From an uncultured Clostridia bacterium (lineage in GTDB: Bacteria > Bacillota > Clostridia > UMGS1883), in NCBI GenBank assembly GCA_947629005.1, contig CANRCD010000017.1:1-33051 (forward strand): a stretch of 33,051 bases of DNA, given 5' to 3'. The translations under genes were made by a program, and so were the position numbers. The stretch's first letter is position 1, and every line of letters begins with the position of its first letter. Positions 1 through 33,051 of this stretch are shown piece by piece. A model generated the notes under the pieces. It was not told the DNA's origin and ran no database searches. It saw only the letters and a list, made by a program, of their open reading frames with translations.

Positions 1-102
1 TCAAAAGGAGGAGACTTTTATGATCCCTTAATACTTTTTTCTCTCTTTTTTGTCTACTTTATTGACATTGATCCAGAGAGGGATTTTATGCCTTGGAAAT
101 TA

Positions 103-399
103 TTAAGCGTCAGCGTCAGCAGCTTCATTGTACTTTTCCTCCTTATCTTCCTCGCGCAGCGCTGTGCTTAACAGGTTCAGAAACATTTCTTTGTCGAATT
201 CCTCGATGTTGCTTACGGCAAGTCCCATGATTATGGTAAGTACTACTTCCGGGCCAATTTCCGGGACAGCGCAGCGAGCGTCCTTAGCAATTTCAGTCAA
301 TACTGAGCTTGCCTCCGTTATGAGGGTTTGGCCCGTGCCGTTCAGAGTAGTTGTAACATTAAGCTCGTCGCCCGTCTTAACAGATGTTGTTTTTATCAT
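103..399 (-). CDS. Small acidic hypothetical protein of the left element
   Basis: A 98-residue protein that I do not recognise. The start is supported by a GGAGAG ribosome binding site about 8 bases upstream of the ATG. The first third is polar and Thr-rich, the middle (about residues 45-65) is mildly hydrophobic (EVVLTIIMGLAV), and the tail is strongly acidic and ends in EAADADA. There is no signal peptide and no clear membrane helix. It is the most distal of a run of leftward small genes (597-791, 835-1116, 1113-1388, 1439-1885, 1931-2146) that form the early or lytic arm of the integrated element, but a 124-base gap with its own small structures separates it from them. It is likely a phage or mobile-element accessory protein; function unknown. 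Confidence 0.6.
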   Translation of the reverse strand: MIKTTSVKTGDELNVTTTLNGTGQTLITEASSVLTEIAKDARCAVPEIGPEVVLTIIMGLAVSNIEEFDKEMFLNLLSTALREEDKEEKYNEAADADA

Positions 400-421
400 A
401 AATAAAACTCTCCTTTTTCTA

Positions 422-450
422 TTGACTTTTTACTTTTCGGGTGATATACT
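422..450 (+). promoter_or_regulatory. Sigma-A promoter for a short rightward transcript
   Basis: TTGACT at 422-427 and TATACT at 445-450 with a 17-base spacer, on the strand opposite the surrounding genes. Predicted start near 457. No gene with a ribosome binding site follows, only a palindrome and a hairpin, which is why a small RNA is proposed next to it. Confidence 0.5.
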
Positions 451-456
451 TAGGGA

Positions 457-520
457 AGATAAAGTTTCCAAACTTTTCTTCACCGGCTCCCGTGGCGCTC
501 CTTCGCTGCGGGAGCCTTTT
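457..520 (+). ncRNA. Candidate small RNA antisense-oriented to the element's early genes
   Basis: About 64 nt would be made from the promoter at 422-450. The segment contains a perfect inverted repeat (AAAGTTT-CC-AAACTTT, 461-476) and then a GC-rich hairpin with an 8-bp perfect stem (GGCTCCCG at 485-492 with CGGGAGCC at 509-516) followed by TTTT at 517-520. It fills the gap between the 98-aa gene and the 23-codon gene and ends just short of the latter's stop. The terminator has only four T residues, so it may leak. Alternatively the palindrome is an operator for the leftward 98-aa gene and the hairpin is unrelated. Confidence 0.35.
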
Positions 521-523
521 CCG

Positions 524-595
524 TTACTTTCTGCAAATGAGTATGTAGCCGATAACCGTCAACCCGATAGATAATATCGGAGCAACATAGTCCAT
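524..595 (-). CDS. 23-residue putative membrane peptide
   Basis: A very short gene that reads M-D-Y-V-A-P and then an almost continuous hydrophobic stretch (ILSIGLTVIGYILI) before a short basic end (CRK). A ribosome binding site AAGGGGGT lies 8 bases before the ATG and overlaps the end of the preceding 64-aa gene; the ATG starts one base after that gene's stop codon, which suggests translational coupling. One transmembrane helix with a positively charged C-terminus is predicted by eye. Such peptides are common in phages and integrative elements; no function can be assigned. An overlapping 13-codon frame from the neighbouring ATG looks less likely. Confidence 0.5.
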   Translation of the reverse strand: MDYVAPILSIGLTVIGYILICRK

Positions 596-596
596 A

Positions 597-791
597 TCAT
601 TCCACCCCCTTCAAAAATCCATATACCATAAGCAGGCAGTAAGTAAGACCAAGCGCGGCGACGCCCAGCTTTCCCACCAAGGGCAGCGTCAAATATCCCT
701 GCCGCAGCGCGTTCAAATTCCATACATAAAACGCGAACATTCCAACCGACACCGCCATCCTAACGCGTTTAAGCTTGTCCGTCCTTTTCAT
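597..791 (-). CDS. Small two-helix membrane protein of the left element
   Basis: A 64-residue protein with a very good ribosome binding site (AAGGAGGT, 8 bases before the ATG). The N-terminus is strongly basic (MKRTDKLKRVR) and is followed by two hydrophobic segments (about residues 12-27 and 36-60), consistent with a small inner-membrane protein with its N-terminus inside. It is the promoter-proximal member of a coupled pair with the 23-residue peptide at 524-595. Family not recognised. Position in a leftward early operon of an integrated element suggests an accessory or host-interaction role. Confidence 0.6.
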   Translation of the reverse strand: MKRTDKLKRVRMAVSVGMFAFYVWNLNALRQGYLTLPLVGKLGVAALGLTYCLLMVYGFLKGVE

Positions 792-834
792 CGGTTACAC
801 CTCCTTCAAAGCTCAATATTATGCCACTTCGTCG

Positions 835-1116
835 TCACAAGCTGCGCATCGCGGTTTCGGTTTTTTCAAAACCAAAACCGGGCTCGCTCCGCCGCTCCTC
901 CTCTCCCCACAAATCCGGCTTCGCCGTCTTTGCGTGGCCCCTCGGCGGCGGCTTCGGCATATCAAAGCCGAGTTGTCCGTCGCCGTCTGTTTTAATGCTG
1001 TTCAGCATTGGCTCAGGGTCCGGCGGCGGAGCTTGAGCGCGCTTCCTTGCGCAATCCTCGCACCGCTCCTCCGGGTCGAGGTTCGCCCCGCACTTCGGGC
1101 ACGTCCGTAACGTCAT
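835..1116 (-). CDS. Small zinc-ribbon protein
   Basis: A 93-residue protein starting with CPKC at residues 7-10 and a second ECEDC-like knuckle (CEDC) near residues 20-23, which together form a short zinc ribbon. The rest is low-complexity, rich in Pro and charged residues, and probably unstructured. The ATG overlaps the stop of the upstream gene in an ATGA arrangement (1113-1116), and a strong ribosome binding site GGGAGGTGAT lies inside the end of that gene, so the two are translationally coupled. A role in binding nucleic acid or a protein partner is possible, but only the metal-binding motif is seen. Confidence 0.6.
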   Translation of the reverse strand: MTLRTCPKCGANLDPEERCEDCARKRAQAPPPDPEPMLNSIKTDGDGQLGFDMPKPPPRGHAKTAKPDLWGEEERRSEPGFGFEKTETAMRSL

Positions 1117-1388
1117 AAATTATCACCTCCCTTATTGCGTTGCTTACTCATACGTATTCCCTGCGTTAAATTAAGCTGCCCAAGCATATCCATTGACTGA
1201 ACATAGGCCTTGACGCGGTTTTTTACAACAACACATCTACTTCCGCTGACGAACCCTATCGGCAGTGTTCCGTTTTCAATCGCCCCACGAAGTATAGCCG
1301 GCGTTGTGTGGAAATACTTTGCCGCTTCGTTCGCCGAAATAAATTCTACCGGCAGTTCCGCTCTTAACGTTTCAGCTGTTATTGCCAC
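1113..1388 (-). CDS. Helix-turn-helix protein, excisionase-like
   Basis: A 91-residue protein with a GTG start, chosen because AGGAGGT stands 8 bases upstream. Residues 14-60 (VEFISANEAAKYFHTTPAILRGAIENG...) match the pattern of the HTH_17/MerR-like winged helix used by excisionases and small DNA-binding phage proteins: a first helix ending in NEAAKYF, a turn, then a recognition helix TPAILRGAIENG followed by a wing (LPIGFVSG). It lies between the XRE regulator at 1439-1885 and the zinc-ribbon gene, in the early leftward operon of an element that carries its own tyrosine recombinase, so a recombination directionality factor is a reasonable guess. It could equally be a transcription factor. 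Confidence 0.6.
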   Translation of the reverse strand: MAITAETLRAELPVEFISANEAAKYFHTTPAILRGAIENGTLPIGFVSGSRCVVVKNRVKAYVQSMDMLGQLNLTQGIRMSKQRNKGGDNL

Positions 1389-1438
1389 TGCTTTTCACCT
1401 CCTCACAAAATGCCATTATTGCTCATTCGCTCGCTTGT

Positions 1439-1885
1439 TCAAACAGGAGTTTGAAAAGCTCTCGCAGACAACTCTGAGGCACATGCATTAAGCAACAGCG
1501 TGGCTTGCCCAACCGTGAGATTATGCGACTTAAGAATCTGCACAAGTTCTTTTTTTATCAAGTCGCTCTTGCTGTCATATCTCACAACAGAAGTATATTT
1601 TCCTTCGGTCGGCCCGGCGTCATGAATGTGTCCATTTGAAAACTCCTGCACTGGGCCGTTTGTCGTTCTCGCCTCTTTCGCCAAGTCCATCGCGTCCATG
1701 TAGGCAATTTTATCTACGGGAATTTCGAGAATAACTGCCAGCTTTGTCGCCGTGTCTATACGAAAATTCTGAGTCACCCCCTTCTCGATACTCCAATAAC
1801 CTTGTTTCGTCATGCCCAGTTTGTCAGCCATGTCCTGCTGCGTATAGCCGCGCTTGAGCCTTTCCTCTTTAAGCCAAGTCCTCAT
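1439..1885 (-). CDS. XRE-family transcriptional regulator of the left element
   Basis: A 148-residue protein with an N-terminal XRE helix-turn-helix (residues 4-60; the core is RLKRGYTQQDMADKLGMTK followed by GYWSIEKG) and a C-terminal part (about 95-148) that looks helical (DLIKKELVQILKSHNLTVGQATLLLNA). The ATG follows GGGAGGTG by 5 bases. It is the second gene of the leftward operon, behind the small Cro-like gene. In temperate elements of Firmicutes this position often holds an antirepressor or a second early regulator. No catalytic residues are seen. DNA binding is well supported, the target is not known. Confidence 0.72.
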   Translation of the reverse strand: MRTWLKEERLKRGYTQQDMADKLGMTKQGYWSIEKGVTQNFRIDTATKLAVILEIPVDKIAYMDAMDLAKEARTTNGPVQEFSNGHIHDAGPTEGKYTSVVRYDSKSDLIKKELVQILKSHNLTVGQATLLLNACASELSARAFQTPV

Positions 1886-1930
1886 TCTTTCACCTCCCCG
1901 CCCACATTGTGGGCTTTTATTCTGCCTCCT

Positions 1931-2146
1931 TCAGCAGCTCGTCAATGTGCAGCCAGCACCAACACCATACAAATCTTCAATTTGGCATTGCAGAACCTTA
2001 GCAATTTCCGGCAGTTTATCAGCTCGCGGGGATGCTACGCCACTTTCCCATTGAGATATATTTGCTTGCGAAACGGCCAATGCGTTTGCTAACTCACGCT
2101 GTGTCATATTAAGAGCTTTTCGCCTTGCTTCAATTCCCGTCATCAT
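1931..2146 (-). CDS. Cro-like XRE repressor
   Basis: A 71-residue protein that is almost entirely one XRE helix-turn-helix (GIEARRKALNMTQRELANAL, then SQANISQWESG, then the closing helices). It starts the leftward early operon, directly below a consensus promoter, and is divergent from the S24-type repressor at 2317-2934; this is the classical Cro position of a lysogeny switch. The last residues (GCTLTSC) do not look like a natural end. In another frame the DNA continues as IDELLKEAE and stops at 1917, a plausible helix end, so a small indel near 1955 may have changed the C-terminus, either in the cell or in the assembly. Confidence 0.75.
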   Translation of the reverse strand: MMTGIEARRKALNMTQRELANALAVSQANISQWESGVASPRADKLPEIAKVLQCQIEDLYGVGAGCTLTSC

Positions 2147-2178
2147 AAATCACCACCAGTTTTATAAAGTTCATTTAT

Positions 2179-2207
2179 ATTATAGAGCATATTTATATTT
2201 TTGTCAA
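2179..2207 (-). promoter_or_regulatory. Leftward early promoter of the left element
   Basis: Perfect TTGACA (2202-2207, read leftward) and TATAAT (2179-2184) with a 17-base spacer, upstream of the Cro-like gene. The spacer and flanks hold repeated TTTATA/TATAAA words that could be operator half-sites for the two divergent regulators. This should be a strong promoter that must be kept off in the integrated state. Confidence 0.8.
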
Positions 2208-2256
2208 GGGGTTTTATAAATTTTTTTTATATTTTTAGGTTTTTTTCAAAAAGGGC

Positions 2257-2285
2257 TTTACAATAATATAAAATATTCTTATAAT
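2257..2285 (+). promoter_or_regulatory. Rightward repressor-maintenance promoter
   Basis: TTTACA (2257-2262) and TATAAT (2280-2285) with a 17-base spacer. The predicted start near 2292 lies just downstream of the GTG at 2290, so the transcript cannot include that codon and the repressor must start at the ATG at 2317, behind AAGGGGGT. Confidence 0.78.
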
Positions 2286-2316
2286 ATAAGTGCAGCTTAT
2301 GGAAGGGGGTTCACTA

Positions 2317-2934
2317 ATGCTACATATAAGGGAACTGAGAAAAAAAGCTAAAATGACGCAAGTTGAACTATCGTCTATTCTCGGCGTCACTCAAGCCACA
2401 TTATCAGGGTGGGAAACAGGCAAATTTCAAGTAGATAATGCAAGTCTGTTAAAACTATCTGAAATTTTTAATGTCACTGCCGACTATCTCCTCGGCAACA
2501 GCAACAGCGAAAACACAACTGCTGACCGACAAAAGGGAGTAATGATTCCCGTGCTGGGCATAGTCCGTGCCGGTTATCCCATCTATGCAGAAGAAAATAT
2601 CATCGACTATGAAGAAATCTCAACGCGCATGGCTGCCGCCGGTGATTTTTTCGGCTTAAAAGTTGTCGGTAACAGTATGGAGCCGCGAATGTTTGAGGGC
2701 GACACAATTATTGTCCGTAAGCAGAATTATATTGAAAGCAGTGAAATAGCGGTCGTCCTCGTCAACGGTGACGAGGCCACGGTTAAAAAGGTAATAAAAA
2801 ACGACACGGGACTTATGCTCGTGCCGTTAAACAGCAATTGTGATTATGAACCAAAGCATTACACGCCTCAACAAGTTATGACGCTTCCCATTGAAATACT
2901 CGGAAAAGTTGTCGAGGTAAGAGGACGGATATAA
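2317..2934 (+). CDS. CI/LexA-like repressor with S24 peptidase domain
   Basis: A 205-residue repressor. Residues 1-60 form an XRE helix-turn-helix (RELRKKAKMTQVELSSILGV, then TQATLSGWETG). Residues about 75-205 are an S24/LexA-type self-cleaving domain: a likely cleavage bond Ala85-Gly86 in IVRAGYP, the catalytic Ser120 in GNSMEPRM, and the general base Lys157 in GDEATVKKV. In this family RecA filaments formed after DNA damage trigger autocleavage, which would release the divergent early promoter. The ATG at 2317 is preferred over an upstream GTG because the promoter starts transcription at about 2292 and AAGGGGGT precedes this ATG. It holds the left element in the integrated state. Confidence 0.88.
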   Translation: MLHIRELRKKAKMTQVELSSILGVTQATLSGWETGKFQVDNASLLKLSEIFNVTADYLLGNSNSENTTADRQKGVMIPVLGIVRAGYPIYAEENIIDYEEISTRMAAAGDFFGLKVVGNSMEPRMFEGDTIIVRKQNYIESSEIAVVLVNGDEATVKKVIKNDTGLMLVPLNSNCDYEPKHYTPQQVMTLPIEILGKVVEVRGRI

Positions 2935-2976
2935 TACAAAAGACACATATAGGTGTTAAGTTGAGAGGTACCCTTC

Positions 2977-3258
2977 ATGAAGAAAATATTTTGCATAATA
3001 TTACTTTGCTTAGATGTTTTAACTTTTCTGGTGCTATGCATTTTATCGCAATTTATAATTAAGGTTGATGCCGTGACCGGTGTGACAACGGACGGCTTTG
3101 GTAGAATTTTATCAAATACGCCTTGGATTTTGCGGATGGCCGGAATGCATGAATGGCCCGGCGTCAAATGGTTTATTGTTGATTCCATCTGTGGATGGCT
3201 ATTGATAGGTATCGCTTATATTCTGTTCATGACAATTGAGGGTGACAGGGAGAAATAG
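2977..3258 (+). CDS. Small two-helix membrane protein in the lysogeny operon
   Basis: A 93-residue protein with two hydrophobic segments (about residues 4-28 and 70-87) and a polar loop between them (about 29-68) that contains GVTTDGFGRI and a Trp-rich part (EWPGVKWF). The first segment could be a signal anchor, leaving the loop outside the cell. It sits 42 bases behind the repressor and is probably co-transcribed with it, so it would be made in the integrated state. Proteins in this position often act as lysogenic conversion or superinfection-exclusion factors. The family is not recognised and that role is inference from position only. Confidence 0.6.
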   Translation: MKKIFCIILLCLDVLTFLVLCILSQFIIKVDAVTGVTTDGFGRILSNTPWILRMAGMHEWPGVKWFIVDSICGWLLIGIAYILFMTIEGDREK

Positions 3259-3331
3259 TGCTATAAGGCATAAAACTACGCGTAAAATTCCAAGAAAAAA
3301 TGGGCATATATACTCATAGGAGGCAAATTTT

Positions 3332-3979
3332 ATGCAAGATATTCCTCATTTTTATACTCCTAACGGATTAAAAATTCGGTTGGATTTAGATTTTTTTACT
3401 GATAGAATTGCCCTGTTCCCGCATAAAATTCATGGTGACTGGTTTGCTAATTGGGCGTTAAAAACCGAGGCCAAATTTCTGTACCCGAACGTCTTAATGT
3501 ATTATACAACAATCGTACTTATGATACTTGCTGCTTTTAATAATGTTTCTTTGAGTTGTTTTACAATTATAAAGTCTCTTGCTTTGGCTTGTCTTGCGGG
3601 CACAATTATTAAATACATTACGCCGGAAGAGTTATATATACTCCTTGACAAAATTATGTGGTTTATATACTTTCCTTATTACATTATGTTAAATTCACCG
3701 ACAAGAGTCCTCGTTCTTTTTATAGTTTCTATTGTGACATCAATTTTTTCTGTGCCGCATAAGGCGAGTTTTGTAATTCTTGGAATTTATATTATCGGAT
3801 GTATTGTGTATTTTATAGCAGATAATATCATAAATAATTTCTATTCCACGGTGAAATCAAAAAAATATAATATGTTTTTTAATGACACGGAAATTATAGC
3901 TTTTCAAACATGGTGGCTGTTGTATGGGAACGATGAAACCATTCAAAATTTAATAAATGATTATGTAAATAGTCACTAA
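3332..3979 (+). CDS. Polytopic membrane protein in the lysogeny operon
   Basis: A 215-residue protein with a good AGGAGG site before the ATG. A polar N-terminus of about 55 residues is followed by at least four hydrophobic segments (around 55-70, 75-92, 105-122, 125-142 and 145-165) and a polar C-terminal tail of about 45 residues containing FNDTEIIAFQTWWLLYGND. No transporter, peptidase or channel motif is seen and I do not recognise the family. It lies between the repressor operon and the integrase on the same strand. Its stop codon overlaps the A-run that forms the U-tract of the leftward small RNA terminator. Expression with the repressor suggests an exclusion or host-modifying function, but this is not proven by sequence. 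Confidence 0.62.
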   Translation: MQDIPHFYTPNGLKIRLDLDFFTDRIALFPHKIHGDWFANWALKTEAKFLYPNVLMYYTTIVLMILAAFNNVSLSCFTIIKSLALACLAGTIIKYITPEELYILLDKIMWFIYFPYYIMLNSPTRVLVLFIVSIVTSIFSVPHKASFVILGIYIIGCIVYFIADNIINNFYSTVKSKKYNMFFNDTEIIAFQTWWLLYGNDETIQNLINDYVNSH

Positions 3980-4048
3980 AAAAACGGCCCCGGTGCTGGA
4001 ACACCGAGGCCGCGAGATGGAGTGTATCGTGATACAGACCACCTACAC
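3979..4048 (-). ncRNA. Integrase-divergent small RNA, copy 1
   Basis: A ~70-nt RNA is predicted from the promoter at 4055-4084 to the U-tract at 3978-3984. In order it holds a short 5' part, a hairpin made from the palindrome at 4023-4036, a short linker with ACUCCAUCUC, and a strong terminator hairpin (stem of 11 bp with one mismatch, 3985-4012) followed by seven U. No start codon with a ribosome binding site is seen, so it is taken as non-coding. Its segment ACACUCC is the exact complement of GGAGTGT (4099-4105) in the integrase ribosome binding region, and pairing can be extended to about 10 bp with G-U pairs. The same RNA with 4-5 changes is encoded at 30093-30163 beside the second integrase. 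Confidence 0.68.
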
Positions 4049-4069
4049 AAGGAGATTGTATCACATACA
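4023..4069. promoter_or_regulatory. Paired palindromic operators in the integrase leader
   Basis: Two inverted repeats: TGTATCGTGATACA (4023-4036) and TGTATCACATACA (4057-4069). They share the half-site TGTAT(C). Both are conserved at 30106-30119 and 30072-30084. The first lies in the early transcribed part of the small RNA, where it can also fold as a hairpin; the second covers the small RNA -10 box. The half-sites equal those of the 20-bp palindrome in front of the XRE-TPR gene (26111-26130). Confidence 0.55.
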
Positions 4070-4084
4070 CCCCCGGATTGTCAA
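4055..4084 (-). promoter_or_regulatory. Small RNA promoter, copy 1
   Basis: Read leftward: TTGACA (4079-4084), 18-base spacer, TACAAT (4055-4060). Copy 2 has the same boxes with a 17-base spacer because of one missing G. The -10 box is overlapped by the palindrome TGTATCACATACA at 4057-4069, so a protein bound there would block the promoter. Confidence 0.72.
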
Positions 4085-4111
4085 ATAAAATTTTTAAGGG
4101 AGTGTGTTTTT

Positions 4112-5137
4112 ATGCCAAAATCCAAGCCGCTCAAACGCCCCAACGGTTCCGGGACGATAATCGACTACGGCCCGCGCTCACATCTGCGTTACGGCGGGCG
4201 CGTGACCGCCGGAATTGTGGATGGCAAGCAAAAATATATGTATCTTCCACGGTTTAAGACTTTAACCGAGGCACGGCGTAATCTCGACCTCTACGCCGCA
4301 GGTGATTATCGACCTCCTTCCGAGCTAACCTTTGCTCAAGTTTTTGCCGAATGGAAGGCCATACACTATCCCCGTATATCTAAGCAGCTGCAAGATAACT
4401 ATAATGCGGCGTATAAACACCTCGCGCCAATACATAATAAAAAATTCGTCGAACTCCGTACGGCGAATTTCCAAATCCATATTGACGCCCTTCCGCTCGG
4501 CCAGTCCAGCAAAAGCAAAATCAAAGCGGTTTTAGGCATGGTATATAAATATGCTATGATGAACGATATTGTCAACAAGAATTATGCCTCGTTCATTCGC
4601 ATTGACAAACAGAAAAAGACCGAAAAGACCGTGTTTTCTGCGGAAGAAGTCAAAAAGCTCAAAGCTGCTACTCCAAAAAGCGATATGGTGCTGATACTGA
4701 TATATACCGGCTTTAGACTTCAAGAACTGCTTAATCTGACGATAGACGACATAGATTTTAACCTTGGCGTTATTCGTGGAGGTCTTAAAACCGATGCCGG
4801 ACGAAACAGAATCGTTCCTATTCACCCATATATCCGCCCCATGCTCGAAGAGTTCTGCCGGGATAAAACCGATGAAATTTTCCTAAACCCCAGCGGGAAC
4901 GTTATCACTCAAGACTATTTTCGTAAAAAAATCTATTATCCTCTACTGGACGAGCTTGGTATTCCGCGGCGCACGCCTCACAGCACACGCCATACGTTTG
5001 CCACTATGCTTGTCGAAAGCGGAGCCGACCAAAAGGCCGTGACTGACCTTCTCGGCCACAGCGACTATGCCTTCACGGCAAACACCTATACGCATACTGA
5101 TATTCCTTTCCTCAAAAAGGCTGTTTCCCTGCTTTAG
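4112..5137 (+). CDS. int: Tyrosine recombinase (integrase) of the left element
   Basis: A 341-residue phage-type integrase that would catalyse site-specific insertion and excision of the element. The order is a basic N-terminal arm-binding region (MPKSKPLKRPNGSG..., about 1-60), a SAM-like core-binding domain (about 68-150) and a C-terminal catalytic domain with Arg202 (GFRLQEL), His290-x-x-Arg293-His294 (HSTRH), His316 (LLGHSD) and the nucleophile Tyr326 (NTYTHTD). All catalytic residues are present. The ATG at 4112 is chosen because AAGGGAG precedes it and because the second integrase starts at the same place of the shared leader. The 3' end faces the 3' end of tRNA-Pro(GGG) at a distance of 125 bases, which marks that tRNA as the attachment site. 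Confidence 0.93.
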   Translation: MPKSKPLKRPNGSGTIIDYGPRSHLRYGGRVTAGIVDGKQKYMYLPRFKTLTEARRNLDLYAAGDYRPPSELTFAQVFAEWKAIHYPRISKQLQDNYNAAYKHLAPIHNKKFVELRTANFQIHIDALPLGQSSKSKIKAVLGMVYKYAMMNDIVNKNYASFIRIDKQKKTEKTVFSAEEVKKLKAATPKSDMVLILIYTGFRLQELLNLTIDDIDFNLGVIRGGLKTDAGRNRIVPIHPYIRPMLEEFCRDKTDEIFLNPSGNVITQDYFRKKIYYPLLDELGIPRRTPHSTRHTFATMLVESGADQKAVTDLLGHSDYAFTANTYTHTDIPFLKKAVSLL

Positions 5138-5148
5138 ACTAAGTTTTT

Positions 5149-5170
5149 CCTTTGTATTACCTTTGTATTA
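5149..5170. repeat. Two tandem 11-bp repeats next to the attachment site
   Basis: CCTTTGTATTA occurs twice in a row (5149-5159, 5160-5170), between the integrase stop and the tRNA-Pro terminator. Tandem short direct repeats at this distance from the core site are typical arm-type binding sites of tyrosine recombinases. No such repeat is seen beside the second integrase. Confidence 0.5.
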
Positions 5171-5225
5171 CCGCGCTAAATTTTACTCAAATATGGGCCA
5201 TTACTCCATTTCTTTTTTGTAACGC

Positions 5226-5260
5226 AAAAACGGCTTGAAGCCTTGGCTTCAAGCCGTTTT
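5226..5260 (-). terminator. Terminator of tRNA-Pro, possibly bidirectional
   Basis: A 12-bp perfect stem (CGGCTTGAAGCC at 5231-5242 with GGCTTCAAGCCG at 5245-5256) flanked by AAAAA on the left and TTTT on the right. Read leftward it ends the tRNA-Pro transcript; read rightward it can end the integrase transcript. Confidence 0.85.
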
Positions 5261-5262
5261 CG

Positions 5263-5339
5263 TGGTCTGAGTGGGGAGACTTGAACTCCCGGCCTCTTGA
5301 ACCCCATTCAAGCACGCTACCAAACTGCGCCACACCCAG
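5263..5339 (-). tRNA. tRNA-Pro (anticodon GGG)
   Basis: A full cloverleaf on the minus strand: acceptor CTGGGTG (5339 downward) pairs with CACTCAG with one G-U pair, followed by discriminator A and an encoded CCA (5265-5263). The D arm contains GCGCAGTTTGGTAGCGC; the anticodon arm is CTTGA-ATGGGGT-TCAAG, so the anticodon is GGG (Pro, codon CCC); the T arm is GGGAG-TTCAAGT-CTCCC. Its 3' end is the probable attachment core of the left element, restored by the element's own sequence on insertion. Confidence 0.95.
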
Positions 5340-5371
5340 ATATTGCGACGCCCTTAGGCGACTGCCCTATT

Positions 5372-5400
5372 ACTATACAACAAAACTGTCTTTTTGTCAA
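5372..5400 (-). promoter_or_regulatory. tRNA-Pro promoter
   Basis: Read leftward: TTGACA (5395-5400), 17-base spacer, TATAGT (5372-5377), about 33 bases before the mature tRNA 5' end. Confidence 0.85.
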
Positions 5401-5465
5401 GCCCTTTTTGAAAAAAATTCAAGAAATTTATGCGTACTAACGTGCATACAGCTTCGTAGCGCAAC

Positions 5466-5506
5466 AAAACCTCTTATGGCGAATATTTCTATTCCGCCAT
5501 AAGAGG
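5466..5506 (-). terminator. Terminator of the fucosidase gene
   Basis: A 12-bp perfect stem (CCTCTTATGGCG at 5470-5481 with CGCCATAAGAGG at 5495-5506). Read leftward it is followed by TTTTG (5466-5469), and it lies 71 bases past the fucosidase stop codon. Confidence 0.7.
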
Positions 5507-5576
5507 CCGTCGATTTAACGCTCTTTTGAGGAGCCGTTCACTCCTGCTTCAAACCGGTTTTACGTTTCTTCGCCGT

Positions 5577-7043
5577 TTAATCAATTTCAATTTTGAACAC
5601 TACGGGCTTTTCAGTCTCGACAGGGCGCGTGGTGATTTTCAGACCCTCAGAGTCGCGGCTCCACGCGGGGGAAGAGTCGTGCCCAAGTACGGACACGGAC
5701 TTTATAATCCCGTGAAAATTCGGCTTGCGGGAGGCGTCTGCTTCGGCCAGCGAGCGGATAAGAACCTCGCTCTTGCCCCGCATATTGAGACAGGCCGCGT
5801 AGATACAGCCGCCGTTCACGGTAAAGCGGATATCTTCGCTTGTGTAGGGCTTGGCCTCGGCATCGGCAAATTGGCCTTCGGTTATTTCGGTAGGACCCTC
5901 GCCGGATCTACGCCACAGCTTCGCGCCGTAAATCGCCTCGCCGTTGACGCGCAGCCAATCGCCTATCTCCAGCAGTATTTGCCTGTCCTCGTCGGGAATG
6001 ACGCCGTCGGCTCTCGGGCCGATATTGAGGAGCAGACGGCCGTTTTTGCTCACAATATCAACCAAATCTCGGATTATCTGCGCGGCGCTCTTGTACCAAT
6101 TCCGCTCGGTATAGCACCAAGAATTTGTGGCCACAGAGGTATCAGTCTGCCAGATATATGGCTTGGATTCGGCAAACTGGCCGCGCTCGATGTCCACCAC
6201 GGCTGTGCCAAACTCAAAGGCGTCATGCTTGTAGTTTATCACTACTTCCTCGCCCCACTCGTCGGCGCGGTTATAGTAGTAGGCCGCAAATTTTTTTAGG
6301 TAGGGCTTTACGGCGCTGTGCTGTATCCACCAGTCGAAATATATGATTTTCGGGCGGTACTTATTAACAAGCTCGCAGCAGCGGCAAAGCCAGTCGTTCA
6401 TGAACTCCTCGCTGGGGGCTGGTTCGGAGAACAGGTCGTGATGGTCGCGTTCGGGCATCGAGGGCCAGTAGAAGTCGCCGCGGCAAAGCGGCTCCTTTAT
6501 GTCGGAGTCGAATTCCTTGCCGTGGCCCATGAAAAACCAGTGCTCCACGCGGTGGCTCGACGCTCCGCATATTAGGCCGCGCTTACCGCACTCGGCTGAG
6601 AGCTCGCCCAGAGTGTCGCGCATGGGGCCCATTTTGGCGGCGCACCAGTCCGAAAGCTCGCTTGCGTACATCTGAAAGCCGTCGTGGTGCTCGGCCACGG
6701 GCACCACGTACTGTGCTCCCGCGCGGCTGAAAAGCTCGGCCCACGCCGCCGGATTGAATTTTTCCGCCTTGAACAGCGGGATAAAATCCTTATATCCGAA
6801 GTCCCTGTGCAGTCCGTATGTTTTCACGTGGTGTTCAAACTCCGGACTGCCTTGTATGTACATATTCCGAGAATACCATTCGCTGCCGAATGCGGGCACG
6901 CTGTAGATTCCCCAATGAATAAAAATGCCAAATTTTGCGTCCTCGTACCACCTTGGCGGGCGGTACTGCTGGAGCGAGGCCCAATCGGCCTTGTATCTGC
7001 CGTTTGCAATGACGGCGTCAATTTTTTCAAGATATTCCTTCAT
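5577..7043 (-). CDS. Alpha-L-fucosidase, GH29, cytoplasmic
   Basis: A 488-residue enzyme of glycoside hydrolase family 29, which removes alpha-L-fucose with retention of configuration. Family marks seen are KFGIFIHWGIYSVPAFGSEW near residues 38-57, the substrate-pocket run EHHDGFQMY near 118-126, the predicted nucleophile Asp237 in IIYFDWW, and the NIGPRADGVIPDED motif that closes the barrel. A small beta-sandwich follows. The ATG at 7043 is chosen because GGGGGG precedes it and the family alignment starts there; 29 upstream codons in the same frame are not expected to be translated. There is no signal peptide, so it acts inside the cell on imported oligosaccharides. It is divergent from the large secreted glycosidase, with back-to-back promoters around an inverted repeat. 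Confidence 0.92.
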   Translation of the reverse strand: MKEYLEKIDAVIANGRYKADWASLQQYRPPRWYEDAKFGIFIHWGIYSVPAFGSEWYSRNMYIQGSPEFEHHVKTYGLHRDFGYKDFIPLFKAEKFNPAAWAELFSRAGAQYVVPVAEHHDGFQMYASELSDWCAAKMGPMRDTLGELSAECGKRGLICGASSHRVEHWFFMGHGKEFDSDIKEPLCRGDFYWPSMPERDHHDLFSEPAPSEEFMNDWLCRCCELVNKYRPKIIYFDWWIQHSAVKPYLKKFAAYYYNRADEWGEEVVINYKHDAFEFGTAVVDIERGQFAESKPYIWQTDTSVATNSWCYTERNWYKSAAQIIRDLVDIVSKNGRLLLNIGPRADGVIPDEDRQILLEIGDWLRVNGEAIYGAKLWRRSGEGPTEITEGQFADAEAKPYTSEDIRFTVNGGCIYAACLNMRGKSEVLIRSLAEADASRKPNFHGIIKSVSVLGHDSSPAWSRDSEGLKITTRPVETEKPVVFKIEID

Positions 7044-7065
7044 GAAAAATCCCCCCTTTTTACTG

Positions 7066-7094
7066 ATTATAACCCATTTCCGCCGAAAAGTAAA
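7066..7094 (-). promoter_or_regulatory. Fucosidase promoter
   Basis: Read leftward: TTTACT (7089-7094), 17-base spacer, TATAAT (7066-7071). Confidence 0.68.
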
Positions 7095-7110
7095 TAGCTT
7101 TCGTTCGGCG
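7081..7110. promoter_or_regulatory. Inverted repeat between divergent glycosidase promoters
   Basis: CGCCGAA (7081-7087) and TTCGGCG (7104-7110) form a perfect 7-bp inverted repeat with a 16-base centre. The left arm and part of the centre cover the -35 region of the fucosidase promoter, so it may be an operator shared by the two divergent genes. Confidence 0.35.
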
Positions 7111-7137
7111 CGGAGGGAAAATTTACACAAAAACCTA

Positions 7138-7166
7138 TTTACAAAAAAGTGAAGCGGTTGTATAAT
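7138..7166 (+). promoter_or_regulatory. Promoter of the large secreted glycosidase
   Basis: TTTACA (7138-7143), 17-base spacer, TATAAT (7161-7166); start near 7173, 30 bases before the ATG. Confidence 0.78.
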
Positions 7167-7202
7167 ATTTTTATAATTGTATTCAGGAAAGGGGAAAAGA
7201 AG

Positions 7203-10200
7203 ATGAAAAAATTATTCTCGCTTGTTCTTGCCGCCGCGATGACGCTGGCGCTTGCGCCGTCTTTGCCTGCGGCGGCGGCTTCCGTGCCGACGCTCACGGT
7301 TGACATGACCGAAAAAACGGGCCCCATGCGCCACGGCAGCGCGGGCTTCCTATACGGTCTCGGCAGCCACGGTACGCCGAACGCCAACACTCTTACGCCG
7401 CTAAAGCCCGATACGGCCGTGCAAAAAGCGCCCGATGGCCTTCAGCACCCCACCGGCGACGTGCTTGATGTGGCCGAGACCTTCATCGAGGCCGGCGGCG
7501 AGCAGGTGCAGATTTATCTTCAGGATATTTTCGCCCTGTGGAGCTACGAGTATACCGACATTGACGATTATCTGGAAAGAATAAAGGAAATGGTGCCGAA
7601 AATCGTTGCCCTGCGCGACAGCCACCCCGATTTTTCCGGCAAGTTCGTGTACGTTCCGTATAACGAGCCCGACGGCATTTGGTTCGGCGGAATAAACGAC
7701 AGAGCTGATGTTCAGGACAAATTCAATGACTACTGGCAGAAGGCCTATACGCTGATAAAGGAGCTCGACCCCGACGCGCTTATCGGCGGGGCAAGCTATT
7801 CCGTGTATCAGCCGAATGCTATGGAAAGCTGGATACGCTTCTGTGCCGAGAACGGCTGCGAACCCGACTACATAACTTGGCACGAGCTTCAGACCGATAA
7901 GCTTTCGAGCTTCAAGTCGCATCTCGACCACTACCGTGGCCTTGAGAGCAAGTACGGCATGGAGCAGCGGGAAATAATCATAAACGAGTATGCCCCGCAG
8001 AACCACTGCTCGGTTCCCGGCAAGCTGGTGAACTGGATAGCCCTCTTTGAGGAAAACAAGGTCAGCGGCTGCCTGCCCTACTGGCACAACGCCGGCAACC
8101 TCAACGACATTGCCGCCGACAACAACGAGCCCAACGGCGCGTGGTGGCTGTATAAGTGGTACGGCGATATGAGCGGAGAAACCCTCAGCCTGACTACCTC
8201 CACCGCGAGGGATAAGCTCTACGGCCTCGCCTCGATAGACGACAACAAAAAGAGCGCGAACGTGATTTTCGGCGGCGTTGACGGCGCGGCGGACATCGTG
8301 CTTGAAAACATAGCCAAAACCGAGGCCTTTAACGGGGCTTCGGCGGTCAACGTAAAAATAGAGGCCACCTATTGGACGGCCTTCCACGGCGTTGCGGCGG
8401 AGCCCGCTGTTATACGCAGCGGCGTTTACGCCGTGGAGAACGGGGCCGTAACCGTGGAGCTGGACGGCATGGAGGCTTCGGCGGCCTATAACATAACCGT
8501 GACCGCTGCCGCTGAAGGCAGTAAGCCCGGCGTAGTTTACCGCGGCCCCTGGCGCAAAACATGGGAGGCCGAGGATGCGACCCTCGTGGGGGGCGCGTGG
8601 AAAAACAACGGCGACAACAACAGATACGCCTACTCCGGCGGCTACCGCGTCAGCGGAATTGACAGCGCTGACGCCGGCGTGGACTTCGCCGTTGACGTGC
8701 CCATAAGCGGCTTCTACAGGGCCGACATGATCTATGGCAACGGCCTTGGCCTGGATACCGCTCACCCCGCCGACAATAACCCCGTAACCGTTACCCAAAG
8801 CCGCTCCATTGACGGCGAGGAGCAAATCCTCACCCTTGAAAACACCCTCCGTTGGACCATGGCCGGCATGTACACGGACTACATCGAGCTTGAGGAGGGC
8901 GCGCATACCTTCTCCTACCGCGGCACGGGCGGGCAGGGCGCGTCCATCGACTGCCTGAGCCTGACATACGCGGGCGGCGAGATACCCGCCTTTGACAGCG
9001 TGTACGAGGCCGAGCTCGCCGACTTCAACACCCTGCTCGATAACGCCGAGACCGCCGTTAAAACCGAAAGCGAGATATCCGGCCACAGCGGCTCGGGCTA
9101 CGTGACCGGCCTCGACAATGTAAGCGTGAAAAATGGCGGCGGCGTGCGCTTTACGGTTGTCGTGCCCGATAACGGCCTTTACGACCTGACGCTCCGCTAC
9201 GCAGGAAACGGCGCGGCGGCGAATATATACCTTGACAACACCGCTCTCACGCTCGATAATTTCCTCACGGAAGTGGAGCTTCCCGCCTCGGCGGCATTTG
9301 CCTCCGCGGGTACGGCGGTGTTCCTTCAGAAGGGAATCAATATAATCGACATAGATACCTCCGGCCCAGCCGCGCTGGATTATCTGCGCGTGCGAAGGGC
9401 CGAGGGAGCGGAGGACGAAATTGTAACCGTCGAGGCGGAGAGCGGCTCCGTTACCGGCGGCGAGACGGCCGCGAACGCTTATGCCGGCGGCGGGAGCTAT
9501 GTGCCCGGGCTTGAGGCCGCGCACGGTTATGAAAATATCGAAAATGATTTCACCGTAACGGGCCTCAACGACACGCTTCTCAGTTACGAAAGCGCTGCCG
9601 ACGCCGAGCTTATCTACGCGGACTATGACGAAAAAGGCCGTCTTGCGGCGGTGAAGCGCGTGTCTCTGCCTGCGGGAGAGGCCGTTAAGGAGCTTGAATC
9701 AGGCCACGATGAGATGTATATCTGGTACTCGGTCAAAAATCTGCGTCCCGCGGCGGAAATACTCGCGGACGCGGAGGGCGGCAGCCTTGAAATACCGGTG
9801 ACCGTGCCCGAGGCCGGCGATTATAAAATGGTCATACGTTACTCAAACAGCGAGCTTTTTGGCGCGCACAACTACAACGCTCAGATAGTTGACCGCTACG
9901 CAAGCTACAGCGTGAACGGCGGCGAGGGCGAGCGCGTGTACTTCAAAAATACCTTCAGCGACGACAACTGGCGCACCGTGGCTGTTCCCGTGCGGCTTGA
10001 GGCTGGGGAGAACACCGTAAAATTCTATAATGACAACTGGCGGTTGGTGCGCTGCGGCGTACTTAAGCAGGGCGAGAGCGAGCATATCCCCGAAAACATA
10101 GACTATCAGACCCTCGCGAACCTCACGCCCAATTTTGACAGCTTCTCCTTTGCTCCGGCGGTCGCGGAAGCGTCCTCCGCCGCCGAAAGATACAAGATAA

Positions 10201-11762
10201 GCGTAATGGCGACCGACGGCGGCTCCGTAAGCTGGGATAAGTCCTCGGCGGAGGCCGGCGAAAGCGTCACTCTCACACTTAAGCACGACTATCCCGACGG
10301 CGACTTTGCCGTCACCGCTAACGGCGAGGACGTTACGAGCCTCATAAGGGACGGCGCCCTCACTGTGGAAATTACCGAAAACACCGATTTCCGCGTAATG
10401 TTTATCCTCCCTGAAAATCTTGATAAATACATCGTCAATAATTCCTTTGGCTCCGGCCTTGACGGCTGGACGGCCGAAAGTGTTACGATTGAGGGCGAGA
10501 AACCCAATCACCGCGCCGTGTTCGGCGAAGGCGGCAGTCTGAGCCAGACAGTTGATGTGGACGGCCCCGGCTACTACACCCTTACGTTAAAGGCCGAGGG
10601 CGAGGGCAGAGTGTCGTTTGGCGCTTCAGAGGCGGAAATCACGGCCCAAACCGCCGTTACCGCCTACGGCGAGGACAAAATCGAGCTTGCCGTGACCGGC
10701 AAGGCGGGCCTGTCCGTGGGCGACTTCCACATAGCGGACGTTCTGCCCGCGGATACCTCCCTGCTTTACTTTGTGGATTGCGGCGACAGGAACACCTCCA
10801 CGCTTTCCGAGGGAGACAGCCTTGGCTTGTATAACTCTGTGACCGAACAGTTCTACGGCTTTGATTCGGTGACGGGAAAAAAGTGGGGCATAGACGACAC
10901 ATACGTTAAAAACGACACATATCCCACTCTGCTTACCGGCGAGTACACATGGCCATACGAGTACAGCGAGGTAGAGGACGGCTGCGCAAAGACTTTATCG
11001 TACCGCTACGCCAAGGATCAGGACGACAGGACCGGCCCGGGCGTGACCTACAGATTCGAGCTGCCGGACGGCCGGTATAACTTCGAGGTGGGCTTCTATA
11101 CCTCGTGGAGCATAACGGACGACAACCGCAAGGCAGACCTTACCGTAAACGGCAAGACCGTTGCCGCCGGCGTTATCCCCTCGACAGACGCGGCGAACCC
11201 CGTCATCGTAAGCGCCACCGCCGAGGTCAGCGGCGGCGAGGCCGCGCTCAATCTTAAGCTGACGAGCGACGGCAAGGGAGGCCCGATGATGAGCTGGATA
11301 AAGATATCGAGGGCGATAAACCGCATAGATACAGCGGGAATGGTAACCGACGGCGCTCCCACATGGAACAATGATCAAAACACAAAGGCCGATAAGGCCT
11401 TCGACGGCGACCCTGAAACCTACTATGACGGCGACAAGACAGGCTCCGTGCCCGACCCGTGGCTGCAAATAGACATGGGAGAGGAGCGCGACATCGCGGC
11501 CATCGGCTTTGTCCCGAGAAAAAATGACGGAAAAACCGATTTCAGCGAGCGCATGAAGGGCGGAGAGTTCCTCGTTTCAAAGGACGCCAGTAAGTGGGAA
11601 AAGCTATACACAATCCCATCCGCGCCTGCCCAAGACCGCGAAACCTGCGTTCCGGCTTCCGGCTTCCTTACGGACGGCGGCGGCTGGCGCTACCTCAAAT
11701 TCCAAACGCCTAACGAATACTGCAACGTGGCCGAGATATATATTTACGAGGCGGCCGAATAA
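7203..11762 (+). CDS. Large secreted clan-A-like glycosidase with several binding modules
   Basis: A 1519-residue exported protein. The start at 7203 gives a typical signal peptide (MKKLFSLVLAAAMTLALAPS, cut after about residue 26). Residues 30-450 look like a (beta/alpha)8 glycosidase of the GH39/GH51-like type, with the acid/base Glu155 in YNEPDG and the nucleophile Glu262 in IINEYAP; the exact family is not clear. Then come two CBM6/35-like modules (about 455-585 and 600-740, opening with WEAEDA and YEAELA), a third EAES-type module with an IWYSVKNLRPA stretch (about 740-970), an InlB-like repeat (about 995-1075), a CBM4-like segment, a malectin-like domain (about 1185-1370, opening with YFVDCGD) and a final F5/8 type C module (about 1373-1519). 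No cell-wall anchor is seen. Substrate unknown, likely a complex polysaccharide. Confidence 0.85.
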   Translation: MKKLFSLVLAAAMTLALAPSLPAAAASVPTLTVDMTEKTGPMRHGSAGFLYGLGSHGTPNANTLTPLKPDTAVQKAPDGLQHPTGDVLDVAETFIEAGGEQVQIYLQDIFALWSYEYTDIDDYLERIKEMVPKIVALRDSHPDFSGKFVYVPYNEPDGIWFGGINDRADVQDKFNDYWQKAYTLIKELDPDALIGGASYSVYQPNAMESWIRFCAENGCEPDYITWHELQTDKLSSFKSHLDHYRGLESKYGMEQREIIINEYAPQNHCSVPGKLVNWIALFEENKVSGCLPYWHNAGNLNDIAADNNEPNGAWWLYKWYGDMSGETLSLTTSTARDKLYGLASIDDNKKSANVIFGGVDGAADIVLENIAKTEAFNGASAVNVKIEATYWTAFHGVAAEPAVIRSGVYAVENGAVTVELDGMEASAAYNITVTAAAEGSKPGVVYRGPWRKTWEAEDATLVGGAWKNNGDNNRYAYSGGYRVSGIDSADAGVDFAVDVPISGFYRADMIYGNGLGLDTAHPADNNPVTVTQSRSIDGEEQILTLENTLRWTMAGMYTDYIELEEGAHTFSYRGTGGQGASIDCLSLTYAGGEIPAFDSVYEAELADFNTLLDNAETAVKTESEISGHSGSGYVTGLDNVSVKNGGGVRFTVVVPDNGLYDLTLRYAGNGAAANIYLDNTALTLDNFLTEVELPASAAFASAGTAVFLQKGINIIDIDTSGPAALDYLRVRRAEGAEDEIVTVEAESGSVTGGETAANAYAGGGSYVPGLEAAHGYENIENDFTVTGLNDTLLSYESAADAELIYADYDEKGRLAAVKRVSLPAGEAVKELESGHDEMYIWYSVKNLRPAAEILADAEGGSLEIPVTVPEAGDYKMVIRYSNSELFGAHNYNAQIVDRYASYSVNGGEGERVYFKNTFSDDNWRTVAVPVRLEAGENTVKFYNDNWRLVRCGVLKQGESEHIPENIDYQTLANLTPNFDSFSFAPAVAEASSAAERYKISVMATDGGSVSWDKSSAEAGESVTLTLKHDYPDGDFAVTANGEDVTSLIRDGALTVEITENTDFRVMFILPENLDKYIVNNSFGSGLDGWTAESVTIEGEKPNHRAVFGEGGSLSQTVDVDGPGYYTLTLKAEGEGRVSFGASEAEITAQTAVTAYGEDKIELAVTGKAGLSVGDFHIADVLPADTSLLYFVDCGDRNTSTLSEGDSLGLYNSVTEQFYGFDSVTGKKWGIDDTYVKNDTYPTLLTGEYTWPYEYSEVEDGCAKTLSYRYAKDQDDRTGPGVTYRFELPDGRYNFEVGFYTSWSITDDNRKADLTVNGKTVAAGVIPSTDAANPVIVSATAEVSGGEAALNLKLTSDGKGGPMMSWIKISRAINRIDTAGMVTDGAPTWNNDQNTKADKAFDGDPETYYDGDKTGSVPDPWLQIDMGEERDIAAIGFVPRKNDGKTDFSERMKGGEFLVSKDASKWEKLYTIPSAPAQDRETCVPASGFLTDGGGWRYLKFQTPNEYCNVAEIYIYEAAE

Positions 11763-11770
11763 AGAAAAAC

Positions 11771-11802
11771 GCAGGGCCTCCGCTTTATGGCGGAGGCCCT
11801 GC
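11771..11802. terminator. GC-rich hairpin after the large glycosidase
   Basis: A 13-bp perfect stem (11771-11783 with 11790-11802) with a 6-base loop, 8 bases after the stop codon. There is an A-rich run on its left but no T-run on its right, so as a rightward terminator it lacks the usual U-tract and may mainly protect the mRNA end. Confidence 0.55.
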
Positions 11803-11836
11803 GCGGATATTACACCGGACGGACGGAATACTTCTA

Positions 11837-11865
11837 TTGACACGCGGCGGACCGCATGATAAAAT
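11837..11865 (+). promoter_or_regulatory. Promoter of the GH2 gene
   Basis: TTGACA (11837-11842), 17-base spacer, TAAAAT (11860-11865); start near 11872, 27 bases before the GTG start. Confidence 0.72.
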
Positions 11866-11898
11866 ATTCATATACGCGCGCGAAGGAAGATGAGATAG

Positions 11899-14800
11899 GT
11901 GAAAAAGGCGATAAAATACACATTTGGAATTGCGGTAGTTTTTACCCTGATTTTTGCGGCAATGGAGGCGAAGGCTATGGAGGGAAGGGAAACCCTGAAT
12001 TTTAACACGGGCTGGCTTTATTCTCCCGTGGATTACTCTAACGGCGAGCTGCTTACTCTTGACGACAGCGGCTTTGAGCGCGTGAGCGTGCCCCACGCGA
12101 ACACCGTGCTCGATACGCACAAGGGCGGCGATTTTCAGAATCAAATCGAGAAATACCGCTTTGTTTCGTGGTACAGGCGGCACTTCACTCTCGGCAGCGA
12201 GTACGCCGGCAAACGGCTGATAGTTGAATTCGAGGGCGTTGCAACCGTGACGGACGTTTATATAAACGGCGCGAAGCTTGGCGAGCACAAGGGAGCCTAT
12301 ACCGGCTTTTCCTATGACATTACGGATTATGTAAACCTCGGTGCAGACAATGTGCTTGCCGTCCGTGTGGACAGCGCCCGCCGCGCTGACATTCCGCCCG
12401 AGGGCGGGCAGGTGGACTACTGTCTATTCGGCGGTATCGTCCGCGATGTGCGGATGACGGCGGTGAATCCGACATATATTACCGACGCTTTTCTCTCCAC
12501 GCCTGACCTCAGCGCCGAGGGCGGAGCCGTGCGCTCCGCCGTCAGCGTCAGGAATCTTTCCGGCAAAAGCGCGTCTCTGGCCGTGGAAACGGTGATATAT
12601 GACAAAGACGGCGCCGAGGCGGCAAGAGCGGTCAGCGGGGAAAAGCTCGTTTCGGACGGCGGCTCGTTCACCTTCGACACGCCGGAAATAAGCAATCCGC
12701 ATCTTTGGAGCGTTGACGACCCGTACCTTTATACCGCCGAGGTGAGCCTTATCGAAAACGGCGCGGCCGTAGATACATACGAAACGAAAATCGGCCTGCG
12801 CTGGTTTGAGTTTTCCGATACGAGCTTTTATCTCAACGGCAAAAAGCTCGTTTTGCGCGGGGTGAACCGCCACGAGCAGTGGCCGTATCAGGGCCGCGCC
12901 GTGCCGGACAAGCTTCAGGTGCGCGACGCCGACATGGTTAAGGAGACCGGCTTTAACGCCGTGCGCTGTTCGCACTACCCGCAGGACCCGTCCTTCCTAA
13001 GCCGCTGCGACGAGCTTGGCCTTATCGTATTCGAGGAGGCCCCCGGCTGGCAGCACGTGGGCGACGCCGCGTGGAAGGAGGTATATAAGGATAACCTTTG
13101 CGAGATGATAATCCGTGACCGTAATCACCCGTCTATCGTGACGTGGGGCGTCCGCGTGAACGAATCGTTTGACGACCATGATTTTGTCAGCGAATCGAGC
13201 TCTCTTGCCAAATCCCTCGACCCGACGCGGCCCACTCACGGCGTGCGCCGCAGTGAGAGCTATGACGGCACAGAAATGATAGAGGATATCTTCTGCGCAA
13301 ACTATATCTATCCTGAGGATCCGCGCTTTAAGCCGTTTATTTCTTCCGAGCACTCATGGGAGCACTGGACAGACGGTTTTGGTCTGCCCGGGGCAACCGA
13401 CGCTCAGGCGGCGGAATTCACCAAATCCTTCGCCGATGTGGTGGATTATTATTATAGAAACGACTACTGCCTCGGCGGCTTTGCGTGGAGTATGTTCGAC
13501 TATAATAACGAGGTCAACTATACAAACACCGGCAATGTGTTCTACAGCGGGATGTACGATATTTTCCGCCTCGATAAGCCTGTCGCGCACTTCTATCGCG
13601 CCCAAAAGGAGCCCGAGGAGGCTGTTGAGCTTTACATCGCCAATTACTGGACGGAAAGCTCACCCTCGACTGTGGAGGTATACGGTAACTGCGATGAGGT
13701 AGAGCTGTTTGTGAACGGCCGCTCGGTTGGCAGAACCGAGCCTAACCTGTATATGAACGTGCCGCATCCGGCCTTCAGGTTCGAGAATGTGGCCTTTGAG
13801 GCCGGAACTCTCACCGCTGTGGGCTATATCGGGGGAGAAGAGGCCGCCCGCACCGAGCGCAGAACTCCGGGCTCCGCAGCGAAAATCGCCGTCACACCTG
13901 ACTTCGGTGAGCTCGTGGCCGACGGCTCCGACATGACCTGCGTCGCCGTTGAACTGCTTGACGAAAACGGCACATGTCTGCCTTATGCCGACAACGAGGT
14001 GCAAATATCCCTGAGCGGCCCGGCCGACCTGATCTGCGAAAGTCCCGTGCGCCTTGAGGGCGGCAGGATTGGCTTCATTGTAAAGAGCCTCTATCACCGG
14101 ACCGGAGTCGTTGTCTGCACTGTCAGCGCCGATGGCGTGGAAAGCGGACGCTGCGAGATCGTTATCAACGACTATAATGATGAAAACGTCGTGCCCTATT
14201 CGGAAGGCGCGGCTTCCGTTTCGCCGCTCGGAATCGAGGATGTAAACGATACCAACGCCCGTTTCGATTACGGCGCGGGTTGGCTGACGACCGCTCAGGC
14301 CGGCTGTTATAAGAACGATAACCACTACTCTAACAACGCGGGCGATATGTTGACCGTCTCCTTCAGCGGCGACCGCCTGCAATGGTACGGCTCCAAGGCT
14401 CCCAACCACGGCGTCGCGGCATTTTCGCTCGACGGAGGGGAGGAAAGCTTTGTTGACTGCTATGCCGCGAGCCGCGCCGACGCTCTGCTGCTTTACGATA
14501 CCGGCTCGATCGGTCGGGGAGAGCACGTCCTCACCGTCCGCGTGACAGGTGAGAGGAACGCTCTCGCGACAGACTGCTACGTCAACGCCGACCGTGTGCG
14601 CGTCTTTGCCGATTCGGCAGCCATTCGCGGGAATTTGCTCACGGACGGCTGGCGGACGGACGGAATTTCGTGGAGCGTTGAGGGCGGCGGCCTTACGCAG
14701 AGCGACGCCGCGTTCGGCGACCACACCGCTCTTGCCGAAGCCTTGCCCGATATGACGCTTCGCGCCACTGTTCCTGTGCCAACGTCCAACGACACGGGTT

Positions 14801-15402
14801 ATGGGCTGCTGGGGCGCGTTGTGGATGAAGGCCGCTTTTACCAGCTTGAGCTGAAAAATGAAAACGACGGCCTTATCTGGGCTATATGGCGGGCTGACGG
14901 AGCGAACTGGATTCAGCTTGCCGGCGGCCCCATCGAGGCCGAGGGCTTCGTTACGCTCAGAATGGACATACAGGGCAGCGAGATCAGCGCCTTTGCCCTT
15001 ACGGACGGAGGCTGGACGCCTCTCGGAGCCTGCGCCGACACCGCCTACGCCTCGGGCGGTATGGGGCTGAGAACGCATAATACCGACGGCAGCTTTGCTG
15101 ACGTCGCGGCCTTTGGCCTTGCCGAGCCCTCAGGCGAAGGAGGCGAAATAAAGGATATTGCCGTTTCAAGCGGCACGGTTCGTTCGGTTCGGGTGTCCCT
15201 TTCGGAAAATACCGAGGCCGGAGCCCTCCTGACCGCCGCGAGGTACGGTGCGGACGGCGAGCTTTGCGAATGTGCCCGCGCATTGGTTGATTCGTCCGGC
15301 AGGGCGGAGTTTGTTAAGGACTTCCCTCTTGGCGGGACAAGGCTTTTCGTCTGGGAGGACGCCGAGTGCATTCGTCCCCTCTGCGAACCACTGGATATCT
15401 GA
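11899..15402 (+). CDS. Secreted multi-domain GH2 glycosidase (beta-galactosidase type)
   Basis: An 1167-residue enzyme with a GTG start; the signal peptide (MKKAIKYTFGIAVVFTLIFA..., cut after AKA near residue 26) supports it. Order of domains: GH2 sugar-binding sandwich (about 35-190), Ig-like domain (190-295), TIM barrel (about 300-575) with NRHEQ near 322, acid/base Glu422 in WGVRVNES and nucleophile Glu484 in KPFISSEHSW, then DUF4982/Ig-like C-terminal domains (about 590-770), a beta-sandwich with TTAQAGCYKND (about 785-905), a LamG-like module (about 910-1080) and a short end module with RLFVWEDAECIRPL (1085-1167). GH2 enzymes remove terminal beta-linked galactose, mannose or glucuronic acid; the WGVRVNES form is typical of DUF4982-carrying members. 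Exported, not anchored. It has its own promoter. Confidence 0.88.
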   Translation: MKKAIKYTFGIAVVFTLIFAAMEAKAMEGRETLNFNTGWLYSPVDYSNGELLTLDDSGFERVSVPHANTVLDTHKGGDFQNQIEKYRFVSWYRRHFTLGSEYAGKRLIVEFEGVATVTDVYINGAKLGEHKGAYTGFSYDITDYVNLGADNVLAVRVDSARRADIPPEGGQVDYCLFGGIVRDVRMTAVNPTYITDAFLSTPDLSAEGGAVRSAVSVRNLSGKSASLAVETVIYDKDGAEAARAVSGEKLVSDGGSFTFDTPEISNPHLWSVDDPYLYTAEVSLIENGAAVDTYETKIGLRWFEFSDTSFYLNGKKLVLRGVNRHEQWPYQGRAVPDKLQVRDADMVKETGFNAVRCSHYPQDPSFLSRCDELGLIVFEEAPGWQHVGDAAWKEVYKDNLCEMIIRDRNHPSIVTWGVRVNESFDDHDFVSESSSLAKSLDPTRPTHGVRRSESYDGTEMIEDIFCANYIYPEDPRFKPFISSEHSWEHWTDGFGLPGATDAQAAEFTKSFADVVDYYYRNDYCLGGFAWSMFDYNNEVNYTNTGNVFYSGMYDIFRLDKPVAHFYRAQKEPEEAVELYIANYWTESSPSTVEVYGNCDEVELFVNGRSVGRTEPNLYMNVPHPAFRFENVAFEAGTLTAVGYIGGEEAARTERRTPGSAAKIAVTPDFGELVADGSDMTCVAVELLDENGTCLPYADNEVQISLSGPADLICESPVRLEGGRIGFIVKSLYHRTGVVVCTVSADGVESGRCEIVINDYNDENVVPYSEGAASVSPLGIEDVNDTNARFDYGAGWLTTAQAGCYKNDNHYSNNAGDMLTVSFSGDRLQWYGSKAPNHGVAAFSLDGGEESFVDCYAASRADALLLYDTGSIGRGEHVLTVRVTGERNALATDCYVNADRVRVFADSAAIRGNLLTDGWRTDGISWSVEGGGLTQSDAAFGDHTALAEALPDMTLRATVPVPTSNDTGYGLLGRVVDEGRFYQLELKNENDGLIWAIWRADGANWIQLAGGPIEAEGFVTLRMDIQGSEISAFALTDGGWTPLGACADTAYASGGMGLRTHNTDGSFADVAAFGLAEPSGEGGEIKDIAVSSGTVRSVRVSLSENTEAGALLTAARYGADGELCECARALVDSSGRAEFVKDFPLGGTRLFVWEDAECIRPLCEPLDI

Positions 15403-15406
15403 AATC

Positions 15407-15713
15407 TAAAAGGCGATGTAAAAACCTGCTCTGTAACTTGGCCGCGCGGGGCCGATTAAAAAACCGCGTCAGGACGGATGAAAATCGGTTCGCGCAGGCG
15501 GCTTGCTTTTGCCCCCGAGCAAACCCTCCCTCGGTGTACATAAGTACGCCGAGGGAGATTTTCGTTCGCGGTTCAGGGCGTAAAATGAATGAAATCCGCT
15601 CAGTAGAGCGGATTTTCCACATTAATTTATTCCCATTTTACAATGCTCATGGCTGCCTTAAATCAAGACTTTCAGCCCTTGAACGGTTTGCGCGGCTTTT
15701 TACGGCTCTTTTG
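15407..15713. repeat. MITE-like structured intergenic repeat, copy A
   Basis: This copy fills nearly the whole 322-base gap between the GH2 and EamA genes and is homologous along its length to 21224-21556. Its ends form an imperfect inverted repeat (GATGTAAAAACC on the left; GCCGTAAAAAGCC when the right end is read on the other strand). Inside are hairpins: CTCCCTCGG (15526-15534) with CCGAGGGAG (15549-15557), and AAATCCGCTC (15592-15601) with GAGCGGATTT (15606-15615). Copy B has the same hairpins with changed but still paired bases. No transposase is present. It could be a MITE or a structured non-coding RNA; the open frames across it are not conserved. Confidence 0.72.
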
Positions 15714-15724
15714 TATATGTAAAG

Positions 15725-16609
15725 CTATCGCTCATTGCGTTGGGGCAGGTTCAGCAGCGCTATGGCGGCGAAAATCAGCGTTATGCCCGCCGCGCTTCTG
15801 AGGCTGAGTCCTTCGTGGAATACGACGGCTCCGGCTATAGTCGCAACCATGGGTTCGGCAAAGGCAAGCACCGACGCCCTGCCCGCCTCTATGTGTTCAA
15901 GACCGACGGTGTAGAGCAGGTACGGCCCGAAGGTCGAGATTAGCCCCAGTCCGAGCGCAGCCATAAGCGCCCCGCCGTTGTTCGCAAGTATGGTAACGGC
16001 CTCGGCTGCTCCGGCGAACGGAGCGAGGCACAGTGTGGATACGACAAAGGTATAGAAAATTACCGTGAAGGTGTGGTATTTTTGTAACGCCACCTTGCCG
16101 AAAATGCTGTACGTAGCGTAGCCCATTCCGGAGCCCACGCCTGCAAGCAGCCCCAGCGGGCTTATCCCGCCCGAGGCGAACCCGCTGACCAGCACGCATC
16201 CTAAGAAGGCCAGCGCAAGCGCAACAAGCTTCACACCGGTAATTTTTTCCTTAAAAAACACCGCCGACATCAGCATAACAAAAAACGGCGCAGTGTAAAG
16301 CAGTATCGACGCCGTGGAGAGCGTTGTTATCCTTATTGTGGTGAAGTAGCACACGTTGAAGAACACTATGCTAACAAGGCCTGTGCCGAGGAAAATCCAG
16401 ATATCCCGCGCTTTTATGCAAAAGAGCGTCCTGTCCTTTACGGCCAGCAGAGCGCCCATGCAAACCATAACGATAACGCTGCGCACAAACGTCATTTGGA
16501 GCGGCGAAAGCCCCGCCGCTCCCAGCGGCCGCGAAAACAGTCCTATAAGCCCCCAGCCCGAGGCCGCGGCCAATATCTCCGCTACGGATATCCAAGATTT
16601 TTTCCCCAT
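15725..16609 (-). CDS. EamA/DMT-family membrane transporter
   Basis: A 294-residue protein with about ten hydrophobic segments in two homologous halves, the pattern of the EamA (drug/metabolite transporter) family. Typical stretches are SGWGLIGLFSRPLGAAGLSP in the first helix pair, ILLYTAPFFVMLMSA in the fourth, and RASVLAFAEPMVATIAGAVVF in the second half. The ATG at 16609 is chosen since an AGAAGG site precedes it and the first helix follows at once; 11 upstream codons are excluded. Members export amino acids, sugars or small metabolites, but the substrate cannot be read from sequence. It stands alone, leftward, between the GH2 and GH43 genes. Confidence 0.9.
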   Translation of the reverse strand: MGKKSWISVAEILAAASGWGLIGLFSRPLGAAGLSPLQMTFVRSVIVMVCMGALLAVKDRTLFCIKARDIWIFLGTGLVSIVFFNVCYFTTIRITTLSTASILLYTAPFFVMLMSAVFFKEKITGVKLVALALAFLGCVLVSGFASGGISPLGLLAGVGSGMGYATYSIFGKVALQKYHTFTVIFYTFVVSTLCLAPFAGAAEAVTILANNGGALMAALGLGLISTFGPYLLYTVGLEHIEAGRASVLAFAEPMVATIAGAVVFHEGLSLRSAAGITLIFAAIALLNLPQRNER

Positions 16610-16656
16610 GCTGTCGCCTTCTTTCGATTTTTTCCGCCGCACGCGACGCTTCCTTT

Positions 16657-16685
16657 ATACTAACACACCGGAGCGGAAATTTCAA
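16657..16685 (-). promoter_or_regulatory. Promoter of the EamA transporter gene
   Basis: Read leftward: TTGAAA (16680-16685), 17-base spacer, TAGTAT (16657-16662). Confidence 0.55.
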
Positions 16686-16799
16686 GTCCGAAAGGGAAAT
16701 ATCACAAAATCCCATATATAAAATCACAAATCCATATATGAAGCTCAATTGCAATTTGGTATATTAAAAATGAGAGAATATAGATTTGGGAGTGAGAAA

Positions 16800-18479
16800 A
16801 TGAAAAAAGTATTGGCCGCCCTGCTTGCGGCGGGGCTCGTCTGCGCCACGGCCTCGGCCACGAATCCCGAAATAACCGGTCCCGCGCAGTACTACGATGT
16901 GAACAAGAAGCAGAATGTTGACACCGCCCTCGTCTACGGCGGCGACCCCGCCGTGCTGCTGGACGATGACGGCACGGTCTACCTTTACATCGGCGAGGAC
17001 ATCGGCGACGGCGGGTATTACAATATGCCGAACTACCTTTGCTATTCATCGAAGGACCTTATGAACTGGAAATACGAGGGCATACCGCTTAAGGCCGCCG
17101 ATTTCAGCTGGGGCAGCAATAAGGACGCTTGGGCCGCGCAGGTGGTGAAGCACGGCGGAAGGTACTATTTCTATAACAGCAAAAATTCGGACGGCATATC
17201 CGTTGCGGTGAGCGACAGCCCCACCGGCCCGTTCACCGACGCGCGGAGCGGCAAGCGGCTTATCGAGCCGAACTGGACTCACGGCAAGGTCGGCTGGGAC
17301 GACATCGACCCCACCGTATGGGTTGAAAACGACGAAAACGGCACGGAGCGCCGCTACCTTTGCTGGGGCAACAGCAATATCTATATGGCCGAGCTCACCG
17401 ACGACATGATTAACCTCACGGACAAAAACGGGGACGGAATAATTAACGGCGGCGATATAACCGAGCTTGAGATTGACGGTATTCCAGCGGACAGCCAGTA
17501 CACCGAGGCCCCGTGGATATATAAGCGCGGCGGGCTTTACTACATTTTCTTTGCCAGCAATTGGCACGAGGATCTGAGCTACGCCACAAGCGAGAGTATA
17601 TGGGGCCCATATCGGTATGCGGGTCTTGTGATGGACGTGGGAGCGAGCAGCAATACCAACCATCCCGCTGTGCTCGACTTTAACGGCGAGACTTATCTTA
17701 TCTACCACACGGGAGCACAGGAAAACGGCGGCGGTTATCTCAGAAGCGTGTGCATCGACCGCCTTGTGTTCGACGAAAACGGCGGCGTGGCCCAGCTTGA
17801 GGAGAGCAGCGTTGGCCTCGACGGAACCGCCGTAAAGCTCATAGCCGGCGGAGAAGCGGTTTTTCATAACCATTTTGACAATTCGCACGAGCCCGCCGAC
17901 TATCCCATGGGCGGCTACCTTAGCCTCGGCGGCGACGGACTTTACGAGACCGACAGCCTGTGGGAGCTGGTTTCCGGAAAGGTGGCGGGCGAAAATCACG
18001 TTTCCATACAGTCCGTAAATAAAATGGGATATTATGTGACAAACCAACGCGGCGTGGCAAAGCTGCTTCACGATAACAGCGGCACCGCGGAATCCCGCGC
18101 CGAGCGCACCTTTATTCAGGCGGAAACGAACGGCGGAGTTACCTTCGAAAGCCTTTATGAAAGAGGCAAATACCTTGCCGTGAACAGCCGCGGCCGCATA
18201 GTTATGGCCGATGAGCCGACGGTGTTTGAGGTTCGTCCATTTGTGCTCAGAAGTACGGTCACGGCTGCCGCTACGGATGGCAAAATCACAGTTACGGCCG
18301 AGTGCGAGCCGAACGTCACCGCGGTAATCGTTATTCGCGGCGACAAAACCGTAATTGGCTACGGAGCCTCCGACAGCGAGGGAAACCTCAGCTACAGCTT
18401 TGTGCCGGAGGCCGCCGGAGAATACGAGATAAGCTGCCTCGGCAGAACAGTCAGGGTCAGCTTTGGAGGTGAGCAGTAA
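16800..18479 (+). CDS. Secreted GH43 glycosidase with AbfB-like module
   Basis: A 559-residue exported enzyme (signal MKKVLAALLAAGLVCATASA). Residues about 25-345 form a five-bladed GH43 propeller with the three acidic residues: Asp49 in YGGDPAVL (base), Asp170 in DDIDPTVW (pKa modulator) and Glu236 in YTEAPWIY (acid). GH43 enzymes are inverting arabinofuranosidases, xylosidases or galactosidases. Residues about 355-480 resemble an AbfB/CBM42-like beta-trefoil (HNHFDNS..., MGYYVTNQRG, RGKYLAVNSRGR), which in known cases binds arabinofuranosyl branches, so arabinan or arabinoxylan is a reasonable substrate. The last ~80 residues form an Ig-like domain. The stop codon overlaps the next gene's ATG by one base, so the two are made together. 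Confidence 0.88.
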   Translation: MKKVLAALLAAGLVCATASATNPEITGPAQYYDVNKKQNVDTALVYGGDPAVLLDDDGTVYLYIGEDIGDGGYYNMPNYLCYSSKDLMNWKYEGIPLKAADFSWGSNKDAWAAQVVKHGGRYYFYNSKNSDGISVAVSDSPTGPFTDARSGKRLIEPNWTHGKVGWDDIDPTVWVENDENGTERRYLCWGNSNIYMAELTDDMINLTDKNGDGIINGGDITELEIDGIPADSQYTEAPWIYKRGGLYYIFFASNWHEDLSYATSESIWGPYRYAGLVMDVGASSNTNHPAVLDFNGETYLIYHTGAQENGGGYLRSVCIDRLVFDENGGVAQLEESSVGLDGTAVKLIAGGEAVFHNHFDNSHEPADYPMGGYLSLGGDGLYETDSLWELVSGKVAGENHVSIQSVNKMGYYVTNQRGVAKLLHDNSGTAESRAERTFIQAETNGGVTFESLYERGKYLAVNSRGRIVMADEPTVFEVRPFVLRSTVTAAATDGKITVTAECEPNVTAVIVIRGDKTVIGYGASDSEGNLSYSFVPEAAGEYEISCLGRTVRVSFGGEQ

Positions 18480-20488
18480 TGAAAAAGCTTTTGTTTGTGC
18501 TTGCGGCTTTGACGCTTTTCATAGGCTCAACAGCATTTGCAATGGATATTCAGCACTTTGAGGATCGGCTTAACGGTCCCGCTGTGGTGAGCAACGCCCT
18601 CGACTCCGGCGGGAGCGCCGACTATACCGAGGGGTACCGCGGCCGAGGTCTTGCGCTCGACGGAAAATATGGCCTTGACCTCGGGAACGTGGGCGGTACG
18701 TTTTCGGTATCGGCCATGGTGAACGTCACCTCGAACGGCGAAACAAAGACCGTGTTTTTCAAGAACATGGGTACTAAGGATAATCAGAACTGGACGGGAG
18801 TTCTCTGCGCAAACGGTAAGCCAACTTTCTGGGCGACAAGCCTTAATTGGCAGGCGCGGCCAACCACCGCCGAAAACAGCCTCAATAAGTGGATACACCT
18901 CGTTTATACGGAAAATAACGGCGCAGCCGCGCTTTACGTGAACGGCGAGCAAGTGTCCTCGGGAACGGTAAACGCTGCCGCCGGCAGGCTTTATCTCGGC
19001 GCCACATACTGGGAGGCCGACGCCATAACCGGCGCCGTCGACGAGCTTCAAATTTTTGATACCTGCCTTTCCGCCGCCGAGGTGAGGGCCCTTGCCGACG
19101 GTTTTTTCAATGCCGGCAGTGAAACGCTTTTTGCCTCGTATGAGTTCCCCTCGGACAAGCTCGTCAGTGATCTTGACCTTTCCGCCGTGCCCGGCGGAAA
19201 GGATGTAGTCTGGACATCGAACAACCCCGCAGTGCTCTCGCCTGACGGCGTCGTTACACGACCCGTCCAAAACACCCCCGTCACGCTGACGGGTACGCTC
19301 GGCTCCGTGACGCGTGAGTTCAGGTTCACTGTGCTCGCCAAACCCGATCAGGTGAACGATAGGGTCATCCTTTCTTATATTTTTTCGGGTGACGGCGCCG
19401 TCACTCAGGACGTGCGCCCCAGCGATTACGTTGTTGACGAAAGCGGCAACGGCAACCATGGCATTGTCTACGGTGGTATGGAGGGTGGCGTGTTTGACGG
19501 CGTGGACGACTATATTCAACTGCCGAAGGGCATTCTGAGCGGGCACGACGAATTTACCATAGTTTTGCGCCTGACTCCTCAGATAACCAAAACCCACCAG
19601 TTCACATTTTGCTTCGGCAACGGAACCAATGAATATTTCTTCCTTAACACCTCGCGCCCCGGCCTTGGCAACCTGCGCGCGGCCATAACCACAGGCGGTT
19701 CCGGCGCGGAGAAGGATCTCGTCCATACTCCCGGCATTCACAGCGGCGAACAGGCCGATATTGTTATAACCGCCACGGGCAGCTTTTACAAAATGTACCT
19801 TAACGGCGAGCTCGTCTCCGCCGCCGACCTCGGCACGGCCGTATCGGATTTGGGCGAGACCGCGATGAACTATCTGGCGAAATCTCCCTATCCCGATCCT
19901 ATGTTTAAAGGCGAGCTTCAGGAGTTTACGATTTATTCCTATGCCATGGATGACGATGAGGTTTACGCGGCCTATCACCGTGAGGGACCCACGCCTTCGG
20001 GCGGCGAATATATAACCGGCGTGACGATGGACGAGGTTATCAGGCTCGATTTCAGCCGTTTCTGCATGGCTGCTGTGTCGCTCTATGACGAGAACGGCTC
20101 GCTGATAAGGGCCGCTGCCGTCAAGGTTTCGGACGACAGCCTTAGGACAGAGCTTAATGCCGAGGGAGCGGCTTGCGCGGAGATCGCGGCCTTTGACGCG
20201 GCCACCGGCATAGTTAAAGACAGGGTTACCGTGTCACGCGGCGGCGGCATACTGGCCTACGCCCATAACGGGGGCAGTCTTACGGTGGTCAACTTTACGG
20301 ACGAAAACGCCTCAGCCGCGGTCTTGTTTGCCGCTTACGACGGTGATAAGCTGAAAAGCGCCAATATTACAACCGTCCCCGTAGATGCAGGCGGTTTTGT
20401 GGCCCTGCCTGTGAACGTACCCGAGGGCAGCCGTCTGATGGTGTGGAGGCTCGCGAGCCTTGCGCCGGTGAAGGAGCGGCGGCAGTAG
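18479..20488 (+). CDS. Secreted two-LamG carbohydrate-binding protein
   Basis: A 669-residue exported protein (signal MKKLLFVLAALTLFIGSTAFA). It contains two concanavalin-type LamG domains: about residues 25-210 (with KWIHLVYTENNGAAALYVNG and VDELQIFDTCLSAAEVRALA) and about 295-500 (opening with SGNGNHGIVYGG). Between them is an Ig-like domain of the bacterial 'atrophied' type (VVWTSNNPAVLSPDGVVTRP). The last ~150 residues hold another beta-rich part that ends in SRLMVWRLASLAPV. No glycosidase active site is evident, so it probably binds glycans for the coupled GH43 enzyme. Translation start overlaps the GH43 stop (TAATG) and GGAGGTG lies in the end of that gene. Confidence 0.8.
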   Translation: MKKLLFVLAALTLFIGSTAFAMDIQHFEDRLNGPAVVSNALDSGGSADYTEGYRGRGLALDGKYGLDLGNVGGTFSVSAMVNVTSNGETKTVFFKNMGTKDNQNWTGVLCANGKPTFWATSLNWQARPTTAENSLNKWIHLVYTENNGAAALYVNGEQVSSGTVNAAAGRLYLGATYWEADAITGAVDELQIFDTCLSAAEVRALADGFFNAGSETLFASYEFPSDKLVSDLDLSAVPGGKDVVWTSNNPAVLSPDGVVTRPVQNTPVTLTGTLGSVTREFRFTVLAKPDQVNDRVILSYIFSGDGAVTQDVRPSDYVVDESGNGNHGIVYGGMEGGVFDGVDDYIQLPKGILSGHDEFTIVLRLTPQITKTHQFTFCFGNGTNEYFFLNTSRPGLGNLRAAITTGGSGAEKDLVHTPGIHSGEQADIVITATGSFYKMYLNGELVSAADLGTAVSDLGETAMNYLAKSPYPDPMFKGELQEFTIYSYAMDDDEVYAAYHREGPTPSGGEYITGVTMDEVIRLDFSRFCMAAVSLYDENGSLIRAAAVKVSDDSLRTELNAEGAACAEIAAFDAATGIVKDRVTVSRGGGILAYAHNGGSLTVVNFTDENASAAVLFAAYDGDKLKSANITTVPVDAGGFVALPVNVPEGSRLMVWRLASLAPVKERRQ

Positions 20489-20510
20489 TTTAAAATATGT
20501 GCGGACTTAT

Positions 20511-20556
20511 GAATCCGCGGGAGCGCAATGTGTTCTCCTGCGGGTTCTTTGTTTTT
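20511..20556 (+). terminator. Terminator of the GH43-LamG operon
   Basis: A 13-bp stem with G-U pairs (20511-20523 with 20535-20547) followed by TTTGTTTTT. It lies 22 bases after the LamG gene. Confidence 0.8.
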
Positions 20557-20663
20557 ATTATGAGCCATAGGGAGCCCGACGAGCTTTTGAGGAATAGGAC
20601 ATAAACCGCCGCAGTGGGTTTAGCGCTTCGGAAAATGTTTTTTTAAATACATAAAAATTTTGC

Positions 20664-20692
20664 TGTACTTTTGCCTAAGTTTGTGCTATAAT
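20664..20692 (+). promoter_or_regulatory. Promoter of the first stalk-domain gene
   Basis: TATAAT at 20687-20692 is perfect; the -35 box at 20664-20669 (TGTACT, 17-base spacer) is weak. A CGGAGG ribosome binding site follows at about 20711-20717. Confidence 0.55.
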
Positions 20693-20725
20693 AAAAATAA
20701 CATAAGAAAAACGGAGGTTTTATAT

Positions 20726-21214
20726 ATGAGAAAAGCAAGCGTAAAACGCATGGTTGCCATTTTGGCGGCTATAACGGCGCTCTGCCTCAGTTTTGGCGCC
20801 TTTGCGGCAGGCGGCGCGACGGAAATTAAGCTTCAAATCGGCAACCCCGCCATGACGGTTGACGGCGCTCAACAGGAGATAGACCCTGGCCGAGGCACCG
20901 CGCCCATTATTCAGGACGGGCGTACACTGCTCCCCATACGCGCCGTGATTGAGGCGCTTGGCGGCGGCGTTATCTGGGATCAGGAGACGCAGACGGTCGT
21001 TCTCTCATGCGGTAATGACATAATTACAATGGTTATCAACGATACGACCGCCTTTATTAACGAGGACGCTCAGACACTCGATGTGGCTCCCGTTGTGATT
21101 GACGGGCGTACCATGCTTCCCATACGCTTTATTGCCGAGGGCTTTAAACTGGATGTTGACTGGGATCAGGAGACCAAGACCGTAACCGTGTCCGTTCCCG
21201 CTGAGGCCGAGTGA
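20726..21214 (+). CDS. Secreted stalk-domain protein (copper amine oxidase N-like)
   Basis: A 162-residue protein with a signal peptide (cut near residue 29, after FGAFA) and two tandem halves of the 'copper amine oxidase N-terminal' fold (Pfam Copper_amine_oxidN): GRTLLPIRAVIEALGGGVIW near 70-90 and GRTMLPIRFIAEGFKLDVDW near 127-146. The catalytic domain of copper amine oxidases is absent, so the name does not mean enzyme activity. In Clostridia such domains are stalks or binding modules of surface proteins. It is a paralogue of the lipoprotein at 23802-24308. The start is fixed by ACGGAGG before the ATG. It is followed by repeat copy B. Confidence 0.88.
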   Translation: MRKASVKRMVAILAAITALCLSFGAFAAGGATEIKLQIGNPAMTVDGAQQEIDPGRGTAPIIQDGRTLLPIRAVIEALGGGVIWDQETQTVVLSCGNDIITMVINDTTAFINEDAQTLDVAPVVIDGRTMLPIRFIAEGFKLDVDWDQETKTVTVSVPAEAE

Positions 21215-21223
21215 GAAATAAAT

Positions 21224-21556
21224 AAAAAGGGGCTGTAAAAAAACTTGCTCCGTAATCTGGAGGCAGGGGGCCGTCCCAAAAAATCGTGCGGAACAAACGA
21301 AAATCAGCTCGCGCAGGCGGCCTTCGCCGCCGAGCGAGCCCTTTCGACGGCGCACATAGGTACGCCGAAGGTGATTTTCGTTTGTAGTTCAAGGGCATAA
21401 AAATGAGAAAATTCGCTCGTAAGGGCGAATTTTCTACATTAAAATTATTTTATTACCGAAAAATTATTTTATTACCGATTATTTAATGCTCAAATTCGCC
21501 TAAAAAAAGCTTTCGCCCTTGAACGGTCTGCGCGACTTTTTTACGGCCTCTTTTTT
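21224..21556. repeat. MITE-like structured intergenic repeat, copy B
   Basis: Homologous to copy A at 15407-15713. Terminal inverted repeats: left GGGGCTGTAAAAAAACTTGC, right end read on the other strand AGGCCGTAAAAAAGTCGCGC. A 14-bp perfect stem (21293-21306 with 21372-21385) encloses two smaller hairpins, one with GGCGGC-CTTC-GCCGCC. A further hairpin pairs AAAATTCGC (21408-21416) with GCGAATTTT (21425-21433). Compared with copy A one C-G pair has become T-A, and G-U pairs of copy A are Watson-Crick here. It contains an extra direct repeat (AATTATTTTATTACCG twice near 21445-21480). The rest of the 536-base gap up to 21750 holds a small inverted repeat and the next promoter. Confidence 0.75.
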
Positions 21557-21686
21557 ATTGCTTGAGCCGCTTGGGTTTCCGCCTTGCTTGCGCTGCCCCA
21601 TGGAAGCTTTTCGCCGTTTATAACGCCGCCGCTTACTGCCAAGCAGGTATACTTTTTAAGTATGACATTATATTTAATATATGTAT

Positions 21687-21715
21687 TTGATATTTTGACT
21701 TCGCTTTGATATAAT
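21687..21715 (+). promoter_or_regulatory. Promoter of the DUF362-flavodoxin gene
   Basis: TTGATA (21687-21692), 17-base spacer, TATAAT (21710-21715). A second TTGACT at 21695 overlaps the spacer but is less well placed. Confidence 0.65.
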
Positions 21716-21750
21716 TATGCTATAAGAAAAATGAAAGCGAGGTATTGACC

Positions 21751-23787
21751 TTGAAAAAGCTTACTACATTGGTTTTAAGCCTGATTTTGGGCATGACCGC
21801 CTTGGCGGCAGGGGCGGAGGACGGTATTTTTCCGCCGCACGAGCCCTATGGCAGGGGCGTCGGCGTCATGCCGGGCAGGGTGGTCTGGGCCCACGAGCCC
21901 GACAGTGTGAACTGGGATGGCAGCGGTTATTGGTGGGAAATTGAGCATTTCGACGAGGCGGTGATACAAAAAATGGTGGACAGCTCTGTCGCCGCTTTGG
22001 CGGGAGCGTCTACCGCCGCTCAGGGCTGGGAGGCCCTGTTCACGGACATAAACGAGCGCAGAAATAGGTCCGGCGGATATAAGGCAGGGGAGAAAGTCGC
22101 CATAAAGGCCAACATCAACGGCTCTGCCGTGATGGACGACGACACTTCCGGCGAGACGAAAATGAGCTATACCAACCCAGTTCTTCTCAAGACCCTGCTC
22201 CTTTCTCTTGTGAACGAGGCCGGCGTTAGTCCCGAAAGCATAACCGTTTACGACGTGTCGCGGCTGTTTCCCGATTATATGGTAGAAATGTGCAGCGAGG
22301 GTGTGCTGAGCGGAGTAAAGTTCGTCACCCGTGATAATGGCGTCGCCGACGAAAACGCACCCATAGTTTGGTCCCATGAGTTTAGCGGCAAGGTCAACTA
22401 CCTGCCCACCTGCGTCACCGAGGCGGCATACGTCGTTAACCTCGCCAATCTCAAAGGCCACAGCTACGGCGTAACCCTTTGCGGCAAAAACCATTTCGGC
22501 TCATTTATCAACGGCAACGCTATGCGCCCGCCGGAGGGCGCAAACCTCCACCAGTGGCTGACAAAAAGCGAGATGGGCATTTACAGTCCTCTTGTGGATC
22601 TGATGGCCAACGCCGATCTTGGCGGCAAAACGGTGTTGTATATGCTTGACGCGCTTATTTGCGCGCCATCCGAGGGTGCGTCCATAACCGGCAGCAATTC
22701 CCGTTGGCGGCAGGCGCCCTTCAACAAAGACTACACGTCCAGCATTTTTGTGTCGCAGGACCCTGTGGCCATCGACAGCGTAGGTGCGGACTTCCTTGTG
22801 AACGAGCCCGCTGTTACAGACAATAACTCTGCCGTTAGTGATAGAACGGTGGAAAATTACCTCCACGAGGCGGGGCTTGTCGGCAATTCCCCCTCGGGCA
22901 CGGTCTACACCGACGGAAACGGACACATTGTTACAAACTTGGGCGTTCACGAGCACTGGAACAATCAGTCCGCCAAGCAGTACAGCCGAAATCTCGGAAA
23001 AAGCGAGGGTATTGAGCTCGTCATGACCGATGTGGATGAGCCGGAAATTACCATAGAAAATCAGACGGTAAAGGGCAAAAACATTCCGAATGGCAGCTCA
23101 CTAATTACCATATTTTATGAGAACGGCGAAGTCTCCCGTGTAAGGCTGTACAGGCCATCGGAGGGCTTAATTGAGGCGGATCTTAGCGCCGAGTTGGCCG
23201 ACGCGGACGCCTTCAAGGCTTTCCTTTGGGATATGAGCGCCATACGCCCCCTTGCCCTTCCTCTTGAAAAAACAGCGGAGGAACCGGCTCCCCAACCCGA
23301 ACCTGAAGTTTCAAAAACCCTTGTGGCATATTTTTCCTGCACCGGCTCCACCGAGGGAGTGGCCGACCGCATTGCCCACATGACCGGCGCGGACAAATAT
23401 GAAATCGTTCCCGAAATTCCGTATACCGAGGAGGATTTGGCCTATTACACCGATTGTCGGGCCGACAGGGAACAGAGCGACCCTACCGCGAGGCCGAAAA
23501 TTGCGGGTTCGGTGGACAATATGGACGATTATGATGTGATATTCCTCGGTTATCCGATCTGGCATGGTCAGGCCCCGAAAATAATTTACACCTTTCTTGA
23601 GAGCTATGACCTGAGTGGTAAAATCATAATTCCCTTCTGTACCTCGCACTCCAGCGGAATAGGCTCCAGCGCGGACAATCTTCACTCTCTGGCCCCCGAC
23701 GCGGACTGGCGGAGCGGGCGGCGTTTCGGCGGCGGAGCGGCTGCCTCCGAAGTGGAGAGCTGGCTAAGCGGCCTCGAGCTTAACTAA
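21751..23787 (+). CDS. Secreted DUF362-flavodoxin fusion protein
   Basis: A 678-residue protein. A TTG start at 21751 is chosen because GCGAGGT lies 7-8 bases upstream; another TTG at 21745 is too close to that site. The signal peptide is MKKLTTLVLSLILGMTALAA. Residues about 30-415 are a DUF362 domain (KVAIKANINGSAVMDDDTSG, VVNLANLKGHSYGVTLCGKN, VSQDPVAIDSVGADFLV); DUF362 members include iron-sulfur proteins, but the usual CxxCxxC cluster is not seen here. Residues about 420-505 carry the FLWDMSAIRPLA module shared with the glycosidases, and 518-678 form a flavodoxin domain with the FMN phosphate loop SCTGST and the aromatic-containing loop GYPIWHG. An exported flavodoxin fused to DUF362 is unusual; a redox role outside the cell is inferred. 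Confidence 0.82.
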   Translation: MKKLTTLVLSLILGMTALAAGAEDGIFPPHEPYGRGVGVMPGRVVWAHEPDSVNWDGSGYWWEIEHFDEAVIQKMVDSSVAALAGASTAAQGWEALFTDINERRNRSGGYKAGEKVAIKANINGSAVMDDDTSGETKMSYTNPVLLKTLLLSLVNEAGVSPESITVYDVSRLFPDYMVEMCSEGVLSGVKFVTRDNGVADENAPIVWSHEFSGKVNYLPTCVTEAAYVVNLANLKGHSYGVTLCGKNHFGSFINGNAMRPPEGANLHQWLTKSEMGIYSPLVDLMANADLGGKTVLYMLDALICAPSEGASITGSNSRWRQAPFNKDYTSSIFVSQDPVAIDSVGADFLVNEPAVTDNNSAVSDRTVENYLHEAGLVGNSPSGTVYTDGNGHIVTNLGVHEHWNNQSAKQYSRNLGKSEGIELVMTDVDEPEITIENQTVKGKNIPNGSSLITIFYENGEVSRVRLYRPSEGLIEADLSAELADADAFKAFLWDMSAIRPLALPLEKTAEEPAPQPEPEVSKTLVAYFSCTGSTEGVADRIAHMTGADKYEIVPEIPYTEEDLAYYTDCRADREQSDPTARPKIAGSVDNMDDYDVIFLGYPIWHGQAPKIIYTFLESYDLSGKIIIPFCTSHSSGIGSSADNLHSLAPDADWRSGRRFGGGAAASEVESWLSGLELN

Positions 23788-23801
23788 CGGGAGGCGCGAT
23801 T

Positions 23802-24308
23802 ATGAGGAAGCTTATATTCGTAGTTTTTGTTCTGCTTATCACCGTTTTTACGGCCTCCGGCTGCGGAGCCGAGAGCGGGGCCTCGGACGCGGCGGAGACA
23901 AACGGGAGCGGCGGCCTTGTCCTCACAATGAAGATTGGCGAGCCTATTATGACCGTGAATGGCGTTGAAACGGAAATAGACCCTGGCCGCGATACGACCC
24001 CTATTATCGTGGAAGGCCGGACTTTCGCTCCGATTAGGGCCGTTGTCGAAGCTATGGGCGGTGCGGTATACTGGGATGAGGACTCCAAAAACGTCATTTT
24101 GGCCGTGGACGATAAAATTGTCGTGCTCACCGTAGACAACGCCACCGCCTTTGCGGGCGAGGAGAAAAAAATCCTTGACGCCGCGCCCACAATCATTAAC
24201 GGGCGCACAATGCTGCCAGTAAGGTTTGCCTGCGAAAGCCTTGGTTTTGATGTGGACTGGGACGTGGAACAGCGGCTCATAACCATAACGAAGCGGGATA
24301 ACGACTGA
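23802..24308 (+). CDS. Stalk-domain lipoprotein (copper amine oxidase N-like)
   Basis: A 168-residue lipoprotein. The signal ends in the lipobox TASGC, with Cys21 as the lipid attachment site, then a Gly/Ser/Ala-rich linker. Two half-domains of the copper amine oxidase N-terminal fold follow (GRTFAPIRAVVEAMGGAVYW and GRTMLPVRFACESLGFDVDW). It is paralogous to 20726-21214 and shares EIDPGR and the GRT-x-PIR pattern. It stands 14 bases behind the DUF362-flavodoxin gene with GGGAGGCG before the ATG, so the two form an operon and the lipoprotein might hold or dock the exported redox protein at the membrane. That link is inference. Confidence 0.88.
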   Translation: MRKLIFVVFVLLITVFTASGCGAESGASDAAETNGSGGLVLTMKIGEPIMTVNGVETEIDPGRDTTPIIVEGRTFAPIRAVVEAMGGAVYWDEDSKNVILAVDDKIVVLTVDNATAFAGEEKKILDAAPTIINGRTMLPVRFACESLGFDVDWDVEQRLITITKRDND

Positions 24309-24347
24309 TGGCGTCGACATCTCGAATAACCTCAAAGGTATAAAAAT

Positions 24348-24381
24348 AAAGGCCGCATACTTGAAAAGTATGCGGCCTTTT
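24348..24381 (+). terminator. Terminator of the DUF362-flavodoxin operon, overlapping the lysR promoter
   Basis: A 15-bp perfect stem (24348-24362 with 24366-24380), loop GAA, then a T. The flanking A-run and T-run make it work in both directions. The -35 box of the next promoter (24361-24366) is inside its loop. Confidence 0.88.
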
Positions 24382-24389
24382 GCTATAAT
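24361..24389 (+). promoter_or_regulatory. LysR gene promoter embedded in a terminator
   Basis: TTGAAA (24361-24366), 17-base spacer, TATAAT (24384-24389). Start near 24396, next to the AAAGGAGG ribosome binding site (24396-24403), so the leader is only about 15 bases. Confidence 0.72.
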
Positions 24390-24410
24390 AGGAACAAAGG
24401 AGGCCTGTAT

Positions 24411-25298
24411 ATGGATATAAGAGTATTGCAGTATTTTCTGGCGGTGGCACGTGAAGGAAGCATAACAAAAGCGGCCGTAACGTTGCACATGACGCAGCCG
24501 CCCTTGTCCAGACAGCTAAAGGAACTGGAGGACGAACTGGGCAAGCGGCTTTTAATCAGGGGAGGGAAAAAGGTGACCCTGACCGAGGAAGGAGAGCTGC
24601 TTAAGAAGCGGGCCGAGGAAATGGTGGGCCTAATGGAAAAGACTCGCGCCGAGCTCAACGGCTCCGACGGGAATATCAGCGGCGACATTTACATCGGAAG
24701 CGGCGAGACCGACGCCGTATCATACTTTGCTCAGGCGGCCGCCAACCTTCAGAAAAGGTATCCGATGATACGTTATCATATATACAGCGGCGACGCGGAA
24801 TGGGTGACAGAGCGTCTGGACAAGGGCCTGATAGATTTCGGCCTGTTGGTGGGGCCGGCGGATATGGATAGATACGACGGCATACGTTTGCCCGTAAGCG
24901 ATACTTGGGGCATGCTCATGCGTCGGGACGACCCTCTTGCCGGAAAGGATTCCGTCACCGCCGAGGATATCAAGGACAGGCCGCTGCTCATATCTCATCA
25001 GGCCTCCGCCGACAGCGCAATGCTGTCGCGGCTTAGGGTAGAGGGCTCAAAATTAAACGTGGCGCTCAGTTATAATCTTATTTATAATGCGGCGCATTTT
25101 GTGGAAAAGGGGTTGGGCCTCGCCATCGCACTGGATAAGCTTGTCAATACCGCCGGCGAATCAAGGTTGTGCTTTCGGCCCCTGCGTCCGACTATGAGAT
25201 CCGAGCTCAGCATTGTGTGGAAAAAACATCAGGTGTTTTCACGGGCGTCAAGCGCCTTCCTGCACGAGCTGCAAGCAGAGCTGGGTATAAATGTGTGA
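24411..25298 (+). CDS. LysR-family transcriptional regulator
   Basis: A 295-residue protein. Residues 1-60 are the LysR winged helix-turn-helix (MDIRVLQYFLAVAREGSITK, then MTQPPLSRQLKELEDELGKRL); residues about 90-290 are the periplasmic-binding-protein-like effector domain (SGDIYIGSGETDAVSYFAQA, RLDKGLIDFGLLVGP, EKGLGLAIALDKLV). The start is set by AAAGGAGG. LysR proteins usually control a divergent neighbour, but here the upstream gene runs in the same direction and ends in a terminator, so the target is not obvious. Convergent with the XRE-TPR gene. Effector unknown; members of this subgroup often sense aromatic or organic acids. Confidence 0.93.
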   Translation: MDIRVLQYFLAVAREGSITKAAVTLHMTQPPLSRQLKELEDELGKRLLIRGGKKVTLTEEGELLKKRAEEMVGLMEKTRAELNGSDGNISGDIYIGSGETDAVSYFAQAAANLQKRYPMIRYHIYSGDAEWVTERLDKGLIDFGLLVGPADMDRYDGIRLPVSDTWGMLMRRDDPLAGKDSVTAEDIKDRPLLISHQASADSAMLSRLRVEGSKLNVALSYNLIYNAAHFVEKGLGLAIALDKLVNTAGESRLCFRPLRPTMRSELSIVWKKHQVFSRASSAFLHELQAELGINV

Positions 25299-25346
25299 AT
25301 TTTGAGCTAAAGATTTTCAAAGCGGCGCACGCGGACGGTTGGACCG

Positions 25347-26090
25347 TCACCCGAAATACGCGCCTATCTCCGCGAGCATTGCTTCGGCATTTTCGGGAGA
25401 AATGCCGCCAAGAGCGAAGTCTGCGGCGGAGGGAGCGGCAGCGCGTATTAGGCGGCATATCAGCGCAAGAGCTGAATGTATGGAACTTTTCGTAAGCTCG
25501 TCGGCATCGCCGAGGCTGTCTCCGGCGCGGGACGAGACAAGGAAGGGAAGAAGGGCCTCGCGGCTCTCCCAGATATGAGGCAGAGTTTTACCGAGCGCCA
25601 GCGCCTTCTCCGACATTCCCGCCTTAAGGTACAGAAAGCAGAGATTGGCCCGGGTGGTTGCGCGAATTTTTTCGTTTGTGCTGTTTTGCAGCACTGTCTC
25701 CGAGAGGGCTATTGCCTCGCTGACACGACTTGCAGGAAGGACGAGAGCGAGTTCAGAAAGCAGAGCGTAGTTGTTTGGACAGGTCTTTACAGCGTCTTTC
25801 AGCATGGCCACGGCCTCGTCGGTTTTGCCATCGCGCTGAAGGTCGTGGACTGCGGTAAAAATTTTTCGGGCCATGTCCTCGCCGCGCAGTTCGTCCATGC
25901 CAAAAAGTTCGTCCAGCGTAGCGTCAAGGCAGTTCGCAATCGCCGGCAGCAGCGTTATGTCGGGAAATGTCATGCCGGTCTCCCAACGGCTCACAGCCTG
26001 AGGAGATACGCCTATAAGTTCGGCGAGCCGTTCCTGCGTCAGGCCGTTTTTCAGCCGCAGTCCGCGCAGCTTTTCTCCAATTTTTAACAT
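25347..26090 (-). CDS. XRE-family regulator with TPR-like C-terminus
   Basis: A 247-residue regulator with an N-terminal XRE helix-turn-helix (residues 5-60; LRLKNGLTQERLAELIGVSP, QAVSRWETG, then NCLDATLDELFGM) and a C-terminal helical part with TPR-like repeats (residues about 80-180; DEAVAMLKDAVKTCPNNYAL, SEAIALSETVLQNSTNE, AGMSEKALALGKTL). GAGGTG stands before the ATG. In similar proteins the TPR part binds a peptide or partner protein. A perfect 20-bp palindrome lies between its promoter and its ribosome binding site (26111-26130), so it most likely represses itself. Regulated targets elsewhere unknown. Confidence 0.88.
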   Translation of the reverse strand: MLKIGEKLRGLRLKNGLTQERLAELIGVSPQAVSRWETGMTFPDITLLPAIANCLDATLDELFGMDELRGEDMARKIFTAVHDLQRDGKTDEAVAMLKDAVKTCPNNYALLSELALVLPASRVSEAIALSETVLQNSTNEKIRATTRANLCFLYLKAGMSEKALALGKTLPHIWESREALLPFLVSSRAGDSLGDADELTKSSIHSALALICRLIRAAAPSAADFALGGISPENAEAMLAEIGAYFG

Positions 26091-26110
26091 AATATCACCT
26101 CGTCAAAAAT

Positions 26111-26130
26111 TATTGTATCGCGATACAATA
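26111..26130. promoter_or_regulatory. 20-bp palindromic operator of the XRE-TPR gene
   Basis: TATTGTATCGCGATACAATA is a perfect palindrome. It starts just after the -10 box of the XRE-TPR promoter and covers the expected transcription start. Its core TGTATC-NN-GATACA is also found at 4023-4036 and 30106-30119. Confidence 0.75.
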
Positions 26131-26132
26131 CA

Positions 26133-26161
26133 ATAATACACGGCCGCGCGGCGGATGTCAA
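26133..26161 (-). promoter_or_regulatory. Promoter of the XRE-TPR gene
   Basis: Read leftward: TTGACA (26156-26161), 17-base GC-rich spacer, TATTAT (26133-26138). Confidence 0.75.
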
Positions 26162-26249
26162 AGCCTTGTTTGTTTAGGGAAAATAAACAGGGATGAGAAT
26201 AAGGATAATTATTGGCTTAAGTTTTTATCAGACAATCAGCGGGTAGGTT

Positions 26250-28745
26250 TCACAGATACCGCCCCGTAACGCTCTCTTCCGAGGCGATTATATCCTCCGG
26301 AGTACCGACGGCCACAACGCGGCCGCCCTCAACCCCGCCGCCCGGGCCCATGTCCACCACATAGTCGGCGTTGCGTATAACGTCACGGTCGTGCTCAATG
26401 ATGATTACTGTGGCCCCGTTAGAGATAAGAGTTTCAAAAACAGACATCAGCGAGCGTACATCAAGAGGGTGCAGACCGATGGTGGGCTCGTCAAATACAA
26501 AGAGCGAGTCGTTCTGCCCGCGGCCCATCTCGCTTGCGAGCTTAAGCCGCTGCGCCTCGCCGCCGGAAAGACCGGGCGTCTGCTCGCCCAGCGTAAGATA
26601 GCCGAGACCCACGCGGTGCAGCGTCAGCAGACGGTTATACACGGTTTTAAGGTCGGATGAGGCCTCAAGAGCCTCGTCCACGCTCATAGCCATAAGTGAC
26701 GGAAGCGACAACTCCACGCCGTTTTTGGCCGTGCGCCGGACCTCGAACGCGGCGCGGCGGTAACGAGAGCCTCCGCAGTCGGGGCAGGGGATGTCCACAT
26801 CGGGCAAAAACTGCACGTCAAGGCTTATGCTGCCGGTGCCGTCGCAGGTGGGGCAGCGCAGAGAGCCGGTATTATAAGAAAAATCTCCGGCCTTATAGCC
26901 GCGCTCTTTTGCGGCGGAGGTTTTGGCATAGAGCTTGCGAAACTCGTCGTGGACATCGGCGTAGGTCGCTACGGTGGAGCGTATGTTTATGCCAATAGGC
27001 GTTGCGTCAATGAGCTTCACCTGACGTATATCCGGAGCCTCGACCGAGAGCACGTGCGCGGGCAGCGGCCGCCCTTCTGCGGCGGCTTCCAGCGCGGGAA
27101 CAAGACTTTCGAGAATCAATGTGGTTTTGCCCGAGCCCGAAACACCCGTCACCACAGACAGCCGCCCCTTGGGAAAAGAGACTGTCAGCGGTTTTACGGT
27201 GTGTATCTGCCCTATCGAAAGCTTGATTTCGCCTAGGGAGAAAAGCTCGCCGCGTTCGGTTCGCTTGCGAAAAACCTCCCGCGCGTCAGGCCTCAGAAAC
27301 GGTCCGATTTTTGAAGCCGGATTGTCCGCAAGCTCGGCCGCGGTTCCCTGCGCAATAACTCTGCCGCCTTCGGCTCCAGCCTCTGGGCCGAGCTCGATAA
27401 GCGTATCGGCACTCCCGAGCGCCTGCGTGTCATGGTCGACAAGTACCACCGAGTTCCCATCGCTCACAAGGTCTCGCATGACTTCAGTCAGACCATCAAT
27501 ATTGCAGGGGTGTAAACCAATCGACGGTTCGTCAAGCACGTAAAGCACGCCGGTTGTGCGGTTTCGCACGGCTCGGGCAAGCTGAGCGCGCTGCCGCTCG
27601 CCGGTGGAGAGCGTGGAGGAAGCTCGGTCGAGCGTCAAGTATGAAAGGCCGAGGTCGGTAAGCCTTTTTGCCGCCCCTCTGAATGAGGCGCAGATGCTTT
27701 CGGCCATGGGGCGCATTTCCGCCGGCAGGAATGCGGGTACTCCGTCTACCCAGACGGTAAGCTCGGCAAGCGTCATTTTGCAGGCGTCGGCAAGGGATAT
27801 GCCGCGCAGCCTCGGCGCGCGGGCGGCCTCGCTAAGGCGGGTGCCGCCGCACTCTGGGCAGTCGTTCTGCCTCAAAAATTTTTCTACGCGCTTCATACCC
27901 TTTTCGTCCTTCACCTTTGCGAGGGCGTTTTCTACGGTATAGACGGCGTTAAAGTATGTAAAATCGAGCTCGGCGGCGTCGTTGCTGTTTTTTGGGTGGT
28001 AAAAGATGTGCTTTTTCTCGGCGGGGCCGTGGAAAACGATGTCTCGCTCCCTTTCGGTCAACTCCGAGAAGGGGACGTCGGTGCGCACGCCCATTTCGCG
28101 GCAGACGTCTGTCATCAGCGACCACATCAGCGAGTTCCACGGGGCCACCGCCCCTTCGTCGATGGTAAGGCTCTCGTCGGGCACCAGAGTGGCGAGGTCG
28201 ACTGTGCGCACCACGCCTGTGCCTCCGCATTTCGGGCAGGCTCCTTGGCTGTTAAAGGCCAGCTCCTCGGCCCCAGGAGCAATAACGCGCGCGCCGCATT
28301 CGGGACAGAAAAAATCCTTTTCGGCGGCCACGTCCAGCGTGGGCGGGACATAGTGACCGTTCGGGCAGCGGTGACTCGCGAGGCGTGAAAACATCAGCCT
28401 CAGACTGTTTAACAGTTCAGTCGATGTGCCAAAGGTGCTGCGTATGCCCGGAACGCCGGGCCGCTGGTGCAGCGCGAGCGCGGCAGGGATGTATCGCACT
28501 TCGTCAACCTGCGCGGCGGCGGCCTGCGTCATGCGGCGGCGGGTGTAGGTGGACAGCGCCTCCAAATATCTGCGCGAGCCCTCGGCATATAGCACGCCTA
28601 ATGCCAGCGATGACTTGCCCGAGCCCGAAACTCCGGCTATTCCCACGATTTTTTGCAGCGGTATGTCAACGTCTATGTTTTTCAGATTGTGCACTCTCGC
28701 ACCACGGATCTCGATGACCTCTGGCGCATTATGGCTGTTTTTCAC
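26250..28745 (-). CDS. UvrA-like ABC ATPase, class II
   Basis: An 831-residue protein with a GTG start, preferred because GGAGGG lies 7 bases upstream and the family begins there; 20 upstream codons are excluded. It has two ABC modules: Walker A GVSGSGKSS near residues 38-46 and GVSGSGKTT in the second half, signature STGERQRAQLARA and SGGEAQRLKLASE, Walker B VLYVLDEPSIGLHP and LFVFDEPTIGLHP, and zinc modules CPECG/CPKCGG and CPTCDG/CPDCGG. At 831 residues it is shorter than UvrA proper (about 940) and belongs to the UvrA2-like group, reported to lack the UvrB-binding domain. Such proteins are linked to resistance to DNA-intercalating compounds and antibiotics. It has its own promoter and lies next to tRNA-Thr. 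Confidence 0.92.
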   Translation of the reverse strand: MKNSHNAPEVIEIRGARVHNLKNIDVDIPLQKIVGIAGVSGSGKSSLALGVLYAEGSRRYLEALSTYTRRRMTQAAAAQVDEVRYIPAALALHQRPGVPGIRSTFGTSTELLNSLRLMFSRLASHRCPNGHYVPPTLDVAAEKDFFCPECGARVIAPGAEELAFNSQGACPKCGGTGVVRTVDLATLVPDESLTIDEGAVAPWNSLMWSLMTDVCREMGVRTDVPFSELTERERDIVFHGPAEKKHIFYHPKNSNDAAELDFTYFNAVYTVENALAKVKDEKGMKRVEKFLRQNDCPECGGTRLSEAARAPRLRGISLADACKMTLAELTVWVDGVPAFLPAEMRPMAESICASFRGAAKRLTDLGLSYLTLDRASSTLSTGERQRAQLARAVRNRTTGVLYVLDEPSIGLHPCNIDGLTEVMRDLVSDGNSVVLVDHDTQALGSADTLIELGPEAGAEGGRVIAQGTAAELADNPASKIGPFLRPDAREVFRKRTERGELFSLGEIKLSIGQIHTVKPLTVSFPKGRLSVVTGVSGSGKTTLILESLVPALEAAAEGRPLPAHVLSVEAPDIRQVKLIDATPIGINIRSTVATYADVHDEFRKLYAKTSAAKERGYKAGDFSYNTGSLRCPTCDGTGSISLDVQFLPDVDIPCPDCGGSRYRRAAFEVRRTAKNGVELSLPSLMAMSVDEALEASSDLKTVYNRLLTLHRVGLGYLTLGEQTPGLSGGEAQRLKLASEMGRGQNDSLFVFDEPTIGLHPLDVRSLMSVFETLISNGATVIIIEHDRDVIRNADYVVDMGPGGGVEGGRVVAVGTPEDIIASEESVTGRYL

Positions 28746-28776
28746 GGTTGTACCCTCCAGAATTAATGTTATCAAA

Positions 28777-28805
28777 AGTATACCACGTGCGTGATTTTTT
28801 GTCAA
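28777..28805 (-). promoter_or_regulatory. Promoter of the UvrA-like gene
   Basis: Read leftward: TTGACA (28800-28805), 17-base spacer, TATACT (28777-28782). Confidence 0.82.
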
Positions 28806-28851
28806 CCTTATCGGAGCGGAGCAGAATTATTCATTTTTTTGCGTTTCCCTC

Positions 28852-28880
28852 TTGACAAACGGCAAAATATCGGGTATAAT
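28852..28880 (+). promoter_or_regulatory. tRNA-Thr promoter
   Basis: Perfect TTGACA (28852-28857) and TATAAT (28875-28880) with a 17-base spacer, 14 bases before the tRNA. Confidence 0.9.
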
Positions 28881-28893
28881 ACTATCGTTGTAT

Positions 28894-28969
28894 GCCGATG
28901 TAGCTCAGTTGGTAGAGCAGCTCATTCGTAATGAGCAGGTCGCAGGTTCGAGTCCCGTCATCGGCTCCA
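28894..28969 (+). tRNA. tRNA-Thr (anticodon CGT)
   Basis: A full 76-nt cloverleaf with encoded CCA: acceptor GCCGATG pairs with CATCGGC, discriminator T, anticodon arm GCTCA-TTCGTAA-TGAGC giving anticodon CGT (Thr, codon ACG), T arm with GGTTCGAGTCC. Its 3' end is 38 bases from the stop codon of the second integrase and is the likely attachment core of the right element. Confidence 0.95.
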
Positions 28970-28970
28970 A

Positions 28971-28999
28971 AAAAGCGCCGTTTTATCGGCGCTTTTTTT
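28971..28999 (+). terminator. tRNA-Thr terminator
   Basis: Stem GCGCCG (28975-28980) with CGGCGC (28987-28992), extended by an A-run on the left and TTTTTTT on the right, directly behind the CCA. It can also end the leftward integrase transcript. Confidence 0.88.
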
Positions 29000-29006
29000 A
29001 TGCGTG

Positions 29007-30029
29007 TCATATTTCGTGGCATATGCTGTTAAAATAGTCGTCAATTTTTTTATCAGTTTCCAGCCGCTCCCGCGTGAATGTATGCTGATAAATTCCTTTT
29101 AGTACGCCGGTACTGCTCCAACCGCCGCGCTCCATTGCGTACTTGTCGGGGACACCAAGGCGCAACATAATCGAGGCGTTGAGGTGGCGCAGATCATGAA
29201 ATCGAATATGGGGCAAGCAGGCGTTTTGCAGGGCTTTTTGGAAGCGCTTATATATTTGTGGGTGAGTCAAGGTTATTATAAAATCATCAGGGGCCTCGTG
29301 GGGCTGGGCGTTAATGAGGTTCATTATATACGCAGGCACGGAAAGCCGACGGGCACTGTTATATGTTTTTGTGGAGTTTTTGATGATGTCCCCGTTTTCT
29401 GCCTTTACCTTCACGGTGTGAACGGTGAGGATATTCCCGGTAATGTCGCTGTATCGAAGCCCCCGTATTTCCGACATTCGCAAACTTAACCACATTGCGA
29501 GCAGCACCGGCAGTTCGCATTCGGTTCCGACTACAGCCTTAAAAATATCCTCGGGTGGCGGAAGCTCCTTAAATTTCTTCTGCTGCTTGGGAAGCGTGAC
29601 ATTGAGCCGCTTGGACGGCTCGGCGTAATAAATGACGGCGGTGATAAAGCCGTATATATTTCTGACGGTTTTCGGCGACAGACTCTGGCTTTTTTCGTTT
29701 ATAAACGCTTGGACGGTTTTTGAATCAATCGCGTCAACGCTTTTTTCCTGCCATGTATCAAAATAGCTTCTAAGTATCTGTTTATATGACATAATGGTCG
29801 TAGGCGAAAGTACATTGCTTTTGCTGTTAATATAGTCGTTTGCCGCATTAATAAACAAACGGCTATTCAGAGCGCAACGATGTTCGTCGGCGTAAGCCGC
29901 CGCTTCGCGCTCAACAGAACGCTTATCCGCCCCGGTGAAGCTCTTATATTTCGGTTTGCCGCTTTCGTCTTTTCCTATATATGCGCGGACGCGCCATGAC
30001 CCGCTGGGTAATCGTTTGGCTGTAGGCAT
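29007..30029 (-). CDS. int: Tyrosine recombinase (integrase) of the right element
   Basis: A 340-residue phage-type integrase. The start is ATG at 30029, behind AAGGGAG; a GTG three codons upstream is too close to that site. N-terminal AP2-like arm-binding part (about 1-55; WRVRAYIGKDESGKPKYKSF), core-binding domain (about 60-150) and catalytic domain with Arg184 (LSLRMSE), His278-x-x-Arg281-His282 (HDLRH), Trp304 in the place of the third His (GGWSS) and nucleophile Tyr314 (IYQHTF). It shares little sequence with the integrase at 4112-5137 outside the catalytic motifs, although their leaders are nearly identical. The 3' end faces the 3' end of tRNA-Thr(CGT). Confidence 0.93.
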   Translation of the reverse strand: MPTAKRLPSGSWRVRAYIGKDESGKPKYKSFTGADKRSVEREAAAYADEHRCALNSRLFINAANDYINSKSNVLSPTTIMSYKQILRSYFDTWQEKSVDAIDSKTVQAFINEKSQSLSPKTVRNIYGFITAVIYYAEPSKRLNVTLPKQQKKFKELPPPEDIFKAVVGTECELPVLLAMWLSLRMSEIRGLRYSDITGNILTVHTVKVKAENGDIIKNSTKTYNSARRLSVPAYIMNLINAQPHEAPDDFIITLTHPQIYKRFQKALQNACLPHIRFHDLRHLNASIMLRLGVPDKYAMERGGWSSTGVLKGIYQHTFTRERLETDKKIDDYFNSICHEI

Positions 30030-30057
30030 AAAAAACACACTCCCTTAAAAATTTTAT

Positions 30058-30086
30058 TTGACAATCGGGGGTGTATGTGATACAAT
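30058..30086 (+). promoter_or_regulatory. Small RNA promoter, copy 2
   Basis: TTGACA (30058-30063), 17-base spacer, TACAAT (30081-30086). The palindrome TGTATGTGATACA (30072-30084) overlaps the -10 box, and TGTATCACGATACA (30106-30119) follows in the transcribed part. Confidence 0.75.
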
Positions 30087-30092
30087 TTCCTT

Positions 30093-30163
30093 GTGTAGGT
30101 GGTGTTGTATCACGATACACTCCATCTCGCGGCCTCGGTGTTGGCGCACCGGGGCCGTTTTTT
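30093..30163 (+). ncRNA. Integrase-divergent small RNA, copy 2
   Basis: The same ~70-nt RNA as at 3979-4048: 5' part, hairpin from the palindrome at 30106-30119, linker with ACACUCC (30117-30123), and a terminator hairpin with U-tract at 30158-30163. The terminator loop differs (GGCG against CCAG), while the stem is unchanged. ACACUCC is complementary to the GGAGUGU of the integrase ribosome binding region (30037-30043 read leftward). The terminator overlaps the stop codon of the convergent 66-aa gene (30162-30164), as the first copy overlaps the stop of its own neighbour. Confidence 0.68.
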
Positions 30164-30362
30164 ATTTGAATAAATCGAAAAGGCTCTTTGATGTCTTGTT
30201 ATAAATTTTGTTGTACGCCGCCTTTTGCGGGTTTTTTATACAGCCGGCGCCCTTCTTTCCATACCCGGGAAGAAGTGATTTTTTCGCTGCTCGTTTCACT
30301 TTCCCTGTAGTGCGTGCCTTCAGAGATTTTTTCAACGATGGGGTGCGGATACCAAATTTCAT
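30162..30362 (-). CDS. Small basic protein of the right element
   Basis: A 66-residue, strongly basic protein (about one residue in four is Lys or Arg) with repeated KKS/KSL words and the stretch YGKKGAGCIKNPQKAAYNKI. A ribosome binding site GGGAGTG stands before the ATG, which lies 4 bases behind the stop of the SAP-domain gene, so it is the last gene of that operon. It has no membrane segment. I have an impression of similar short proteins in clostridial prophages, but no function is known to me; nucleic acid binding is possible from the charge only. Confidence 0.68.
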   Translation of the reverse strand: MKFGIRTPSLKKSLKARTTGKVKRAAKKSLLPGYGKKGAGCIKNPQKAAYNKIYNKTSKSLFDLFK

Positions 30363-30366
30363 GTTA

Positions 30367-31278
30367 TCACTCCCTTATATCATAGTCTATGCTAGCGAAG
30401 CAACGGCAAAAGTCGCTTTTGCAGCCATAAAAAGGCGGATAGTTTATGCCAATTTGGGCGTCTTTAAGGTTGAAAATTTTCCCTTTCATATATTGGCAAT
30501 GCGCACAGGTTCGTTGGTCTTCCATCGTTTCAATAGTATATGTATATGTTAAGTATGAAGTATCTGCCGGAGCCCTTTTCAACTCCGTCATGGCATGAAG
30601 ATACCGCTTAACTTGATGAAATACATTGTTCGGTACGGAAACGTCATAAAGCATGGAAAACATATATGACATTTTGTCTTGCTGTCGATCGGCTACTTGA
30701 TTGTAGGCTAAAACGAAAGCCTTGATAGGAAGATCGTATTGTTTATAGTCGTCAAGAAACTTTATGTCCGCCATCGCAAAGTCGCGATTTTTCTCCAAAA
30801 TGCTTTTGTTCATTCTTTTTTGTATGGAAATGAGTATTTTTCTCATTTCAGCGTCATACACCACTTCTTTTGGATATTGTTCCATCATGGCCTGTCCTTT
30901 GGGGGTGACAGTGTAGTACTTATTCATTTGAAAATGTGACGTTATATCTTCAACGCTGACAGAAGAAATAACTCGCTGTATTAGGACGTCTTTTTTCCCG
31001 GTAACAGATTGGCCGTGGTCTTGAAGGAAAGCCTTCAGCTCTTGAACGGTTATTCTTTTTAGGAAAACTGCCGCGTCAGCCTCGCCAAGATAGCCAAGCG
31101 AAACAAGGCTGTAGGCGTCATTTATATATGGCATTAAGTAATTTGGCAGATGTATTTCTTTTTCGCAAATTGGCGCCAGATAGTGAAGCATACGCAGCTG
31201 CCCGTAAGAAAGCTCGGCCTCAAAAGGCTTAATGTTATTGGGAGGTATAAAGTTGTTGATATTTATTTCAGGCATCAT
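30367..31278 (-). CDS. SAP-domain protein with gp7-like Cys/His-poor cluster
   Basis: A protein of about 303 residues; the start is ATG at 31278 or the adjacent ATG at 31275, both behind GAGGTG. Residues about 73-105 form a SAP domain (VQELKAFLQDHGQSVTGKKDVLIQRV), a helix-turn-helix motif that binds DNA. The C-terminus reads DQRTCAHCQYMKGKIFN and then YPPFYGCKSDFCRC, close to the C-terminal zinc-knuckle-like pattern (D-RTC-C...G...PP...CRC) of SPP1 gp7/Mu F phage head-morphogenesis proteins, but without the large N-terminal part of those. It may be a DNA-binding protein with a metal site. Operon with the 66-aa gene; located downstream of the DUF4041 gene on the same strand. Confidence 0.7.
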   Translation of the reverse strand: MMPEININNFIPPNNIKPFEAELSYGQLRMLHYLAPICEKEIHLPNYLMPYINDAYSLVSLGYLGEADAAVFLKRITVQELKAFLQDHGQSVTGKKDVLIQRVISSVSVEDITSHFQMNKYYTVTPKGQAMMEQYPKEVVYDAEMRKILISIQKRMNKSILEKNRDFAMADIKFLDDYKQYDLPIKAFVLAYNQVADRQQDKMSYMFSMLYDVSVPNNVFHQVKRYLHAMTELKRAPADTSYLTYTYTIETMEDQRTCAHCQYMKGKIFNLKDAQIGINYPPFYGCKSDFCRCFASIDYDIRE

Positions 31279-31320
31279 TGACACCTCATAAATTTTATCA
31301 TATATCGTTCAAATGAGTTT

Positions 31321-32670
31321 CTACTTCATTTCCATGCGCATTTTCTCTGACGTTCTATACTGTTCTGCTTCGGCAACATCTACAAATTCAACTGTTTTAT
31401 CGAAATTTGCCTTTACAACCTCTTTGATTTCATCGAGTGTAACACGGAAAAATTCTCTGCGTTGATTAACCATATTTAATTTGCGGCCCTCGAAAGCTCT
31501 ATGTAACGCCGCTTCGAGCCTTGGCGCGTCGTCTGAGAATATCATGGCATGAATATCAAAATTAAAGGGAACGGAAGCGTCGCCCAACTCGTCCACACGT
31601 TCTGTAGGGTCAAGTCTTCGGGTCATGCCTATCTTATACACGTTTTCGCCAAAGGCTCCAATATTGGATATGATATAAACATATCCGGCCTTGGCGTTTG
31701 CGGCTCGGTAATCAACGTCCTTCTGCGCCTTTTCTATTTCCCCAAGTTGATTTTCAATTTCCTTCTGTTTTGCAAGAAGCTCCTTCTTTGTTTCATCGTC
31801 AGCGATTTCAAGCTGTTTGGTTATTGCACTCAAGGCTTTTTCATAATGGGTCTGCTCTTTGTCAAGTTTTTTGCGCGCCTCTTCAATTTCTTTTTGCAGC
31901 TTAGCTTCCTCTCTCATTTGAGCCCGAAGAGCCTTTTGCGCTTCCTTTTCTTCTTCCTTTTTCAGCTTATATTCGAAAGAAAGCGCAAGTTCGTCCAGTT
32001 TTAATCTTTTATAATCTTCTGATATTGATAAATTCATTATCGCTCCAAGTTTTGATATGGCCTGACAGGACTTTTCTATTCTCTGGACATAAGAGTCATA
32101 AGTGTTATATTTCACTTTGTCCACGCACTCATCACATTCGGAGTTGAAGGCTCTCAACACGAGCTTTTGAATGTCTTTAATCATTTTGCTGCCTTGAGAG
32201 GCGCTGCCATTAACAGTCCAGCTTGTTGCACCAATTATGGCCGTTCCGGTTTTTATCATTGCCTTCTGCTGCTCCCTAATGAGGGACAGCCTAGCCTTGT
32301 AAGCGTCAGATGAAACAAAGTCAAATTTAGGTTCATATAGGCCAAATTCCTGCAAAAGCACTTTTTCGTCTGTTTCAACAAGCTGACTTTTCAAAACAGA
32401 TATTTTTTGAAGGAGGCCGCTCTCCTTGTCGCGAAGTTCTAATAGTTTTTGTTCTTCTTTTGCCTTTTGAACGTTGTAATCGGACTGCATACAATCCAAC
32501 TGAGATTGCAAATCTTTTATTTTGTCCTGAAGAGAAATAACCTCGCGCATATCAGGCGTCATGAGTTTTTCCATTTCTGATACCTTGGTTTCTAATTCGC
32601 TTATATAATTCGTCTTTTGCTTAACGGTTGACGACAATTCATCTATCTGCTTTGCTTTTTTAAAAAACAT
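31321..32670 (-). CDS. DUF4041 coiled-coil protein with GIY-YIG (T5orf172) domain
   Basis: A 449-residue protein. Residues about 5-100 and 225-320 are long charged coiled coils (e.g. KLQKEIEEARKKLDKEQTHY). Between them, about 110-225, lies the DUF4041 region (QEFGLYEPKFDFVSSDAYKA, LVLRAFNSECDECVDKVKY). Residues about 330-420 are a T5orf172/MUG113-type GIY-YIG nuclease-like domain (AGYVYIISNIGAFGENVYKI, GMTRRLDPTERVDELGDASV, LHRAFEGRKLNMVNQRREFF) with the conserved Tyr-Tyr, Arg and Glu-like residues. Such proteins are found in phages and mobile elements and may nick DNA, although activity is not well established. AAAGGAAAG precedes the ATG. Likely a defence or accessory gene of the right element. 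Confidence 0.85.
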   Translation of the reverse strand: MFFKKAKQIDELSSTVKQKTNYISELETKVSEMEKLMTPDMREVISLQDKIKDLQSQLDCMQSDYNVQKAKEEQKLLELRDKESGLLQKISVLKSQLVETDEKVLLQEFGLYEPKFDFVSSDAYKARLSLIREQQKAMIKTGTAIIGATSWTVNGSASQGSKMIKDIQKLVLRAFNSECDECVDKVKYNTYDSYVQRIEKSCQAISKLGAIMNLSISEDYKRLKLDELALSFEYKLKKEEEKEAQKALRAQMREEAKLQKEIEEARKKLDKEQTHYEKALSAITKQLEIADDETKKELLAKQKEIENQLGEIEKAQKDVDYRAANAKAGYVYIISNIGAFGENVYKIGMTRRLDPTERVDELGDASVPFNFDIHAMIFSDDAPRLEAALHRAFEGRKLNMVNQRREFFRVTLDEIKEVVKANFDKTVEFVDVAEAEQYRTSEKMRMEMK

Positions 32671-32696
32671 ATCAATCTTTCCTTTTTGTAAAAATA

Positions 32697-32915
32697 TTAT
32701 ACAAAATATACCTTTGGCTTAAACAGTAAAACAATGCAATCAATTAACCACCCTATCCCCAATAGCCCCAACGTAAATAAATAAAGGAGTCCCATTCCGA
32801 TTTTTTCTTCATAAAACTTATGAATGCCGAAATGTCCAAAAAACAGACATAGGAAAAAAGAAACCCATTTGTTTTTAGGCTTTCCGGCGTTGACATTTAT
32901 CACGAGATTGTTCAT
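32697..32915 (-). CDS. TM2-domain membrane protein
   Basis: A 72-residue protein. Residues about 15-65 are a TM2 domain: first helix WVSFFLCLFFGHFGIHKFY with the conserved GxFGxHxFY turn, then GMGLLYLFTLGLLGIGWLID and a third short hydrophobic part ending in KPKVYFV. The short polar N-terminus is MNNLVINVNAGKPKNK. GGGAGGG precedes the ATG. It stands 26 bases before the DUF4041 gene on the same strand, so they probably share a transcript, and a membrane-plus-nuclease pairing is possible. Confidence 0.85.
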   Translation of the reverse strand: MNNLVINVNAGKPKNKWVSFFLCLFFGHFGIHKFYEEKIGMGLLYLFTLGLLGIGWLIDCIVLLFKPKVYFV

Positions 32916-32996
32916 TTTGGCCCTCCCATTATCCTGTCTTTTATTACTAAGCCATTTTTGCGCCGTTTTATTTGTATTGGATGTATACTAAAAAAG

Positions 32997-33025
32997 TGGA
33001 CAAAAAATAGGAAGTGGTATAAAAT
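32997..33025 (+). promoter_or_regulatory. Rightward promoter at the window edge
   Basis: TGGACA (32997-33002), 17-base spacer, TAAAAT (33020-33025). It lies in two imperfect copies of an AAGTGG...AAAAT(A)AG word (about 32995-33011 and 33012-33030), which may be operator sites. It is divergent from the TM2 gene. Confidence 0.5.
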
Positions 33026-33035
33026 AATAGACACG

Positions 33036-33051
33036 AAAGGAGAAGTATTAT
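33036..33051 (+). other. Ribosome binding site and truncated start of a rightward gene
   Basis: AAAGGAG (33036-33042) is followed after 7 bases by AT at the last two positions, so the next base should be G of an ATG. The gene itself lies outside the window. By its position divergent from the TM2/DUF4041 genes it may be a regulator. Confidence 0.45.

Follow-up and report, generated by a model that had tools for sequence, protein, structure and literature searches.

Why should a gap of some 133 bp between two genes be conserved so much more closely than the genes that it separates? The question arises from a stretch of 33,051 nucleotides of an uncultured Clostridia bacterium (contig CANRCD010000017.1 of assembly GCA_947629005.1; hereafter the window), where the block at 3979–4111 (+), immediately ahead of an integrase gene, recurs in inverted orientation at 30030–30163 ahead of a second one. 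A first-pass annotation of the window had noted the inverted repeat with its roughly eight differences, and had proposed either a recombination hot spot or a regulatory device under selection that accompanies integrases. Computational analysis of the block and its homologues revealed a promoter and a terminator on one strand, two mutually exclusive and covarying pairings and a U-run on the other, a recurrent genomic association, and the swapping of the module between genes. Instead of a plain leader, the block constitutes a specific device that combines an antisense RNA gene with an attenuator. We assign a probability of roughly 0.77 to the reading in which it acts as a cis-encoded, antisense-RNA-controlled attenuator that keeps the integrase off.

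One Leader, Two Divergent Integrases

The two copies, 133 bp (module A) and 134 bp (module B) in length, are 95% identical, and their alignment counts five substitutions and three single-base indels, eight differences in all. They are the sole DNA-level matches across the 2.04 Mb genome (E = 1e-53). Module A extends from the stop codon of a gene encoding a 215-aa protein (3332–3979, +) to the ATG of int1 (4112–5137, +), and module B from the stop codon of a gene encoding a 66-aa protein (30162–30362, −) to the ATG of int2 (29007–30029, −), each neighbor being codirectional with its integrase. The likeness ends at the neighbor stop codon on one side and in the first integrase codons on the other. 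Int1 and Int2 are both tyrosine recombinases (PF00589), with 21% protein identity and DNA identity at background level, and the two neighbors are unrelated, which bears out the annotation's view that the flanking genes share little and disposes of nearly identical integrases as an explanation of the repeat. A leader peptide within the block was ruled out by the single-base indels between the copies.

Both integrases adjoin tRNA genes, int1 that of tRNA-Pro(GGG) (5263–5339, −) and int2 that of tRNA-Thr(CGU) (28894–28969, +). The 3′ end of each tRNA is found once more on another contig with no tRNA gene there, as a 58-bp duplicate of window positions 5253–5310 on contig C23 and a 25-bp duplicate of 28945–28969 on contig C21. 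The tRNA adjacency and the att duplicates point to two integrative elements, each with an attachment site of its own. In element 1, an S24-peptidase/HTH (CI-like) repressor gene (2290–2934, +) lies upstream of int1 in the same direction, and element 2 carries genes for DUF4041/T5orf172 and TM2-domain proteins near its integrase end (31321–32670 and 32697–32915).

A Predicted Antisense RNA Gene Within the Leader

On the strand opposite the integrase, both copies carry a sigma-70 promoter matching the consensus at 11 of 12 positions (TTGACA-N17/18-TACAAT, the −10 hexamer being preceded by TG) and a strong terminator, whose 13-pair stem is followed by a T-run. In module A the promoter, with an 18-nt spacer, occupies 4055–4084 (−) and the terminator 3984–4013 (−), and the predicted antisense RNA of about 70 nt, its start placed some 7 nt after the −10 hexamer, spans 3979–4048 (−). 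The corresponding features of module B are a promoter with a 17-nt spacer (30058–30086, +), a terminator (30129–30158, +), and a predicted RNA at 30093–30163 (+). The promoter thus sits between the integrase RBS and the RNA, whose end coincides with the neighbor stop codon. The RNAs fold far better than their shuffled counterparts, with z-scores of −6.6 (A) and −5.0 (B) and an overall range of −4.4 to −6.6. Promoter and terminator are kept on this strand across homologues, and the terminator pairs covary, with C–G to U–G changes that preserve pairing solely on the antisense strand. At the level of sequence, therefore, a countertranscribed RNA gene with its own promoter and terminator is contained within the leader of the gene that it would regulate.

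The terminator loops of the modules are mostly of the UUGG/CCAA type (TTGGTAG, TTGGCG, CGCCAA), found in 34 of 40 modules as against 24 of 107 terminator-like hairpins elsewhere, a crude comparison set. The UUGG loop fits the YUNR U-turn motif, which antisense systems use for kissing. Separately, an orphan module-like copy of the antisense RNA lies 3′ of an integrase gene (L114:869–1000), without a gene of its own.

Two Competing Pairings in the Integrase Leader

Three segments of the integrase strand are of particular interest. O1′ (GGAGTGTATCGTGATACA; 4019–4036, +), the putative pre-emptor or anti-terminator arm of the int1 mRNA, lies within the antisense target. O2′ (TGTATCACATACACCCCC; 4057–4074, +) is the complement of the −10 region and spacer of the antisense promoter. 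The SD arm (GGGAGTGTG), together with a U5 run ending at the ATG (4098–4111, +), forms the 3′ half of a predicted attenuator hairpin. Their equivalents in the int2 leader are O1′ at 30106–30123 (−), O2′ at 30067–30084 (−), and the SD arm with a U6 run at 30030–30044 (−). O1′ and the SD arm are each GGAGTG-like and O2′ is complementary to both, which makes it a candidate switch strand whose partner is either one or the other.

The pairings were assessed by comparing the duplex energies of each locus's own segments with those of segments swapped between loci, over 65 non-redundant loci from which near-identical leaders had been removed and with 20,000 permutations that ignore shared ancestry. 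The O1′:O2′ energies were −20.3 (own) versus −10.9 (swapped) kcal/mol, and those of O2′:SD −12.3 versus −9.2 kcal/mol; in neither case did any of the 20,000 permutations reach the observed difference. The covariation holds in the 18 recombinase loci found without recourse to the RBS (−19.0 versus −9.2 for O1′:O2′; −10.3 versus −7.0 for O2′:SD), and wrong-strand and reversed controls were not significant. Mismatches in O2′:SD, read on the mRNA strand, comprise 59 G·U versus 10 A·C, an excess that is partly compositional because the G·U share of the wrong-strand control is also high (0.88 own, 0.81 swapped); those in O1′:O2′ show no strand preference (27 G·U versus 27 A·C). By prediction and covariation, then, the leader has two mutually exclusive structures, and the 5′ arm of the pre-emptor falls in the antisense target.

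A reading at the level of DNA would take O1 and O2 as operators through which a repressor controls divergent promoters, the RNA being incidental. The two are inverted repeats that flank the RNA start, O2 overlaps the −10 region, and CI-like repressors are encoded nearby. Yet O1 and O2 are often non-dyad and vary freely while remaining complementary, O2′ covaries with the SD as well, which an operator would not need, and no plausible integrase promoter turned up when the interval from O2 to the SD was scanned; we consider this reading very improbable. Alternatively, the small RNA might bind the integrase SD directly through its CACUC(C) sequence, in cis or in trans, with no switch in the mRNA. 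In the window copies the O1 of the RNA does contain ACACUCC, complementary to the SD, and over the full set the own pairing of small RNA and SD is better than the swapped one (−10.3 versus −9.2). This shift, however, is one third of that seen for O2′:SD, fell short of significance when tested on the first 36 loci (997/10,000), and leaves both O2′ and the O1′/O2′ covariation unexplained, so that direct anti-SD action appears improbable beside the antisense-controlled attenuator.

The attenuator reading predicts that covering O1′ should drive the SD into a hairpin. When the antisense-covered part was deleted from 72 folded leaders, the probability that the SD is paired rose from 0.59 to 0.86 (46 up, 3 down), the free fold already pairing most of the SD in a number of leaders; in the window copies it rose modestly, from 0.61 to 0.75 and from 0.57 to 0.75. 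Just ahead of the start codon, 51 of 73 modules have a T5 run, compared with 11 of 263 other SD-led genes; among the 18 modules retrieved without the RBS, 7 have one (p = 3e-5). Across the modules, then, the predicted attenuator hairpin leads into a U-run close to the start codon, a feature that is weak in the window copies, where the O2′:SD stem has one C·A mismatch and encloses a long loop of ~23 nt. These two defects leave the strength of the window terminators uncertain, and with so weak a hairpin SD sequestration may dominate there.

Such considerations bring up a sub-variant of the same explanation, a purely translational switch in which the O2′:SD hairpin masks the SD without terminating transcription. 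It has a precedent in plasmid pSK41 (PMC5703833), the SD lies inside the hairpin at most loci, and the window stem is short, mismatched, and long-looped. Against it stand the strong excess of U-runs straight after the stem and several individual leaders. In L091, L097, and L113, the 3′ part of O2′ forms a GC-rich hairpin with a T-run apart from the SD, and a terminator scanner called the L091 hairpin, built from O2′, a GC-rich intrinsic terminator; it likewise called a terminator, here a textbook one, in the SD-containing hairpin of L126. A switch acting on translation alone is accordingly possible but doubtful.

Distribution and Adjacent Genes

Two covariance models were used, R1 representing the block and R2 omitting the RBS and the start codon. 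Among 391 genomes of the class, R1 matched 28 and R2 matched 47; in a sample of 398 genomes from the phylum, R1 added only two. In all 34 first-set cases tested, the gene that begins where the block ends encodes a recombinase (25 tyrosine, 9 serine). The 31 new neighboring genes contributed by the RBS-free R2 include, by Pfam, 19 recombinases (13 tyrosine-type, three of them truncated, and 6 serine), 6 AAA_25 RepA-like ATPases, 2 phage Gp157 proteins, and 1 AAA_23 protein, so that both sets together place 53 recombinase genes beside the block. The blocks of L032 and L043 precede truncated or frameshifted integrases. Additional modules came from pattern scans of named genomes and IMG/VR; they lie in genomes of Clostridia, Oscillospiraceae, and Lachnospiraceae and on prophage contigs, among them a prophage of Lachnospiraceae MD329. 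The expectation that the block would recur across clostridial genomes beside varied integrases therefore stands, with 28 to 47 of 391 genomes, and the repeat is no recent duplication confined to one genome; the restriction to tyrosine recombinases does not stand, since serine recombinases and AAA_25 ATPases also follow the block.

The upstream side is similarly recurrent. Of 33 first-set blocks, 24 have a codirectional neighbor whose end lies no more than 25 nt away, and in element 1 and in genome G001 this neighbor lies after a CI-like repressor gene.

Several matches were rejected as false positives: the R1 match L042, which has a CopG-like neighbor; the pattern matches L123, L129, L132, and L138, which lack a terminator or recombinase; L076, L081, and most R2 matches above E ~1e-4 without a gene; and a third R2 match in the genome of the window (G000:C15, E = 5e-4), which looks coding and is spurious. 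A blastn search of the blocks against phage and plasmid records returned nothing apart from a 42-bp promoter-like match that lies near a primase gene in Enterocloster phages.

The arrangement is also seen ahead of other genes. The antisense/attenuator layout precedes AAA_25 RepA-like ATPase genes in L086, L089, L090, L094, L098, and L103 and at L171:7774–8790, and at least one AAA_25 case lies inside an integrative mobilizable element that also encodes an integrase, NikA/MobC, and a relaxase. R2 matches also precede phage Gp157 genes and an SbcC-like AAA_23 ATPase gene (L085, L102, L101), and the near-perfect O1/O2 inverted repeat of L101 suggests that other phage genes may use the module. The Rfam RNAs DUF3800-VII and DUF3800-I occur near a recombinase module at L126:5400–5490 and 7616–7737.

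Exchange of the Module Between Recombinases

Within the genus of this bacterium, leader and integrase identities are discordant: 95% versus 21% for copies A and B, 93% versus 23% for the leaders of genomes G004 and G007, and, in the reverse sense, 65% versus 75% for A and G004. The leaders of B and of a serine recombinase in G001 are 86% identical, and the proteins are without similarity. In the same genus, the block precedes an int2 orthologue in G006 and a large serine recombinase in G001. These discordances indicate that integrase modules have traded leaders, with recombination inside the block as the probable route, and leaders and integrases that reassort in this manner make the block a portable module.

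In G006, a RhuM-family gene separates a full block from a copy of its terminator half (L006:12431–13729, contig C8); the half copy adjoins a homologue of the 66-aa gene, as if cargo had been inserted by recombination within the block.

Might the block then be no more than a boundary for homologous recombination, at which integrases and att sites are exchanged and gene conversion keeps the copies alike? The discordant identities and the split block of G006 would suit such a hot spot. Divergent copies at low identity nevertheless retain the promoter, the terminator, and the covarying pairings, which argues for selection on the RNA logic and which a hot spot leaves unexplained. Recombination is compatible with the data as a consequence, and as the whole account we find it hardly credible. 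Of the two proposals of the first-pass annotation, it is the selected device traveling with integrases that prevails, given the many genomes, the varied recombinases, and the discordant identities.

Proposed Mechanism

In the antisense-controlled attenuator as we envisage it, the strong sigma-70 promoter beside the integrase RBS would produce the ~70-nt antisense RNA, ending at its own terminator near the neighbor stop codon, and the integrase mRNA would start upstream and include the complement of this RNA. We infer synthesis of both RNAs, an upstream start of the mRNA, and the direction of regulation described here; the codirectional neighbor is the likely source of the integrase mRNA. With the antisense RNA unbound, O1′ and O2′ would pair as the pre-emptor, leaving the SD arm free and the integrase transcribed and translated. 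Binding of the antisense RNA to O1′ would free O2′ to pair with the SD arm, and the resulting hairpin, with the U-run directly before the AUG, would stop transcription, hide the SD, or both, turning the integrase off. The module is swapped between unrelated recombinases of integrative elements.

Comparison With Known Systems

The closest parallel is the RNAI/repC attenuator of pT181 in staphylococcal Rep_trans plasmids, where a countertranscript of ~87 nt acts on a pre-emptor and induces a stem-loop with the RBS before the start codon, which acts as a terminator (PMC5703833). Shared with the module are a countertranscribed RNA of ~70–90 nt complementary to the leader and the competition between a pre-emptor and an RBS-containing, intrinsic-terminator-like stem-loop (IV) just before the start codon (PMC5703833). 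It is this point-for-point match that led us to conclude in favor of an antisense-RNA-controlled attenuator. The likeness is one of layout, with no claim of sequence homology, and the module differs in serving gut Clostridia and in targeting a tyrosine or serine recombinase of chromosomally integrated elements instead of a replication initiator.

In pIP501 and pAMβ1, the antisense RNAIII induces premature termination of the leader, and the two RNAs are transcribed convergently (PMC4981023). Convergent transcription would be common to the module, for which antisense-induced leader termination is proposed; RNAIII, in contrast, is 136 nt long compared with ~70, and pIP501 targets repR and has a companion repressor, CopR. 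The RNAI of pSK41, from the RepA_N plasmids, induces an RBS-sequestering hairpin (PMC5703833), as the module may do. Its target is different, and the U-run that follows the module hairpin suggests termination as well. Among DNA-recombination enzymes, the transposase of Tn10/IS10 is limited by an antisense RNA, RNA-OUT, which blocks ribosome binding directly on the transposase mRNA and, unlike the module, involves no attenuator.

The Rfam RNA-OUT model gave no above-threshold match to the module, and no Rfam family reached its gathering score over the block. A survey of the human microbiome gives 28 candidate motifs in the vicinity of integrase, sortase, or phage domains and offers no mechanism for them (PMC8040213). 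Candidate structured RNAs such as HMP2_7457 resemble the module, as described, in occurring in Firmicutes near integrase domains, and are reported as uncharacterized (PMC8040213). Our literature search found no paper describing an antisense/attenuator module before integrases, and the family seems to be undescribed. With 53 adjacent recombinases and 6 AAA_25 RepA-like ATPases, the module works like plasmid copy control without being a member of it.

Implications

For most ICEs, IMEs, and prophages it is still an open question by what means the integrase is silenced and yet kept ready. The module suggests one answer, an RNA switch that senses dose in the manner of plasmid copy control, that is portable across unrelated recombinases, and that occurs in about 7–12% of the sampled species of the class, in gut Clostridia. 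Because co-resident elements that differ in integrase and att site carry near-identical modules, it is conceivable, if rather unlikely, that the antisense RNA of one element silences the integrase of another in trans. Were this true, integrative elements would fall into RNA-based incompatibility groups, as plasmids do, and whether elements excise or exclude one another would depend on whether their leaders are shared or have diverged. The finding provides a searchable RNA family absent from Rfam and a possible route for the mutual recognition of co-resident elements.
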